From Pseudomonadota bacterium (GTDB lineage Bacteria; Desulfobacterota; Desulfobulbia; Desulfobulbales; Desulfocapsaceae): 64,000 nt of DNA. Made by a program: the position numbers and the translations under genes. The number at the start of each line of letters is the position of its first letter. Positions within the stretch are counted from its first letter, which is position 1. Of the stretch, positions 1 to 64,000 are shown piece by piece. The stretch lies in NCBI GenBank assembly GCA_018817385.1, contig JAHIUA010000077.1:1-64000 (forward strand), written 5' to 3'. The notes under the pieces are model-generated. The model was not told where the DNA came from and ran no database searches. It saw nothing but the letters and a program-made list of their open reading frames with translations.

Positions 1-140
1 AATCTGCTGCAAATTTGACAAATCGGCCCATATTTCCATGGCTTTTCGTTAAATAGACCTGCTATTCGCCTCAAATCCATGAAAATCTGGTCTCGATTTC
101 TCTAATTTTCGCTACGATTCTCTAAATCCGACAGACTCCT
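1..140 (+). repeat. Palindromic repeat (MITE-like), copy A, interrupted by an IS
   Basis: This is the right part of a repeat that also occurs at 32439-32606 and, inverted, at 53290-53457. The three copies are near identical over about 140 bp. Copy A is cut on the left by the window edge. Its right terminal inverted repeat, ending TCCGACAGACTCCT, stops at 140, and the missing last two bases AG are found at 2017-2018 beyond the inserted IS110-family element. No open reading frame of note lies inside. Two internal stems can form (20-25 with 94-99, and 52-56 with 62-66). I infer a non-autonomous transposable element. Confidence 0.8.
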
Positions 141-259
141 GATATGGTTAACACTGTCAATAATAAACAAGTGTCCCTTGCCTTTTTTTTCGCCGGGTTT
201 CCCGGCGCTTGCAAAAAGGTTAATTAACATCTTTCCAGTTCATGACCAGAGGCGGGGTC

Positions 260-475
260 ATCGTGTAACGACGGTTGATCAGTCTGATATGCGCGGGTTG
301 GGTACCGAATGAATTGGCTTCGTCGTGGAGCTACCTCTATCTAGAGACGGGAGTTTCGGCTATAGCTATGCTTATTCCCATAGGAGTCTCGAGGATTCTC
401 CTGACCTTGACCGCGCCCCTGGCGATGAACTGAAAGAGTTATTGTGATTTCTCCTAAGACACTCCTTTAAGGTGG
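260..475 (-). ncRNA. Candidate bridge RNA region of the IS110-family element
   Basis: IS110-family elements encode a structured bridge RNA in a non-coding end that pairs with donor and target DNA. In the minus-strand transcript of this 3' end I find a 9-nt match to the circular donor junction (plus-strand TCTGATATG at 283-291). I also find a 9-nt match to the occupied target (TAGGAGTCT at 381-389) and an opposite-sense 6-nt target match CTCCTA at 451-456. All of these span the CT core. The limits and fold are inferred, and no covariance model was run. Confidence 0.4.
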
Positions 476-647
476 AATTTTTATTTGAAATTGCTGATAA
501 AGTTAGCAATTAACTGCGTCTTTGTTCTATCGTTCTGTTTTTATTTGTCACTATTTCTCTTTTTGTTATACTGACAGAGCTTACCCGGAGGATAGGGCAA
601 CGCTGAGGAGCGACCCGAGCGCCGTGGTAAGTGACTGATGAATGGGA

Positions 648-681
648 GGCTGGACAGTTTTACAACTGCCCAGCCTTTTTT
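648..681 (+). terminator. Hairpin with T-run inside the IS non-coding end
   Basis: GGCTGG-CAGTT pairs with AACTG-CCAGCC around a short loop, followed on the plus strand by TTTTTT. It reads as a plus-strand intrinsic terminator that would stop transcription entering from outside toward the transposase. On the minus strand it is simply a stable stem about 110 nt beyond the transposase stop. Confidence 0.5.
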
Positions 682-791
682 GATTTGCACTTCCTGTTCA
701 TCGGTCCTTAAAGCGTTAAACCTACTACCGGCGAGCGTAGCAAGCCGCAAATAATCATAGCTCCACTCAGCTTTAGCCTGCGCCACAACAA

Positions 792-1901
792 TCAGGCCGC
801 CTTGGACAGTTCCTGCGAAATGGCCCAGGAGAAACCTGCGATCTCTCTGGCAATCGCTGTTTTAGTAACATTCACATTTTTCCCTTTGGCGGTTAAATAC
901 TGATAGCGGGTGCAAAGTCTACACTGAGCTTTCCAAGAAATATTGATCACTGCTTCGGGTAAGTCTTCTTGTCGTTTCCGGATGGCCTTGCTTTTTCTTG
1001 CCGGGAATCGATAGGCATGAGCTGCTGCCACTAAGGCTTTGCGTACGTGTCCGTTCCCCGTTTTGGTGATTGAACCTTTACTCACTCGGTCACCACTTGA
1101 ATGTTCAGATGGGATAAGACCAAGAAATGCCATAAGCTTTTCCGGGTTCTCAAAACGAGTGAGATCGCTCAGTTCTGCTACTATTGTTGCGGCAATAATA
1201 AGAGAAATTCCGCGCATAGACTGCAGGGCCTCTATTAACTCATGTTGATGACTTTGTCTGGACTGAAACCGGACTTGTTCGGTTAGTCGCTGAACACGGT
1301 TGCAACAATTTGTCACGGTATCAATATACTCTTGGAACACTATTTGTTGCGCGGGATGTGGCATTGCGATATCTACCAACCAGTTAAAATGAGACTTTGA
1401 CCATTTTGTTCTCCCTGAATATACAATATCGTGCCGAAGTAAGAATGCACCCAGTTGCTGCTTGGCTGTGCGAACTGCACGAGTTGCGTCTTCTCGAGCT
1501 CGCACTAAATCCCTTAAGGCCTCATCTTCCTCGGTTGGAACGTGCACAGGCGTAAGCTCACCGGCCCGATGCAATCTGGCTAAAGAAAGGCAGTCCCGCC
1601 TGTCATTTTTTATACGATTACCACTTTGCTGGGGAATTTTAGACGGAGCAATAACAACACAATCCATAGCATTTTTGGTTAAATAGCGATAGATAGCATA
1701 TCCACACGGTCCAGCTTCGTAGACAAACCGAAGAACAACCCCCTTCGATATGAGTTTCCTGATAACTTTGTCTAATTGATTCATGTTGTTATCAATTTTA
1801 CCATAATATCTGACTTCGCCATCACGGCCCTCATCTGCTATTCCAATTGAGATTGAGTTTTTGTGGACATCTAAACCGATATTCTTTATTGTTTTCTTCA
1901 T
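792..1901 (-). CDS. IS110-family transposase (DEDD recombinase)
   Basis: A 369-residue RNA-guided recombinase of the IS110 family. The N-terminal RuvC-like DEDD domain begins with GLDVHKNSI and continues with FVYEAGPCGY and the NDRRDCLSLARL motif (about residues 10-110). The C-terminal transposase_20 domain carries MRGISLIIAATIVAELSD and then SEHSSGDRVSKGSITKTGN (about 230-300), which contains the conserved serine region. The ATG is preceded by AAGGAGG at a spacing of 6, so the start is secure. The length is normal and no frameshift is visible, so the element may be active. It lies inside palindromic repeat copy A. Confidence 0.93.
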   Translation of the reverse strand: MKKTIKNIGLDVHKNSISIGIADEGRDGEVRYYGKIDNNMNQLDKVIRKLISKGVVLRFVYEAGPCGYAIYRYLTKNAMDCVVIAPSKIPQQSGNRIKNDRRDCLSLARLHRAGELTPVHVPTEEDEALRDLVRAREDATRAVRTAKQQLGAFLLRHDIVYSGRTKWSKSHFNWLVDIAMPHPAQQIVFQEYIDTVTNCCNRVQRLTEQVRFQSRQSHQHELIEALQSMRGISLIIAATIVAELSDLTRFENPEKLMAFLGLIPSEHSSGDRVSKGSITKTGNGHVRKALVAAAHAYRFPARKSKAIRKRQEDLPEAVINISWKAQCRLCTRYQYLTAKGKNVNVTKTAIAREIAGFSWAISQELSKAA

Positions 1902-1963
1902 GACCTGCCTCCTTGATTTTGGCTCTGAGTTGATTGTTGAGTTTTACCTTTTTCAACTTAACC

Positions 1964-2001
1964 CACGTTGGCAAGGTAGGCAGGTCTATTTCGCCAACGT
2001 G
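1964..2001. repeat. Inverted repeat CACGTTGGC/GCCAACGTG at the 5' end of the IS
   Basis: Perfect 9-bp arms at 1964-1972 and 1993-2001, separated by 20 nt, lie between the transposase start and the IS end at 2016. It may be a recombinase-binding or transcription-control hairpin of the element. The role is inferred from position only. Confidence 0.55.
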
Positions 2002-2016
2002 TTAACCATCATATCT

Positions 2017-2260
2017 AGGATGCGTTGATTGAGCAAAAAGAGCACCCAAACAGGGGGGTGCAACTGGCCAATTTCAAAAAAAGAAGCACCATGGACAACA
2101 TCCCATGGCTACGCCTTGCAGATGGAAGGAGGTACTGGGGAAAAAACGCATCACGAGAATTCTATCTGCCAGTCAGGACCCAAAAAAAGCGGGATCTGAA
2201 AGGCCAGGCCTGAATCATACCACTTTTCGCCCCCAGATATACCAAAAGCCCCCTTGATAA
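2017..2260. other. Intergenic stretch, no firm gene
   Basis: It begins with the AG that completes repeat copy A. A 62-codon plus-strand frame (2025-2213, TTG start, internal ATG at 2091) is open, but its peptide matches no family I know and it has no good ribosome binding site. I do not call it a gene. Confidence 0.4.
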
Positions 2261-2710
2261 TCAGACAATGGTCTTTTCTTCTACTTCCGCCAAGGTACCC
2301 GCACCCAAGGAGACCTCCATGGCCCGAACAGGGCAGATCGGAACGCAAAGGGAACAGCCGGTACATTTTTCCGGATCAAACACCACCAGCATTTCTGGGC
2401 GCTGTATTGCCAGTGCCCCCACAGGGCAGATACCGGTACAGGCCCCGCACTGAAAACATTTTTTATCATCCCTGTGAATGGACGCTGCCAGACGTTCCAC
2501 CTTGACCCCCAGGGACTTGAGAAATTCTATTCCCTTGTTGACACTTTCCTTGGCTCCTTTCAATTCCAAAATCATGACCCCTTCCCTCTGCGGCAGGATG
2601 TCAGCCTTCAGGATATTGAATTCAATGTCGTACTGTTTAACCAGTTGGTAAATGATGGGATCATTGCTGGTCTCTTTTGGAAAGCGTAATATATAAATTC
2701 GTGTAGACAT
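2261..2710 (-). CDS. NIL-domain 4Fe-4S ferredoxin
   Basis: A 149-residue protein. The N-terminal NIL domain (about 1-75) is a small ferredoxin-like fold also found at the end of methionine ABC transporter ATPases. It is followed by two [4Fe-4S] motifs, CFQCGACTGICP (about 86-97) and CTGCSLCVPICP (about 117-128). Such NIL ferredoxins are common in sulfate reducers and other anaerobes, sometimes near sulfur or methionine metabolism, and their redox partner is not known here. I chose the ATG at 2710 because AGAGG lies 6 nt upstream; the GTG one codon earlier would be too close. It stands alone on the minus strand. Confidence 0.85.
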   Translation of the reverse strand: MSTRIYILRFPKETSNDPIIYQLVKQYDIEFNILKADILPQREGVMILELKGAKESVNKGIEFLKSLGVKVERLAASIHRDDKKCFQCGACTGICPVGALAIQRPEMLVVFDPEKCTGCSLCVPICPVRAMEVSLGAGTLAEVEEKTIV

Positions 2711-2845
2711 CACACACCTCTTGTATAGGTTTATATCAAGGTCAGAAATTCAACTCCGGCGGACCATGTAATGACATTTTCTGGCCAAAACAAAATGCTA
2801 TGCCCCGGGCTTGAACCTGCCACCTGCTTTTGTCTCTTGCTCCAT

Positions 2846-3472
2846 TCAGTTCTGGCAACTCGTCTTGGAACCGATCTCCACCCCTTGCTGTCGGATGTTC
2901 TCCTCGATCCTGGTCAACAACTGCTCCAGAGGAGCATCGGTATCAAGCCCTATTACCTCAATCTGTTCCAGCGCCGTTACAGGTTGAAAACGTTTTTTCT
3001 GGGCAAGATAGATCTCCCAACGCCCATCCGATATGGCCTGGGAATCCATGGCCCGCAACCGCAGTCGTTCTTTCACCACAGCTTCGCCACAGGTGCAGTG
3101 GACAAAAAGGATACGCACGCGACCAGAAAAACGATCGCGCAGGAGAGCCCTCTCTTTTTCAGATTGATAAGATCCATCCAGGACCACACAGCTCCGCGAA
3201 TCCTTGCGAAAATGCTTATCGGCGTAATCGAGGAGGGCATCATAGGTCCGTCGGCTAAAAGCGGCTGTATAGATCCCCTGATCCACCTTCTCTTTCTGAC
3301 TGCCTTGAGAAGCAATTCCAGCCAACTCCTTGCGTACCCTGTCCGAATTATAGTAAGGCAGCCCATATCGTTCTGCCAAGGCAGAGGCCAGATAACTCTT
3401 GCCAGTGGCAACCATGCCCCAGAAGACCAGAAGGAGCCCTGAGGGCAAAACCTCTTTACTTTGCTGCTGCAT
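2846..3472 (-). CDS. P-loop kinase (COG0645-type), partner of the upstream phosphotransferase
   Basis: A 208-residue ATP-binding protein with Walker A GMVATGKS near residue 19 and the general look of a small-molecule kinase (ERYGLPYYNSDRVRKEL, then CVVLDGSYQ). In many bacteria this domain is the C-terminal half of one protein whose N-terminal half is aminoglycoside-phosphotransferase-like. Here the two are separate genes. The ATG at 3472 lies 17 nt inside the preceding gene, so translation is probably coupled. An in-frame extension upstream to 3610 would run antiparallel to no homologous sequence and is rejected. The substrate is unknown. Confidence 0.8.
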   Translation of the reverse strand: MQQQSKEVLPSGLLLVFWGMVATGKSYLASALAERYGLPYYNSDRVRKELAGIASQGSQKEKVDQGIYTAAFSRRTYDALLDYADKHFRKDSRSCVVLDGSYQSEKERALLRDRFSGRVRILFVHCTCGEAVVKERLRLRAMDSQAISDGRWEIYLAQKKRFQPVTALEQIEVIGLDTDAPLEQLLTRIEENIRQQGVEIGSKTSCQN

Positions 3473-4472
3473 ACTGTTCGGCCAGAAGAAAATGTTTTCT
3501 TGCCTGCTCAAGACAGTGGTTGGCCGTTTTTCCATCCACCGCCGGATCACTGGCCGTAAACAGCCCGATTTTTCCTCGCACATATGCTCGGTAACACTTA
3601 TAAAAATCAAGCATCACCTTAAGGCCGGAATCTTCAGATTTTGCGACAAACTCCTCGATAAAATAGTGGGAGAGCCCCTCAAAACCATGGAAATCCAGAT
3701 CCATGGCCAGAAAAGCAACATCGGCAGCGACGTCGGTATAGCGAAAACGCTCATTAAACTCGATACAGTCAAAGATACAAACAGGATCTGCCAGGCAAAT
3801 GTTTGCTGAGTGCATATCGCCATGACAATCTCTGATTTTGCCATCATCAATACGTACCTGAAACCGATCTCCATGGCCAAGAAATTCTTTGGCATAGCTG
3901 CTGATGGCATCGAATTGGCCTCTATTGAGGGCCCCCTGACCGATAAAGGCCTCTGTCTGGGCAAAATTTTCCAGGACATTGACAGCAACGGAGCTGGCCT
4001 GCCCAAACTCCTGAATGGACTTGTCTCCTGCCGCCGCCTGATAGAAAGGAACCAGAGTATCAATGATGGCATCGATATGGGCCTGAGTTAACTGACCGGC
4101 GGCCATGATCCGACCCATCATTTTCTCTTCCGGCATTCTTTTCATCCTGATGCCATATTCCACAACATTTCCGGAACCATTGAGAGCAAACCCTTCACCC
4201 TCTTCAGTAACGGTGACCAGTTCTTCATAGATATCAGGACAGAGCCTGCGATTAAGCAGCAACTCCTGTTCACAAAAAAATTTCCTCTTTTCGAGGCTGG
4301 AAAAATTGAGGAAGCCAAAATCCACCGGTTTCTTCCATTTGTAGACAGAATCGCCTGCCAAAAAAACAAAGGAAATATGGGTCTGCACCAAGCTGATGTC
4401 CGCAGCAGGGTGCGGATAACTGCTTTCCTGGAGCAGGTAGCTGACATAGGCAGGAAGATTTGCTTCACTCAT
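3456..4472 (-). CDS. Aminoglycoside phosphotransferase-like kinase (COG2187-type)
   Basis: A 338-residue protein of the APH/choline-kinase fold. Visible motifs are the lysine region VYKWKKPVDFGFLNFSSLEKR (about 40-60), the catalytic-loop CHGDMHSANICL (about 216-227, HGD.H..N) and the metal-binding IFDCIEFNERFRYTD (about 233-247, where D replaces the first position of the DFG-like site). AAGGAG 6 nt before the ATG at 4472 fixes the start. It overlaps the downstream P-loop kinase by 17 nt. Together they correspond to the widespread fused APH/ATP-binding protein. Resistance is unlikely and the true substrate is unknown. Confidence 0.82.
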   Translation of the reverse strand: MSEANLPAYVSYLLQESSYPHPAADISLVQTHISFVFLAGDSVYKWKKPVDFGFLNFSSLEKRKFFCEQELLLNRRLCPDIYEELVTVTEEGEGFALNGSGNVVEYGIRMKRMPEEKMMGRIMAAGQLTQAHIDAIIDTLVPFYQAAAGDKSIQEFGQASSVAVNVLENFAQTEAFIGQGALNRGQFDAISSYAKEFLGHGDRFQVRIDDGKIRDCHGDMHSANICLADPVCIFDCIEFNERFRYTDVAADVAFLAMDLDFHGFEGLSHYFIEEFVAKSEDSGLKVMLDFYKCYRAYVRGKIGLFTASDPAVDGKTANHCLEQARKHFLLAEQYAAAK

Positions 4473-4835
4473 CAACAACTCCTTGTATTAAAATGATAAA
4501 AACAGAACCGGCTCGACCCGGATTACAAAAAAAGAACAGTGTACCAGAATCCCTCCTGAGAGTAAACTCTGGACAAAAGCTTTACCTTATTTTGTTATCA
4601 TGATACTTATCACTTTTAACATACTTATAAAAAGTGAAATTCTGAAATAATTCACCAGTGCTTGTCCATACCTGAGACAGTTTTTTCCTCAATCGAAGCC
4701 TTTGCCAACTCTTTAATAACGTACATGATTCATCTCCGAGGCGTAACTATTTGAGCAAGCCCCCCCCTGGACTCCGAGGGTGAAAAGAGAGCCACTATAC
4801 GCAGGCACTAACTAAAATTCTTCATCAGCTGCACC
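4473..4835. other. Divergent intergenic region
   Basis: This AT-rich region lies between the minus-strand phosphotransferase and plus-strand larB and should hold both promoters. I see no strong consensus promoter, no terminator and no convincing small gene in it. Confidence 0.4.
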
Positions 4836-5633
4836 ATGAATCAAGAAACCATAGAAAAACTTCTCTCCCGGGTACAGCAAGGCACCTGTTCTGTTGAACA
4901 GGCCCTGCACCAACTGCGCCATCTGCCTGGTCAGCGTATCAAGGACGCCTGTATCGACCACCATCGGAACCTGCGAACCGGAATTCCGGAAGTGGTTTAT
5001 GGGGCAGGAAAAAGCAGCGCCCAGATTATTGACATCGCCAGGACCTTTCTCCAACACCAATCGCTGTTCCTGGCCACCCGGATAGATCGCAAAAAGGCAG
5101 AGCTGGTCATGTCCGCCCTGCCGCAACTCTGTCATCACCCGCAAGCAAGAATGCTCACCGGCAACCAGCAATCAATAGATCCAGGACGTACCCGGGGCAC
5201 CATTGCTATCCTCTGTGCCGGAACCTCTGACATTCCAGTGGCCGAAGAGGCCAGGATAACGGCGGAGAGCCTCGGCAATCCGGTCGCCACCCACTACGAT
5301 GTCGGGGTAGCGGGTCTCCACCGCCTGTTCAACAAGCAGGAGCTCTTGACCTCCGCCTCTGTCATCATCGTTGTCGCTGGTATGGAAGGGGCTCTCCCCA
5401 GTGTGGTCAGCGGCCTGTGCAGCTCTCCGGTGGTGGCTGTTCCCACATCAGTAGGATATGGGACCAGTTTCGCTGGAATCGCTGCCCTGCTTGGCATGCT
5501 CAACAGCTGTGCTCCGGGCCTCGGTGTCGTCAATATCGACAACGGCTTTGGAGCAGCCTGTCTTGCCTCATCCATTAACAGGAAAAGAGAAAATAGCGAG
5601 GAGGCCTTGCAAGATTCAGGCAGTACTGTATAA
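4836..5633 (+). CDS. larB: LarB, nickel-pincer cofactor biosynthesis (AIR carboxylase-like)
   Basis: A 265-residue homologue of LarB. This enzyme carboxylates and hydrolyses nicotinic acid adenine dinucleotide to pyridinium-3,5-biscarboxylate mononucleotide, the first step toward the nickel-pincer nucleotide of lactate racemase and related enzymes. Family marks are GIPEVVYGAGKS (about 50-60), ILCAGTSDIPVAEEA (about 125-139), VGVAGLHRL (about 152-160) and the conserved VVAGMEGALPSVV (about 177-189), followed by PTSVGYGTSFAGIAALLGML. No larC or larE is in this window. The nickel proteins at 13.6-14.1 kb fit the same metal theme. No clear Shine-Dalgarno precedes the ATG. Confidence 0.93.
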   Translation: MNQETIEKLLSRVQQGTCSVEQALHQLRHLPGQRIKDACIDHHRNLRTGIPEVVYGAGKSSAQIIDIARTFLQHQSLFLATRIDRKKAELVMSALPQLCHHPQARMLTGNQQSIDPGRTRGTIAILCAGTSDIPVAEEARITAESLGNPVATHYDVGVAGLHRLFNKQELLTSASVIIVVAGMEGALPSVVSGLCSSPVVAVPTSVGYGTSFAGIAALLGMLNSCAPGLGVVNIDNGFGAACLASSINRKRENSEEALQDSGSTV

Positions 5634-5634
5634 T
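5607..5634 (+). promoter_or_regulatory. Sigma-70-type promoter for secDF
   Basis: TTGCAA (5607-5612) and a perfect TATAAT (5629-5634) are separated by 16 nt inside the 3' end of larB. The predicted start is near 5641, leaving about 70 nt of leader before secDF. Confidence 0.5.
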
Positions 5635-5713
5635 CGCTTTCGGTTCAACAGAATAACTTATCTTTGCACATCAACCACTGCCAATTCTCGTCACCACGAA
5701 TCCAGGAATTCGA

Positions 5714-8290
5714 ATGAACACCTCACTCAAACTGAAAATCAGCGCACTCATAGTTATCGTCATCCTTTCTATTATCACCATAATTCCATCATTTTATGCC
5801 TCAACACCTGACTGGTGGAATAAATATATGGCACCTGAGGGCCTCCGCCTGGGACTTGATCTCCAGGGTGGCATGCACCTGGTCCTACAAGTCAATCTGG
5901 ACAAGGCGGAAGAAGATTCCCTTGAACTCGCTGCCACAGAATTAAAGGACAGCCTCCAGGAGCAGTCCATCAGTGCGGTACGCACAAAATCTGACCCGGG
6001 CACTGTCCTCTTCACCCTCCCCAACTCCAGTGCCGTGGATACAGTCACCAGTGTGGTTGCAGACAGCTTCCCCAATATCAACGTCAAAGTGGACACCAAA
6101 GAAGGGTCGTTCCCCAAAATTTTCATTACCCTCAAAGACTCGGAAATAGATTTTATCCGCACCCATGCCGTGGAGCAGTCTCTCGAGATTATTCGCAACC
6201 GTATCGACCAGTTCGGGGTGGCAGAACCGGTGATCATTCGCCAGGGTGAGGCAGAGATCGTTGTCCAGTTACCAGGTGTCAAAGACTCCAAACGGGCTCT
6301 CAAGCTCCTGGGAGATACCGCCCAGCTCGAATTCAAACGGGTAGCCGATGCAGCCGGTCTCAATCTCGGCCTCCTGGCCGAAGAAATACGGACAGCTGGA
6401 CAATGGAATGGCACCTGGACCAGCACCGAAGAGGTGGCAAAGCTGAACCGGGCCCTGCAAAACCGCTTGCCTAAAGACACCAAAATCTATATCGAGAAAG
6501 ACACCGACAGCCAAACCAACAAAGAGATCATTCGTCCCATTCTCCTGGAAGAAAAAATCCTGATGACCGGTGAAATGGTCAAAAATGCCCAGGTGAGAAT
6601 TTCCAATCAATTCAATGAGCCCTATGTTTCCATCGATTTCACCTCCAAGGGCGGAAACGTCTTTGCCAAACTGACCGAAGCCAATGTGGGCAAACGGATG
6701 GCCATTGTCCTGGATAATGTGGTCCGTTCCGCCCCTGTCATCCGTGAAAAGATCATGGGCGGTTCAGCCCAGATATCAGGCAGTTTTACCCATGAAGACG
6801 CAGCCGATCTCGCCATCGTCCTGCGCGTGGGTGCCCTTCCAGCCCCAGTGGATATCATCCAGAACGTGACCGTCGGCGCCAGCCTTGGCCAGGATTCCAT
6901 CAGCAAGGGGATGACCGCTGGTGTCTTCGGGACTATTCTGGTACTGGGCTTCATGACCATCTACTATCGCCTTTCCGGCATCATTGCCAACAGTGCCCTG
7001 GTCCTCAACATCCTCTTTCTCTTCACCGGGCTTGCCATTCTCAATGCCACCCTGACCTTGCCGGGTATTGCCGGTATCATCCTCTCCATAGGCATGGCAG
7101 TCGATGCCAACGTCCTTATCTTTGAAAGGATGCGGGAGGAATACAGCCTCGGTAAATCCGTGAAATCAAGCGTTGATGGAGGATTCAGCAAGGCCTTCTC
7201 GACCATTGTTGACTCCCAGGTCACCACCCTTATCACAGCCATGGCCCTCTTTATGTTTGGCACCGGCCCCATCAAGGGCTTTGCCATTACCCTCTCCCTG
7301 GGTATCATCTTCAACCTCTTCACTGCCCTCTTCTGCTCGCGGCTTATGTTTGACACCTTCTACTCCTTCCGTGTCCTGAAAAAGCTGACCTTTATGCAAT
7401 TTATCGAGAAGCCGAACCTGGACTTTATGCGCATAAAAAATATCACTTTTACCATCTCCGCTGTCTTGGTGGCCATAGGCCTCATCGCCTTTATCCAGAT
7501 TGCCAGAGGCAAGGCCAACATGGGGGTTGATTTTTCCGGTGGTTCGTTGCTCCAGTACCAGGCCAGCAAAAGCTTTACCATGGACGAGGTTCGTCAGGCC
7601 TTTGCCAGACACGACATGAAGGATATCAATCTCCAGGAAGTTGAAGGGGAACACCGGCTCATCGTTAAGATCAAACGCTCAGAACAGGTCATCGACAACA
7701 TCAATGAACAGATCACCGACCTCCTGACCACAGAGCTCCAGGACAAGCAATTCACCCTGGAAAGTCAGTCGGAAATCGGCTCATCGGTCAGTACCGTCTT
7801 ACGCAACAAGGCCATTCAGGCCATCTTCATCTCGCTCCTGGGCGTTATCATCTATCTGGCTCTGCGCTTTGACATCCGCTTCGGCCTTGCCGGTGCCGTT
7901 GCCACCTTCCATGACGTCATCGTGGTACTGGGAATCTGCTGGCTCTTGGACGTTGAGATCACCCTCCTCCTTGTCACCGCCCTCCTCACCCTGGCCGGTT
8001 ACTCGCTCAATGACTCGGTGGTCATTTTTGACAGGATTCGGGAAAATATGGAGAAATCAGAGGCCCACTCTCTGCTCAAAGAGATTAATAGAAGCATCAA
8101 CGAGGTCATGAGCCGAACCCTTGTCACCGGCCTGACCACTGGTTTCGTCCTGATCTGCCTCTTCTTCTTTGGCGGATCAGTCATTCGTGATTTCTCCCTG
8201 GCCCTGCTTCTGGGTGTCCTGGTTGGAACCTACTCTTCCATCTTTATTGCCAGTCCGATGCTCACTTTTTGGCCCGGCAAAAAGGAGTAG
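5714..8290 (+). CDS. secDF: Fused SecD-SecF protein translocase subunit
   Basis: An 858-residue membrane protein combining SecD and SecF, which use the proton gradient to help SecYEG release exported proteins. The SecD half has an N-terminal helix (about 10-30), the D1 motif LRLGLDLQGGMHLVLQV (about 44-60), a large periplasmic P1 region (to about 390) and a helix cluster from about 400 that includes GIILSIGMAVDANVLIFERM. The SecF half begins near residue 570 with its own helix, then VDFSGGSLLQY and the SLNDSVVIFDRIREN signature. E. coli has two genes, whereas fused forms occur in Bacillus and scattered other bacteria. The start is supported by an AGGAA upstream. No yajC is adjacent. Confidence 0.95.
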   Translation: MNTSLKLKISALIVIVILSIITIIPSFYASTPDWWNKYMAPEGLRLGLDLQGGMHLVLQVNLDKAEEDSLELAATELKDSLQEQSISAVRTKSDPGTVLFTLPNSSAVDTVTSVVADSFPNINVKVDTKEGSFPKIFITLKDSEIDFIRTHAVEQSLEIIRNRIDQFGVAEPVIIRQGEAEIVVQLPGVKDSKRALKLLGDTAQLEFKRVADAAGLNLGLLAEEIRTAGQWNGTWTSTEEVAKLNRALQNRLPKDTKIYIEKDTDSQTNKEIIRPILLEEKILMTGEMVKNAQVRISNQFNEPYVSIDFTSKGGNVFAKLTEANVGKRMAIVLDNVVRSAPVIREKIMGGSAQISGSFTHEDAADLAIVLRVGALPAPVDIIQNVTVGASLGQDSISKGMTAGVFGTILVLGFMTIYYRLSGIIANSALVLNILFLFTGLAILNATLTLPGIAGIILSIGMAVDANVLIFERMREEYSLGKSVKSSVDGGFSKAFSTIVDSQVTTLITAMALFMFGTGPIKGFAITLSLGIIFNLFTALFCSRLMFDTFYSFRVLKKLTFMQFIEKPNLDFMRIKNITFTISAVLVAIGLIAFIQIARGKANMGVDFSGGSLLQYQASKSFTMDEVRQAFARHDMKDINLQEVEGEHRLIVKIKRSEQVIDNINEQITDLLTTELQDKQFTLESQSEIGSSVSTVLRNKAIQAIFISLLGVIIYLALRFDIRFGLAGAVATFHDVIVVLGICWLLDVEITLLLVTALLTLAGYSLNDSVVIFDRIRENMEKSEAHSLLKEINRSINEVMSRTLVTGLTTGFVLICLFFFGGSVIRDFSLALLLGVLVGTYSSIFIASPMLTFWPGKKE

Positions 8291-8294
8291 GAGC

Positions 8295-9026
8295 ATGGAT
8301 CAACTGCAACTGCCGAAACATGTCAGCCGCATCGAAAACGATGAGTGCTTTTCCTTTTCCTGTCATCCGGGTGTGGACTGCTTCACCGACTGTTGCCGGC
8401 AGCTGGAACTGGCCTTGACGCCCTACGATATCCTGCGTTTGAAGCAGGAAACCGGTCTCCACTCCGCTACCTTTCTTGAGCGCTATGTCATCCAAGAGCA
8501 GGATGCAAACGAGGCCTTTCCCCGCTTTTACCTTACCATGGTCGATGACGGCCAGGCCTCTTGCGTCTTTGTCTCGGACAAAGGCTGTACCGTTTATGCG
8601 GGAAGGCCAGGGGCCTGCCGAACCTACCCCATGGGTAGAGCTGTCATACGCCAAGACGATCATTCTATCCACGATTTTTTTGTCCTCCAGAAAGAGAAGC
8701 ACTGTCACGGATTTCTGGAAAAAGATCCCCAGACAGCAAAAAAATACTGCCTGGAGCAGGGATTGGAGCGCTATAACGAACTCAACGACCGGGTAGCCGC
8801 ACTACTGCAACATGAGAGAATACGGGGGGGAAAACAGTTAACAGACAAAGAAACAGAACTCTTTGTCCTGGCACTCTATAATCTCGATAGCTTTCGCGAA
8901 CAACTCGAGGCCGGCGGACTCCCGAATCAGGAGCAATACCTTGCCCGAAGAGAAGCCTGCACGGATGACGAACAGCTGTTACTCTTTGCCGTAGATTGGT
9001 TAGGTAATATACTCTTTCAACACTGA
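8295..9026 (+). CDS. YkgJ-family cysteine-cluster protein
   Basis: A 243-residue protein of the YkgJ (zinc/iron-chelating) family. N-terminal cysteines CHPGVDCFTDCCRQL (about 19-33) and later CVFVSDKGCTVYAGRPGAC (about 91-109) match the family pattern of a cysteine cluster thought to bind a metal or Fe-S centre; the biochemical role is unknown. It starts 4 nt after the secDF stop, with GGAG overlapping the secDF end, so the two are likely co-transcribed. A longer in-frame reading inside secDF was rejected because the family alignment begins near this ATG. Confidence 0.83.
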   Translation: MDQLQLPKHVSRIENDECFSFSCHPGVDCFTDCCRQLELALTPYDILRLKQETGLHSATFLERYVIQEQDANEAFPRFYLTMVDDGQASCVFVSDKGCTVYAGRPGACRTYPMGRAVIRQDDHSIHDFFVLQKEKHCHGFLEKDPQTAKKYCLEQGLERYNELNDRVAALLQHERIRGGKQLTDKETELFVLALYNLDSFREQLEAGGLPNQEQYLARREACTDDEQLLLFAVDWLGNILFQH

Positions 9027-9118
9027 ACTGCCATCTCTGGACTCTCTGCCAACATGGTTGAGCTGTTCCCATACCAGGGGGGTACGACCTTCCTTTTCTC
9101 TCTAGCCAACAGATTTCA

Positions 9119-9769
9119 ATGAAACTCAAAGTCGTCATCTTTGACTGCGACGGGGTCATGTTTGACTCCAAATTCGCCAATCAAACATACTACAATCAGC
9201 TCCTCCACCATTTCAACTACCCTCCCATGGATGAAGACGAACTGGAATTTGTCCATATCCACAATGTGATGGAGTCGACCCCCTACATCTTTCGTCACTA
9301 CCCCGCACAAGACCTGGGAGAAGTTGACCGCTACCGGCAAGCAATAGGCTACGCCCCTTTTCTCAAGTACATGCGCATGGAGGAGGATCTCGTTGAATTT
9401 CTCGACATCTGCAGATCACGTTACCAACTCGCCATCTCCACCAATCGAACCGACACCATGACCTCGATCCTGGATATCTTCCACCTCCGCGACTACTTCA
9501 CCAAGGTGATGACGGCAGAGAATGCAAAGCGTCCCAAGCCAGCACCCGATGCCTTACTGGAGATCCTCGCCCACTGTAACTGCCATGCGCAAGAGGCCAT
9601 CTATATCGGCGACTCCATCATCGACCGCCAACATTCAGAGGCCTGTAATATGCGGCTCATTGCCTTTAAAAACGCTGACCTTCCCGCAGACTACCATGTC
9701 TCGAGCTTCATGGATATTCTGAGCCTGCCTCCCTTTCTCGAGTCTCACGCTGAGTCCCTGAACTCATGA
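9119..9769 (+). CDS. HAD-superfamily phosphatase
   Basis: A 216-residue HAD hydrolase. Motif I is VIFDCDGVMFDS with both nucleophile and acid Asp (about 6-17), motif II is the AISTNR region (about 104-109), the motif III lysine is in KRPKPAPDAL (about 138-147) and motif IV is IYIGDSIIDRQHS (about 162-174). The helical cap follows motif I, as in phosphoglycolate phosphatase-like members. The substrate cannot be told from sequence. It follows the YkgJ gene after 92 nt, with a poor ribosome binding site. Its stop overlaps the convergent cNMP-binding gene by 6 bp. Confidence 0.85.
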   Translation: MKLKVVIFDCDGVMFDSKFANQTYYNQLLHHFNYPPMDEDELEFVHIHNVMESTPYIFRHYPAQDLGEVDRYRQAIGYAPFLKYMRMEEDLVEFLDICRSRYQLAISTNRTDTMTSILDIFHLRDYFTKVMTAENAKRPKPAPDALLEILAHCNCHAQEAIYIGDSIIDRQHSEACNMRLIAFKNADLPADYHVSSFMDILSLPPFLESHAESLNS

Positions 9770-10822
9770 CCTCTCTCCTGTTTCGTCAACCCGCTTAATT
9801 CCTTCCATGAGGAGCATCATAAAATCCCCGATCTCGGCAGAGCGCATCTCATCAGGTGAGAGTCCCGTGCTAAAGGCATAGCGTCCTTCCTTTTCTCCCA
9901 ACATGGCAAAGATGGCCTCCTGGTTGTTCTTTTCCCCATAATGGGCATTAATGACACAGCCTTCCCGGAAAGAAACCTTGGCCATTCCCTGGGGAAAATC
10001 AAGACTAAGAACACCTGTCTTTTTATTCATGTGAAAAATCTGAAAAAGTTCCGCGGGAGGCATTTCAGGAATCCAGCCACTCATACAGGCATCAAAGGTA
10101 TTAAAACGGGTCACGTTGGCTCGGCTCAACCGCTGGGCCAGGACCTTGGCCATGTACAACTGCAGTCCAGGAATTCGGTCAAGAAGCTTGCTGACATCAT
10201 CCCCGGAAATGGAAAGGACCTCAGCGTCTGTTATCGCCTTGACATCCGCCCCAGCGACATCACTGACAAGGTAGCTCATTTCACCACAAATTTCTCCAGG
10301 ACTGAGGGTGGCTATCACCAGCGAACCATCACTGACCACCATATTTCCGGAAAGAATGAGATACAGATAGCAAGAGCGCTGCCCCTTGCGAATAAGAGTA
10401 GCCCCGGAGTGTACCCGTTCTCGACGTAAGCGCTTAAGCACTCGCACAAGATCCGCTTCAGGTATCGCCTTGATCATAGGAAAATCGCGGATGCGGGCCA
10501 GCAACGACTCGGCTTCCGAGTCGAGTTCAGGCTGTGAAGGGATCAGACCAGCATCGTGGGCAGCTTGCTCAGATATGAGCTCGAACTTGATAAGACCTGT
10601 GCAGCCACTGCAACTAAAGACTCTTCCTTTTCCGACAGGTTCTGCGTCAGTATCAAGGAGACGAAAAAGGAGGCCTGTCATCTCTCTGACGAGAATCAGG
10701 CAGGTTGCCTTATTCTCGGGACAGGAGAGGCTTTTTTCGGAAAGGGACAGCAACTCCCCCCGTTCATAGAGGGGACAGTTATTGTCGGTAATTATCTTAA
10801 AATAGAGTTTGAACGTTTTCAT
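9764..10822 (-). CDS. Cyclic-nucleotide-binding domain protein with C-terminal DUF4388
   Basis: A 352-residue protein. A CAP-like cNMP-binding domain covers about 115-230 (IRKGQRSCYLYLILSGNMVV, then PGEICGEMSYLV). A C-terminal DUF4388/PATAN-like domain (about 250-345) contains PPAELFQIFHMNKKTGVL and CVINAHYGEKNNQEAIFAML. No DNA-binding helix-turn-helix is seen, so this is not a CRP-type regulator. DUF4388 is frequent in delta-proteobacterial signalling proteins, so I infer a signalling adaptor. The first 100 residues hold several cysteines and no domain I recognise. It converges on the HAD gene with a 6-bp overlap. Confidence 0.8.
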   Translation of the reverse strand: MKTFKLYFKIITDNNCPLYERGELLSLSEKSLSCPENKATCLILVREMTGLLFRLLDTDAEPVGKGRVFSCSGCTGLIKFELISEQAAHDAGLIPSQPELDSEAESLLARIRDFPMIKAIPEADLVRVLKRLRRERVHSGATLIRKGQRSCYLYLILSGNMVVSDGSLVIATLSPGEICGEMSYLVSDVAGADVKAITDAEVLSISGDDVSKLLDRIPGLQLYMAKVLAQRLSRANVTRFNTFDACMSGWIPEMPPAELFQIFHMNKKTGVLSLDFPQGMAKVSFREGCVINAHYGEKNNQEAIFAMLGEKEGRYAFSTGLSPDEMRSAEIGDFMMLLMEGIKRVDETGERS

Positions 10823-11106
10823 TGTTTATACTTTTACCATACTCTTTCTTTTGAGAAGGGAAAAATAAATTTTTTCCATCAATACACCATTTTTTTTGTA
10901 TTTTGCCTAAGGTACTTGGTATAGTCATTATTATTTGTCAACTCAGTTACAAAGAGTATTCCCTTCCTGACGTTGCCAATTGTGCTCACCTTTATCGACT
11001 CACTTCATTGACTGATACGGAGTAAGCAGGGTCTTATCAATTCAATCAACCTGAGAAAGCCTGCATTTGCCAGTTCGCCTTCTCCTTACACGACCAAATA
11101 ACCAGC
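10823..11106. other. Divergent intergenic region
   Basis: This AT-rich region lies between the cNMP-binding gene (minus) and the E2-like/TPR gene (plus). No clear consensus promoter, repeat or small gene could be supported. Confidence 0.4.
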
Positions 11107-13575
11107 ATGAGTCAAACTAGCAAGCAACTCGAAAACGTTTTTAAGGAAATAACATCTCACTTCAGCAACGTCTCACAAATTATTGTTACACCTGAAGAAG
11201 GAAACCCTCCTGAACAATACAAAGTCACCTACCATCTGCCAGGGGTCTGTAAGAATGATGAGGGGCAAGTCTATCCCTGTGACCAGCACGTAATTTCCAT
11301 AGCCCTTCCCTTTGGTTTCCCTCATTTCCCCCCTAATTGTCGTCCGGAAACCCCCATATTTCATCCTGATTTTGATTCTTCAGCGATATGTATCGGCGAT
11401 GCCTGGCAAGCTGACCAGTCCATTGTCAAGCTCATCCTTCATATCGGTCATATGATATCCGGAGAGATCTATTCACTCAACAATGCATTCAACGAAGAAG
11501 CCGCCGAATGGTACCAGGAGCACAGGGACCAGCTCCCCTTTGGTCAGCCTGCCTTTTCCGCTTCCCCAGCAAAACCTGCGGCCAAAGAAGCAGAAATTGA
11601 AATGGCTGAAATTGATATCCTCAGCGATGACGATTTCAGCCACTCCTTTTCCCTGGAAAAGGAAGAAGAATCCACTGGCAAAGAGAGCCCATCATCTCTT
11701 TCAGCAACCATTGACATAGACCGCCTGCGCATAGTAGCCAAACAAAAACGCTTCCATACCCTCTCCCAGGAACTGCAAGCCATCGACAGCCATTTCAATG
11801 GCCGGGAACAACTGGAAATCCAGACCCGGGAGGCCATGAACAAGGCCACGGCGCTCTACCGCGAGGCAGATGACCTGGAGCATCGAGGAGAACACAAAAA
11901 GGCCTTAGCCAAGTATCAGGCCGCTGGGGCAGTGGTCTCCGACTATCCCCTCCTTGAAGAAGCAAAAAAGAGGATTCAACAATCCCTTGATCTCTTAGGT
12001 GACTGGGTAACAGGAGAAAAAAACGAGATAGAAGCAGAAGGAAATGATGTAAGCGAGGACGATGCAGAATCTTCTCTCGAAGAAACCTCCTCCGCTCCTT
12101 CTTCAGCCAAGGGAGAAAGGACCTTTTATGAAGAAGAAAAAACCAGGGGGAGCCGCTGGCCACTCTACACCATAGGAGGTGGAAGTGTTGCCCTTCTAGT
12201 GACCCTTGTTCTCTCCTACTTTTCTCTCAGTTCCGGTTTAAAAGAGGCCCAAAAGAAGGTGAGTGAGTGCCGCACCATGTTGGAAGCCAACAATTTCAGT
12301 GGTGCAGAACAAAAATGCGTCGAAGCTCGCGACCTCATCTCCAGTGTCCAACTCATCAAACAGAATGAAAAGGAAATTCTGGCCGAGGAAATCCAAACCC
12401 TGCTGACATCAGAAAAACTTCGGCAGGGACTGGCAGGCAAGACATTGCTGGATGGAAAATTTGTCTCTGAATCAACAAAGGCATTAATTCTGACCTTTAA
12501 AGAGGCGAAAAACAACGGAGATACCCTCTTGCAACAGAAAATCTGGCAGGAAGCAATTCCCCATTATGAAAAGGCCCTGGAGGCAGCAAGCAAGACCACA
12601 GCCGTCGATCAGAAGCTGGTTGTTGAAATACGCAGGCAACTGTCACGTGCCCGTTTCAATTCCTTGATGCTGGCCGGAGAGAAATCTTTGTCCACCTCTG
12701 ATTGGCAAGGAGCCTCAAAACACTTCGCGCAGGCGCTGGAACTGGCCAAAACAGATCCGAACGTCCCCGTGGAAAACATTGCCCAGCTGGAAATTCTCTC
12801 AAATCAGACAAAATTCAACACCCTGCGCGATCAAGGAAAAGTCTTTTTCGACAACAATGAGTGGCTGGCGGCCCTGGAGACCTACGAGCAGGCCCAGAAA
12901 CTGGCTGCGCAACTGGAGCTCCCTGAAGCGGAGGCCATATCTGCCCTACATGAAAGTATTGCCCGAACTAAAATTTATATGACGGTGGAAAAAGGGCAAG
13001 AGGCCTTTGCTGCCACGCGTTGGGATGATGCCATCAGACAGTATGAACATGCCATTATTCTCCTCGAAGAAAACAGCAAACTCCTCACCCAGATAGACAC
13101 CAAGGACAGTCGAGATAAACTCTCCCGCATCATGCTCCACGCCTCTATCATCCGCGACAAACAGGATGTGGCAAAGCACCTTAAAGCGGAAAAGTACGGC
13201 CCCGCACTGGCAAAACTCCAAAACATTCAAAAATCCATTACTGCCAGCCCATTTGCGAAACAGCCTGAATTTCAAATCATTCTTCAAGAAATCTCCACTC
13301 AGATAGAGACGGCCCAAACGCAACTGCTCATTACAGACAAAAGCACATACCTCATCGACAACTTTAAAAAACTGTTTTTAAAACACTATCCTGCCGCCGC
13401 TCGCTCCACACTCAGCTCACCAAAAGTCGAGTATTTGAAAAATAGAGAAGGCAAATTGCTTTTCAGAATGCAGTGTACCGAGGAGAGTGGGGGCAGACCC
13501 ATACGATTGCAGATGAATTACCTCTTCACCCCAGCAACCGGTCAGTGGGAATTCTCCAATGATGAGGATCAATAA
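11107..13575 (+). CDS. Membrane protein: ubiquitin-E2-like domain, one TM helix, TPR-like repeats
   Basis: An 822-residue protein. Residues 1-145 resemble the ubiquitin-conjugating (UBC) fold. LPFGFPHFPP matches the E2 YPxxPP strand, FHPDF (85-89) stands where E2s have HPN, and Cys95 in AICIGDAW aligns with the E2 active-site cysteine. The helix IVKLILHIGHMI and AFNEEAAEWYQEH follow as in E2s. A charged linker and helical repeats reach residue 350. One membrane helix spans about 351-374. The remaining about 450 residues are TPR-like helical repeats with a small C-terminal domain. The topology predicts a cytoplasmic E2-like domain and a periplasmic TPR part. No E1, JAB or ubiquitin-like gene is adjacent. 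Function is unknown, and E2 activity is inference. Confidence 0.75.
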   Translation: MSQTSKQLENVFKEITSHFSNVSQIIVTPEEGNPPEQYKVTYHLPGVCKNDEGQVYPCDQHVISIALPFGFPHFPPNCRPETPIFHPDFDSSAICIGDAWQADQSIVKLILHIGHMISGEIYSLNNAFNEEAAEWYQEHRDQLPFGQPAFSASPAKPAAKEAEIEMAEIDILSDDDFSHSFSLEKEEESTGKESPSSLSATIDIDRLRIVAKQKRFHTLSQELQAIDSHFNGREQLEIQTREAMNKATALYREADDLEHRGEHKKALAKYQAAGAVVSDYPLLEEAKKRIQQSLDLLGDWVTGEKNEIEAEGNDVSEDDAESSLEETSSAPSSAKGERTFYEEEKTRGSRWPLYTIGGGSVALLVTLVLSYFSLSSGLKEAQKKVSECRTMLEANNFSGAEQKCVEARDLISSVQLIKQNEKEILAEEIQTLLTSEKLRQGLAGKTLLDGKFVSESTKALILTFKEAKNNGDTLLQQKIWQEAIPHYEKALEAASKTTAVDQKLVVEIRRQLSRARFNSLMLAGEKSLSTSDWQGASKHFAQALELAKTDPNVPVENIAQLEILSNQTKFNTLRDQGKVFFDNNEWLAALETYEQAQKLAAQLELPEAEAISALHESIARTKIYMTVEKGQEAFAATRWDDAIRQYEHAIILLEENSKLLTQIDTKDSRDKLSRIMLHASIIRDKQDVAKHLKAEKYGPALAKLQNIQKSITASPFAKQPEFQIILQEISTQIETAQTQLLITDKSTYLIDNFKKLFLKHYPAAARSTLSSPKVEYLKNREGKLLFRMQCTEESGGRPIRLQMNYLFTPATGQWEFSNDEDQ

Positions 13576-13616
13576 CCAATCCGGCTGCTATCTCTTTGAT
13601 CCGGGGGGACCTGGAA

Positions 13617-13865
13617 TTAATGATGGTGGTGATGGTGATGATCTGCTCTCTCCTTCCCTGCACCACCCGCTGCCATCAGCGCCTTTTCCAAACACTCTCC
13701 AACTGTCTCCATGGCAAGCAAAGCCGCAGCAAGATGTGAACTGATATCCTCTGTCGCTTTGCTCTGGGCAGCCAGTGTAGTCCATTTTCGACACTCTGCA
13801 GCATGACCGTGATTATGCTCAATCCAGTGTGGCAGCAATACCTGTAGTTTTTCTATCTCATTCAT
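13617..13865 (-). CDS. Small His-tailed protein paired with CooT (probable nickel handling)
   Basis: An 82-residue, mostly helical protein starting MNEIEKLQVLLPHWIEHN and ending in seven consecutive histidines. The start is fixed by GGAGGAG ahead of the ATG at 13865. Proteins with the LLPHWIEHN..HA..F/CRKW pattern are commonly found beside CooT in nickel-using anaerobes, so I infer metal binding or delivery. The natural poly-His tail is a plausible Ni(II) site. It lies 74 nt downstream of cooT on the same strand. The biochemical role is not established. Confidence 0.72.
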   Translation of the reverse strand: MNEIEKLQVLLPHWIEHNHGHAAECRKWTTLAAQSKATEDISSHLAAALLAMETVGECLEKALMAAGGAGKERADHHHHHHH

Positions 13866-13939
13866 CTCTTCTCCTCCAACTCTTTTTCTTGTCCAATGTC
13901 CTTTTCTTTTCGCCAAAGCAGAAAGCAAGGGCTGATTTG

Positions 13940-14146
13940 TTAAGACGCCGCCGCGAGTGGTACCCCGACAAAAACCTTTCCCCCGAGAAAATCGATGGAT
14001 TGGACCTGAACTCCGGGCACAAATTTCGGCTCTTCAAAAAAGGTACTGACCTCAACTCCCCCCCTCTTGACTTCCAACCTGGTGACGCTCTCCATCACCA
14101 GTTCTTCCTTATCATTTTCAATTACAAAAACACTCATCTGACACAT
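13940..14146 (-). CDS. cooT: CooT-family nickel-binding protein
   Basis: A 68-residue homologue of CooT, a homodimeric Ni(II)-binding protein tied to nickel insertion in carbon monoxide dehydrogenase. The start at 14146 gives MCQMSVFV, which keeps the family Cys2 ligand directly after the initiator Met and has GAGGG upstream. A longer MRDN extension would bury this cysteine. The core MESVTRLEVKRGGVEVSTFF fits the family. The ATG lies 9 nt after the kdsD stop (14155), so kdsD, cooT and the His-tailed gene are probably co-transcribed. No cooS lies in the window. Confidence 0.85.
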   Translation of the reverse strand: MCQMSVFVIENDKEELVMESVTRLEVKRGGVEVSTFFEEPKFVPGVQVQSIDFLGGKVFVGVPLAAAS

Positions 14147-14154
14147 ATTATCCC

Positions 14155-15126
14155 TCACACTAAAAAGCGGAATTCACCTTTTCCCAGTAAGTCGTGGAGA
14201 TGAAGAATCCCGATCAGACCTGAGCCCTCTCCGACAATGGGTAAAATCGTTATCTCATGCTGCTGCATAATACTCAGGGCATCAACTGCCTGTACCCCAC
14301 CCCGTATGGTAAACGGATCAACAGTCATCATCTCATCGACCTTTGCAGTCGAGAGATCTCGGCCTTCCACCATGGCCCTTCTGACATCACCATCAGTGAC
14401 GATTCCCCTGACCCTGGACTCCTCATCAACTATCAAAACGGCACCCAGGTTGGCCCTGTTCAGGACGATCACTGCCGCGATCGCCGGCGTTCCCAGCTTG
14501 ACAGACGGGATGGCCTCTCCCTGCAACATGACCTCACTGACATTTACCTTTAACCTCTCACCTAGACTGCCTCCCGGATGATTCTCACGAAAGTCGGCAG
14601 CCCTGAACTGCTTGCGTCTCAACAGTACCACAGCCAGGGCATCGCCCATGGCAAGGGTTGCAGTGGTACTGGCCGTGGGGGCGAGGCCAAGGGGACAGGC
14701 CTCCATTGGAACGCGAATATCGAGGACAACATCACTGGACCTGGCAAGAGTAGACTCTCGACCGCCAGTCATGGCAATAATAGGGTTTCCCCTTTTTTTG
14801 AGGCTGATTAAGAGTCCGTTGAGTTCTGCTGTTTCTCCGGAATAGGAAATAGCGATGACCACATCGGATGGAGCCACCATTCCCAAATCACCATGCATGG
14901 CCTCCACTGGATGGAGAAAAAAAGAGGGGGTCCCGGTGGAATTTAAGGTAGCGGAAATTTTTTGTCCAACAAGACCGGATTTTCCGATTCCACTTATGAC
15001 CAGCCTGGTAGGACAGCTGAGAATCATCTCCACAGCCTGGTTGAATTCCTCTCCAATACGTTCTCGAACCGCGGCCAGCCCTTGTTCTTCAATTAATAAA
15101 ACTTCTTGGGCTTCTTCTATGGACAT
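14155..15126 (-). CDS. kdsD: D-arabinose-5-phosphate isomerase (KdsD/KpsF)
   Basis: A 323-residue enzyme that converts D-ribulose 5-phosphate to D-arabinose 5-phosphate for Kdo and LPS synthesis. The N-terminal SIS domain includes VISGIGKSGLVGQKISATLNS (about 42-62) and HPVEAMHGDLGMV (about 72-84). Two C-terminal CBS domains (about 200-320) include VRGIVTDGDVRRAM. AAGGAG 8 nt before the ATG at 15126 sets the start; a TTG two codons earlier is less likely. The length is close to the E. coli enzyme. Confidence 0.93.
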   Translation of the reverse strand: MSIEEAQEVLLIEEQGLAAVRERIGEEFNQAVEMILSCPTRLVISGIGKSGLVGQKISATLNSTGTPSFFLHPVEAMHGDLGMVAPSDVVIAISYSGETAELNGLLISLKKRGNPIIAMTGGRESTLARSSDVVLDIRVPMEACPLGLAPTASTTATLAMGDALAVVLLRRKQFRAADFRENHPGGSLGERLKVNVSEVMLQGEAIPSVKLGTPAIAAVIVLNRANLGAVLIVDEESRVRGIVTDGDVRRAMVEGRDLSTAKVDEMMTVDPFTIRGGVQAVDALSIMQQHEITILPIVGEGSGLIGILHLHDLLGKGEFRFLV

Positions 15127-15289
15127 TACCAATACTCCTTACAGATAGGTGCAGTAGCCCTCACCTGATTTACATCAATGCATCGAGGAAATTATCTCTT
15201 GCTATCCTCCTCGAACCCTTAGATGCTCCACTGCCCTGCTCCGATAGGATTGCTCAATGCAGCGAATAGGGCAAGGGTACGGGGAGCTC

Positions 15290-16291
15290 TTATACCATTT
15301 TGACAACCACTCGGCCTCTTATCATTCCGGCCAGAATTTTTCCGAAATTTTCACCAAGTTCGTCTAAAGTAATCACTGTTACAAGATCGGCAAGCTGATC
15401 CAGAGCCCATTCCCCCGCCATCTTTTGCCAGAGCGCAGTCCTTCTCGAAACCGGACATCGCGCTGAGTCTATACCAGCAAGGGTTACCCCGCGCAAAATA
15501 AAAGGATATACAGAGAGATGAAGATCAGCCGATGCAGCATTCCCGCAGCAGGTCACCGTAGAACCATAGCTGCATTGCCTTATCGCAGTCTCAAGATATC
15601 CCCCCCCAACGGTATCCACTGCCCCAGCCCATTTTTCCTGGAGCAGGGGCTTACCTGACGCCTCCAGAAATGCCTCTCGGGTCAAGACCTCGACAGCGCC
15701 AAGATCGACGAGGAAGTGCCCTTCATCTTTGCCGCTCACCGCAACCACCTCAAAGCCAAGTTTGGCAAGGAGAGCAACGGAAAACGACCCCACTCCACCA
15801 GAAGCGCCAGTCACCACAATTCTCCCCCGTTGGGGTGTGGCCCCATTTTCAAGAAGTTTAGCCACACACTGAGCGGCAGTAAATCCAGCCGTCCCCCAGC
15901 TCATACTCTCCTCAAAATTCATCCCTGCCGGCAAAGAAAGCAGCCACTCTTCAGGGGCAGTGAGGTATTCAGCAAATCCACCATCATGGTTCATTCCCAG
16001 ATCAAACCCTGAAACAATTACCCTCTCACCTGGACGCCATGCCCCCCCTGCTGATTTTTCAACAACCCCGACCGCATCAATACCAGGCACATGCGGATAG
16101 CGCCTGGTCACTCCCCGATTGCCAGCGGCAGACAAGGCATCTTTATAATTTAACGATGAATAACACACTTTGATCAGTACTTCATCATCGGCCAGCTGAG
16201 CAAAATTGAGTGTTTCCACCTGGCCGACAAAGCTGCCTTTTCCCCTCTCTCTCACGACCAATGCCCTGTATGTTGAACGCTTTTCTGCCAT
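15290..16291 (-). CDS. YhdH/AcuI-type NADPH-dependent quinone/acryloyl-CoA reductase
   Basis: A 333-residue zinc-independent MDR-family oxidoreductase of the YhdH/YhfP group, some members of which reduce acryloyl-CoA to propionyl-CoA. Marks are SSLNYKDALSAAG (about 43-55), HVPGIDAVGVVE (about 65-76), the Rossmann motif VVTGASGGVGSFSVALLAKLGF (about 148-169, cited in parts) and GSTVTCCGNAASADL. The start is ambiguous. MAEKRS at 16291 follows a G-rich run, while an upstream in-frame ATG at 16315 is possible. It is divergent from metK. Confidence 0.82.
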   Translation of the reverse strand: MAEKRSTYRALVVRERGKGSFVGQVETLNFAQLADDEVLIKVCYSSLNYKDALSAAGNRGVTRRYPHVPGIDAVGVVEKSAGGAWRPGERVIVSGFDLGMNHDGGFAEYLTAPEEWLLSLPAGMNFEESMSWGTAGFTAAQCVAKLLENGATPQRGRIVVTGASGGVGSFSVALLAKLGFEVVAVSGKDEGHFLVDLGAVEVLTREAFLEASGKPLLQEKWAGAVDTVGGGYLETAIRQCSYGSTVTCCGNAASADLHLSVYPFILRGVTLAGIDSARCPVSRRTALWQKMAGEWALDQLADLVTVITLDELGENFGKILAGMIRGRVVVKMV

Positions 16292-16369
16292 ATCCCCCTT
16301 CCCCCCGACAAACATATGCGCAAAGAATCTGGATCAGGCTTAAAAAATGCGCCTTACCGCCATTTTTCC

Positions 16370-16398
16370 TTGACAATTCATGCCATACAGCGTCATAG
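16370..16398 (+). promoter_or_regulatory. Probable sigma-70 promoter of metK
   Basis: A perfect TTGACA at 16370-16375 is followed after 17 nt by TCATAG (16393-16398), a weak -10. The leader to metK would be about 100 nt. I saw no recognisable SAM riboswitch in it. Confidence 0.45.
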
Positions 16399-16507
16399 TT
16401 TAAGATTGTTTTTTCAAAAATCCTCACTATACTTCTCGATCCTATCATATTTTCAACATATTTTCGCAGCAGCGCAAATGAGAATATAATTACAACGGAG
16501 ACTTTCC

Positions 16508-17671
16508 ATGTCAAATCACTTTTTCACCTCTGAATCTGTCTCAGAGGGGCACCCTGACAAAGTAGCAGATCAGATTTCAGATGCCATCCTTGATGCTATC
16601 CTGAGACAGGATCCAGGCGGTCGCGTGGCCTGCGAGACCATGGTGACCACCGGTATGGCCATTATCGCTGGCGAAATAACCACCAGTGCCTGGGTTGACA
16701 TGCCTGATGTGGTGCGGCAAACCATACGTTCCATTGGCTATAATTCTTCCGACATGGGCTTTGACTGGCAATCATGTGCCGTTCTTACTTCCATCGACAA
16801 ACAATCCACTGATATTGCCATGGGCGTTGATGAAGGAAGCGGAATGGACCTTGATCAGGGGGCCGGAGATCAGGGATTGATGTTCGGGTATGCCTGCGAT
16901 GAGACACGGGTCCTCATGCCGATGCCCATTACCTATGCGCATCGGCTCACCAAGTGCCAGGCCGATGTCCGCAAATCAGGAAAGCTCTCATGGCTCCGTC
17001 CTGACGCCAAGAGTCAGGTCACCATTGAATATGAAGGAAAGACCCCCAAACGGATTGAGGCGGTTGTCCTCTCTACCCAACACGATGAATCTGTTTCCCA
17101 TGCCGATCTCCAAGAGGCTGTTATGGAGTTGATCGTCAAACCCACCCTTCCTGCCAACATGATCGATAAAAACACAAAGTTTTTTATCAACCCCACCGGT
17201 CGCTTCGTCATCGGCGGTCCTGTTGGTGACTGCGGGGTCACCGGGAGAAAAATTATCGTCGATACCTATGGTGGCAGAGGCTCCCATGGCGGCGGTGCCT
17301 TTTCCGGTAAGGATCCCTCCAAGGTAGACCGTTCATCGGCCTATATGGGTCGCTATGTCGCCAAAAACATTGTTGCCGCAGGAATCGCATCCGAACTGGA
17401 AGTCCAGGTAGCCTACGCCATCGGTATCTCCCAGCCTGTGTCCATCAATGTGGAAAGCTTTGGTACCGGTAAGATTGATAATGATGCCATTAAGGCCTTG
17501 ATCAGTAGAAACTTCGATCTCCGCCCCAAGGCCATTGTCCAACACCTGAACCTCCTGCGCCCGATTTACCAGGCAACCGCCGCCTACGGCCATTTCGGAC
17601 GCGAGCTGGATAATTTCACCTGGGAGAGAACAGACAAGGTCGAAGCCCTCAAAAGTGACGCCGGGCTGTAA
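16508..17671 (+). CDS. metK: S-adenosylmethionine synthetase
   Basis: A 387-residue MetK that makes SAM from methionine and ATP. It begins [20 protein letters not shown] with the conserved GHPDK. The [24 protein letters not shown] region (about 107-130, catalytic loop) and the P-loop-like [16 protein letters not shown] (about 260-275) are intact. Length matches the family. GGAGA lies 6 nt before the ATG. It is followed by ahcY after 92 nt, giving a methyl-cycle pair. A weak terminator separates them. Confidence 0.97.
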
Positions 17672-17695
17672 TATTTTTTCTCCCCCTTGAACAGA

Positions 17696-17737
17696 ACCCA
17701 TCGCCCGCTTATCATGGCAGATGGGTCTTTCATTTTT
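17696..17737 (+). terminator. Weak hairpin between metK and ahcY
   Basis: ACCCATC (17696-17702) pairs with GATGGGT (17720-17726) across a 17-nt loop, followed by the T-rich CTTTCATTTTT. It may attenuate transcription between metK and ahcY rather than fully stop it. Confidence 0.4.
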
Positions 17738-17763
17738 CATCAGAGAGTAATGAGGATACGATA

Positions 17764-19062
17764 ATGAGTAAATCCCCTAATGATTATAAAGTTGCCGACA
17801 TGTCCCTTGCTGCCTGGGGACGGGCAGAAATCAAAATCGCCGAAACAGAAATGCCGGGACTCATGGCCCTGCGCCAGGAATTTCATGGTTCTCAACCCTT
17901 GAAAGGGGCGCGGATTGCCGGCTGCCTCCATATGACGATCCAGACCGCAGTCCTCATGGAAACCTTGGTTGAACTGGGTGCGGAAATCCGCTGGTCATCC
18001 TGTAATATCTTTTCCACTCAGGATCATGCTGCTGCAGCCATGGCAGAGGCAGGAATCCCCACCTTTGCCTGGAAAGGTGAAAGTGAGGAAGAATTCTGGT
18101 GGTGTATCGACCAGACCATTTTTGCTCCCGATGGTTGGCGCCCCAATATGATCCTTGACGATGGTGGAGATCTGACCCTGATCATGCATGAGAAGTATAA
18201 AGAAGAAATGAAGGCCATCAAGGGAATCAGTGAAGAAACCACCACAGGCGTTCACCGTCTCAATGAGATGGCCAAGGCCGGGAAACTGATGTGTCCCTCC
18301 TTCAATGTCAACGATTCTGTTACCAAATCCAAATTTGATAATCTCTATGGCTGCCGCGAGTCTCTCATTGATGGGATCAAGCGAGCCACTGATGTCATGA
18401 TCGCCGGAAAAAGGGCAGTTGTGGTCGGCTATGGTGATGTTGGCAAAGGCTGTGCCCAGGCATTGCGGGGTATGGGAGCCACCGTCTATGTCACTGAGGT
18501 AGATCCCATCTGTGCCCTGCAGGCGGCCATGGAAGGCTATCGTGTGGTGACCATGGAGGAAATTGCTGCAAAGGGCAATATCTATGTTACCTGTACCGGA
18601 AACCTCAATGTCATCACCAGGAACCATATGGAGCAGATGCCTGACGAAGCTATTGTCTGCAATATCGGTCATTTTGACTCAGAAATAGATATTGCAGGCA
18701 TCAGGGACCTACCTTGGGAAAATATCAAACCCCAGGTAGATCATGTCATCTTCCCTGATGGCAAGAAGATCATCGTCCTCGCCGAAGGTCGCCTGGTCAA
18801 CCTTGGCTGTGCCACAGGCCACCCAAGCTTTGTCATGAGTAACTCCTTCACCAACCAGGTACTGGCCCAGATTGAACTGTGGAAAAACTCAGACCAATAC
18901 GAAAACAAGGTCTACTTCCTGCCCAAAAGCCTTGATGAAAAGGTGGCACGACTCCACCTGCAAAAGATAGATGCCCACCTCACCACCATGAGCAAAGAGC
19001 AGGCCGATTATATTGGTGTCCCTGTTGAAGGACCCTACAAGCCTGAATATTACAGATATTAA
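17764..19062 (+). CDS. ahcY: Adenosylhomocysteinase
   Basis: A 432-residue SAH hydrolase that splits S-adenosylhomocysteine into adenosine and homocysteine with bound NAD. Seen are [19 protein letters not shown] (about 57-75), [14 protein letters not shown] (about 180-193), the Rossmann motif [20 protein letters not shown] (about 220-239) and the C-terminal KPEYYRY, whose lysine reaches the NAD site of the neighbouring subunit. The order metK-ahcY suggests joint methyl-cycle control. GAGG precedes the start at 8 nt. A strong terminator follows. Confidence 0.97.
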
Positions 19063-19077
19063 TTCCTTCCGCCCACC

Positions 19078-19111
19078 AAAGAACCGGGTACCCAGTTACC
19101 CGGTTCTTTTT
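19078..19111 (+). terminator. Intrinsic terminator after ahcY
   Basis: GAACCGGGTA and TACCCGGTTC form a perfect 10-bp stem around a 6-nt loop, followed by TTTTT. The A-run on its left could give weak termination of the convergent birA as well. Confidence 0.85.
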
Positions 19112-19112
19112 A

Positions 19113-19865
19113 TTAATTCTCTTTCAAGAGTTGGACATCTCCGGAAAGAATCTTGTGCACCCCCCCCTCTCCGTCCCGGGCAATCAACTGACCCTCATCA
19201 TCCGGTCCCATACCCCATCCACGAATGACCTTCCCTTCCGTGGTCAGCCACTGCATCTCTTTTTCATAAAGGACATCACGTAGTCTCCATTCTTTGAGGA
19301 TTTCCGCAAAACCCTGTTTTTCATGAAGAGCGATATGATGGAGAAGCGAGGCGTGAATAGTATCGTACAGCATATCGATATCCCACGGCAATCCTGTTTC
19401 CATGAACAAAGAGCTCGCCTTCCCTGCAAGTGATAGCGGAAAGGCATTCCCCCTGGTATTGACGTTCACCCCAATGCCGACGATAACAAAGAGATTTTCT
19501 GCTCCCTGATGAAGGGGGGAGGATTCGACCAGTATTCCCCCGCATTTTTTTCCAGCACAGTAGAGATCATTAGGCCATTTCAGGCCAAAAGGACGGCTGG
19601 TGAGTGATTCGATAGCAGAACAGAGGGCAAGGCCTGCGGTAAGGGTTATACGAGGAAATTCTCCACATGGCAGAGAAGGCCTGATGATAATAGAGCAATA
19701 GAGGCCTGTTCCTGGAGGAGAAATCCACTCCCTACCCAATCGTCCTCTACCATGACTCTGTTCTTGGGCAAGGACCCCCACCCCATGCGCTGCCCCTCTG
19801 ATCGCCAAGGCATAGGCATCTGCATTGGTAGACTTCGTTGAGCGCAAATAAATTTTCTGGTCCAT
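19113..19865 (-). CDS. birA: Biotin--[acetyl-CoA-carboxylase] ligase
   Basis: A 250-residue biotin protein ligase. The biotin-binding GRGRLGREWISPPGTGLYCSI segment (about 39-59, cited in part as GRGRLGREW), LKWPNDLYCAGKKCGGILVE (about 98-117) and VGIGVNVN (about 132-139) are intact. No N-terminal helix-turn-helix is present, so it is a monofunctional (class I) ligase and not a repressor. The C-terminal small domain is present. It ends two bases past the ahcY terminator. Confidence 0.93.
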   Translation of the reverse strand: MDQKIYLRSTKSTNADAYALAIRGAAHGVGVLAQEQSHGRGRLGREWISPPGTGLYCSIIIRPSLPCGEFPRITLTAGLALCSAIESLTSRPFGLKWPNDLYCAGKKCGGILVESSPLHQGAENLFVIVGIGVNVNTRGNAFPLSLAGKASSLFMETGLPWDIDMLYDTIHASLLHHIALHEKQGFAEILKEWRLRDVLYEKEMQWLTTEGKVIRGWGMGPDDEGQLIARDGEGGVHKILSGDVQLLKEN

Positions 19866-19880
19866 GATCCCTTTTTTTCA

Positions 19881-19917
19881 AAAAAAAAAGGTACAGAGTC
19901 AAACTCTGTACCTTTTT
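19881..19917 (-). terminator. Bidirectional terminator ending the dsr operon
   Basis: A perfect 10-bp stem, GGTACAGAGT with ACTCTGTACC, with a CAA loop is flanked by nine A on the left and five T on the right. Read on the minus strand it ends dsrABD transcripts 30 nt past dsrD, just before birA. Confidence 0.9.
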
Positions 19918-19946
19918 AAAACCTGGCATTCAAGGAAAAACAAAGG

Positions 19947-20192
19947 TCAATTAATACCTTCGGCTCCCTCTTCATTCTTGATACGATCAGGACGGGCATA
20001 CATGGTGGTAGAACCAGAAGACCAGAACATCAGTTTTCCTTCCTTTACCAACGCGTTAGCTATATTCTTGATCACACGAGGCTTGGTATCAGGATCACAG
20101 GCGTAAAAATCTTTGATATAAAGCTGGGGTTTTGGGGCTTTTGTAGCCTTTTCAATCATTGCAGCTTTAATTTCGTCTTCGCTAAGTGCCAT
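19947..20192 (-). CDS. dsrD: DsrD, dissimilatory sulfite reductase-associated protein
   Basis: An 81-residue winged-helix-like protein found next to dsrAB in sulfate reducers and sulfur disproportionators. DsrD has been reported to stimulate DsrAB sulfite reduction allosterically. MALSEDEIKAAMIEKATKAP and the basic middle region fit the family, and length is normal. TAGGAG lies 8 nt before the ATG. Its presence supports a reductive rather than oxidative (rDsr) pathway, since oxidative sulfur bacteria generally lack dsrD. Confidence 0.95.
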   Translation of the reverse strand: MALSEDEIKAAMIEKATKAPKPQLYIKDFYACDPDTKPRVIKNIANALVKEGKLMFWSSGSTTMYARPDRIKNEEGAEGIN

Positions 20193-20282
20193 AACAGAAA
20201 CTCCTAAGGCAAAGTGTTATCAGGCAATAACCGAGAAACGCAGTCGAAGAAAGGGTCTCCCCGACTGCGCCTATCAGATCAA

Positions 20283-21410
20283 TTACTTGATGTGATTGGT
20301 GTACTTAAACTGAGTCGTTGTACGCCAGGTATCATAGGCCAAACGGTAGTCGTCGATGGACTTGATGGTGAAGGGGATGTTACATTTTTCAAAGAACTTC
20401 TCCCAACCAATGCGCTCGGCCCACTCACCAACACGCTCATACTTCTTGGCGTCTTTGGCGTAAGTCTCCAGGATATTCTTTATTGCAGCAACGGTCTCAG
20501 GCCAGCGGGGCGGAGTGTTGGGCAGGAAGGGAATAACCAGTTTGGAAAACTTGGGAGCAGATTTGGCATTGGAAACCTTACCACCAACAAGGATGGCAAT
20601 TCCATCTCCATCAGGATCAGCGAGAGGCATTGCAGGACACATGGTGTAACAGTTACCACAGAACATACAACGATCAACGTTGACCTTAACAGTCTTGATC
20701 TCTTTACCGTCTATCTCAGCCTTGGCTGGTTTAACCGCGCCCAAAGGACAGGAAGCAATAGCCAGAGGCAACTCACATACACCGGTGATACGGGTATGAT
20801 CGATCATAGGGGGCTTACGATGAACACCAAGGATGGCGATATCGGAAGCATGTACAGCACCACACATGTTCAAGCAACAGGCCAGAGCGATTCGAACCTG
20901 AGCAGGAAGCTTCATGGAGGTGAAATAATCAAACAGCTCATCCATGACTGCTTTAACAACACCAGAGGCATCGGTAGCAGGGGTATGACAATGGACCCAA
21001 CCCTGGGTATGAACGATGTTGGTTACACCGGCTCCGGTTCCACCTACGGGGAACTTCGTGCCGCGAGAGGCCAGATCATCCAGAAGAGGCTGAACCTTAT
21101 CTTTGGAATCTACCATGAACTCAATGTTATTCCTGGTGGTGAAACGCAGGAAACCGCCGCAATGTGCATCAGCGATCTCACAGATCTCACGAATGTGCTC
21201 AATGGAAATCAGACGAGCTGCACCGACACGGACGGTCCAGCACTCGTCGCCTGTTTCTGATTTATGCATCAAAACGCCAGCCTGGGTGATCTCATGATAG
21301 AGCCATTTGCCTTTATTCTTGGCAATCACCGGGGGATGAAAATCAGCGTAGTAATGGGGACCGATGTCTGTAATCCTATCCACCATCGGGTTTGCGGGAT
21401 CGTAACCCAT
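20283..21410 (-). CDS. dsrB: Dissimilatory sulfite reductase beta subunit
   Basis: A 375-residue DsrB, the partner of DsrA in the alpha2-beta2 enzyme that reduces sulfite with siroheme and [4Fe-4S] cofactors. Siroheme/cluster cysteines are in [12 protein letters not shown] and the [13 protein letters not shown] segment (about 178-190). A ferredoxin insert carries [12 protein letters not shown] (about 242-253). AAGGAGG precedes the ATG by 8 nt. The gene follows dsrA after 56 nt and precedes dsrD by 90 nt, the standard order. Confidence 0.97.
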
Positions 21411-21466
21411 AATTATAACCTCCTTGAATATGTATTCGAACGTTTAACTCTGCTCGATTAGTGTTC

Positions 21467-22747
21467 TTATGCAGCGTGTTTTTTACGGAACTCTACAACA
21501 TCACGCTCGAAACCACCGGGGACTTCCTCATCCTGCCAGAAGACATAGGGATTAGAACGAGGCTCTCTGACGTGCTGCGGGATGGGCTCAAGACCCATGA
21601 CCTTGATAAAGGTAGGCAGACCAACACGCTGCATGGTCTCACCAACACGCTCACGGTTTTTACCAACTTCCATCCACCAGTCCCAGATACCTTCAATAAA
21701 TTCGATCAGGTTCTCGAACTCGTTGTCTTTAGAGAGTTCCATGAAGGGGACAATCAAGGTGGCGAACTGGGCACCATCAAGGATCGGGGCCTTAGCGCCG
21801 ACACAGACAGAAGCTCCCTGATGGGCGCCTGGGCGCAGGGCACGAGGCATAACATTGATGCAATGCATGCAACGGGTACACTCAGAATTGTCGATCTTCA
21901 GCTTATCGCCTTCCATCCACATACAATCGGTGGGGCAAAGGGCAATCACTTCTTTCTGGATGTCAAATGCACCCCAGTCACCATCGGCATGGGCACCACC
22001 GTTGGAGACGATATTTCCTGCAATATACTCTTTCACGGCAGCCTGGTCGATACGAATATCATCTCTCCAGGTACCGATAACCGCCACATCGGAACGAGCG
22101 ATGGCGGCAACGCAGTCATTAGCACAACCGGAAAATTTAAATTTAAACTTGTAGGGGAAGGCAGGACGATGGATCTCGTCCTGGTAATGCATGGTCAGGT
22201 GGTAACATACTTCCTCTGTATCGTAGCAGGACCATTCGCAACGGGACTGACCGAGACAGTTGGCAGGGGTACGCAGATTGGAGCCGGAGCCACCAAGATC
22301 CTGTCCCAGAACATGGGTCAAGTCATAGAAAAAGGGCTCCAATTCCTCGGTACGACAACCAAGAAGGATAATATCGCCAGTAGAACCGTGCATATTGGTC
22401 ATACCGGAACCATGTTTCTCCCAGAGATCGCAGATGCCGCGCAGATTTTCGGTGGAGTAGTATTTCGATGAAGGCTGATTCACACGAACGGTATGAAAAT
22501 GCTCAACACCGGGGAACCGCTTGGGTACGTCAGAGTAACGACCAACAATACCACCACCATACCCGAATACACCTACGATACCGCCATGTTTCCAGTGGGT
22601 AATCTTATCTGTGTAAGACAGCTCAAGTTGACCAAGGATATCCCAACAATCGGGATTTTTCTCAGCCTGGCGCTTGATGTCGGAAACGAAGCTTGGCCAT
22701 GGGCCACTCTCAAGCTGATCCAACAAGGGTGTATCATGCTTTGCCAT
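21467..22747 (-). CDS. dsrA: Dissimilatory sulfite reductase alpha subunit
   Basis: A 426-residue DsrA. The siroheme/[4Fe-4S] ligation region includes GQSRCEWSCYDTEEVC (about 167-182) and FKFSGCANDCVAAIARSDVA (about 203-222). A ferredoxin domain carries CPTDCMWMEGDKL and CTRCMHCINVMPRALRPG (about 268-308). The enzyme performs the last step of sulfate respiration in the cytoplasm. A perfect Shine-Dalgarno, AGGAGG, precedes the ATG. A consensus promoter and a structured leader of about 180 nt lie upstream. Confidence 0.98.
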   Translation of the reverse strand: MAKHDTPLLDQLESGPWPSFVSDIKRQAEKNPDCWDILGQLELSYTDKITHWKHGGIVGVFGYGGGIVGRYSDVPKRFPGVEHFHTVRVNQPSSKYYSTENLRGICDLWEKHGSGMTNMHGSTGDIILLGCRTEELEPFFYDLTHVLGQDLGGSGSNLRTPANCLGQSRCEWSCYDTEEVCYHLTMHYQDEIHRPAFPYKFKFKFSGCANDCVAAIARSDVAVIGTWRDDIRIDQAAVKEYIAGNIVSNGGAHADGDWGAFDIQKEVIALCPTDCMWMEGDKLKIDNSECTRCMHCINVMPRALRPGAHQGASVCVGAKAPILDGAQFATLIVPFMELSKDNEFENLIEFIEGIWDWWMEVGKNRERVGETMQRVGLPTFIKVMGLEPIPQHVREPRSNPYVFWQDEEVPGGFERDVVEFRKKHAA

Positions 22748-22824
22748 GAATTTTCCTCCTTTAAATTACTATTTAGACTTCAACCATTACCAGAATTTAC
22801 GCATCAAAAGCGATTGCTTCAAAA

Positions 22825-22864
22825 CCGAATAAAAGAGGTACTGGGAGCACCCCTTGTCATTCGG
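22825..22864 (-). promoter_or_regulatory. Hairpin in the dsr mRNA leader
   Basis: In the minus-strand transcript CCGAAU pairs with AUUCGG and encloses AAGGGGUGCU paired with AGUACCUCUU around a CCC loop. Two of the ten inner pairs are G-U in this direction but would be A-C mismatches in the opposite transcript, which argues that the dsr mRNA is the strand that folds. It lies about 80 nt before the dsrA start and is followed by UUUU. It could act in attenuation, mRNA stability or ligand or protein binding. Confidence 0.55.
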
Positions 22865-22935
22865 CTTTTTGCATTTGCCAATGACTTAAACGGCAGAAAT
22901 GAAACGAACACTATTGAATAGTCATTCAGCGTTCG

Positions 22936-22964
22936 AGAATATCTCCGAAGCAGCCCTTTGTCAA
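22936..22964 (-). promoter_or_regulatory. Consensus promoter of the dsr operon
   Basis: On the minus strand TTGACA (22964-22959) is followed after exactly 17 nt by TATTCT (22941-22936). The predicted start is near 22929, giving a leader of about 180 nt before dsrA. The near-consensus boxes fit strong constitutive expression. Confidence 0.7.
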
Positions 22965-23174
22965 CAAAAAACGAACCAAATAAGCTGTAAAACTGAATGG
23001 AGATTCATCCTTATCTCTGTGACCAGGTTTTACAACGTGGTAAAAACATTTATTTTTCACCGGCCAAACAAAAAAGTTCCCAGGCGAGCCGTTCATTTTT
23101 CCGGCATTTCCGCCCCTCGCATCCGCGACCATGCCAAACAGGCCGAGAAGATTTGCAGACAAGGCCAGGAACCG

Positions 23175-24767
23175 TTACTCAATTCCTACTGCCCCGAGAA
23201 ACGCATTTTCCAAACCGCCTTCCTCTCCCTCCCCTTGCATTGCCGAAAGAATGCGATTGGCAAGGACCTTACCGAGTTGCACTCCTTCCTGATCAAAGGA
23301 ATTCACATTCCAACAAAAGCCCTGAAACACTATTTTCGCCTCGTAGAGGGCAAGCAGAGCCCCCATACTCCTGGCTGTCAACCTTTCACCCATGACAAGT
23401 GAATTTGGGCGATTCCCCGCAAATCGTTTGTTGGGATTTTCATCATCCTTGCCTATGGCCAGAGCCAGAGACTGGGCAAGGAGGTTGGCCACCAATTTTT
23501 GCTGCGAACGTGTTCCATGAATCTCCATGTCCCGGCCACGCTGATTCTCTTTAAATCCAATAAATTCAATAGCCACTTGTTCCGTTCCCTGATGGAGGAG
23601 CTGATAAAAGGCATGCTGGCCATTGGTTCCCGGCTCTCCCCAAACCACTGGTCCACTCTGAAATCCCAGTTCTTGGCCGTTCCGCTGCACCGATTTTCCG
23701 TTACTCTCCATATCACACTGCTGGAGATGGGCGGCAAAACGGTGCAGGGCCTGGCTGTAGGGAAGAACCGCTAAGGTAGGCATGGCTAGAAAATTGTGAT
23801 TCCAAATCCCGACTAAAGCGAGAAGGAGAGGCATATTAGCGCGGATATTTTCCCCCTCTGCAGCCGCATCCATCCTGGCCGCGCCCTCAAGAAACTCCAG
23901 CACCTGCCCATATCCGAGAGCAAAACCAAGCATGACCGTTCCCACCACCGAAGTCGAACTGAAGCGGCCACCGATAGAGTCATACATATAAAAAGATCTG
24001 AGATAGCGTTCCGGGTTATCCAGAGGACTCGACTCCCCGGTTACAGCCAGGCAATGCCGGGCAGGATCCAGACCTGCCTGTCGTAACGCTTGGCGGACAA
24101 GGATCTCGTTACTCAAGGTCTCAAGGGTTGTTCCACTTTTGGAAACAACTGAGACAAGGGTCCTGGAAAGATCAAGACCATCAAGAACGGCAGCCGCATC
24201 GTCGGGATCAACATTGGAAATAAAAAAAACCTGCCTCCCTTTTTTCCTGTATGCGCGCAGGGCCTCATAAATAGACCTCGGTCCCAAATCGGAGCCACCA
24301 ATCCCAACATGAATAAGATTGACAAAGGATTCCCCTTTCCTGTTACAAACAGCACCACTTTCTACCTCATCAAGGAAGGTCCTGAGCTTAGCAAGCTCTT
24401 TCTGAGCCAGTTTTGTGGCAGGGGCACAGGCTGGAACTTCTGTGAAAAGGTCGCGACAGGCCGTATGCAGGACCTGTCGTTCTTCAGAGGGCCAGCCATG
24501 GATACGATTCATCACCGTCCCTCGGCGCATCTGCCTGAACTGTTGCACCAGCTGGCATTCATCAGCCAGGGCCTGCAGCAGATCGAGGACCTCTCCTGTC
24601 AGGCGCTGGCAACCATAATGAAGATCAAACTCAGGCCCGGAACAGCGAAAGTGAAGCAGCCGTTCAGGGGTCAAATTGCCTGGCCTGGTGAGATCAAAGG
24701 GACTTTGCGCACATTGTTGAAGTGCCGCAAAGGCCTCACAATCAAGTAGTGACTTCCACTGTTCCAT
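23175..24767 (-). CDS. pgi: Glucose-6-phosphate isomerase
   Basis: A 530-residue Pgi interconverting glucose 6-phosphate and fructose 6-phosphate. IHVGIGGSDLGPRSIYEALR (about 152-171), VVSKSGTTLETLSNE (about 208-222) and GGRFSSTSVVG (about 268-278) are family marks. WGEPGTNGQHAFYQLLHQGT (about 365-384) carries the catalytic Glu and His regions. The start has AAGGAGAAGGAAT directly upstream. It is downstream of rpe (17-nt gap) in a carbohydrate pair, and is the last gene of the run starting at rpoD/dprA. Confidence 0.95.
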   Translation of the reverse strand: MEQWKSLLDCEAFAALQQCAQSPFDLTRPGNLTPERLLHFRCSGPEFDLHYGCQRLTGEVLDLLQALADECQLVQQFRQMRRGTVMNRIHGWPSEERQVLHTACRDLFTEVPACAPATKLAQKELAKLRTFLDEVESGAVCNRKGESFVNLIHVGIGGSDLGPRSIYEALRAYRKKGRQVFFISNVDPDDAAAVLDGLDLSRTLVSVVSKSGTTLETLSNEILVRQALRQAGLDPARHCLAVTGESSPLDNPERYLRSFYMYDSIGGRFSSTSVVGTVMLGFALGYGQVLEFLEGAARMDAAAEGENIRANMPLLLALVGIWNHNFLAMPTLAVLPYSQALHRFAAHLQQCDMESNGKSVQRNGQELGFQSGPVVWGEPGTNGQHAFYQLLHQGTEQVAIEFIGFKENQRGRDMEIHGTRSQQKLVANLLAQSLALAIGKDDENPNKRFAGNRPNSLVMGERLTARSMGALLALYEAKIVFQGFCWNVNSFDQEGVQLGKVLANRILSAMQGEGEEGGLENAFLGAVGIE

Positions 24768-24784
24768 ATTCCTTCTCCTTGCTC

Positions 24785-25471
24785 TTACATCTTTCCCCGT
24801 CTTTCCCTTCCCTCCTCCGCCAGCACCCGCATCTGTTGAATAACGGCCTCATAGTTCTCACACCCATAAATGGCCGAACCTGCAACAAATATATTGGCTC
24901 CAGCCTCCGCCACCCGACCAATGGTGGCTGGACTTATGCCGCCATCAATCTCTATCCCCACCTCTAAGCCCAGGCTATCGATTCTCTTTTTCAGAGTATC
25001 TATTTTCCGCAAGGTGGACTCGATAAAGGACTGGCCACCAAAACCCGGATTAACACTCATGAGCATCACCAGATCCACCTCTTCCAGAACGTAGTCGAGG
25101 CTGGAAAGAGAGGTTGCCGGATTCAAAACGACGCCTGCTTTCTTCCCAAGTTCTTTGATCCTGGAAACGGTGCGATGTAGATGGGCACAGGCTTCGACAT
25201 GAACGGTGATCCAATCGGCCCCAGCGGCAGCAAAAGACTCGAGATACTGATCAGCGTTTTGGATCATAAGATGGACATCCAGCACCTTTTGGGTGACTGG
25301 CCTGGCCGCTGCCACCACCAAAGGACCGATGGTAATATTGGGGACAAAATGACCATCCATGACATCGATATGAATCACTTCGGCTCCAGCCCGGTCCACA
25401 GCAATAATCTCTTCTCCCAGGCGGGAAAAATCAGCCGATAAGATCGATGGGGCGAATTGAATTTCCTGCAT
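24785..25471 (-). CDS. rpe: Ribulose-phosphate 3-epimerase
   Basis: A 228-residue TIM-barrel epimerase of the pentose phosphate pathway. APSILSADFSRLGEEI (about 7-22), VIHIDVMDGHFVPNITIGP (about 34-52) with the metal-binding His and catalytic Asp, VLLMSVNPGFGGQSFIEST-type sequence (about 136-152, here VMLMSVNPGFGGQSF) and EIDGGISPATIGRVAEAGA are intact. GAGGAG precedes the ATG closely. It is paired with pgi. Confidence 0.96.
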   Translation of the reverse strand: MQEIQFAPSILSADFSRLGEEIIAVDRAGAEVIHIDVMDGHFVPNITIGPLVVAAARPVTQKVLDVHLMIQNADQYLESFAAAGADWITVHVEACAHLHRTVSRIKELGKKAGVVLNPATSLSSLDYVLEEVDLVMLMSVNPGFGGQSFIESTLRKIDTLKKRIDSLGLEVGIEIDGGISPATIGRVAEAGANIFVAGSAIYGCENYEAVIQQMRVLAEEGRERRGKM

Positions 25472-25535
25472 ACTCTCCTCTCAATAGTAGTTAGGTGGTT
25501 TAAAAAATCAGGCGCTGGCAGTCGTCAAACCGTCC

Positions 25536-25566
25536 CCGTAGCCAAAAGGACTATTCTTGGCCACGG
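25536..25566 (-). other. Imperfect hairpin between dprA and rpe
   Basis: CCGTGGCCAA pairs with TTGGCTACGG in the minus-strand RNA, with one G-U pair, around an 11-nt loop. No T-run follows directly, so termination is doubtful. It may be a processing or stability element. Confidence 0.3.
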
Positions 25567-25582
25567 CCCTTAGTGCTTCTTA

Positions 25583-26692
25583 TCAGCCGATACGCCTTAC
25601 CTGGTCACCGGGAAGAATCTCTACCAGCCCTTCCAGTTCCAGAAGAAGCAAGAGCTCCGTTACTTTTGCCGGACCAAGACCTGACGAAACAATCAGTTCA
25701 TTACGGGGACGGGGATAAACCTCAACGCCCTGAAGCAAAGCGAGGGCCTCAGGATCCATACTGGCAGCCACCAGAGGTGACTGCTCCCGCCCCCCACCTC
25801 TCTGTCTTTTCCAGCCGCTGTTCAATTCAGTCAAGACATCGTCCGCAGATTGGACCAGTTTGGCACCCTGCTGCAAGAGCCAATGGGTGCCACCACTCTT
25901 CAATGAGTCAATCTGTCCCGGGACGGCAAAAACATCCCTGCCCTCTTCAAGGGCCAGCTCAGCCGTTATCAGAGAACCGGATTTCCTGGCCGCTTCTACC
26001 ACTACAACCCCCTTACTCAGACCTGCAATAATCCGATTTCGGGCCGGAAAACGAAAACCCTCTGGACGAGTGCCTGGCAGATATTCCGAAACAAGGAGGC
26101 CTTGCTTTCTGATCTGAGCATACAACTCGCGATTCTCTCTGGGATAAACCACATCCAGGCCACAACCCAACACCCCAATGGTTGCCCCCTCTGCCGCCAA
26201 TGCGCCACTATGGGCTTCGCTGTCAACACCCAAAGCCAGGCCCGAAACCACTGTCACCCCAGATGCTCCCAGAGCTCTGGCCAGGGCAAAGGCGCTTCTC
26301 CTGCCATAAGTGGTGGCTGCACGAGAGCCAACCATGGCCACACACTCGGAATTCAGAAGTTCAGTACGGCCCTGGAGATAGAGAACAGGAGGGGGGGTGA
26401 GCGTCTCTTGCAAAAGTTGCGGATAGGCCTCATCATCTGGACAGACTGCCGTCCCTCCTTGGTCATGAATATTTTTCAGATAAAATGCTGCCTGTTGGCG
26501 AAATGGCGCGGGATTGGCCAGGGAAGAGAATACAGTTGGGCGGATATTTGCAGCTTTTTTCTCTCCCTCTGCACAGGCGCTAAACAGCGCTTGCACCCCA
26601 CCAAAATGAGTCACCAGCTGCCAGATAGTCTTACTCCCCAGACCAGGGATTAAAGTCAATGTCATCCACTCAATTACAGAATCATTTGCCAT
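25583..26692 (-). CDS. dprA: DNA-processing protein DprA
   Basis: A 369-residue DprA/Smf, which loads RecA on incoming single-stranded DNA during natural transformation. The Rossmann-like DprA domain holds YLQGRTELLNSECVAMVGSR (about 118-137), GVTVVSGLALGVDSEAHSGAL (about 157-177, cited in part as SGLALGVDSEAH) and PARNRIIAGLSKGVVVVEA (about 230-248). A C-terminal winged helix follows (about 300-369). The start at MANDSVIEW (26692) is preferred, because a longer frame runs through the rpoD terminator hairpin. With comF in the window it hints at competence functions. Confidence 0.9.
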   Translation of the reverse strand: MANDSVIEWMTLTLIPGLGSKTIWQLVTHFGGVQALFSACAEGEKKAANIRPTVFSSLANPAPFRQQAAFYLKNIHDQGGTAVCPDDEAYPQLLQETLTPPPVLYLQGRTELLNSECVAMVGSRAATTYGRRSAFALARALGASGVTVVSGLALGVDSEAHSGALAAEGATIGVLGCGLDVVYPRENRELYAQIRKQGLLVSEYLPGTRPEGFRFPARNRIIAGLSKGVVVVEAARKSGSLITAELALEEGRDVFAVPGQIDSLKSGGTHWLLQQGAKLVQSADDVLTELNSGWKRQRGGGREQSPLVAASMDPEALALLQGVEVYPRPRNELIVSSGLGPAKVTELLLLLELEGLVEILPGDQVRRIG

Positions 26693-26712
26693 CCCTGCAC
26701 CATGGTGACGGG

Positions 26713-26761
26713 CTTTCAAACAAAAATCCCGGGCTTCTTGCCCGGGATTTTTGTTTGAAAG
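26713..26761 (-). terminator. Bidirectional terminator with 22-bp perfect stem after rpoD
   Basis: The arms 26713-26734 and 26740-26761 are perfectly complementary over 22 bp, with a TTCTT loop. The stem contains CCCGGGC and a flanking A5/T5 tract, so it works in either direction. It lies between the rpoD stop and the dprA start. Confidence 0.85.
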
Positions 26762-26790
26762 TCCATTTTCAGAAAATAGAGAGTTCAGGC

Positions 26791-28392
26791 CTAATCTGTC
26801 ATAAACACACGCAGCTCCTCGATACGCGAAGGATGCTTCAATTTCTTGATAGCCTGGGCTTCGATCTGGCGAATACGTTCTCTGGTCACAGCAAAACATT
26901 TTCCCACCTCTTCCAGGGTATGATCATAACCTACATCAATACCATAACGCATCCGCACGACCTTGGCCTCGCGTGGCGAAAGCGAAGACATTACCTTACA
27001 CAGACATTCCTTCAAACTCTCTACCATTGAGGCCTCATGGGGGCTAACGCCAGAACAATCCTCAATAAAGTCACCAAGAAAGGTCTCTTCATCATCTCCC
27101 ACAGGGGTATCGAGGGAAATGGCGTCCTTGGCAGTTTTCAGGGCTGCCTTCACTTTCTCCACATCTGTACCGAGTTGTTCCGCCATCTCTTCAGGACTGG
27201 GTTCCCGGTTCTCTTCACGCACAAAATCTTTTGAAACGCGGAGTAATCGATTAATGGTCTCAATCATGTGTACGGGGAGACGGATGGTACGTCCTTGATC
27301 GGCTATTCCTCGAGTGATGGACTGACGAATCCACCAGGTGGCATAGGTACTGAATTTATAGCCCCGATGGTAATCAAATTTTTCCACGGCCTTCATCAAA
27401 CCTATATTTCCCTCCTGAATCAAATCAGGGAATTGGAGGCCTCTATTGACAAACTTTTTGGACACAGAAATCACCAGGCGAAGATTTGCCCGTACCAGTG
27501 CCTCCTTGCCATGTTTATTGATATCACGTCCCGTTTCCACCTCATGGAGGACAGTATTCAGGGCCCGGTAGCCAAACCCCAGCCCCTCTTTCAGTTGCAT
27601 GGCAATACGGTGCTCCAACTCACTTGGGCTGATATCGCCCTCACCGGTCTCCACCGCAGCCAGCTTATGTTCTTTCAGGAGCTCGACCCGAACTCTTCGA
27701 AAACGCCTGACCAGATCTTTCAGATTGGATGCCACTCCGTTAATACAACGGGTACAGATAATCCGGTCATGGAACAGAGCCGAAACCTCTGCCCCAATAG
27801 CCAGCATCTGCCGACTGATGTCATCAATCTCTCCCTGATCCCCAGAACAGGCAACCAGCCTCTCCTGCAGAGCCAGCCGTTTTTGGTCCAGGAGCAAGGC
27901 CTTATCTATCTTCTTGAGGAAAGCCTTTTTTTCTTTTTCAACAACTGCCGGTTGATTATCCTGAATTCCACGCAGAATCTGAAATATTTTCATAGTATCC
28001 GCCCGCAATTCATCAGCAACCTGTTGCAAAGCAGGGATAGCCAGAGGGGTCGACAGAACTGCATCCTGAACCTGCAAGAGGCCCTCTTCCATCATGCGAG
28101 CCAATTCCAGTTCTTCTTCATGACTGAGCAGAGTCAAAGTACCCATCTCTCGCAGATAGATACTCATTGGATCCACAGCATGATCAGCCCGCCTGACTGA
28201 AGTCCTGGCAAGGCGTCGACGCTGCCCCTGTCTCCTGTCGGTAAAAGGGCCTGCGCGCCGATCACTTCTATCAATGGTTCTCCGGTCCTCTTCCACGCCT
28301 TTGGGAAGACCAACAGAACGCAGTTCTTCTCCGGAATCAAAGATTCCAGTGAGATCCAGTATATCATCACCTAACAGATCGTCATCAGCCAT
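26791..28392 (-). CDS. rpoD: RNA polymerase primary sigma factor (sigma-70)
   Basis: A 533-residue housekeeping sigma factor. Region 1.2 starts near residue 72 ([21 protein letters not shown]). Regions 2.1-2.4 include [59 protein letters not shown] (about 300-358, cited here only by its core [11 protein letters not shown]). Region 4.2 has [20 protein letters not shown] (about 497-516). The N-terminal region 1.1 is replaced by a short acidic then arginine-rich stretch, and the protein is shorter than the E. coli one (613). Downstream lies a strong terminator. Confidence 0.95.
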
Positions 28393-28727
28393 TACACCCC
28401 TCCCACGGCAACAGCACGCCTTCTAACCCACCAGAAAACGGCCAATCAACAGCATATTCTACTCTCCTGTTTATCAAGCTGCACAGTATAACAAAATCGT
28501 AACGTAAAGCAACGTTTTCACGATCAATACCTAAAAAAAAGAAAAATCTGCAGTTCCTGGCGAGGTGGGGACGTCAGTAAAAAGATTTCAAGACAACACA
28601 TTACTCACGCCAATTCAGCACCTTAGAGATTGTGACAGCGGTTTCCGAGTTAGCTCATTAAAACTCACAGCAATGGGCAGGTATGGCTCCCCTTCGCACC
28701 AGAGCCATAAGCGAAAAGAATCTCATG
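28393..28727. other. Intergenic region between dnaG and rpoD
   Basis: It should contain the rpoD promoter on the minus strand. AT-rich sequence near 28480-28545 is suggestive, but I cannot point to a convincing -35/-10 pair. No gene or repeat is seen. Confidence 0.35.
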
Positions 28728-30566
28728 TTAACTCACCATCCTGGGGCGAAGAGAGTGGAGCTTATTGTCCACCTCTTTTTTTTCAAATACCAGCTGCTGC
28801 AGCAGTTCACTGGCCCCCCCCCGCTGGGCGCATTCAATCATTTTTTCTTTTAATTTTAATGACATTCGCTCCAGTTTTTCCCGTTCCAACCAGGAAAGAA
28901 ACTCGGCCAGCTCTTTTTCAGTCTCTTCAGCACTGAATGGCCTGCTGCCAGAAGAAGAGTTGAGCAATATTTCTGCAACGAGAACACGCTCTCCTCCTTC
29001 TGGCAGTCCTGCCAACAACTCCTCAGGCTCGACTTCAGCCGACTTTTCAATCAAGGCCTTCAATTGCAGATAGAGGATTTCACCGATACTGCCGACCAGG
29101 CAAGAACGAATCCCAGCCTTTTCCAGCTGTGGTAAAGAACGGGGATAGAGAATCATATGGGTAACCATCTGTTTCTGAAAAAAAGTCAGGGGGGCAAGTT
29201 GTTCATGACGGGATAGTTGTTTTCGTCTCGCCTCCGGGGGAGGGGGAGGAGGAGGCACAGCCAGCGAGACAGGGACCAGGGCAGCCCCTAATTCTTTTAC
29301 TGGAACACCAATGGTTTCACTGAAATGAGAGAGCATCAGAGAGCGCTGGAGAGGAGAGACGGCTGCTTTGAGCAAAGGGCGAAGCTCATCGATAATCCTG
29401 CTTTTACCATCCAGGGTCAGACCATGTTCTTCAACCAATCGCTGGAGAGTAAATTCAGGCAGGGGCATTGCCTGTCCGAGAAGGGCCTCCAGAGCAGGAA
29501 GCCCTTTCTCACGGATAAAGGTATCCGGGTCATAGCCAAGAGGCAGCAGGGCCACTTTCCCAGCCACCTGCTCAGCCAGAAATAAGGGAACCGCCCGCAT
29601 GGCAGCCTTGACCCCTGCCACATCTCCATCAAAAAGCAGGACATATTCCTCGGCATAGCCCTTCAACAACTTCAGTTGCTGGACGGTGAGCGCAGTCCCC
29701 AGAGGTGCCACCACATTAGGACAGCCTTCAACAACCAGCGACACCAGGTCAAAATTCCCTTCCACCAGAATCACCTGTTGTCTTCGTCGAATCTCCTCCC
29801 CCTGCTGATACAGGCCCAGCAAAGAATTGCTCTTATTAAAGACCAGGCTTTCCGGGGAATTCATATACTTAGGCTGGCCCTCCCCCACAATACGCCCCCC
29901 AAAACCGGTTATTCGCCCCTGACGATCAAAGATGGGGAAAAGGATCCTGTCTCGAAAACGGTCATAGCTCCCTCCCTGCTCCTTTTTCACTAGTAACCCG
30001 ACCTCTTGGCCAAGATGACGTTCTGCAGCGTCCAATTGGCCCCCGAGGAAATTCCAGCCAGCTACTTCGGGTGAGGGAGCATACCCTATCTTAAAACGCT
30101 CCTGAATCTCAGCTGGAATCTGCCTCTCCTCCATATAACGCCTGGCCCCCTCCGCCTGAGGAGCATGAACAAGATAGTCCTGAAAAATCGCAGCCGCCTT
30201 CTCATTGAGTGCATGCATGGCCTTACGCCGCCGACTTCGTTCCTGCTCCTGTGCCGACTGCACTTTTTCAGGAATTTCTATCTGGTAGCGCCTGGCCAGA
30301 TTCTTGAGCGCAGCGGGAAAATCAAGGTTATGATATTTCATGAGAAAACTGTAGACGTCTCCCGATGCTGCACAACCAAAGCAATAAAAGAATTGCTGTC
30401 CGGGATGCACTGAAAAGGATGGTGTTTTTTCCCCATGAAAGGGACAGAGACCAAGATAACGGACCCCGGCGCGCTTCAACTCCACACATTCCCCTATAAC
30501 CTCAACGATATCAGCCTGCTCCTTAACCTGAGCCGCGAGATCATCACCGAATTCTGTATATCTCAT
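28728..30566 (-). CDS. dnaG: DNA primase
   Basis: A 612-residue DnaG. The zinc-binding domain CPFHGEKTPSFSVHPGQQFF then CFGC (about 40-65) is intact. The RNA polymerase core includes KIGYAPSP (about 153-160) and the Toprim motifs VILVEGNFDLVSL (about 261-273) and VLLFDGDVAGVKAAMRAV (about 307-324). A proline-rich linker (PPPPPPEARRKQ, about 425-436) precedes the C-terminal DnaB-interaction domain. The start MRYTEFGDDLAAQVKEQADI at 30566 matches the family; an extension to 30608 does not. dnaG-rpoD is the usual macromolecular-synthesis order. Confidence 0.94.
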   Translation of the reverse strand: MRYTEFGDDLAAQVKEQADIVEVIGECVELKRAGVRYLGLCPFHGEKTPSFSVHPGQQFFYCFGCAASGDVYSFLMKYHNLDFPAALKNLARRYQIEIPEKVQSAQEQERSRRRKAMHALNEKAAAIFQDYLVHAPQAEGARRYMEERQIPAEIQERFKIGYAPSPEVAGWNFLGGQLDAAERHLGQEVGLLVKKEQGGSYDRFRDRILFPIFDRQGRITGFGGRIVGEGQPKYMNSPESLVFNKSNSLLGLYQQGEEIRRRQQVILVEGNFDLVSLVVEGCPNVVAPLGTALTVQQLKLLKGYAEEYVLLFDGDVAGVKAAMRAVPLFLAEQVAGKVALLPLGYDPDTFIREKGLPALEALLGQAMPLPEFTLQRLVEEHGLTLDGKSRIIDELRPLLKAAVSPLQRSLMLSHFSETIGVPVKELGAALVPVSLAVPPPPPPPEARRKQLSRHEQLAPLTFFQKQMVTHMILYPRSLPQLEKAGIRSCLVGSIGEILYLQLKALIEKSAEVEPEELLAGLPEGGERVLVAEILLNSSSGSRPFSAEETEKELAEFLSWLEREKLERMSLKLKEKMIECAQRGGASELLQQLVFEKKEVDNKLHSLRPRMVS

Positions 30567-30777
30567 ATCATTTTCCAAAAAAGAAAGGTGCATGTCCCTC
30601 TCGAACACGCTATATTTATTTTTACTCCTTCACAACGTCGTAAAAACAAAATGCCAGATGACACTCAACAGAACACATCATCTGCTTTGTTGTGGCAAAT
30701 TTTACCCTATAGAAAGGCAGGATGACCCTTCTGTCAAGAAGATAGACGTTCCTAGCCTGGCTGACACGAGGTATGCC

Positions 30778-31497
30778 ATGGAAGATTTCAGTCAGACACT
30801 GGCCTTTGAAGTAAAAAAAGAGATTGCTGATCGCTACTTTGGCTTTCGCAAAATCATTGAAGAAGACTCGAATTATTACCAGCAGGAAGTCATCGCCTCT
30901 ACCCTCCTCCTGGAAAAACGAATCGGTTTCGACCTCCTCCGTATCTATTCCCTACTCCAGGAGAACCACCTCATCACCCGCTTTTTTGAGCTCACTAAAC
31001 TGGACGATGTCCTCTTTTTTGACACCTATGTCAGCCATTCACCTACCATCCGCAAACGACTTTTTGCAGATCAGCGCGTCCGTGGATTTTTTAGAAAATG
31101 GCGTTTTCGCAATATGTTTGTTGATGTCTACACAGCCCTTGGCGATCATGTGGACAGCTACCGAGAAAAGTTTGCCTCTCTTGTTGAACAGCATGAAATT
31201 ATTGAAGAAGAAATCAAACTCTTCTATCAAAAAAATGACATCAGCGGCATCATGCTTTTTCTCCGCAAGCTCGATGGGGCCAATGCGGGAACCTCCGGTT
31301 CCATGTCCGGAACCATTGACAGTGAAGGGGCCATCGCCATCGAGCAAAAAATGCGTCTTCAGGCCCCGCAATCAGTGGAAAAATTTCTCCCTTCCATTCC
31401 TGCCATCCCCCCCTTTTCCTCCATCAGATCAGAACTGAACAAGCTGATCAACGAGGCCTACTCATCCCAGCCTGGTTTCGACCTGAAAAATCTCTAA
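30778..31497 (+). CDS. Conserved-looking protein of unknown function
   Basis: A 239-residue soluble protein that I do not recognise. Residues 1-160 look mostly helical, starting MEDFSQTLAFEVKKEIADRY. A Gly/Ser-rich stretch, GANAGTSGSMSGT, lies near 170-182, and a proline-rich segment, PSIPAIPPF, near 205-213. No signal peptide, membrane helix or cysteine cluster is visible. GAGG 6 nt upstream supports the ATG at 30778. It is divergent from dnaG and lies 108 nt before htpX. Confidence 0.7.
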   Translation: MEDFSQTLAFEVKKEIADRYFGFRKIIEEDSNYYQQEVIASTLLLEKRIGFDLLRIYSLLQENHLITRFFELTKLDDVLFFDTYVSHSPTIRKRLFADQRVRGFFRKWRFRNMFVDVYTALGDHVDSYREKFASLVEQHEIIEEEIKLFYQKNDISGIMLFLRKLDGANAGTSGSMSGTIDSEGAIAIEQKMRLQAPQSVEKFLPSIPAIPPFSSIRSELNKLINEAYSSQPGFDLKNL

Positions 31498-31518
31498 GCA
31501 ACAGTCCTTCTCTCCATC

Positions 31519-31546
31519 TTGACAGAACCTGACCCATCATTATTAT
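31519..31546 (+). promoter_or_regulatory. Promoter of htpX
   Basis: TTGACA at 31519-31524 and TATTAT at 31541-31546 are separated by 16 nt. The predicted start is about 31553, with a 50-nt leader to the htpX ATG. No heat-shock (sigma-32) consensus is evident. Confidence 0.6.
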
Positions 31547-31605
31547 GTCGTCAGTGCTGTCCTTTGAGGACAAAAAGAAAAAAACAAACCAATTATGGAG
31601 GACCT

Positions 31606-32442
31606 ATGACGAGTATGCTCAAAACAGGCCTGCTCATGGCAGCCCTTACTGCTGTTTTTATGGTAGCAGGACAACTCTTGGGCGGCAGCAACGGCATGGT
31701 CTTTGCTCTGCTAATGGCCTTGGCAATGAATTTTTTCGCCTACTGGTACAGCGACAAAGTGGCCTTGAAAATGAGTGGGGCCCAGGAAGTATCTTCAACA
31801 GAGGCCGCAGATCTGCACCAGATGGTGGCAAGCCTCTCTTCTCGGGCAGGACTGCCCAAACCACGAATCTATATTATCCACCAGGATACTCCCAACGCCT
31901 TTGCCACCGGCAGGAATCCTGATCATGCCGCAGTGGCCGTGACCAGTGGCCTGATGCAAATTCTCAAGCGCGATGAACTTGAGGGGGTTCTGGCCCATGA
32001 ACTTGGCCACATCAAAAATCACGATATCCTTATCAGTTCCATAGCCGCTACCATGGCTGGCGCTATCAGTTATATGGCCAGCATGGCTCAGTGGGCAATG
32101 ATTTTTGGCGGTCGCTCCGATAGGGATCAAGGTGGTGGTTTGATCAGCAGCCTGCTGATGATGATTCTGGCACCCATTGGCGCCTCGATTATCCAGATGG
32201 CTATTTCAAGAAGTAGAGAGTTTCAGGCCGACGCCACAGGTGCTGCCATTTGCGGTCACCCTCGCTCCCTGGCTTCTGCCCTCCAACAACTGGAGCATTA
32301 TAATCGACGCCGCCCCATGCAGGTCAATCCCGCAACAGCACAGATGTATATCGTCAATCCCCTGGCCGGAGGCCAGCTTGCCAATCTCTTTTCCACCCAC
32401 CCCCCCATTCAGGAACGAATCAGGCGGTTGAGTCTTCTCTAG
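31606..32442 (+). CDS. htpX: HtpX membrane zinc protease
   Basis: A 278-residue M48 metalloprotease of the inner membrane that degrades damaged membrane proteins. Two N-terminal helices (about 5-40) precede NAFATGRNPDHAAVAVT (about 99-115). The zinc site VLAHELGHIKNHD (about 130-142, HExxH) and the third ligand in SREFQADATGA (about 204-214) are intact. Two further helices lie about 146-165 and 178-198. GGAGG 4 nt upstream fixes the start. The TAG stop (32440-32442) is shared with the CTAG end of palindromic repeat copy B. Confidence 0.95.
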   Translation: MTSMLKTGLLMAALTAVFMVAGQLLGGSNGMVFALLMALAMNFFAYWYSDKVALKMSGAQEVSSTEAADLHQMVASLSSRAGLPKPRIYIIHQDTPNAFATGRNPDHAAVAVTSGLMQILKRDELEGVLAHELGHIKNHDILISSIAATMAGAISYMASMAQWAMIFGGRSDRDQGGGLISSLLMMILAPIGASIIQMAISRSREFQADATGAAICGHPRSLASALQQLEHYNRRRPMQVNPATAQMYIVNPLAGGQLANLFSTHPPIQERIRRLSLL

Positions 32443-32606
32443 AAGCCTGTCGGACTCGGACTTAAATCTGCTGCAAATTTGACAACTCGGCCCATATTGC
32501 CATGGCTTTTGGTTTAAGAGTCCTGCTCTTCGCCTCAAATCCATGAAAATCTGGTCTCGAGTTCTCTCATTTTCGCTACGATTCTCTAAATCCGACAGAC
32601 TCCCAG
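32439..32606 (+). repeat. Palindromic repeat (MITE-like), copy B, complete
   Basis: A 168-bp element with near-perfect 16-bp terminal inverted repeats: CTAGAAGCCTGTCGGA at the left and TCCGACAGACTCCCAG at the right. It starts in the htpX stop codon. It differs from copy A at about 11 positions, and two pairs of these changes are compensatory in predicted internal stems. No coding capacity is evident. The same length as copy C supports a defined mobile unit. Confidence 0.85.
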
Positions 32607-32774
32607 CATCTCAAATAAACAATCCCTTCTCCCCCTCTCCCATTGCCAATAGTGGATTGTTTGCCATTCGCCGCCCTCCTGTGCACATAACAGTTGCTTT
32701 TTCTCAATTCCAGGTCATATAATACCACATAGATTCTTTATCCCTTATGTCATTATATACCCTTAGAAAGCCAT
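32607..32774. other. Intergenic region after repeat copy B
   Basis: AT-rich region upstream of the GGDEF-like gene, which probably holds its promoter. Nothing further could be supported. Confidence 0.35.
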
Positions 32775-34433
32775 ATGCGCGAAACCATTATCATAGCACA
32801 TCCACGTTTCGGGGAGGCCCAATCCCTTGCAGCGCGAGTGACTGCCGCTATGGCAGAGTGTGTCGTCCTTACAGCCGACTCCTGCAAAGAAGTGTCCTCC
32901 CTCTTCAAAAAACATAACTGTTTAATGGTGCTTATCGACAGCGACCTCTGCCTTGAGCACCTTCCCGACCTCCTGTTACCCGATGAGGCCTTGCTCCTCC
33001 TCACAACAGAGAGAGAACTTAATGGAGATCTTCTTCAACCACTCGCCAGGCGGCCATGGTCCTACGACGTCATCGATTCCTCGGCAACCACTTTTCAACT
33101 CACCAGAAGAATTCATCTTTTTATCAAAATGGCCAGAGTCGGCAACAAACTCGACGAATGTCAAAGACAGGTCAAACACCTAACAACTAAAATCTCCAAT
33201 ACCGAGCAGTCATTGATCTCCCACCAGCATTACCTGGATATCCTTGCCGAGTGTGACGGACTCACAGGTCTCTTCAACCGTAAACACCTCTCGAATGTCC
33301 TGCAGCAGGAATTCAAACGGGCCAAACTCAACAAAACAGACCTCTCACTCCTTCTCCTCGACATTGATCACTTCAACGAGATAAACAAGAATTCCAGCCA
33401 GCTCTATGGTGATTTCGTCCTCAACGAAATGGCAGCCAGACTCACCAGCAGTACTCGTGACAGTGACATCTGTTTTCGATTTGGCGGCGGAAATTTCATC
33501 GTCCTTCTCCCCCAATCCGACATTGCATACAGCCGTCTGGTGGCAGATAAACTGAGACAGAGTTGTGAAACAAAGCAATTTGATAACGGACAGGTCTGCA
33601 GGCATGTGACCATTTCCATAGGCATTGCCTCCCTGCACGGCTCGCAACCTGAGACACCAGATGAATTAATCCACATGGCAGACAGAGCTCTGTACCAAGC
33701 CAAAGCCGAAGGCAGAAACAGATGCCAGGTGTTTTTCAAGAAGGAGTCACCTTCTCCCCCTGACAGCGTCACTGTCCTCCAGGAAACCCTGAGCAGGATG
33801 ATGGAAAAGACCCGAAACAGTTCCCTCGCTTCCATTGAATTGCTGGCGCGTAACGTTGGCGGCGAGAATGACAAAGACCATATCCGCAAGGCCAAACAGG
33901 TAATCGATCTTTTCAGCAAGCGTCTCAAATTCTCCGAATCAATACAGCGGACTCTGAAGAATTCACTGACCCTTTCCGTCTGTTTCCGCTACCTGCTGCA
34001 CAAAGACCTTATCAGCAAGGCAGGCAAGTTGAGTGCTGATGAGCTAAAAACCATCGAAGACCTCCCTTATAAGTATGTTGAACTGACGCAACTCTTCGAC
34101 TACTTTTCTCAGGAACGTCGAATCCTCCTCTGTCATCGCGAGTGGTATGACGGGAATGGATACCCAGAGGGACTCAGCGGTGACGAAATCCCGGTCGGAG
34201 CCAAGATATTCAACCTGGCCGATGCCTTAGCTGCCATGATTACAGACAGGCCCTACCGCAAGCGCCTTGCCTCAACACAGGTTCTAATCGAGCTTGAAAA
34301 GGGCGCAGGCAAACAGTGGGACCCGCAGCTCGTCTTGCTGTTACTCGACATCCTTGAACAGGAAGACTTCCTGTCCCTGGAAAAGCATCTCATTACTGAG
34401 ACAAGAGACCGGATACTCGACACTTTAGGATAA
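32775..34433 (+). CDS. Degenerate GGDEF / HD-GYP-like signalling protein
   Basis: A 552-residue protein with three parts. Residues 1-125 look like a degenerate response-regulator receiver. A GGDEF domain starts at DGLTGLFNRKHL (about 162-173), but the active-site motif is GGGNF (237-241) instead of GGDEF, so cyclase activity is unlikely. The inhibitory c-di-GMP site RDSD, five residues upstream, is intact. The C-terminal part (about 385-520) resembles HD-GYP: HREWYDGNGYPEGL is conserved, but the HD pair is lost (LLHKDLISKAGK). I infer a c-di-GMP receptor rather than an enzyme. An HDOD gene follows after 7 nt. Confidence 0.82.
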   Translation: MRETIIIAHPRFGEAQSLAARVTAAMAECVVLTADSCKEVSSLFKKHNCLMVLIDSDLCLEHLPDLLLPDEALLLLTTERELNGDLLQPLARRPWSYDVIDSSATTFQLTRRIHLFIKMARVGNKLDECQRQVKHLTTKISNTEQSLISHQHYLDILAECDGLTGLFNRKHLSNVLQQEFKRAKLNKTDLSLLLLDIDHFNEINKNSSQLYGDFVLNEMAARLTSSTRDSDICFRFGGGNFIVLLPQSDIAYSRLVADKLRQSCETKQFDNGQVCRHVTISIGIASLHGSQPETPDELIHMADRALYQAKAEGRNRCQVFFKKESPSPPDSVTVLQETLSRMMEKTRNSSLASIELLARNVGGENDKDHIRKAKQVIDLFSKRLKFSESIQRTLKNSLTLSVCFRYLLHKDLISKAGKLSADELKTIEDLPYKYVELTQLFDYFSQERRILLCHREWYDGNGYPEGLSGDEIPVGAKIFNLADALAAMITDRPYRKRLASTQVLIELEKGAGKQWDPQLVLLLLDILEQEDFLSLEKHLITETRDRILDTLG

Positions 34434-34440
34434 CGCATCC

Positions 34441-35325
34441 ATGCAAAACCAGCATATCACCCAAGTTTTTAATCAGGTTGATTCCCTTCCCTCTCTGCCG
34501 GCAACTGTCGCCAAGGTCCTGGCGGTAACCGCAGACCCAGAAAGTTCGGCCACTGATCTGATGGAGGCCATTCTTCCTGACCAGTCCATGTGTGCGACCA
34601 TCCTCAAGATAGCCAACTCCGCCTTCTTCGGAATGCCTAGAGAGGTTGCTACCATGGACAAGGCAGTCACTGTCCTGGGCTTTAATGAGGTACATAATAT
34701 CGTTTTGGGAAAAGCTGTTTTTAATTCTTTCCAAAAGATAGGGACAGGAAGCCAAAAGACGATACAGGAATTTTGGGCTCACTCCTTCTCCTGTGCCCTG
34801 GCAGCCAAGATCCTGGCTGACGATCTCGGCTGTTCTCCAAGCGAGCTCTTTATTGCCGGCCTCATTCACGACATAGGGAAACTGGTCATTTTAATGGCCC
34901 TCCCAGGAGAGTACCTCCCCATGCTTGAACTCACCGGTATCCATCAACTCAAATGCCATCAAGCAGAGAGTGAAACCTTTAACATCAATCATGAGCAGGT
35001 GGGCTTTCGCCTCCTCACACGCTGGCTCTTTCCAGAACGGCTTCTCAACTCAGTTGGCTTTCACCATCATCCCCAGAATGACGGGAACAATTCACTCTAC
35101 GCTCTCATCATTCAGCTCAGTGACATCCTCAGTATTCTCCTCCATGAACAAGGAATCGACTCCAGCAAGAGCCTGCTTTCTCAGGTTTCCACGCTTCTCC
35201 CTGGGACAAAATCCCTCTGGAAACAGCATCATCTTGTCATTAAAGAAGAGCAACTGGAAGAATGGAGTCAAAAACTGAAAATCAGCCTTGAACAAGACAA
35301 TGGAATCTTACAGATGTTTTCCTGA
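34441..35325 (+). CDS. HDOD-domain signalling protein
   Basis: A 294-residue protein, essentially one HDOD domain. It starts near residue 12 with VDSLPSLPATVAKVLAV and includes ILKIANSAFFGMPREVATMDKAV (about 57-79, cited in part) and LFIAGLIHDIGKLVI (about 138-152), with the HD residues present. HDOD proteins act in signalling and chemotaxis-linked regulation; partners are unknown. AGGATAA of the preceding stop serves as ribosome binding site, so it is likely in an operon with the GGDEF-like gene. Confidence 0.88.
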   Translation: MQNQHITQVFNQVDSLPSLPATVAKVLAVTADPESSATDLMEAILPDQSMCATILKIANSAFFGMPREVATMDKAVTVLGFNEVHNIVLGKAVFNSFQKIGTGSQKTIQEFWAHSFSCALAAKILADDLGCSPSELFIAGLIHDIGKLVILMALPGEYLPMLELTGIHQLKCHQAESETFNINHEQVGFRLLTRWLFPERLLNSVGFHHHPQNDGNNSLYALIIQLSDILSILLHEQGIDSSKSLLSQVSTLLPGTKSLWKQHHLVIKEEQLEEWSQKLKISLEQDNGILQMFS

Positions 35326-35558
35326 TGTCAAGGGGAGATGATGGCGCGAGCCCTGGATATAGGCCCGCCGCCGAGACTGTCGCCTCTCCATCATCATCCT
35401 TGCCCATTCACGCCCCACCAAGAAGTCCCCTTTTTTCGCAATTGGCAAGCAGCGGCCTGGCTGAAGCCGAAATCACTGGCGCCGGCTTCATGGCCTCTTT
35501 TTTCCTGGCACAAAAGAGAGAGACACCCTCTCAGCTTACTGGCCATCTACTTCCTTGA
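35325..35558 (+). CDS. Possible small protein coupled to the HDOD gene
   Basis: A 77-codon frame whose ATG overlaps the HDOD stop as TGATG, a common translational-coupling arrangement. The peptide is proline- and serine-rich at the start, ends SQLTGHLLP and resembles nothing I know. Its 3' end overlaps the convergent tpiA-like gene by 23 bp. It could be a chance frame. Confidence 0.2.
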   Translation: MSRGDDGASPGYRPAAETVASPSSSLPIHAPPRSPLFSQLASSGLAEAEITGAGFMASFFLAQKRETPSQLTGHLLP

Positions 35559-36237
35559 GGGAAGCCCGGACCTTGTTGCAGATGGCAACAAAGGATTGTG
35601 CATCCAGACTGGACTCGCCGACAAAAAGTCCGGAAAGCTGGGGCAGACTGATATAGGACGTTACATTGTCGGGAAAGAGGGAACCACCATAGATCACCGG
35701 CCGTTTAGGATGAACCTGCGCGATCGATTTGACAGCCTCAGCCACGCGTTGCGGCTCCTCGGGAACCCGGGCCACAGTTCCTTCTGTGGGACTATAGGCA
35801 ATAATCATTTCTTCACATTCAATCTCAGTTAAAGCCATCAACTGGGACATGGGGTACGGCTGATCAAGACAGACGATGGGCTTTAAACCTGCGTCTACAG
35901 ACTCGGCCAGTTTGTTGGCAATATCCTGTGGTGTTTCGTGAAAATATCGTCTTCGTTCCGAATGGCCGATAATGACGTACTCCACCAGGCCCTTGAGCAT
36001 ATCGGCTGCCACAGCTCCGGTATAAGAACCTTTGGGAAAAGGAGATACATCCTGGGCTGCCAAAGAGACATTTTTCAACTGCAGGGCCCGGACAAACCGA
36101 GAGAGAGGGAGAAGACAGAGAAGAGAAGGGGCCACGACAACCTGGAGGCCGGCAACGGGTCTATACAGTGCGGCAAACTCTGCAAACCAATCCTCTGCCG
36201 CGCTCTCCCCCTTATTGCACTTCCAGTTGCCAATCAC
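35536..36237 (-). CDS. Triosephosphate isomerase-like protein lacking the catalytic glutamate
   Basis: A 233-residue TIM-barrel homologue. GNWKCN (Lys), VIIGHSERRRYF (His), VIYGGSLFPDN and LFVGESSLD are all TpiA marks. The catalytic glutamate motif, normally AYEPVWAIGTG, reads AYSPTEGTVARV, so Glu is replaced by Ser and loop 6 is altered. CIGE is likewise CLDQ. The only start I can assign is a GTG at 36237 with a poor ribosome binding site, giving a protein that begins at IGNWK. It could be an unusual isomerase, an inactive paralogue or a protein of new function. It is the last gene of a long minus-strand run. Confidence 0.75.
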   Translation of the reverse strand: MIGNWKCNKGESAAEDWFAEFAALYRPVAGLQVVVAPSLLCLLPLSRFVRALQLKNVSLAAQDVSPFPKGSYTGAVAADMLKGLVEYVIIGHSERRRYFHETPQDIANKLAESVDAGLKPIVCLDQPYPMSQLMALTEIECEEMIIAYSPTEGTVARVPEEPQRVAEAVKSIAQVHPKRPVIYGGSLFPDNVTSYISLPQLSGLFVGESSLDAQSFVAICNKVRASLKEVDGQ

Positions 36238-36283
36238 ATATTTTTTTATAGCCGTTTTCTCATTACCCTCAGTTCATGACCAT

Positions 36284-36586
36284 TCAGGGAGAAAGAACAG
36301 AAAAGATCCGCCTTCTGACCTCTTCACCATCGAGAACAGCGATCAGAACGCCCTTGTTCCGGGAGTGGAGACCATGCCTGATCTCTATATCTTTTTTTTT
36401 TAATCCCAGAAAGGAGGCAAGAAAAGTAACAACAGCAGCATTGGCTTTGCCATCGACAGGTGAAGCGGTGATTGCCAGCTTTATGGAATTATCATAAATT
36501 CCCTCCAGGCCATTGCGGGAAGCCCTGGGCTGGACATGCACATTGAGAAGAACCCTGCCGTCTTTGTGGGTTGAGAGAAAGGACAT
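36284..36586 (-). CDS. yggU: YggU/DUF167-family protein
   Basis: A 100-residue protein of the DUF167 family, small alpha/beta proteins of unknown function. NVHVQPRASRNGLEGIYD (about 15-32), LAITASPVDGKANAAVVTFL (about 37-56) and SRNKGVLI (about 75-82) are the family core. The ATG at 36586 lies one base before the divIVA end, and the order yggT-divIVA-yggU recurs in many bacteria. A longer frame reaching into divIVA was rejected. Confidence 0.88.
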   Translation of the reverse strand: MSFLSTHKDGRVLLNVHVQPRASRNGLEGIYDNSIKLAITASPVDGKANAAVVTFLASFLGLKKKDIEIRHGLHSRNKGVLIAVLDGEEVRRRIFSVLSP

Positions 36587-36587
36587 C

Positions 36588-37592
36588 TCAAGGAGATCCT
36601 TTTCCCTTGTTCTTTTCTTTTCCCTTGAGGCCAACGCTTTGTTTGAGGTCGAGTGCATCACCCTCTTCACGATTCTCACCAAGCAGGGTGGCCAAAGCCT
36701 CTTCATCCACTGCTCCTGCAAGGATGGCACCGGCCAAATCCATCTCCAGTCTCTCCATATCTTCTGGGTGCAACAGGCCATCCTCTCCGATCTCCACCCT
36801 CTCAAAGAGCTCCGTGTCATAATCCTCGGCAGAAGACTGCTTTTTTTGCTTTTCCGGGTAAAAGGCATCAAGGGTTTCGAGATGGGTCTCGAGAATCTCC
36901 TTCAGCTCCTGCTTGACCTCTGCTCTTTTTCTCACAAGGGCTTCAATCTCTCGCGGCAAACGCTCCAGTTCGGCCTCGGCATCCTCGCGAATCGTGTTGA
37001 TCTCGGCATGGGCTGCTGCGATCATTTCTTCAGCCTCCACCCTGCTCTTCGCTTTTAGATCTTCAGCGAAACGCTGGGCTGCAGCCAGGGTAGACCTAAA
37101 ATCGACCTCTTCCTTTCTCAGCTCGTCATTCTGTTCCTTCAGCAGGGCCAGCTTCCATGCCAGATCCTCTTTTTCCTCATTCACCCGTTTCAAGGCCTCT
37201 TCCGCCTCTTTTATTCTGGCCTCGGCAGCACTGACCTCTTCTTCCTGTTCCTCTTGTTCCTGTTCAATATCAGCAATACGGAGGTGGAGTTCCTCAATCT
37301 CTTTTGTCAGTTCCTGGATTTTTTCCTCTTTCTGGGAGCAGCCCTCTTTCAACTCCTCTGAAATCTTCCTGGTAAACTGCATATCGGTTTCGAGGGAACT
37401 ATTATAGGTCACAAATGTTTCCTTCTCCTGACGCAAGCTCTCCAGTTCTGCCAGCTGTTCTTTGTACTGTTCCTGAAGAGTAAAAAATTCATCGGCAATG
37501 GTCTCCAGATAATCTTTCACCTCAATGGGATCAAAGCCCCTGAACTTGCTTTGAAATTCCTGATCCTTGATAAGCTGCGGAGTAATAGACAT
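36588..37592 (-). CDS. divIVA: DivIVA-domain coiled-coil protein
   Basis: A 334-residue protein. An N-terminal DivIVA domain (about 1-60) includes ITPQLIKDQEFQSKFRGFD and IEVKDYLETIADEF, followed by long coiled coil to about 235 and an acidic C-terminus ending in a Lys/Gly tail. DivIVA proteins mark curved membrane at poles and septa, mostly in Gram-positives; Gram-negative homologues are less studied. The start MSITPQLI has GAGGAA about 11 nt upstream. It sits between yggT and yggU. Confidence 0.85.
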   Translation of the reverse strand: MSITPQLIKDQEFQSKFRGFDPIEVKDYLETIADEFFTLQEQYKEQLAELESLRQEKETFVTYNSSLETDMQFTRKISEELKEGCSQKEEKIQELTKEIEELHLRIADIEQEQEEQEEEVSAAEARIKEAEEALKRVNEEKEDLAWKLALLKEQNDELRKEEVDFRSTLAAAQRFAEDLKAKSRVEAEEMIAAAHAEINTIREDAEAELERLPREIEALVRKRAEVKQELKEILETHLETLDAFYPEKQKKQSSAEDYDTELFERVEIGEDGLLHPEDMERLEMDLAGAILAGAVDEEALATLLGENREEGDALDLKQSVGLKGKEKNKGKGSP

Positions 37593-37650
37593 AACAGAAG
37601 GTTCCTCTTTCAATGGACAGATACTAGCAATTGCCACCCTTGGCTCAAAC

Positions 37651-37950
37651 TCACCCCATCCCCACAGCCAGCTGCTTCAAGGTGGGAACGAGAAAACTCT
37701 GAAGAAACATGATAGCCATAATGAGAATCATTGGAGAGAAATCAATCCCCCCCATGCTCAACGGCAACAGACGCCTGATGCGACTGAGCAGCGGTTCGGT
37801 AGCCTCATAAAGAAAACGAACGATAGGGTTATGCGGGTCGGCACTGACCCAGGATATCACAGCCCGACCAATGATGATCCACATATAGGCCGTAAGCAGA
37901 AAATCAATGAGCTGGGCAATGGCCATCATAAAATTATTGACAACAAACAT
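37651..37950 (-). CDS. yggT: YggT-family membrane protein
   Basis: A 99-residue integral membrane protein with two main helices (about 7-30 and 70-92) around the conserved WVSADPHNPIVRFLYEATEP segment (about 34-53). YggT (CCB3/Ylmg-like) proteins are linked to division or cofactor attachment, and the function here is unproven. It leads the yggT-divIVA-yggU group, 49 nt downstream of metG. Confidence 0.9.
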   Translation of the reverse strand: MFVVNNFMMAIAQLIDFLLTAYMWIIIGRAVISWVSADPHNPIVRFLYEATEPLLSRIRRLLPLSMGGIDFSPMILIMAIMFLQSFLVPTLKQLAVGMG

Positions 37951-37999
37951 TTCAATACTCCATCTTTTTTTGGATTGTCAGAAAAATTCTTCATCGATT

Positions 38000-39940
38000 T
38001 CAGGCGACACGGGATCCTGGGGTCACGGGGCCACTTACTGTGGAGAGGACCAGACGCTGTTCTCCCCCCTCTTCCATCTTCGCGGCCAGAACCATACCCT
38101 GCGACTCAACACCCATCAAGGAAACTGGTTCGAGATTGGCGACGATCAGAACCAGCATACCAAGGAGTTCCTGCGGACGATAATATTCTCCAATCCCTGC
38201 TACAATCACCCGCTCCTCCGGAGCCTTGACCGTCAGTTTGAGCAAGCGATCTGATTTTTTCACCGGCTCCGCAGCTACTATTTCCGCCACCCGTAACTCC
38301 ACGGCCTGGAACTGTTCAAAGGAAATGACCCCGACTGCGACCTGCCCTTTGCTTTTCTGTTTTTTCTTTTTCTGCCCTGATTCCTTCTGGACAGCCGGTT
38401 TCACCTGTTTTTGCTCAACACGGGGAAAAAGCGCATCTATCTTCTGCAAATGAGTACCAACGGGCAGAAGTCCCCAGCCGCCACCACTCTCCAGACGGGT
38501 CACCAGTGGACTCTCACCTTCCAGTCCCAAACCGATTGCCATCCTGGCACAGGTCCCGGGCATCACCGGTTGAAGGAGGAGAGTAAGCAGGCGCAGGACT
38601 TCAACCAGATTATAGAGCACCGCATGGAGCCGGCCTTCCTGTACCGGATCCTTGGCCAACGCCCAGGGTTCATTGATGACAATATATTTATTGGCCACAC
38701 TGATCAGCTCCCACAGGGCCTGGAGGGCACGGTGAAACTGAAAGTCTTCCATGGCCTCCTGATACCGTGTCAAAACGGAGAGGGCCAGTTCTTCAAGAAG
38801 GGTATCAGCTGTCTGATCGGCCGCCGGGTCCGGCACGACACCACCCGTGTACTTGACAAGCATTGCCGTGGAACGGCTGTAAAGGTTACCAAGGTCATTG
38901 GCCAGGTCTGAATTCATCCTGGCCACAATGGCCTCGGAGCTAAAGGAGGCATCAAGTCCAAAGGACATCTCCCGCAAGGTGAAGTAGCGCAGACAGTCCA
39001 CCCCATACGCCTCCACCAGTTCAGCGGGACGGACCACATTGCCGATGCTCTTGGACATCTTGGTTTCATCCATATTCCAATAGCCGTGAACATGGAGTTT
39101 TTTATAGAGAGGCAGTCCCAGAGAAAGAATCATGGTTGGCCAGTAAATGGCGTGAGGTTTCAAGATATCCTTGGCGATTAAATGTTCGGCCTCCCCCCAG
39201 TAACTCTTAAACTCAGGACCATCAGGATAGCCAAGTCCACTGAGATAATTAATCAGGGCATCAAACCAGACATAGGTAACAAAGGAATCATCAAAGGGAA
39301 GGGGAATCCCCCAGGTAAGACGAGACGTGGGACGAGAGATGCAGAGATCTTCCAGAGGCTCGCTGAGGAAAGAGAGGACCTCGTTTCGATACCGCTCTGG
39401 AGTAATAAACTCAGGGTTGGCTTCAATGTGATCGATCAGCTGTTGCTGATAGCGTGACATGCGGAAAAAATAGTTCTGCTCGCTGATCTCGGCAGGCTCA
39501 ATCTGATGGTCTGGACATTTGCCATCGACCAACTCTTTTTCGGTCAGAAAACGTTCGCACCCCTTGCAGTAGAGACCCGAATACTCATCAAAATAGATAT
39601 CTCCCTGGTCATAGACCTGCTGCAGAATTTTCTGCACCGTGTCCATGTGATGCCCATCCGTGGTACGGATAAAGTTATCCGGGACAACAGACAGCAAGGG
39701 CCAGGTTTCCCTGAATAAGCTGCTGATTCGATCCACATACTCCTTAGGACTCAGCCCTTCTCGAGTTGCGGCCTCAGCAATCTTATCTCCATGTTCATCG
39801 GTGCCGGTCTGAAAGCGGACTTTCTCACCCTGGAGACGGCGAAAACGAGAATAGGTATCGGCAACAATGGTCGTATAGGCATGGCCAAGATGTGGCTCTG
39901 CATTCACATAGTAGATGGGGGTGGTTATATAGGTTGTCAT
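38000..39940 (-). CDS. metG: Methionyl-tRNA synthetase
   Basis: A 646-residue class I synthetase with fused C-terminal tRNA-binding domain. TTPIYYVNAEPHLGHAYTT carries the HIGH-type site (HLGH, about 17-20). The zinc knuckle is CKGCERFLTEKELVDGKC-type (about 127-144). The KMSKS loop is ETKMSKSIGN (about 297-306). The C-terminal EMAP-like OB fold covers about 540-646 (VAEIVAAEPVKKSDRLLKL). A Lys/Gln-rich linker separates the domains. The order holB-ricT-metG is typical. Confidence 0.96.
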   Translation of the reverse strand: MTTYITTPIYYVNAEPHLGHAYTTIVADTYSRFRRLQGEKVRFQTGTDEHGDKIAEAATREGLSPKEYVDRISSLFRETWPLLSVVPDNFIRTTDGHHMDTVQKILQQVYDQGDIYFDEYSGLYCKGCERFLTEKELVDGKCPDHQIEPAEISEQNYFFRMSRYQQQLIDHIEANPEFITPERYRNEVLSFLSEPLEDLCISRPTSRLTWGIPLPFDDSFVTYVWFDALINYLSGLGYPDGPEFKSYWGEAEHLIAKDILKPHAIYWPTMILSLGLPLYKKLHVHGYWNMDETKMSKSIGNVVRPAELVEAYGVDCLRYFTLREMSFGLDASFSSEAIVARMNSDLANDLGNLYSRSTAMLVKYTGGVVPDPAADQTADTLLEELALSVLTRYQEAMEDFQFHRALQALWELISVANKYIVINEPWALAKDPVQEGRLHAVLYNLVEVLRLLTLLLQPVMPGTCARMAIGLGLEGESPLVTRLESGGGWGLLPVGTHLQKIDALFPRVEQKQVKPAVQKESGQKKKKQKSKGQVAVGVISFEQFQAVELRVAEIVAAEPVKKSDRLLKLTVKAPEERVIVAGIGEYYRPQELLGMLVLIVANLEPVSLMGVESQGMVLAAKMEEGGEQRLVLSTVSGPVTPGSRVA

Positions 39941-39995
39941 GATTTCTCTGCGGCAACAAAAAAAGAGCTCCTCTATAAAAACAGCAAAGATGAAC

Positions 39996-40922
39996 TTACT
40001 CTTCCTTATTCGCTTTTTTTTCCTTTTTTCTTTTTTTCGCTGGTTTCTCTGTCTTTAATACTTCACACTTTTCCCATTCCTCAGGTGTTAACAGATGTTG
40101 TTCCCCCTCCTGGTCCACCACCAGCAGAGATCTCTGCAGAGGATTCTGACGTTTTACCCGCAGGGTACGGCCGTCCACCAGGATCTTTTTGCCGGGCTTC
40201 GGCATTCCCTTTCGCTCTCGCTTATAGGTCTCGAACTCATAGGTCAGGCAACAGAGGAGTCGGTTACAGACCCCGGATATCTTGGCAGGATTTAAGGGTA
40301 AATCCTGCTCTTTAGCCATCTTGATGGACACGGAATCAAACTTTTTCATATGGGCAGAACAGCAGAGCTCTCGGCCACAGGTACCAACCCCGCCAAGCAT
40401 CTTCGTTTCATGGCGCACTCCCACCTGTCGCATCTCCACCCGGGTACGGAACTCCTGAACCAGATCTTTGACCAGAGCCCTGAAGTCCACCCGTTTATCA
40501 GCAGTAAAGTAGAAGATCATTTTACTGCCGTTAAAAAAGCGTTCAACCCTGACAAGACGCATCTGCAGAGAATGTTTCTGAATTAATTTTTTACAGGTAG
40601 TAAAGGCTGCGGCCTCTTCCTGAGGAATATTGACATAACGGTCACACTCCTCAGGACCAGCCCTGCCAACCAGTTCGTAACTCGCTCGCCGCTCTTCTGC
40701 AGCATCGCGGCAGGCCGGGGCGGAGCTGGTAATAAAGGCAGCTTCCAGTCCATACTCACCGCGAACCATAACCACATCGCCTCTCTCCAGATCAGGCAGT
40801 GTCGACTTCCCCGTAAACTCCTGGCCATTATCACGAAAGCGAAAACGATAAAAAAAGGATTCTTCCTGTCCTGTTATCTTCTGCTCTGCATCGTTCCTGT
40901 CTTCTTCCTGCGATTCTGCCAT
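39996..40922 (-). CDS. ricT: PSP1-domain protein (RicT/YaaT family)
   Basis: A 308-residue homologue of B. subtilis RicT (YaaT), part of a cysteine-rich Fe-S complex affecting RNA processing and development. The PSP1 domain covers about 90-180. Cysteine pairs CGRELCC (about 197-203) and CNRLLCC (about 232-238) match the cluster-ligand pattern. The C-terminus is a Lys-rich tail. Gene order next to holB is the same as in Bacillus. Other Ric subunits are not in the window. Confidence 0.88.
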   Translation of the reverse strand: MAESQEEDRNDAEQKITGQEESFFYRFRFRDNGQEFTGKSTLPDLERGDVVMVRGEYGLEAAFITSSAPACRDAAEERRASYELVGRAGPEECDRYVNIPQEEAAAFTTCKKLIQKHSLQMRLVRVERFFNGSKMIFYFTADKRVDFRALVKDLVQEFRTRVEMRQVGVRHETKMLGGVGTCGRELCCSAHMKKFDSVSIKMAKEQDLPLNPAKISGVCNRLLCCLTYEFETYKRERKGMPKPGKKILVDGRTLRVKRQNPLQRSLLVVDQEGEQHLLTPEEWEKCEVLKTEKPAKKRKKEKKANKEE

Positions 40923-41022
40923 AACCTGCCATCAGTATATATGAATTTTCCGTGTATCAACAAATCGTTACTGCTCTTGCGGAAAAGAGTATTTTTCAAC
41001 ATCAAAACCTGGGAGAAAGTGA

Positions 41023-41079
41023 AGACCCAGCTGCCCCTCCCTGAACCAGAAGACCGGTTCCAGATGGGCACCTGGGTCT
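41023..41079 (-). terminator. Long imperfect hairpin at the end of holB
   Basis: AGACCCAG pairs with CTGGGTCT, then TGCCC with GGGCA and GAACC with GGTTC, giving a long stem with small internal loops. It overlaps the holB stop. No T-run follows directly, so it may be a stability or partial-termination element between holB and ricT. Confidence 0.4.
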
Positions 41080-42098
41080 CAGGCCTGAAGCTGGAAAAGA
41101 AGGACCTCACAGACAAGAGTTCGATTACAGTTCCGATTCAATTCTTTTTCCGCTTGCTCAATAGCCTGTAGTTTAGCAAAATATTGTTCAGAATTCCAGT
41201 CTTTCCGAGTCTTCATGATACTGGTCGTCACCTCCTGGCAAGAGGCGCTGAACAAGCCATCTCTGAGCCAGAGACGCAACAGGCCAAAAAGAGAGCTCAG
41301 ATCCTCCTTAAGCCCTGCCATAGCCTCCGCTGTCTGCAGAAAAAGCCCCACATGCTGGCCTCCACCCTTGGCTGGATCAGCGATCAACTCCACAACCCGC
41401 ATGCCAAAATTCACCAGATCTTTCCGATGCAGAAGCAGGGCCCTTCCTGGACTCCCCTCGGCCAGCCTGGCCAGAAGCATTGCCGTCTCTCGATCAAGCT
41501 CCTTATTTTCCCTGACAATAACTTCCACTGTCTGCTCAAGAGTCAGCGGATAGAAGGGAATGGCCTGGCACCTGGAGCTGATCGTCGGCAGAATAGTCCT
41601 TGCAGAGTCTGCGGTGAGGATAAGAAGATTGTCTTCTGGCGGCTCCTCCAAGGTCTTGAGCAGACTATTGGCCGCCTCCCGGCGCATGGTGTGGACATCT
41701 TCAAGCAAAACAACCCGCATCCCAGCCTCATAGGGGGCATAGGAGAGTTTTTTGATCAACTCCCGGACCTGATCAATCTTGATTGCACCTTTTTCCGGTG
41801 AGACAAGGAGAAAATCGGGATGAGTCCCGGAGGCAAACTTCCTGCAGCCGGAACAGATACCACAGGCTGCAAGCCCTTTACCAGCAGCACAGTTTACCGC
41901 GGCCGTCAGTCCTCTGGCAAAGAGCTGTTTGCCAATGCCTTCCGGCCCTTGAAACAGGTAAGCATGGGCCAGACGGCCAGAAGCCAGACTTCTGCTCAAC
42001 AGCTTTCTGGCCTGGGCTTGACCCAAAAATGGCTTCCCCCCGACGAGGAGCTCACTTGACACTCTATCCTCTTTTTCGATGGTCATCATAAAAGACAT
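41079..42098 (-). CDS. holB: DNA polymerase III delta' subunit
   Basis: A 339-residue clamp-loader subunit. FLGQAQARKLLSRSLASGRL (about 25-44), AYLFQGPEGIGKQLFARGL (about 46-64, Walker A) and the zinc cysteines CAAGKGLAACGICSGC (about 69-84) are seen. VVLLEDVHTMRREAANSLLKTLEEPP (about 124-149, cited by its core ANSLLKTLEEPP) and ILPTISSRCQAI (about 163-174, sensor region) follow. The start is uncertain among three closely spaced ATGs and no good Shine-Dalgarno is seen. Confidence 0.93.
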   Translation of the reverse strand: MSFMMTIEKEDRVSSELLVGGKPFLGQAQARKLLSRSLASGRLAHAYLFQGPEGIGKQLFARGLTAAVNCAAGKGLAACGICSGCRKFASGTHPDFLLVSPEKGAIKIDQVRELIKKLSYAPYEAGMRVVLLEDVHTMRREAANSLLKTLEEPPEDNLLILTADSARTILPTISSRCQAIPFYPLTLEQTVEVIVRENKELDRETAMLLARLAEGSPGRALLLHRKDLVNFGMRVVELIADPAKGGGQHVGLFLQTAEAMAGLKEDLSSLFGLLRLWLRDGLFSASCQEVTTSIMKTRKDWNSEQYFAKLQAIEQAEKELNRNCNRTLVCEVLLFQLQA

Positions 42099-42135
42099 TG
42101 TTGAGTGTGGACCAGAGAATAGCGAAACCCGGAAT

Positions 42136-43164
42136 CTAAAACAAGGTCTGTTGACGACCCGCAGAAGCGACTTGCCTCTCTGGCTTCTCAGACCGTTCCT
42201 CTTCTACAGGAATGGGACTGAGGTAGAGAAAACGTTCAAGAGAACGCTGATATTCGGTCCATTGCAAACCGGAATCCGTCATCTTTGTCCTGAGCTGTTC
42301 CATAAGATTCATCTTGGCGTCCAGGTCATCGAGAAAGCTGAGAAGAAAGGCCTCAATGGTCATGGGTACTATTGGCGAGCCGAAATCCTGCCTGCCATGA
42401 TGACTGAGGATCAGGTGCTGAAGCTGCTCCAGGAGCTCTGTGGGGAAATCTTTGATCCGGGCTGCCTCTCCTGCGACCATCTCACTGCCCATGACCAGAT
42501 GCCCCTTCAGTCTGCCGCGCGGGGTGTAATCGATCAGGGCCAAATCCATCTCCAGCTCTTCCACTTTCCCCACATCATGGAGCAAGGCTCCAGCAATGAG
42601 GAGAGAACGATCTACCCCGGCATAATGGGTAGAGATGGTGTCAGCCAACACTGCCACAGAAAGAGAATGCTCCAACAGGCCGCCCAGATAGGCATGATGG
42701 ATTCCCTTGGCCGCAGGAGATTCCTGAAACCGCTGCCACATGGGCTCTCTTTTCATAAAACGCCTGAGGAGCTTTCTCAGAAAGGGATTATCCACAGAGC
42801 GAACCAGCTCCTGAAGCTGACCTGCCATCTCCTCTCTATCTTTGCTGCAACTTGGAACAAAATCAGCGAAACAGACTTCCTCCCGGGGCCAGGGCTGGAG
42901 GGAATCAATCTTCAGCTGCAGTTGTTGCCGATAGGACTGCACCAGGCCCTGGAGGCGAATAAAGCTCCCACTCTGACAATGAGGTGCCAGTTCCTCTGCC
43001 CGCTCCCAGATTGGACCGTTGATTTCGCCGCTACGATCCATGACCGAGAGCTGGAGGTAGGGTTTGCCGGCGCGAGTCTCAGCCAGACGAGATGACTTGA
43101 CCAGAAAGAGATCATCAACCCGCTCTCCCTCGTGGAGATCTTTGACAAATTGTGTTTTGCTCAT
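42136..43164 (-). CDS. yhaM: YhaM-type 3'-5' exoribonuclease (OB plus HD domain)
   Basis: A 342-residue protein with an N-terminal OB-fold (about 1-90; KTQFVKDLHEGERVDDLFLV) and a C-terminal HD domain (about 145-290). The latter includes HHAYLGGLLEHSLSVA (about 144-159) and LLIAGALLHDVGKVEEL (about 177-193). B. subtilis YhaM trims RNA 3' ends, and the activity is inferred here. The start MSKTQFVKD (43164) fits the family; a TTG at 43224 with AAGG upstream is an alternative. It lies between ychF and holB. Confidence 0.85.
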   Translation of the reverse strand: MSKTQFVKDLHEGERVDDLFLVKSSRLAETRAGKPYLQLSVMDRSGEINGPIWERAEELAPHCQSGSFIRLQGLVQSYRQQLQLKIDSLQPWPREEVCFADFVPSCSKDREEMAGQLQELVRSVDNPFLRKLLRRFMKREPMWQRFQESPAAKGIHHAYLGGLLEHSLSVAVLADTISTHYAGVDRSLLIAGALLHDVGKVEELEMDLALIDYTPRGRLKGHLVMGSEMVAGEAARIKDFPTELLEQLQHLILSHHGRQDFGSPIVPMTIEAFLLSFLDDLDAKMNLMEQLRTKMTDSGLQWTEYQRSLERFLYLSPIPVEEERSEKPERQVASAGRQQTLF

Positions 43165-43227
43165 CTCATTGCGTGAAATCAGTTCAGACACTGCAGACAC
43201 CTGTTTATCACCTTCTCTCTTCAACCT

Positions 43228-44325
43228 TCAGACATTAAAACGGAAATGCATACAATCTCCGTCAACGACGACGTATTCCTTTCCTTCTGATCGCATCAGC
43301 CCCTTTTCCTTGGCCTTATTCTCTCCGCCACAGGCCACAAAGTCATCATAGCTGATGGTCTCAGCGCGGATAAAACCACGCTCAAAATCAGAATGAATTT
43401 TTCCGGCAGCTCCTGGAGCCGTGGTTCCGCGACTGATGGTCCAGGCACGAGTCTCCTTTTCTCCCACTGTAAAATAGGTGATAAGGCCCAGCAGTTCATA
43501 TCCGGCATGAATCAGACGATTCAAACCAGGTTCCTCCATACCCATGTCTGCCAGGAACTCCTGCTGTTCATCGGCTTCCAGCTGACTCAGTTCCTGCTCA
43601 ATACTCCCGGCAATCACCACCACCCCATCACCAGCCTCTGAAGCTATCTTTTCCAGGACCCGGACATATGCGTTCCCCTCTATCACATCTTCTTCGGCCA
43701 CATTGGCCACATAGAGGACCGGCTTGTCTGTGAGGAGGCAGAGGTCGCGGAGCAGTTCCCTCTCCAAGTCACTTTCCGGCACCAGGCTTCTGGCAGAGGC
43801 ACCGCCATCAAGGATATCACGCAGTTTTTCCAGAAACAAGGCCTGGGCCTTCAGGGTCTTATCCCCTGATTTAGCCATACTCTGCGCCTTTTTCAGCCGT
43901 TTCTCCACAGTGTCAAGATCGGCAAAAATGAGCTCAAGGGTGATCACTTCCTGATCGCGGGCGGGATCAATGGTCCCATCCACATGGATGATGTTCTCGT
44001 CCTCAAAGCAGCGAACAACATGGACAATGGCATCCACCTGCCTGATGTGGCCAAGAAACTGGTTCCCTAGCCCTTCTCCCCTGCTGGCCCCTTTGACCAG
44101 TCCTGCTATATCAACGAACTCCATCTGAGTGGAGACCTTGCGTTTTGTTTTCACCATCTCGGCCAGGACGTCAAGCCGTTTGTCCGGAACCGGGACAATC
44201 CCGACGTTTGGTTCAATGGTACAAAAAGGATAGTTCTCGGCATCAATGCCGGCTGCAGTTAATGCATTAAAGATGGTCGACTTGCCCACGTTGGGAAGTC
44301 CGACAATACCACAGCGAAAGCCCAT
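43228..44325 (-). CDS. ychF: Redox-regulated ATPase YchF (Obg-like)
   Basis: A 365-residue Obg-family nucleotidase that binds ribosomes and prefers ATP. G1 is [17 protein letters not shown] (about 6-22), G3 is [19 protein letters not shown] (about 67-85) and a TGS domain ends the protein ([19 protein letters not shown], about 310-328). AGGAG 7 nt upstream fixes the ATG at 44325. It is the first gene of the nine-gene minus-strand run ending at the tpiA-like gene. Confidence 0.96.
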
Positions 44326-44687
44326 AGAAAAACTCCTGAAAAAAATAAGTGACGGTGCAGAGAAAGAGACTGAAGGCCGGGGCCTGGAAGAAAGAGCGTG
44401 CAACTGGATTCATCATCCTCCCCCCGTGATAGAAACGACACCGGTTCCATCTCCAATGTGTCCTTTTCTCCTGCAGACAGTAGCCTCTTCCCCAAGCACC
44501 TGAATATTTTAAAAGCCAGTTTCATACTCCGCAGCCCGCTCCTCCAAGAGGAAGACAGGCCTGGCCTAAAAATGGTAAAATTCACGACAAAGAGAGCAAA
44601 ATAGGATAATATACTCGTCTCCTGCAGAAAAAGCCCTCATTTTTAACCTTTTCCCCACTCTGCAGCCTCTCAGAATGAGCAAGCACT
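44326..44687. other. Divergent intergenic region ychF / mtaD
   Basis: It holds promoters for both directions. An AT-rich patch (GGATAATATACT, about 44603-44614) could be a plus-strand -10 region for mtaD. No gene, repeat or terminator is seen. Confidence 0.35.
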
Positions 44688-46031
44688 ATGAACGCCCCCC
44701 TACTGATTACAAATGTCACTCTGTTCACCGATCCGGATACAGCTCTCCTTGGCAATCACTGGCTCCTCACCCACGGAAACAGGATCCACTCCTTTGGCCC
44801 CATGGACACCCTCCCCCAAGAGGATACGGCCATCCTCATAGACGGAAAAGGCAAACTGCTCATGCCCGGCCTGATCAATGGCCATAACCATTGTGCCATG
44901 ACTCTCTTTCGTGGACTGGCCGATGATCTGGAGCTGGGGGCCTGGTTGAACGACTACATCTTTCCGGCTGAAGCCAGTCATGTCAGCCCGGAAATGGTCT
45001 ACTGGTGCAGCAAACTGGCAGCGGCGGAGATGATTCTCTCGGGTACCACCACTGTGGCCGACGGCTATTTTTATGAAGAGCAGACAGCCCAGGCCCTTCT
45101 TGATGCCGGAATGCGGGCTATTCCGGCCCAGGGGATCATTGACTTTCCTGCCCCCGGAGTTGCCGAGCCACAAGACAATATCGATGCTGCCGAGACCTTT
45201 CTTGCAGCCTGGCAAGACAAGGACGAGCGCATTCGGCCAGGGATCTTTGCCCACTCGCCCTATACCTGCTCACCTGAGACCCTGCAACGGGCAAAAAAGC
45301 TGGCCAGGAAATACCAGGCTCCTTTCTTTATCCATGCGGCGGAGAGTCGCCAGGAATCAGCACTCCTCATGAACCCGCAAGGCAGCAGTCCCATCCGCCA
45401 CCTGGCTGCCCTGGACCTCCTCGATGCCAACACCATCCTTATCCACTGCGTATGGCTTGATGAAGAGGATAGAAAAATTATCCGCGAGAGCGGTGCCGGA
45501 GTAGTGGTCTGTCCGCAGAGCAACCTCAAACTGGCCTCAGGCATCGCAAAGGTAAGCGAGATGGAGAAACTGGGAATCCCCGTGGGACTGGGTACGGATG
45601 GAAGTGCCAGCAACAACAGCCTCGATCTCTTCCGGGAGATGGATATCCTGGCCAAGGGCCAAAAGATGCAATCCCTGGACGCCAGGGCCATGCCTGCCCG
45701 CAAAGCCCTGGCAGCTGCCACCACGGTCAATGCCCAGATCATGGGCTTTCCCAGGCTGGCCAGGATAGCACCCGGCTTCATGGCCGACCTCATCCTCCTG
45801 GACCTGGACCAGCCGCACCTCCAGCCCTGTTACAACGGAGACCTTCTCGTTTACAGCGCCAATGGAGGAGATGTCAGCGATGTTATCATCAACGGCAACA
45901 TCGTCTTAAGAGCACGAACCATTCTCTCTTTCGACCTCCAGGAGACCATGCAGCAGGTGAGAAGACTTGCCTCTGAGCTCCACGCCAACCCATGCGAGGC
46001 AAAGCCCTCCACAAGAAGGAAGGAACAATAA
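44688..46031 (+). CDS. mtaD: 5-methylthioadenosine/S-adenosylhomocysteine deaminase
   Basis: A 447-residue amidohydrolase that deaminates MTA and SAH (to inosine derivatives) for purine and sulfur salvage. MPGLINGHNHCAMTLFRGLA (about 59-78) carries the HxH zinc ligands. Further ligand regions are PYTCSPETL with FFIHAAESRQES (about 188-225) and VGLGTDGSASNNSLDLFREM (about 300-319). It fits functionally with metK and ahcY. Its TAA stop overlaps the surE ATG by one base (TAATG). Confidence 0.92.
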   Translation: MNAPLLITNVTLFTDPDTALLGNHWLLTHGNRIHSFGPMDTLPQEDTAILIDGKGKLLMPGLINGHNHCAMTLFRGLADDLELGAWLNDYIFPAEASHVSPEMVYWCSKLAAAEMILSGTTTVADGYFYEEQTAQALLDAGMRAIPAQGIIDFPAPGVAEPQDNIDAAETFLAAWQDKDERIRPGIFAHSPYTCSPETLQRAKKLARKYQAPFFIHAAESRQESALLMNPQGSSPIRHLAALDLLDANTILIHCVWLDEEDRKIIRESGAGVVVCPQSNLKLASGIAKVSEMEKLGIPVGLGTDGSASNNSLDLFREMDILAKGQKMQSLDARAMPARKALAAATTVNAQIMGFPRLARIAPGFMADLILLDLDQPHLQPCYNGDLLVYSANGGDVSDVIINGNIVLRARTILSFDLQETMQQVRRLASELHANPCEAKPSTRRKEQ

Positions 46032-46786
46032 TGAATCCAAAAGCGGTAATTCTTGTCACCAATGACGACGGTGTCTACGCCCCGGGCGTACGGGCGCTGT
46101 TTGAGGCGGTGTCTTCCCTTGGTCGAGCGGTCCTGGTGGCCCCTGAACGGGACAACTCTGCAGTCAGTCACTCCCTGACCATGAACCGACCACTGCAGGT
46201 CAAGCAACTGGAAGATGAGATCTATACCCTGGACGGAACCCCCACCGACTGCGTTACCATCGGCATGCGTAAGATCCTGGCCAAACCTCCCACTCTCCTG
46301 GTTTCGGGAATTAATCCCGGTTCCAACCTCGGCGATGACATCAGTTATTCAGGGACGGTCTCGGCGGCCATTGAAGGCACCATGTACGGAGTACCCTCCC
46401 TGGCCTTTTCCCTGGGAGGCGATTCACCTCATAACTTCACGGTGGCCGCAGGTGTGGCCTGGAAACTGGCCTCCATGGCTCTCACCTTTGGCCTCCCTCC
46501 AGCCACCCTCCTCAATGTCAACATCCCTGACCTGTCGGCAGGGGCCATCAAGGGCATCCGTTTCACGGTGCAGGGACGAAGGATCTACAAAGACGCCATT
46601 CAGGAAACCTTTGATCCCTGGGGACGGAAACACTACTGGATTGGCGGGGGAACCGTACAGTGGACGGGAGGCAGCGACACCGATGAACATGCTGTCCGAC
46701 AAGGATACATCTCAGTGACCCCTATCCAACTCGACCTTACCAATCACAGTGGCCTCACTTTTCTTGAGAACCAGTGGAAGATGTGA
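46031..46786 (+). CDS. surE: 5'/3'-nucleotidase SurE
   Basis: A 251-residue SurE phosphatase acting on nucleoside monophosphates. ILVTNDDGVYAPGVRALFEA (about 7-26) holds the DD metal site, VAPERDNSAVSHSLT (about 39-53) and VSGINPGSNLGDDISYSGTV (about 95-114) complete the active site. Translation is probably coupled to mtaD through the TAATG overlap, suggesting joint nucleoside salvage. pcm, its frequent partner in other bacteria, lies nearby at 47.6 kb on the opposite strand. Confidence 0.95.
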   Translation: MNPKAVILVTNDDGVYAPGVRALFEAVSSLGRAVLVAPERDNSAVSHSLTMNRPLQVKQLEDEIYTLDGTPTDCVTIGMRKILAKPPTLLVSGINPGSNLGDDISYSGTVSAAIEGTMYGVPSLAFSLGGDSPHNFTVAAGVAWKLASMALTFGLPPATLLNVNIPDLSAGAIKGIRFTVQGRRIYKDAIQETFDPWGRKHYWIGGGTVQWTGGSDTDEHAVRQGYISVTPIQLDLTNHSGLTFLENQWKM

Positions 46787-46893
46787 GTCTTTTGTTAAGC
46801 AGGAGGACGAGAGAAGCCGAGGAGAGGCCAGCAAGGGCCAGGGAACGGGACGGACGAAGCTCAGCAAGAAAATCTTGAGCAAAAAGGCATCAT

Positions 46894-47574
46894 TCAAAAA
46901 AAGAACTTCAGCAAGGCAAAACCGCCAACCAGGAGAAGAATAAAGGCCACACAGAGGAGGTTGAAGTACCGATCGATAAATCGTTTGGCAGGGGCTCCCC
47001 ATTTATGAAGGAGCCAGGCAACGATGAAAAAACGACAGGCCCTGGCCAGCAATGAAGCCAGGAGAAAGACAGGTAAATTGACCCGAGCCACCCCGGCAGT
47101 GATGGTGGTCAGCTTATAGGGTAAGGGGGTCAGGCCAAAGACAAAAACAATCCAGGCATTCCAGTAATCATAGACCTGGAACAGGTATTCCCCTCCCAGA
47201 GCAGCCCCCATACTGGAGACAAGATACGATGGCAGGGCGATATCCAGCCGACCATCAACCTCCACCAGGGACATATGGGCCACATTCTCAATGATCCATC
47301 GGCCCATGGTCTCCCAGGCAAATACCCCGATCCCATAGCCGGCCAAGCCACCGGCCACCGAGGCCAGAGTGCACCAGAAGGCATATTTATACCAGCGGCT
47401 GCTGGCCCCGAGAACCAAGGCGATGAGGAGAACATCCGGCGGGATAGGAAAGAAGCTTGACTCGGCAAAAGAGAGAACAACCAGGGCTGGCAAACCGTAG
47501 CGACTGTCTGCCCAGTGCAACATCCAGTCATAGAGCCTGCGGATCGGCCCCTTCTTTTTTTCCCTTTCAACCAT
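46894..47574 (-). CDS. yqaA: YqaA/DedA-like membrane protein (VTT domain)
   Basis: A 226-residue membrane protein of the SNARE-associated/VTT group. LPALVVLSFAESSFFPIPPD (about 28-47) and the family-typical FGLTPLPYKLTTITAGVARV (about 143-162) are seen, with about five helices. DedA-related proteins are linked to lipid scrambling and membrane homeostasis; the role of YqaA is not established. The ATG at 47574 overlaps the pcm stop by 8 bp, so expression is coupled. A longer frame into pcm was rejected. Confidence 0.85.
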   Translation of the reverse strand: MVEREKKKGPIRRLYDWMLHWADSRYGLPALVVLSFAESSFFPIPPDVLLIALVLGASSRWYKYAFWCTLASVAGGLAGYGIGVFAWETMGRWIIENVAHMSLVEVDGRLDIALPSYLVSSMGAALGGEYLFQVYDYWNAWIVFVFGLTPLPYKLTTITAGVARVNLPVFLLASLLARACRFFIVAWLLHKWGAPAKRFIDRYFNLLCVAFILLLVGGFALLKFFF

Positions 47575-48214
47575 TCCAGCCCTGTTCTCCGATGAGGCTG
47601 ACAAAGCGTACGCTCTCCAGACGCCGGGTATGGATTTCTCCGGCCTCCTTGGTGAGAAGCAGCAGCTCCTGCACATCGTGACCGCCAACAGGGATCACCA
47701 GGCGACCTGGATCTGCCAGCTGCCCCAACAGAGAATCCGGGATTTGAGGTCCACCGGCAGTGACGATGATGGCATCATAGGGCGCATGTTCGGCCCAGCC
47801 CATGGTCCCGTCATCAAGACGGGAGAGGATATTGTAGTAATGGAGTTGATCAAAGATCCTCCGGGCTCCGGCGAGGAGGGTATTGATCCGTTCCACTGTA
47901 TAGACCTTGGCACAGAGCCGGGACAGGATAGCAGCCTGATACCCGGACCCCGTGCCGATTTCCAGGACCTTCTCGTCTCCCTGCAACTGCAGGGCTTGAG
48001 TCATGGCTGCCACAATATAAGGCTGGGAAATGGTCTGATCAGCGGCAATGGGCAGGGGATGATCACCATAGGCAATGGCCTGCATGGCATCGTCGACAAA
48101 AACATGCCTGGGCACCTCTGCCATGGCCTTCAGAGTTCCTGGGTCCGTGATTCCGCGGTACAGGAGCTGCTCCTGCACCATTCGCTCTCGCACCGTGGCA
48201 AAGCGATCCATCAT
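47567..48214 (-). CDS. pcm: Protein-L-isoaspartate O-methyltransferase
   Basis: A 215-residue SAM-dependent methyltransferase that starts repair of isoaspartyl residues. RMVQEQLLYRGITDPGTLKA (about 11-30), DQTISQPYIVAAMTQAL (about 60-76) and the SAM motif VLEIGTGSGYQAAILSRL (about 85-102) are intact. The ATG at 48214 overlaps the upstream lipoprotein stop as ATGA. A TTG six codons earlier is less likely. yqaA follows with an 8-bp overlap. Confidence 0.93.
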   Translation of the reverse strand: MMDRFATVRERMVQEQLLYRGITDPGTLKAMAEVPRHVFVDDAMQAIAYGDHPLPIAADQTISQPYIVAAMTQALQLQGDEKVLEIGTGSGYQAAILSRLCAKVYTVERINTLLAGARRIFDQLHYYNILSRLDDGTMGWAEHAPYDAIIVTAGGPQIPDSLLGQLADPGRLVIPVGGHDVQELLLLTKEAGEIHTRRLESVRFVSLIGEQGWNG

Positions 48215-48609
48215 TTCTTTATCTCTTGCCAAGAGTAGTCATCCTGCCAATCAAATTCATCCTGGTTGTAGGCACTGTAGCGACAGGTGGAAACCGTATC
48301 ACCATCCAAAGTGATCATCACCATATTATAGCCATTGGGATCAAAGGTTCCTCCCACTAAGGGGGCAGCCTGCAAGGCGGATTTATCCTCCTCGTAATAG
48401 ATCCATTGTTCCGTGGATGCTGCAACCATCCTTTTAGAGTCTGGTTCTCCCATCAATTCCAGAACCTCCTGACGAGTGGTCTGGCCAGGCTTGACCATAC
48501 AGACATCGGATGCCAGGTGGCGAACCGGTCCCTTGGCACAGCCACCTACAGCCACTGCCAGAAAAAGAGCCACCAGGAGCGAACAAAGAGGCCGAAGTGT
48601 CATTGACAT
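48211..48609 (-). CDS. BamE/SmpA-like lipoprotein
   Basis: A 132-residue lipoprotein precursor. The signal ends in the lipobox AVGGC with the lipidated Cys at 24. The mature part has VKPGQTTRQEVLELMGEPD (about 39-57), a pattern typical of the BamE/SmpA fold, then WIYYEEDKS. I infer an outer-membrane lipoprotein, and membership in the Bam complex is not shown. GGAG precedes the ATG by 6 nt. It is the first gene of a lipoprotein-pcm-yqaA operon with overlapping ends. Confidence 0.8.
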   Translation of the reverse strand: MSMTLRPLCSLLVALFLAVAVGGCAKGPVRHLASDVCMVKPGQTTRQEVLELMGEPDSKRMVAASTEQWIYYEEDKSALQAAPLVGGTFDPNGYNMVMITLDGDTVSTCRYSAYNQDEFDWQDDYSWQEIKK

Positions 48610-48993
48610 GAGAATCTCCTATTAAAGAAAACGGCGAAAATAACCGTGAAGTTAGCAAGTTCACCCGTTCTATAGTCTGAAGAGTCCCTTTTTTCAAGTA
48701 AGAGTTCATCCCCATCCATCTTTGGCCTCCAGTGCCGAGGCCTGAAGGCACATGCCTCTGCCCGGTGGAAGCGAGGAGAGCAATGAAGGCGGCGCTCCCG
48801 GGATTGCAACTCGAAAAAAAGTTCCCTTGGATGACAAACCAGTATCCATCCACAAACAAGATCCTTCTTTCTCACTCGAGGCCCACAATCGAATTTCCCC
48901 TCCAGACATCGAGAGTTCCCGTCTGAGGGATCATTGTTGCGGACCCCAAAGAGCAAGAAAAAAGGAGCCGCTTGTGGATGAACCCTAGTGAAT
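48610..48993. other. Intergenic region, possible remnant of a gene
   Basis: Located between htpG and the lipoprotein gene. A minus-strand frame (48706-48909, MSGGEIRLWASSEKEG start) stays open for about 67 codons and reads protein-like, but it has no ribosome binding site and no family I recognise. It may be a decayed fragment or chance. Confidence 0.3.
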
Positions 48994-50862
48994 TCAGGCC
49001 CCCACAGCTTTATTGAGAATCTTATAATTGCGCTCTACCATGGCCATGGGATCCACCACCAACCCTGCCTGGATCATGGCATTATCATAGATCTGGGCAG
49101 CCACTTCGGCGGCAAAGGGCGCATCGTTTTTCACCAGTTCCGCCAACTGCTTAATCAGGGGACTGGCAAGATTGACCTCCAGGTTCTTCTTGGAGCTCTC
49201 AGGGACCATTCCCTTTTCCATACGGCTGGCAGCCATGACCCGTTCCATGGAAGAGGTCATGAAGCCACTGGGATTGACAATCATGGCCGGCGAATCCACC
49301 AGGCGTTTCGAATCAATGACATCAGCCACCTTGTCTTCCAAGGTCTTTTTCAACCAGGAAATGAGCTCACCCCCGGCCTCGCTGTCCAATTTTTCTTCGT
49401 TTACCGGCTCAGCTGCCTCGTCATTCCCAGTGGAAAGATCAAGATCAGCCCGATCCGCAGAGACCAGTTTCTTGCCCTCAAACTCACCCAGGTGACTGAG
49501 GACGAAATCGTCAATGGGCTCCATGGTGTAGATGATTTCGATATTCTTCTTGGTAAACATCTCCACATAGGGACCTGACTCAATGGCCGCCCGGCTGGGT
49601 CCATTGATATAATAAATTTTATCCTGACCCTCATCCATACGTTCCACATAGTCAGTAAGGGAGGTGGGTTTGCCATCTTCGGAGCGAGAGGATTCGAAAC
49701 GAACCAGCTTGGCCAGCTCCTTCTGGAACTCAAAATCAGAGGTCACCCCCTCTTTGAGATAGATGCCAAAGGTATGCCAAAAATCAAGGTAATGATCTGC
49801 ATCCCGCTGTGCCTCTTCATCGAGGAATTTAAGGAACCGTTTGGTGATCACCTTACGCAGTTTAAGGACCAGGGCATTATCCTGCAGTGCCTGGCGGGAG
49901 ATATTGAGCGGCAGATCTTCACTGTCCACTACCCCTTTGAGGAAGCGCAGCCACTCCGGCAGGATATGCTCAGAGTGTTGATCAATGAGGATACGCTGAC
50001 AGTAGAGATTGACGCCAGGATCAACGCGACCAAATCCCATACCCTCAAAATTCTCCTTGGGGACAAAAAGAACCGCACTAATGGCCAGCGGCGCATCCAC
50101 GGCGAAGTGGAGACGATAGTGGGGCTCATCCATGGCGTTGCCGACAAACTTATAGAAGTCGTTATACTCTTCGTCGGTGATCTCATTCTTACTCCGGGTC
50201 CAGATGGCCTGGACCGTGTTTACGGTCTCCCCCGCAAGCTTAATGGGAAAGGGGACAAAGGAAGAGTACTGTTTAATAATATTTTCCACCTTCCACTTCT
50301 CGGCATAGCCATAGGCATCTTCCTTCAGATCGAGGATAATCCTGGTGCCTCGATGCAGGCCCGGGCATTCAGAGATGGTAAAGCTGCCTGTTCCATCAGA
50401 GATCCACTCGTTTCCTTCGGATCCATCCCAGGAACGACTCTGGACCGTTACTTTTTCGGCTGCCATAAAGGCGGCATAGAATCCAACTCCGAACTGACCG
50501 ATCAGGCTCACATCCTTTTTCGCCGCCTCGGCAAGCTCTGCGACAAAAGTCCCCGATCCAGAGTGGGCAATGGTACCCAGATTTTTCTCAAGTTCTGCCC
50601 TGGTCATCCCAATTCCGCTGTCGATGATGGTCATGGTATGCTTTTCCTCATCCAGATTAATGGAGATTTCGAGAGGAACATGTCCATCAAAAATTTCCTT
50701 TTTGAGCAGACTCTCATGACGCATTTTTTCCAAGGCATCCGAACCATTAGAAATCAATTCGCGAACAAAAATATCACGCTCTGTGTAGAGCGAATGAATA
50801 ACGATATCAAGCAGTTTCTTTGTTTCTGCCTGAAACTCATGGGTACTTGTTTGACTACTCAT
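48994..50862 (-). CDS. htpG: HSP90-family chaperone HtpG
   Basis: A 622-residue HSP90. The N-terminal GHKL ATPase includes RELISNGSDALEKMRHESL (about 35-53), IDSGIGMTRAELEKNLGTIA (about 82-101) and GQFGVGFYAAFMAAEKV (about 122-138). The middle domain has GVVDSEDLPLNISRQALQDN (about 317-336), with the catalytic Arg in ISRQ. The C-terminal dimerisation domain is complete. GAGGAGG lies about 10 nt before the ATG at 50862. Confidence 0.96.
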   Translation of the reverse strand: MSSQTSTHEFQAETKKLLDIVIHSLYTERDIFVRELISNGSDALEKMRHESLLKKEIFDGHVPLEISINLDEEKHTMTIIDSGIGMTRAELEKNLGTIAHSGSGTFVAELAEAAKKDVSLIGQFGVGFYAAFMAAEKVTVQSRSWDGSEGNEWISDGTGSFTISECPGLHRGTRIILDLKEDAYGYAEKWKVENIIKQYSSFVPFPIKLAGETVNTVQAIWTRSKNEITDEEYNDFYKFVGNAMDEPHYRLHFAVDAPLAISAVLFVPKENFEGMGFGRVDPGVNLYCQRILIDQHSEHILPEWLRFLKGVVDSEDLPLNISRQALQDNALVLKLRKVITKRFLKFLDEEAQRDADHYLDFWHTFGIYLKEGVTSDFEFQKELAKLVRFESSRSEDGKPTSLTDYVERMDEGQDKIYYINGPSRAAIESGPYVEMFTKKNIEIIYTMEPIDDFVLSHLGEFEGKKLVSADRADLDLSTGNDEAAEPVNEEKLDSEAGGELISWLKKTLEDKVADVIDSKRLVDSPAMIVNPSGFMTSSMERVMAASRMEKGMVPESSKKNLEVNLASPLIKQLAELVKNDAPFAAEVAAQIYDNAMIQAGLVVDPMAMVERNYKILNKAVGA

Positions 50863-51209
50863 CTGCAACAAACCTCCTCTGGCAACTATCTTCTGAGATA
50901 ACTTTTCATAATAAAACCTCTACTTCGTAGGATCTGCGGCAAAGACCGGACAAAAGACAGCGATCCAATTCCATTGCTTTTTTTCCTGAAGTCGGCCAAA
51001 ATGATAAACATACATCTCTTGCTGTCAAGTCCACTGTCCGCAATAGAAAACTATTCCTCTGGAACTAAGCAATAGTTTTATTGTTGAAAAAATCGAAAAA
51101 AGGTGGCTGAGAAGAAAAGCACGGACTCCGGGGAAATTCATATATCCCCTCGTAGCCACGAAGCGAATGAAGATTTTTTTACGACGCCCTACCTATTGAG
51201 GAGAACGCT
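50863..51209. other. Divergent intergenic region htpG / phosphoesterase
   Basis: It contains an inverted repeat at 51041-51055 and 51071-51083 (CAATAGAAAACTATT against AATAGTTTTATTG, one extra base in the left arm, 15-nt spacer). It lies about 180 nt before htpG and 130 nt before the plus-strand gene and could be an operator. No CIRCE element was recognised. Confidence 0.45.
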
Positions 51210-51896
51210 ATGAAAATTATCGCCTTTGGTGACATCCACATGTCCCTTGGCAATTTTGCCAAAATTCCAGAAATTTCCTCAGCAGACCTGATCATCCTCA
51301 CAGGTGATCTCACCAACTACGGATCTCGACGCGAGGCCCGCGAGATCCTCAATCAGGTGCTTGCAGTCAACCCCCATGTGCTGGCCCAGGTAGGCAACCT
51401 TGATGAGTTTGAAATCAATGCCTACCTTGATGCCTTGAACATGAACATTCACGGCCAAGCCCGTCTCTTCAGGCGCGAGGTCTGCCTCATGGGCTGCGGC
51501 GGCTCCAACCCCACTCCATTTAACACCCCCACGGAATTCAACGAAAAAGAACTGGCACACACCCTGGACCAGGCCTATCTCCAGGCCCAAAATTTCATTG
51601 AACTGGCCGAGCCCCTTGAGCGTCATAAGATTCCCCTGATCCTCGTCTCTCACACCCCACCCCTGAATACAGCCCTTGACCGCCTGCTCGATGGGAATCA
51701 TGTGGGATCGTCGGCTGTGCGCACGTTCATTGAGCGAAAGCAGCCGCCGCTGTGTATCACCGGTCACATCCATGAAGCAAAGGGCAGCGACCACATTGGT
51801 GAAACATTGATCCTCAATCCAGGAATGATCGGCAAGGGCGGCTGGGTCGAAATAGTCATTGAAAATAAAGGAAAGCTCAAAGCAACAATCCAATGA
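51210..51896 (+). CDS. Metallophosphoesterase
   Basis: A 228-residue calcineurin-like phosphoesterase. Motifs are IAFGDIHMS (about 4-12), ILTGDLTNYG (about 29-38), QVGNLDE (about 60-66, GNLD in place of the usual GNHD), VSHTPP (about 146-151) and ITGHIHEAKG (about 184-193). The His missing from GNHD is normally catalytic, as in YfcE-like members that also vary here. The substrate is unknown. GAGGAG precedes the ATG by 6 nt. Its TGA overlaps the hemG ATG (ATGA). Confidence 0.85.
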   Translation: MKIIAFGDIHMSLGNFAKIPEISSADLIILTGDLTNYGSRREAREILNQVLAVNPHVLAQVGNLDEFEINAYLDALNMNIHGQARLFRREVCLMGCGGSNPTPFNTPTEFNEKELAHTLDQAYLQAQNFIELAEPLERHKIPLILVSHTPPLNTALDRLLDGNHVGSSAVRTFIERKQPPLCITGHIHEAKGSDHIGETLILNPGMIGKGGWVEIVIENKGKLKATIQ

Positions 51897-53293
51897 AAGA
51901 CATCAAAGATACCCTCATCATCGGAGCTGGGCTCTCCGGACTCACCGTTGCCTGGAAGCTGCGACAGCTTCCAGAGCACTCCTTTCTCCTCCTCGAACAG
52001 TCTGAAAAAACAGGCGGTGCCATCTGGAGCCACTCTGAAAACGGCTACCTGGCTGAAGGCGGTCCCCACGGCTTTCTTGACAATTGCCCTGAAAGTCGTG
52101 CCCTCCTCGAAGAGAGCGGCCTGGAGCAGGAATGTGTACGCGCCCCCCTCGCCAGGTTTGTCCGCTATGTCTGCATGAACGGCAGCCTCAAACTTATCCC
52201 TCAAACACCCGCGAAAATCCTGGCGGCCCCCCTTATTTCCCCCCTGGAAAAACTGCGGGTTGTGGCTGATCTGTGGAAGAAGCCACTGGCTGGAGAACCA
52301 ACAGTGAGTGAATGGGTACGCTACCGTTTTGGCAAGGCCCTCCTCCCATACGTGGATGCCGTCTTTACCGGCACCTATGCCGGAGACCTGGAACGTCTGG
52401 TCATCGACGGGGTCATGCCCGGTGTACGCCAGATTGAAAAGGAGCACGGTTCAGTGATCCGGGGACTGTTGAAAAAAATGAAGGGAGCGAGAAACACGAA
52501 AAAGGGAACAAAGAAGTCCTTACCTGCCATGACCAGCTTTCCACAGGGCATGACCCGTCTCGGCGAACGCTTGAGTCAGGATCTGATCCCAGGAAAAGAA
52601 CTGCTGACCAGTTGTTCGGTAAACGCTCTTTCTCGCACCAACGGATGCTGGCAGGTGGAAACAGGACAGGGAAATTTCAGGGCTCACAACCTGGTTCTGG
52701 CCCTGCCGGTGAATCGGGCCCTGGCCCTGCTTGCTGGCCTCGGTACCCCCCCGCCCCAAACAAAAATAGCCGAAGCCAAGATCGTCACCATTGCTCTCGG
52801 CTTTGGGGCAGGAGCCAGCCTTCCTCCTGGATTCGGTTACCTGACCCCGGAACAGGAACAGCGTTTCTGTCTGGGCGCCCTCTTCTCCTCCAACATGTTT
52901 CCCCAACGTGCCCCCGCGGGCCACATCCTGCTGGAGGCCCTGGTGGGAGGACGCAGACACCCTGAACGTTTGCAAATAGACGACGCCAACCTGATCAAAG
53001 AAGCGGTCAGGGATTTGCGGCAACTCCTCAACCTCCCAGGCGAGCCCACCTACTCCCGTGTTCTGCGGCCAGGCGGCGGCATTCCACAGCTAGAAGGCGG
53101 CTACCCAGCCCTCCTCCAGTGGCGAAACACTCTCATGCAAAAAGAAAAAGGACTCTATGTAACAGGATTTGGTTGGGAAGGAATTGGCCTCAACGATATG
53201 ATCAAGACGGCTTTTCGGGTAAGCGAGGCGATTAAAGAAGGGGAACAGGATAGTGGGGAACAGGAGGCAGCCATCAAGAAAGTCTATTTCTAG
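51893..53293 (+). CDS. hemG: Protoporphyrinogen oxidase (HemY-type)
   Basis: A 466-residue FAD-dependent enzyme of the HemG/HemY family that oxidises (copro)protoporphyrinogen in heme synthesis. The FAD dinucleotide-binding motif LIIGAGLSGLTVAWKL (about 7-22) and LEQSEKTGGAIWSH (about 33-46) are at the N-terminus. GFGWEGIGLNDMIKTAFRVSE (about 425-445, cited in part) is the C-terminal FAD region. It is translationally coupled to the phosphoesterase by ATGA. Its TAG stop is shared with the CTAG end of palindromic repeat copy C. Confidence 0.9.
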   Translation: MKDIKDTLIIGAGLSGLTVAWKLRQLPEHSFLLLEQSEKTGGAIWSHSENGYLAEGGPHGFLDNCPESRALLEESGLEQECVRAPLARFVRYVCMNGSLKLIPQTPAKILAAPLISPLEKLRVVADLWKKPLAGEPTVSEWVRYRFGKALLPYVDAVFTGTYAGDLERLVIDGVMPGVRQIEKEHGSVIRGLLKKMKGARNTKKGTKKSLPAMTSFPQGMTRLGERLSQDLIPGKELLTSCSVNALSRTNGCWQVETGQGNFRAHNLVLALPVNRALALLAGLGTPPPQTKIAEAKIVTIALGFGAGASLPPGFGYLTPEQEQRFCLGALFSSNMFPQRAPAGHILLEALVGGRRHPERLQIDDANLIKEAVRDLRQLLNLPGEPTYSRVLRPGGGIPQLEGGYPALLQWRNTLMQKEKGLYVTGFGWEGIGLNDMIKTAFRVSEAIKEGEQDSGEQEAAIKKVYF

Positions 53294-53457
53294 GAGTCTG
53301 TCGGATTTAGAGAATCGTAGCGAAAATTAGAGAAATCGAGACCAGATTTTCATGGATTTGAGGCGAATAGCAGGCCTATTTAACGAAAATCTATGGAAAT
53401 ATGAGCCGATTTGTCAAATTTGCAGCAGATTTATGTCTAAGTCCGACAGGCTCCTAG
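53290..53457 (-). repeat. Palindromic repeat (MITE-like), copy C, complete and inverted
   Basis: A 168-bp element with 16-bp terminal inverted repeats differing at one base: CTAGGAGTCTGTCGGA at the left and TCCGACAGGCTCCTAG at the right. It lies in the opposite orientation to copies A and B. It begins in the hemG stop codon and ends 60 bp before the dnaA stop. It has no coding capacity. Confidence 0.88.
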
Positions 53458-53485
53458 TCCGGAAATGAAAAAATCTCGCTCCTCC

Positions 53486-53510
53486 AAGGGGGCGAATAGC
53501 TCGCCCCCTT
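53486..53510 (-). terminator. Hairpin downstream of dnaA
   Basis: AAGGGGGCGA and TCGCCCCCTT form a perfect 10-bp GC-rich stem with a 5-nt loop, 7 bp after the dnaA stop on the minus strand. A T-rich run (ATTTTTTC) comes only about 12 nt later, so termination is likely but not textbook. Confidence 0.5.
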
Positions 53511-53516
53511 ATCGCA

Positions 53517-54839
53517 TCATAACTGACTCATTTTTTGATCGAGAATTTCCATCTGCCGCCGAACCGAAGTGTCATGAAGACAGAGGTTTGAGACCACCTT
53601 CACTGCATGGAGAACAGTGGCATGATTTCTGTTAAAGGTCTGACCGATATCTGCCAGGGACTCAGAAGTGTGTTTCCTCCCCAGATACATGGCCACCTGG
53701 CGGGGAAAGCTCACCACCTTTTTTCTCGACCGCGACTGCAGTTCTTTGATACTGACCTTGAACTCCCGACTTATCATCTCCCCGATCAGGGCCGTGCTCA
53801 GTGTCTGGGAGACGCCGACAAGACCTTCCACCACCTCCCGAACCATATCCATCTCTATCCGCCCACCAGCCAGAGCGGCCTTGGCACGCAAGGCGAGCAG
53901 GGTCGACTCGATACGACGCACATCCCCCTTAACCTGGGCGCTGATATGGGAGATTGCCTCCCCTTCCAGGTCCAGCCCGCACTGCGCGGCCTTGCTTTCG
54001 ACAATACGATAACGGGTTCCCAGATCCGGGGCCTGAATAGTCGTCACCAGGCCTGCCCCCATGCGGGAACGAAATTCATTATCAATGCCATCCAGATCAC
54101 GAGGCGTGTTATTGGCCGTTAAAATAACACGCTTACCAGATTTAATCAGGGAATCCAGGAGTTCATTCAACTCCTCCTGAGTCTTTTTCTTTCCCTTCAG
54201 GGTATGGACGTCTTCAACCAATAAAAAGTCACACTGCTCATGATACTTCCTTTTAAACTGGTCCATGCCATGGGATTGAATCCCGCGAACCATCTCAGAG
54301 GCATACTGCTGAGCTGTCACATAATGAAGCCTGGTTTGAGGAGACTCCGCCAGCAACCAGTGAGCCACGGCATGGGTCAGATGACTCTTCCCCAGCCCTG
54401 TAGAGCTGTTGATATAGAGACAGGAACCAACACTATCATCCCCTTTCATCATTGACTTGCAGGCGGACTGGGCCAGAAGGTTACTTTCACCCAGCATAAA
54501 GGAGTCAAAGGTATAGCGCGGATGGAGAGAGCGGACAACAGATCGACTCTCAGGGATATGGGGGAGGCGCAACTGACCTTTTGGCCTTGCAGCAGGCAGG
54601 GCTTGTGCCCCCTTGTCGCAGAGCAGCACCTGGCAGGGAACCGTACTGAGCTGATTGATCTTTTCCTGAACCAGACAAAGATGATTGCGGGTCAGGTGGG
54701 CACGATAAAACCTATCGGGACAGGCAAGATGGATACTTTCAGCATCGGAATAGATGCACTCAAGGGGCTCGATCCATAGACTGTAAACACTCTCACCGAG
54801 ACTCTCTTTCAGAACTGCTTTTGCCTTCTCCCAGACCAT
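53517..54839 (-). CDS. dnaA: Chromosomal replication initiator DnaA
   Basis: A 440-residue DnaA. Domain I begins WEKAKAVLKESLGESVYSLWI. The AAA+ core starts near RYTFDSFMLGESN (about 108-120), with Walker A NSSTGLGKSHL (about 143-153), Walker B FLLVEDVHTLKGKKKTQEEL (about 204-223, Glu in place of the first Asp) and the sensor/arginine-finger region NEFRSRMGAGLV (about 253-264). Domain IV has the DNA-binding signature FNRNHATVLHAVKVV (about 402-416). It is not beside dnaN. The region upstream could hold an origin, but I found no clear cluster of DnaA boxes. Confidence 0.92.
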   Translation of the reverse strand: MVWEKAKAVLKESLGESVYSLWIEPLECIYSDAESIHLACPDRFYRAHLTRNHLCLVQEKINQLSTVPCQVLLCDKGAQALPAARPKGQLRLPHIPESRSVVRSLHPRYTFDSFMLGESNLLAQSACKSMMKGDDSVGSCLYINSSTGLGKSHLTHAVAHWLLAESPQTRLHYVTAQQYASEMVRGIQSHGMDQFKRKYHEQCDFLLVEDVHTLKGKKKTQEELNELLDSLIKSGKRVILTANNTPRDLDGIDNEFRSRMGAGLVTTIQAPDLGTRYRIVESKAAQCGLDLEGEAISHISAQVKGDVRRIESTLLALRAKAALAGGRIEMDMVREVVEGLVGVSQTLSTALIGEMISREFKVSIKELQSRSRKKVVSFPRQVAMYLGRKHTSESLADIGQTFNRNHATVLHAVKVVSNLCLHDTSVRRQMEILDQKMSQL

Positions 54840-55695
54840 TTCCCCCCCTTCACACAATATAATCGATGACGAAATTCCGCCAAAATAGACAGTTTTTGAG
54901 CTTTTTTCTCTACTGGTTCCCTTATTAGCCTACTGGAAACAATATCTTTTTAAGAAGAATCAGAGATGAACTCTCTTCCCTGTAAACTGGAATCGGCAAT
55001 GGAAGCCACCACCACAATTCACGCAGGCAACTAACCTCATTTTTCGTTCGCGGTCAAAGCCGATTGAGGCAAGTTTTTCCATATGTACCACATACTATCG
55101 CCCCTACGCTGTACCTCCCGACAGTTACGGGATCTCAAGCAACCCTACTCTGAAACCCGCGATTCATGGGCGGAGTAACCACCCATTCCTTATCTGCTGT
55201 TATCTTCAAACCTTAGTACGCTTACAAACAACTTATTAACAAATTATCATTTTTCTTTAACTTAATATACCTCATCATATATACAATTTTCTTCATTTAT
55301 CTAAATATAGCGCAACTATCAATCCAATATCTTCGCAATATCACGGAGTCCAGTAGTTTGCCAAATTTCATTTTTTTTGATCTTTTTTTAGGCAGGAATA
55401 TTGGAGCACCAAGGCAATTGTCAGGGAGCAGAGAGGCTCCTCTTGTTGCCCCTTCCCAGCTCAAGACTCGACCTGCTCTGACAAGGGCAATTTGGACAAT
55501 AGGCAAGCGGAGAAGCTGGGCAGTTGAACGAAGACATCGGCCCTTTCCATCGAGGATACGCCCCTGGAAGAGGCCATTAGATACGCGCAAAAGAATTTCT
55601 TGAAACACTCATCCAGGGAAACGACGGAAGCCAAAAGGCAGCCACACCTCTGTACGCCTTCCTGAGCAAACAAGACGAACTGGAGAGTAAGGGGC
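54840..55695. other. Long gap between dnaA and comF, AT-rich core, possible decayed coding DNA
   Basis: 55200-55330 is strongly AT-rich and could be an unwinding region, but only one poor DnaA-box-like 9-mer (TTATTAACA, near 55231) is seen. 55400-55690 shows protein-like stretches in two plus-strand frames that continue one another (IEDTPLEEAIRYAQK, then LIQGNDGSQKAATPLYAFLS), which suggests a frameshifted remnant. I assign no gene. Confidence 0.35.
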
Positions 55696-56478
55696 TTACT
55701 CCCGTACTCTGGCCAGAGTCAGAACACGCACCTCATCGGCCCCTGCTCGGAGCAGCATCCTGCTGCATTCAGACACTGTGGTGCCAGTGGTAAAGACATC
55801 ATCCACCAGGACAATCGTTCTTCTCCGCACCCGTTCTGGAAACCGGACGCTAAAGGCCTGGTGCAGATTCTTTCTCCGGGCAATCCCGTCGAGACCAGTT
55901 TGAGGAATGGTATGACGAACCCTTACCAGGGTATCAACGAGGATATGATCTTTCCGGGTCGGAAAGAAAAGTTTCGCCAGGACAAGGGCCTGGTTAAAGC
56001 CGCGCTGACGCAGACGTGAGGCATAGAGAGGTACAGGAACAATCCTTTCTTCCTCCTGGAGGACAAATGGAGGGAGAAGGTCAATAACATCCCGTAAAGC
56101 CGGAAGAACCGAGGTCTCTCCCTGGTATTTCAGCCTGTGCAGGAGTCCACTGAGCGGACTCTGGTAATGGCCAACACCCCGGGCCGAAATGTAAGGAGGA
56201 GACTTGCGTAGACAGCGACCACAGCAATGATCACCAGCAGTGGAATCAGGCAATTCACGACCACAGACTGAGCAGAGAGGCGACCTGATAAGGGCGACAT
56301 CCTGCAGACAGGGGGAGCAGAGAATCTGTCCTCCAGGCGGGAGGTTCGTGCCGCAGACGGGGCAGGCAGCAGGAAAGAGAAGATCAACGGCACCCCTCAG
56401 CCATTTTCGCAGAAAAATGAGCTCAGAGAGCATTCGATCAAGATACGCCGCCGGAACCAGATCCTTTTCCATCACCAC
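55696..56478 (-). CDS. comF: ComF-family phosphoribosyltransferase-like protein
   Basis: A 260-residue ComF homologue, a DNA-uptake-associated protein. The N-terminal zinc-finger cysteines are CPVCGTNLPPGGQILCSPC (about 39-57) and CSVCG with CCGRC (about 68-88). The PRTase fold carries RLRQRGFNQALVLAK (about 155-169) and the PRPP motif TIVLVDDVFTTGTTVSE (about 220-236). With dprA it suggests a competence capacity. The first in-frame ATGs are close together, so the start is approximate. Confidence 0.9.
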   Translation of the reverse strand: MVMEKDLVPAAYLDRMLSELIFLRKWLRGAVDLLFPAACPVCGTNLPPGGQILCSPCLQDVALIRSPLCSVCGRELPDSTAGDHCCGRCLRKSPPYISARGVGHYQSPLSGLLHRLKYQGETSVLPALRDVIDLLPPFVLQEEERIVPVPLYASRLRQRGFNQALVLAKLFFPTRKDHILVDTLVRVRHTIPQTGLDGIARRKNLHQAFSVRFPERVRRRTIVLVDDVFTTGTTVSECSRMLLRAGADEVRVLTLARVRE

Positions 56479-56926
56479 TCGTCCTCTCAGCTATGTTGTC
56501 ACTTGGAATGAAAACAAAGGATTGGCTGTCAGTGTTCATCCATTTGAAGTCAGGAAACACCTGGAACTGGTTATTTCCAATTCATTGCCGCTTAATATGT
56601 TTTTTATAGGATTAGAGGGCAGTATTCAAGAGCTTTGTAGAAATTGAGGAGCTGGAAAAGGAGGTGAGACAAACAACCAAGGATGACAGAGGGGGACACA
56701 AACAGTTTTCTTGAGGGCACGAATTTACCGGAAATGAGGATTTTCAGAAACAGTCAATCAACCTGAATGGCAGCTGCAAGATCTCACCCATCCCCTGAAG
56801 TCACAACAAGGACCTCAAACAGAGGCAACCCGTCTCCCCCCCAGGCATGACCACGAAAACTGAGGAAGCAAAGGAGTCATTGGCCAAGGTATCTTGCCGG
56901 GGGGTAGAAGGGCAGAGAAAAGGAGT
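56479..56926. other. Intergenic region between the chemoreceptor and comF
   Basis: No convincing gene or terminator. A plus-strand frame ends at 56647 with a protein-like tail but begins inside comF, so I treat it as chance. Confidence 0.35.
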
Positions 56927-58606
56927 TCAGCTCAGTTTGAATTTGGCGGTCAGGGCCTGCAGTTGTTTGGCCAGAGCGCTGATACTGGCCGCATCGTCAT
57001 TGAGGCGCTGGCCTTCTCTTTTCACCGCTTCAGTAGACTTGCTCACCAGGTTGACATCCCTGGAGATGTCACCGGACACCGTTGAACTCTGGGCCACATT
57101 TTCATTCACTTCACTGATACCGGAAGCTGCCTGGTTGATATTGGTGGCGATTTCTCTGGTGGTGACGGACTGCTCTTCCACCGCACTGGCGATGGTGGAG
57201 ACGATTTTATTAATTTCCCCAATGATCTCGACGACCTGCTTGATCTCGCTGACCGTGACATTGGTCGACGACTGAATATGCTCGATCTTCCCCCGAATCT
57301 CACCGGTAGCCTCGGCCGTCTGTTTAGCCAGCTCCTTGATTTCGTTGGCGACAACGGCAAAGCCCTTGCCCGCCTCACCGGCCCGGGCCGCCTCGATGGT
57401 GGCATTGAGGGCCAGGAGGTTGGTCTGCTCAGAGATTTCAGTTATCACTCCGGTGACCTTACTGATTTCACTGGCGGCAAATCCCAGTTCATCCACCTTG
57501 ATAGAGGCCTGATTAGCCTTATTCACGGCCTGCCCGGTTATGGTTCGGGCTTTTTCCGAATTGGAGGCAATTTCACTCACCGTGGTACTCATCTCCTCCG
57601 AGGCTGCAGCCACCATGGTCACATTGGTGGCCGCCTGCTCACTGGCAGCGGCAACGGAGTTCATATTAGCGCTCATCTCCTCGGAGGCGGCAGCAACCGT
57701 ATTGGCCAGCGCAGTGGTCTCATTGGCACTGCTGACCAATTGGCCGCCCACCGAACTGAGATGGGCAGAGGTCTCAAACAAGTTCACGGTCTGGTCACTG
57801 ATACTGCTGAACATGTGGTGCAGTTGCGCAATCATATCGTTGAGAGAATGGGACAGTTTGCCGGCCTCGTCCTCTCCCATGACCTTGACCTTGGCCGTCA
57901 GGTCACCCTTTGCAAGTTTGGCGGCCAGATCAACGGCTGCATTGAGCGGTCTGGTGATCTGGGCGGAAAGAAAGAGGCCGGCACCGATGGCAAACAGCGT
58001 AGCCAGACTGACAATAATAATTGAGTTCCGCACTGCCCGCCGCATCCCACTGGCCATATCCTGCCTGGCATTGACCTCAATACCATCCAGGAGTTCCATG
58101 ATCTTGACCCCGGCCCCGTCTGCCTCTTCATCTATCGCACTCAGTCTGGCCTCCTGATTTTCAGCGGCACGACCAGCCAGTGCCTCTTGCTTCAGCTCAT
58201 GAATCTGGACCATGCCAGGCATAAACTGTTTTTTGTAAAGCCCCTGGGCCTGATTGAGGTTATCCCGAGAATCAGGATTGTGAAGGGGAGCAAGGTAACC
58301 GGTATCAGTCTCACCGCCGTCCAGAAGTGCCTTGGAGTACCTGTTATACGTCAAAGCCACCTCTTTATTCTCACTCCAGGCACTCATGAGCTCACTGCTA
58401 TCAGCAGCCACCAAAACTTCCATAAGGAGCTGCATGGAGCTGCGCACCGAAAGCTTCATCTCCATGGCTGCATCAACATTGGCAGCGGAGCGCATATTTC
58501 CAACCATTGTCAGATAGCCACTGATCCCGGTAAGGACTACCAACAGGGCAACAAAAACAAAACCACTGACAATTTTGGTGCGGATAGAAATGTCATTCAC
58601 CTTCAT
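56927..58606 (-). CDS. Methyl-accepting chemotaxis protein
   Basis: A 559-residue chemoreceptor. TM1 is about 12-34, the periplasmic sensor about 35-190 (a four-helix-bundle type by appearance) and TM2 about 194-216. A HAMP domain follows ([20 protein letters not shown], about 217-236), then the signalling domain with the conserved hairpin tip [20 protein letters not shown] (about 400-420). No C-terminal CheR-binding pentapeptide is seen (ends AKFKLS). AAGGAG 7 nt before the ATG at 58606 sets the start; long upstream frames are spurious. The ligand is unknown. Confidence 0.92.
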
Positions 58607-59067
58607 GTGCATGCTCCTTACAAAACAGAAATAAAGAAAATCAACGCCAAGAACTCGCGCAACCCTTTTCAAATGGTCTAAGCGACAAGGCTGCAGCACC
58701 CCGTGCAGCAACATCAACTCTCTGGCAAAAATATCAAGATGACAACATTCGTTACCCCTTTGTTTAAAGTATATGTTTATAAAAACCCAATGCAAGAAAA
58801 ATCGATCCTCCAAAAATTCTGCTTCCCCTTTTTCAGAATACCTGGAACAAAATGAGGACAACCCACTCCCCAAAAAAAACGGACAAGAGGAGGCGGATGA
58901 GCCCTTTTCTCAAAGAAATATAGATGGCTGCTGAGTATGGTCAGCGGCCATCTATTCTAAAAATCCACTGCTCTGCTGACGAAGAAGACCAAGGACTCTT
59001 TTCTCTTTTTTTTTTCAGCACCTCAATGAGCAAAAAAGATGTTTTTCCAAATTATTCATGCTAGGGT
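58607..59067. other. Divergent intergenic region chemoreceptor / epimerase
   Basis: No sigma-28 flagellar-type promoter was recognised upstream of the chemoreceptor. AT-rich patches occur near 58765-58800 and 59030-59060. No gene or terminator is seen. Confidence 0.35.
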
Positions 59068-60284
59068 ATGAAATTATACAGTATTACAAAAATGGGATAT
59101 AGTTATTGTTCAAACAATAGAGATAGCTACTCCGTGGCACACAACAATTCTTCCTCAACAAAACTTCTGGGCGTTCTCATCGGAGGATCCGGCCTCATTG
59201 GCGGTACACTGGCCCATTATTTCAAGACCAAGACCCCTGATACTATAGAACTGCGCGCGCCAAGCAGCAAAAAGCTTTCCATCAGGGATGCGGGAGATAT
59301 CCGGGACTACCTCAAACGAACGAAGCCCGATTTTGTCATCAACACGGCCATTGCCAATATCGGCTCCGACTCCCATCTGGCCCTGGAAGTCAACTATCTC
59401 GGGGCCTTGAATCTTGCTCGAGCCGCAGCTGCCCTCAAAATCCCCTACATCCACATCAGCTCTGCCTCCACCCTGCCAAACGGTGAAAATCTCCGCGAGG
59501 AAGACCACCTCCCCATTACGCCCAAGCTGAGCAACTATGCCAAGTCCAAGCTCATGGCCGAGGAGACGTTGAAACACATGCACAAGACTGTAGGGCTGGA
59601 CTTCACCTGCATCCGTCTGGCAGTGGTCTACGGAGAACATGACCATAAAATTCAAGGCTTTCATCGCCTCTTTTTTTCCATTGCCGATGAATCCATGCCT
59701 GTCCTCTTCACCAAGAGAAAAGTCCTCCACTCCTATTCCAATGCCAATAAATTCCCCTATTTTGTCCATCATATCCTTATGAACAGAGAGGAATTCAGCG
59801 GCCAGACCTACCATTTTGTCGACAAGGATCCGGTGGAGTTGGCTAATCTCATCCTCACTATCCGCTCCTATCTGGAACTGAATAGCCCTCGGGAGATATA
59901 CATCCGTATGCAGTGGCCACCTTTGGCAAAAGAACCCTGGAGGCCGTGCTCAAGGTCCTCTCCCGGGTTGGCCTCAAGGGGGGACTGCCTGCAGAGCTCA
60001 TGTTTCTGGATAGTTTTTACAAGACCCAGACCCTCTCTTCGCAAAAATTGCGCAACTCCAGCTTCGTTGACCCCATGCCGGAAGAGACTATCTACACCAA
60101 ACTGCCGGAACTGGTTATTTATTATCTCACTCGCTGGACCCACCAGAATCTTATTTCCACCTATAATGAGGTCATTCCTCACCCCAATTCCATGGCCCAT
60201 GAGTTCGAGCAGTCCCCACAGGAGCTTCTTAACATGATCCATTCAGACTCCATCTCACCCTTCCGGGACCTGAGCGATCTCTGA
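59068..60284 (+). pseudogene. NAD-dependent epimerase/dehydratase, frameshifted
   Basis: An extended short-chain dehydrogenase. The Rossmann motif VLIGGSGLIGGTLAHYF, HISSASTLPNGENLREED and YAKSKLMAEETL (YxxxK) are seen in the first frame. Near 59904 the reading breaks. The continuing protein (VATFGKRTLEAVLKVLSRVG to DSISPFRDLSDL) is one frame over and ends at 60284. Restoring one C at the CC of 59904-59905 gives REIYIPYAVATFGK without a stop. The shift may be a true lesion or a sequence error. The start is uncertain; the first Met or a Met a few codons on are possible. It stands alone before bamA. Confidence 0.82.
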
Positions 60285-60617
60285 CCGTTGTCGTTGTTAC
60301 GACCCTATCCATTCTGACTCAAGGGTTCTCCGCAACCGAAAAGATCCATGCCACCAACTCGTCATCCGTCAGCCTTCAACCAAGAAACAGCAGACTCCAC
60401 ACCTCACGACCCACAAAAAAGCCATCTCCTTTCTTTTTTCCTCTTTTAGGAGCCTGAACTCTTTGCAAAACTCTGCAAACATGGCATAATGCCTGATTCT
60501 TAGACTCTAAACCTGTGCCAGGAGTTAGATGTCGGTTTATGAGACGGTTACGGATCAATGGCGGCAGATACTGCCCATGAGCCTGAATCATTCCCTTTCA
60601 GCGTAATAGGACACCAT
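60285..60617. other. Intergenic region before bamA
   Basis: A small inverted repeat TTTGCA/TGCAAA lies at 60462-60479. Otherwise nothing is resolved, though it probably holds the bamA promoter. Confidence 0.35.
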
Positions 60618-63314
60618 ATGAATTATTCGATAAATCCAAACAACCCTTCTCGAATTCAGGGAGGATACCAGCTGAGCTGTCTTCTTCTGGCCCTTATCGT
60701 CTCGCTCAACCTCTTCTTTCCCGGCCTTGGTCGTGCTGTTGAGCAAAACACCAGCTTTCTCCCACTCAAGATCAACAGCCCCACAAAACAGGCCGAGATT
60801 ACTCTCCAAGCTGATCAGGCCCTGGCAAGTGTCCTTCTGCCCTTGACCTTTAGCGAAATGAAGAGAGTAGAAGCAGCAAGACTCCTTGACTACACTGGCC
60901 CCTGGCCGCCGGCGCCGGATCAGCTGCAAAAAGTTACTGCTGCCACCGGCCTCGACTATGTGGCGGTGGGCAGTCTCACCGTAATCGGCAATCAAATCAG
61001 CGTCGATTACAAGGTCTTTGACCTCCTGGCCCCGAAGACCCCTCAGTACTTCTATCGTAAGGGGGAATCTCTCGAAAACCTTACCACAACCCTCTCAGAA
61101 GTGATCAGAGAGATTATTGCCTCCACAGGCCGCGACTTCATTATTGCCTCCATTGGCCCCAATGGCAATAAACGCATTGACTCCGGAGCCATTTCCCGAA
61201 AGATCAACACGAAGGCAGGAGATTTCTACAATCAGACTGCCTTGCGCGAAGACCTGAAAGCCATTTACAAGATGGGCTATTTTGAAAATGTCCGAATTGA
61301 AGTGGAAGAGAGTGAAAAAGGAAAAATAGTCACCTTTGAGGTAACGGAAAAACCGATCATCAAGCGTATTGAATTTTCCGGGACCGATGCCATTTCTGAA
61401 GATGATGTCAAAGAGGCCGTCAACATCACCCCCAACAGTATCATAAACACGACCAAGGTCAATGAAGGAAGTGCTGCCATCAAGGCCCTGTACAAATCAA
61501 AGGGATATTACAACACCATGGTCACGGCCCAGATCAGTTATCCTGATGAAGAGTATGCCAGCATTCGCTATATCATTGAAGAGGGTGAAAAAATATTCAT
61601 CAAAGAAATCAAGTTTATCGGCAATAAAAGCTTTGACAGTGATGACCTGAGCGATGTGATTGAATCCAGTGAAAAAGGATGGCTCTCATGGCTCACCGAA
61701 TCCGGACTGATGAAGCAGGAAATGCTGATGCAGGATGTTGCCCGGCTCGGCTCTTTTTACAACAACCAAGGCTTTCTCGAGGTGAAAGTCGGTGACCCGA
61801 AAGTTGATCAAGATGGCGAGTGGCTCTACATCACCTTTACCATTGAAGAAGGTCCCCGCTATCGGGTAGGCACCGTCACTTTTACCGGAGACCTGCTCGA
61901 TGACCAACAGAAACTCCGCAGTTTCCTCAGCATTCAAAATGAAGAATTCATCAATCGCCAGATCCTTCGTGACGATATTCTCAAAATTACCGATTATTAC
62001 TCTGAGCATGGCTATGCCTTTGCCAACATCCGTCCCAATATGAACAAATCTGCGGCCGGTGCACGAGTGGATATCAGCATCGATATCGACAAAGGCGATC
62101 TGGTATACATTCAACGTATCATGATCAAGGGCAACACCAGGACCCGTGACAATGTCATCAGACGAGAGTTGAAGATTGCAGAGGGCGGTATTTTTGACTC
62201 CAAGGCCCTTCGTACCAGCACCCAGCGTCTTCAGCGGCTGGAATTTTTTGAAGAGGTAAATATCGTTCCGGCACCAGCTATGGATCCCACAAAAATGGAC
62301 GTGACGGTCAACATCAAGGAAAAAAGTACTGGACAGTTCAGTATTGGTGCTGGATACAGTTCAGTCGACTCTTTCATGCTCATGGGTGAAATTTCGGAAA
62401 ACAACTTCCTTGGCCGTGGTGACAAGCTCTCTTTTGTGGCCAACCTCAGCGGCACCAGCAACCGTTTCAACCTGGGATACACCAATCCACACCTTCGTGA
62501 TTCCAAACTTTCCGTTGGTGCCGATCTCTTTAACTGGTTCCGCGAATATGATGACTACGACAAGGACTCCAAGGGTGGAGCCCTTCGTTTCGGCTATCCG
62601 CTCTGGGAAAAATGGCACGGTTACGGGAGTTACAGCTACACCGACACCACCCTTTCCGACGTCTCTGAATATGCCTCCCAGATCATCATTGACTCCATGG
62701 ACATCAATGTTACCAGTGCAGTCAAAGTCGGACTGGTCCGTGACAGCCGTGACCGGATAACAAATCCCAGTGAGGGATCACAAAACTCAGTTTCAGTAAA
62801 ATATGCAGGTGGCCCCTTCGCCGGTGATGCCGAATTCACCAAACTTGAAGCCTTCAGCAGCTGGTATTTCCCCCTGCCCTGGACCACGGTTTTCCACTTC
62901 AAGCTGGCTGGTGGCCAGGTATGGGAAAACGAAACAGGCAAGCTGCCGGTATACGAGCGTTTTTACCTCGGCGGAATCAACACCATCCGCGGTTTTGAAT
63001 ACGCCATGGTCAGTCCCATCGACTCTGAGACCGGTGACCGCATCGGTGGTGACAAGATGTGGTATAGCAATATCGAATACATCTTTCCAATTCTGACAGA
63101 AGCCGGGATCCAGGGTGTTGTCTTTTTAGATGCCGGGAAGGTCTTTGCCGATGATGAGGACTGGTCCGGTGACAGCTACAACAAGGCCGCAGGCCTGGAA
63201 ATGCGCTGGATGTCCCCCATGGGGCCCCTGCGTCTGGTGTGGGGTTACAACCTCGACCCGTCGGATGACGAAGACCAATCCGTATGGGATTTTTCCATCG
63301 GCGGTTCTTTCTAA
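60618..63314 (+). CDS. bamA: Outer membrane protein assembly factor BamA with extra N-terminal domain
   Basis: An 898-residue Omp85 protein that inserts beta-barrel proteins. After a signal peptide (about 1-41) comes an additional domain (about 45-185; LDYVAVGSLTVIGNQISVDY), reminiscent of the TolB N-terminal fold. Five POTRA repeats follow (from KRIDSGAISRKINTKAGDFY, about 195, to about 590). The 16-strand barrel includes the lid-lock type motif VRDSRDRITNPSEGS (about 710-724) and FYLGGINTIRGFEYAMVSP (about 783-801), and ends in WDFSIGGSF with terminal Phe. AGGA 6 nt before the ATG at 60618 sets the start. E. coli BamA is 810 residues. Confidence 0.93.
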   Translation: MNYSINPNNPSRIQGGYQLSCLLLALIVSLNLFFPGLGRAVEQNTSFLPLKINSPTKQAEITLQADQALASVLLPLTFSEMKRVEAARLLDYTGPWPPAPDQLQKVTAATGLDYVAVGSLTVIGNQISVDYKVFDLLAPKTPQYFYRKGESLENLTTTLSEVIREIIASTGRDFIIASIGPNGNKRIDSGAISRKINTKAGDFYNQTALREDLKAIYKMGYFENVRIEVEESEKGKIVTFEVTEKPIIKRIEFSGTDAISEDDVKEAVNITPNSIINTTKVNEGSAAIKALYKSKGYYNTMVTAQISYPDEEYASIRYIIEEGEKIFIKEIKFIGNKSFDSDDLSDVIESSEKGWLSWLTESGLMKQEMLMQDVARLGSFYNNQGFLEVKVGDPKVDQDGEWLYITFTIEEGPRYRVGTVTFTGDLLDDQQKLRSFLSIQNEEFINRQILRDDILKITDYYSEHGYAFANIRPNMNKSAAGARVDISIDIDKGDLVYIQRIMIKGNTRTRDNVIRRELKIAEGGIFDSKALRTSTQRLQRLEFFEEVNIVPAPAMDPTKMDVTVNIKEKSTGQFSIGAGYSSVDSFMLMGEISENNFLGRGDKLSFVANLSGTSNRFNLGYTNPHLRDSKLSVGADLFNWFREYDDYDKDSKGGALRFGYPLWEKWHGYGSYSYTDTTLSDVSEYASQIIIDSMDINVTSAVKVGLVRDSRDRITNPSEGSQNSVSVKYAGGPFAGDAEFTKLEAFSSWYFPLPWTTVFHFKLAGGQVWENETGKLPVYERFYLGGINTIRGFEYAMVSPIDSETGDRIGGDKMWYSNIEYIFPILTEAGIQGVVFLDAGKVFADDEDWSGDSYNKAAGLEMRWMSPMGPLRLVWGYNLDPSDDEDQSVWDFSIGGSF

Positions 63315-63345
63315 ACCACTCACCACTCCCCAAACCTTTTTCCTT

Positions 63346-63384
63346 GCCGGCTGCATCGACCTTATGCAGCCGGCACTTTTTTTT
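63346..63384 (+). terminator. Intrinsic terminator after bamA
   Basis: GCCGGCTGCAT and ATGCAGCCGGC form a perfect 11-bp stem with a 7-nt loop, followed by AC and eight T. It ends only 5 bp before the mfd start codon. Confidence 0.9.
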
Positions 63385-63389
63385 GACCC

Positions 63390-64000
63390 ATGCCTAACCT
63401 ATTACAGACGACTCTCCTTTCTCCGGGTACAACCCGCTCCCTGACTGCCCTGCGCGGAAGCTCTCCGTCTCTGCTCGCCGCCCTCCAGGCTGAATCCCAG
63501 CCCTGCTGCTGTATTGTCCCCGATGAAGATATGGTCGCCCTGGTGGAAGAAGACCTGAAACTCTTTACCGGTCTGCCAGTCTTCACCTATCCCGGCTATG
63601 AGATCCCCCCCTACACCCCGCTCTCGCCCGATCCGCACACCACTGCCGCACGGCTTTCCACCCTTTATAGTATTGGTGACATAGAGAGTTCGTTCATTCT
63701 GGTTATCTCGGCAGAGGCCCTGATGCGTCGTACCCTTCCCTGCAAGATCCTGTCTCGTAATGCCGAGCTGTTGATAGCAGGTGAAGAGTGTGACCGGGAC
63801 AAGCTGCTCCACAACCTCACTGCCTGTGGTTATGAGCAGGTGGCTCTGGTCCGGAGCGTCGGAGAATATTCAGTTCGTGGCGGTATAGTTGATATCTTTC
63901 CCCCCTCTTTTCTCGTCAAGGGAAGCCTGCACACCTTCCCTCTGCGTCTTGATTTCTTCGGAGATACTGTGGAATCCCTGCGCGGATTCAACCCCATCAG
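63390..64000 (+). CDS. mfd: Transcription-repair coupling factor Mfd, 5' part
   Basis: The first 203 codons are present and the gene runs off the window. The N-terminal UvrB-like region carries LVRSVGEYSVRGGIVDIFPP (about 153-172) and RLDFFGDTVESLRGFNP (about 186-202), both diagnostic. Mfd removes stalled RNA polymerase and recruits UvrA. The ATG at 63390 sits directly behind the bamA terminator and has no visible Shine-Dalgarno. Transcription must either start very close to the ATG or a later start is used. Confidence 0.88.
   Translation, partial: MPNLLQTTLLSPGTTRSLTALRGSSPSLLAALQAESQPCCCIVPDEDMVALVEEDLKLFTGLPVFTYPGYEIPPYTPLSPDPHTTAARLSTLYSIGDIESSFILVISAEALMRRTLPCKILSRNAELLIAGEECDRDKLLHNLTACGYEQVALVRSVGEYSVRGGIVDIFPPSFLVKGSLHTFPLRLDFFGDTVESLRGFNPI

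Follow-up and report, generated by a model that had tools for sequence, protein, structure and literature searches.

In eukaryotic UEV domains, such as those of Mms2/Uev1 and Tsg101, the E2 fold is kept without a catalytic cysteine being required, and plays a docking role. In bacteria, an E2 fold is carried by the CBASS Cap2 and Bil conjugation systems. Inactive, RWD-like E2 domains are also listed for bacterial polyUbl operons in Iyer 2006 (PMC1779556, row 6e). We describe here a gene from the window (the whole stretch of 64,000 nucleotides that was analysed), whose product combines an E2-like domain with a membrane segment and a TPR arm. Like the UEV domains, its family keeps the E2 fold without requiring the cysteine, but it is bacterial, fused to the membrane segment and the TPR arm, and no conserved conjugation partner was found adjacent to it. 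The RWD-like domains are likewise bacterial E2 folds devoid of the catalytic cysteine, but they belong to polyUbl or E1-JAB operons; the passages on them in PMC1779556 describe no membrane-TPR architecture, and the word “TPR” is absent from that text. Unlike the situation in CBASS Cap2 and Bil, no CD-NTase, E1 or JAB gene was recognised beside the gene. Bil, CBASS and other known defence systems were ruled out, since no PADLOC match was obtained and the contig has no ThiF or Prok-JAB match. No description of the UBC-membrane-TPR architecture came up in searches of an open-access library. A stand-alone, membrane-TPR form of the inactive E2 fold, spread through an order, appears to be new, and so is the head-to-head pairing of an E2-like gene with a PATAN/DUF4388 gene. 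The features of the locus are as follows.

11107..13575, + strand: gene of the 822-aa E2-like/TM/TPR protein, present as a single copy in its own genome
11107..11541, + strand: UBC (E2-like) domain, residues 1-145, predicted cytosolic (sequence and structure matches)
11362..11370, + strand: HPD motif, residues 86-88, replacing HPN (domain alignment)
11389..11391, + strand: codon of Cys95, the E2 catalytic cysteine position (alignment with PDB sequences)
11716..12009, + strand: helical stretch ahead of the membrane, residues 204-301 (full-length model)
12163..12219, + strand: membrane segment, residues 353-371 (hydropathy)
12232..13359, + strand: TPR helices, residues 376-751, predicted periplasmic (Pfam, model, topology)
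13360..13572, + strand: C-terminal helix and 4-strand domain, residues 752-822, with a nearly invariant Cys790 (model, alignment)
9764..10822, - strand: divergent partner gene, 352 aa, with a four-Cys N-domain, a cNMP_binding domain and DUF4388 (PATAN)
10571..10822, - strand: partner N-domain, its cysteines C16, C41, C71 and C74 invariant in 18 aligned sequences
10175..10420, - strand: partner cNMP-binding domain, residues 135-216, missing from the short partners of other lineages
9782..10078, - strand: partner DUF4388/PATAN domain, residues 249-347 (Pfam)
10823..11106, no strand: intergenic region between the divergent pair

An earlier note on this DNA had aligned residues 1-145 with ubiquitin-conjugating enzymes by eye, and this was borne out by sequence and structure searches alike. 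Pfam UQ_con (PF00179) matched residues 44-141 of the 822-aa protein (E 6.8e-7, 29.4 bits for a cut-off of 27), with a score of 33.2 bits when the N-terminal 158 aa were used alone. With phmmer, matches against PDB sequences were obtained to UBE2C (1.7e-5) and UBE2M (1.8e-5), and the E2 cysteine was aligned to Cys95 and the HPN motif to FHPD, just as had been claimed. The structure prediction proposed as a check, run with AlphaFold2 on residues 1-147 and eight sequences, gave a UBC fold (pLDDT 87.5, pTM 0.84). In a Foldseek search with this predicted domain, the best 50 of 863 matches were E2s or E2 complexes or fusions (best E 1.3e-6, TM 0.68), and the same was true with VIA for all 50 among the matches listed, for instance UBE2S (5bnb_C, Z 12.6, 133 residues, rmsd 3.4). 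A chance match is excluded, because all but one of 29 divergent members (28) have a UQ_con match of their own (E up to 0.01) while neither UQ_con (PF00179) nor the family was matched in any of 14 control genomes. The RWD model does not appear among the Pfam families listed for the window protein and the members. We concluded that sequence and structure agree on a UBC (E2) fold for residues 1-145.

In the full-length model (pLDDT 71.9), the UBC domain is followed by a disordered linker, then by helices at 204-301, a poorly modelled membrane region and helices at 376-751, and the chain ends with a helix and four strands at 753-817. The helical repeats of the earlier note are therefore present, and both TPR_2 and TPR_12 score above their Pfam cut-offs, but over nearer 375 residues than the 450 or so announced; the strand domain follows them and the helices of 204-301 come in addition. 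With regard to the helices ahead of the membrane, an MIT match, at whatever position, was present in 7 of 29 members. In NCBIfam, the helical parts gave weak matches far below cut-off (TraC, Amuc_1098 and one other). In a fold search with the full-length model, the matches listed were TPR or other helical-repeat proteins whose TM on the query did not exceed 0.12, and they gave no identity to the C-terminal strand domain.

As for the single membrane helix, claimed at 351-374, one hydrophobic segment was found at 353-371. Against the membrane-spanning scaffold that we favour below, this segment of the window protein is only moderately hydrophobic (mean hydropathy only 1.64), the model is poor in this region, and the bias in K/R residues is slight, with 4 in the 15 residues before the segment and 3 after. 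For the family, 2 of 108 proteins were dropped because they are shorter than 480 aa; of the 106 that remain, 101 have a single hydrophobic segment and 5 have two overlapping ones, and the side richer in K/R residues is the one before the segment in 90 cases and the one after it in 7. Because of this positive-inside bias across the family, we infer that the UBC domain is cytosolic and the TPR arm periplasmic.

From the order to which this genome belongs, 193 genomes were sampled out of a larger number, and the domain profile detected the gene in 114 of them, once each in all but two (G061, with two copies, and G157, with a broken copy in two pieces). The independent model PF00179 found matches in 111 of the 193 genomes, 54 of them over cut-off, at the same places as the domain profile, plus two small extra E2-like frames. 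Over the whole phylum, 13 of 395 sampled genomes matched, 3 of which lie outside the order, and follow-up searches matched 1 genome of 1 and 1 of 46. The named relatives belong to Desulfocapsa and Desulfopila. Conservation is highest in the UBC domain, with a median identity to the window of 0.45, compared to 0.35 for the C-terminal domain and 0.23 for the TPR (28 rows). The dN/dS ratios of the UBC domain were 0.15 and 0.19 versus two close relatives, and it is under purifying selection. Concerning the exceptions, G157 is rated 100% complete, and its gene (contig C102:2688-3085) seems broken, being in two pieces and containing two TAG; these two fragments were left out of the locus set. A shorter form of about 530 aa, devoid of the cysteine and of the usual neighbours, was seen at L007:9965-11578 and L120 (G061 contig C2), and G061 also has a full-length form with the cysteine on another contig.

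Conservation of Cys95 had been set beforehand as a refuting test for the proposal, made in the earlier note, of an orphan conjugation enzyme. Once 140 domain rows were merged into 115 distinct ones, position 95 was found to be a cysteine in only 54, the others being Arg (48), Lys (7), Ala (2), and Tyr, His, Pro or Ser (1 each). H86, P87 and W100 are invariant in all 115 rows, and residue 88, which corresponds to the asparagine of HPN, is Asp in 111, Ala in 3 and Glu in 1, never Asn; the 54 rows with a cysteine all carry HPD, not HPN. Counted over the 108 loci with flanks, Cys95 is present in 31 of the 35 f1 loci, in the single f6 locus and in 7 of the remaining 8 (the window and L001-L007; the last one has Arg), the 16 f3 loci are divided between Cys (7), Lys (7) and Arg (2), and 45 of the 48 f12 loci have Arg95. 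The f12 neighbourhood is kept (KdsD in 38 of 48 loci, HAD in 26, SecDF in 26, the partner in 30), and therefore most f12 genes are orthologues. On a quick tree built without column 95, with long branches and unsure places of the root and outgroups, the position must have switched at least 6 times between cysteine and another residue, and Arg or Lys was fixed in whole clades. Column 95 ranks 41st of 147 for constancy, so that some constraint acts on the position, though not everywhere in favour of a cysteine. The fold is thus kept while the cysteine is missing in whole clades, as in UEV domains, although the window protein itself still has it. Of the features of a catalytic E2, the UBC fold was found, but neither a family-wide cysteine, nor the HPN asparagine, nor, in the searches of the contig and of the 193 genomes given below, a linked or co-occurring dedicated E1/E3.

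The orphan conjugation enzyme was lowered accordingly, as homologues, syntenic orthologues included, lack the cysteine and the asparagine is replaced in every row. It can be restricted to the Cys lineages: Cys95 would take a ubiquitin-like protein from an E1 encoded elsewhere, either of the ThiF/MoeB type or unrecognised, and modify membrane proteins, the Arg and Lys lineages being secondary pseudoenzymes. The cysteine of most f1 and of 7 of the 16 f3 loci speaks for such an active enzyme, which we nevertheless hold to be unlikely: the HPN asparagine is replaced in every family row that has the cysteine, and a function common to the orthologues cannot depend on this residue, as the gene is widely maintained with Arg in its place. 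Alternatively, Cys95 could serve another chemistry (disulfide, persulfide or S-acyl switch) on a non-catalytic docking domain, in the sulfur-metabolising Desulfocapsaceae. The retention of the cysteine in f1 despite a damaged HPN, and the four invariant cysteines of the partner N-domain, would fit with this, but other families have Arg or Lys at the same position, and we consider this the least probable of the readings weighed here. The f1 loci do show more constancy at position 95 than a free position might, which counts against the scaffold.

A search of the window's own genome for conjugation partners found no ThiF, Prok-JAB or second UQ_con match on its contig (C27). The earlier remark that E1 and JAB genes are missing nearby therefore stands for the contig, but elsewhere the genome has a ThiF/E2-like fusion beside a JAB match. 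Four ThiF matches were over cut-off, on contigs C58, C63, C24 and C66, and JAB matches over cut-off were on C66, C71 and C70. On C66, a 594-residue protein has ThiF as its only Pfam match, in its C-terminal part, with a JAB match adjoining, and its N-terminus, read by eye, could be E2-like. The gene of this protein (L169:6522-8306) lies near a TraC-like ATPase, named by recognition, and an IrrE-type regulator. On C24, the ThiF-family frame (4117-4728) contains one in-frame TAG. A dependence of the gene on the E1-bearing fusion and JAB of its own genome was rejected, as the fusion was found in only 2 of the 193 genomes, one of them a partial match. The four ThiF-family matches nevertheless leave room for an unlinked E1 of this type and count in favour of an active enzyme in the Cys lineages; against it, besides the empty contig, Prok-RING_1 was over cut-off in none of the 193 genomes (10 weak matches were below).

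Outside the order, relatives of the domain were found in a different context. In L153 (domain profile 1.2e-38), an E2 with HPN and Cys is next to ThiF, JAB and Prok-RING_1 proteins, and in L155 (2.9e-8), such an E2 is next to ThiF, a weak RING match and a JAB below cut-off, in a cluster that also encodes an AAA protein of proteasomal type and a member of the Pup-ligase family. A Crinalium plasmid (NC_019754.1) has ThiF, two small proteins, an E2 with HPN and Cys, and a Mov34/MPN gene. With a search space of 5000, the family profile matched these three E2s at 7e-39 (L153), 1.5e-9 (L155) and 8e-16 (Crinalium). Judging from sequence and context, the two small Crinalium proteins may be ubiquitin-like; the small Crinalium ORFs matched no Pfam family, and the two proteins used as queries had no match in L153, L155, L154, L169 or L008. 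The operonic E2 is sporadic, 1 of 46 genomes being matched in the class of L153's genome. L154 (8.5e-35) is of another kind: this 1054-residue protein, also outside the order, is the one distant relative to combine a UBC domain with a hydrophobic segment (650-668) and weak matches to TPR, keeps HPN and lacks the cysteine, and no E1 was recognised nearby among the ORFs read, of at least 200 aa.

All three relatives with E1 and JAB (L153, L155, Crinalium) keep both HPN and Cys. Catalytic residues thus appear to accompany E1/JAB operons and to be incomplete in the stand-alone TPR forms, and the profile matches point to a common ancestry of our domain and the E2s of bacterial E1-(Ubl)-E2-(RING)-JAB operons. 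The domain was probably captured from such an operon before the families diverged, a direction that we infer. It is homologous to these operon E2s, which have HPN and Cys and lie beside ThiF and JAB, whereas members of the present family stand alone, have HPD and vary at the position of the cysteine. The cysteine of operonic relatives may be taken as a point for the active enzyme in the Cys lineages. Because Cys95 is variable, the HPN asparagine is replaced, no conjugation set was found on the contig and the operonic relatives keep their catalytic residues, the E2 domain of the family looks rather like one co-opted as a UEV-like pseudoenzyme. L155:7468-15737 encodes E1, E2, RING-like, JAB, AAA and Pup-ligase (7.4e-100) proteins, a mixed ubiquitin-like/pupylation-like cluster. 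L153:3904-14217 encodes, on one strand, E1, JAB, FHA-membrane, RING-like, E2, DnaJ-like, AAA and subtilisin-like proteins (DnaJ and subtilisin by recognition).

The gene divergent from the E2-like gene encodes a protein with a DUF4388 match (5.5e-19), a domain which we take to be PATAN. Cyanobacterial PATAN response regulators also have DUF4388, but the partner differs from them by its four-Cys N-domain, by its cNMP domain in part of the cases, and by the fact that no receiver match was reported in the domain search. A simple scan detected no sigma-70-type site in the intergenic region. A partner homologue is upstream and divergent in 80 of the 108 loci, within 1 kb in 79 of them. It is missing in 28; only 2 of the 28 have less than 1.5 kb of upstream sequence, the other 26 having over 2 kb or nearly that much, and therefore in 26 the partner is not adjacent. 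The recurrent neighbours are KdsD, SecDF, HAD, YkgJ-like, MetK and BirA-like genes, named partly by recognition. In f3, 14 of 16 loci have the partner and none has the KdsD, SecDF, HAD, YkgJ-like or MetK genes. Between the E2-like gene and KdsD, a small protein is encoded (13617-13928, - strand) that ends with seven histidines; its relatives, in 11 loci including the window, have a common core and His-rich tails, which suggests that the tail may bind metal.

A profile of the partner N-domain, built from linked copies, gave some match in 119 of the 193 genomes. With a threshold of 100 bits, set afterwards from a gap in the list, at least this score was reached in 86 genomes, all 86 of which carry the E2-like gene; 28 of the 114 gene-bearing genomes have no strong partner match, and 79 genomes have neither. 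In this count G178 and G168, where the partner adjoining the gene was read incompletely, were scored as lacking it. Weaker partner paralogues (about 70-96 bits) are more widespread. Pairing and co-occurrence are both inflated by shared ancestry, and the Fisher value is not to be taken at face value. Long partners, with the cNMP domain, are confined to f1, to the window and its named relatives, and to part of f3. The states of Cys95 and of the partner cNMP domain agree in 53 of 58 rows, but the tree offers only one or two pairs of independent changes, too few to support a link between the two, which was set aside.

The PATAN partner brings up another possibility, a regulator of type IV pili or surface motility, in which partner and scaffold would act on the pilus motor. 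In cyanobacteria, a link between PATAN proteins and the pilus motor PilB1 is described (PMC7690835), and a study of Myxococcus pili lists two PATAN proteins among those it took into account (PMC11580455). The cyanobacterial link argues for such a regulator, but no pilus gene was recognised among the recurrent neighbours looked at, and we regard it as an unlikely explanation.

On balance we lean towards a membrane-spanning scaffold, whose N-terminal E2 fold is UEV-like, without conjugation chemistry, and linked to a PATAN signal. From the sequence, its role is most likely to couple a cytosolic PATAN signal to the envelope. The cytosolic UBC domain would dock a protein, in the simplest case the divergent PATAN partner or its target, and the periplasmic TPR arm would hold an envelope component, so that a cytosolic signal could pass to the envelope side via the scaffold, or the reverse. 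The signal could be a cyclic nucleotide in lineages whose partner retains the cNMP domain. An E2-fold binding domain coupled to envelope sensing had already been suggested in the earlier note; the membrane segment and its bias, the purifying selection and the PATAN partner favour it, binding and sensing themselves being a proposal. Against the scaffold, the gene lacks an adjacent partner in 28 of 108 loci, and as 26 of these have enough upstream DNA, the scaffold persists there without it. We give only a slim chance to a more specific form of the active enzyme, in which the Cys-bearing Desulfocapsaceae protein would be a working, membrane-anchored E2, served by an unlinked or unrecognised E1 and placed under the control of a cyclic-nucleotide PATAN protein, while the sister families would be pseudoenzymes. 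If this were true, a natural enzyme-to-scaffold series would exist within a widespread bacterial gene.

If instead the scaffold is right, a bacterial E2 fold would have been freed from ubiquitin-like chemistry and, within a single order, have become established as a widespread gene, in parallel to eukaryotic UEV. The E2-like scaffold and its PATAN partner would then be a tractable case for the role of the E2 fold without conjugation, and the pair would also open a way to study DUF4388/PATAN in bacteria other than cyanobacteria.
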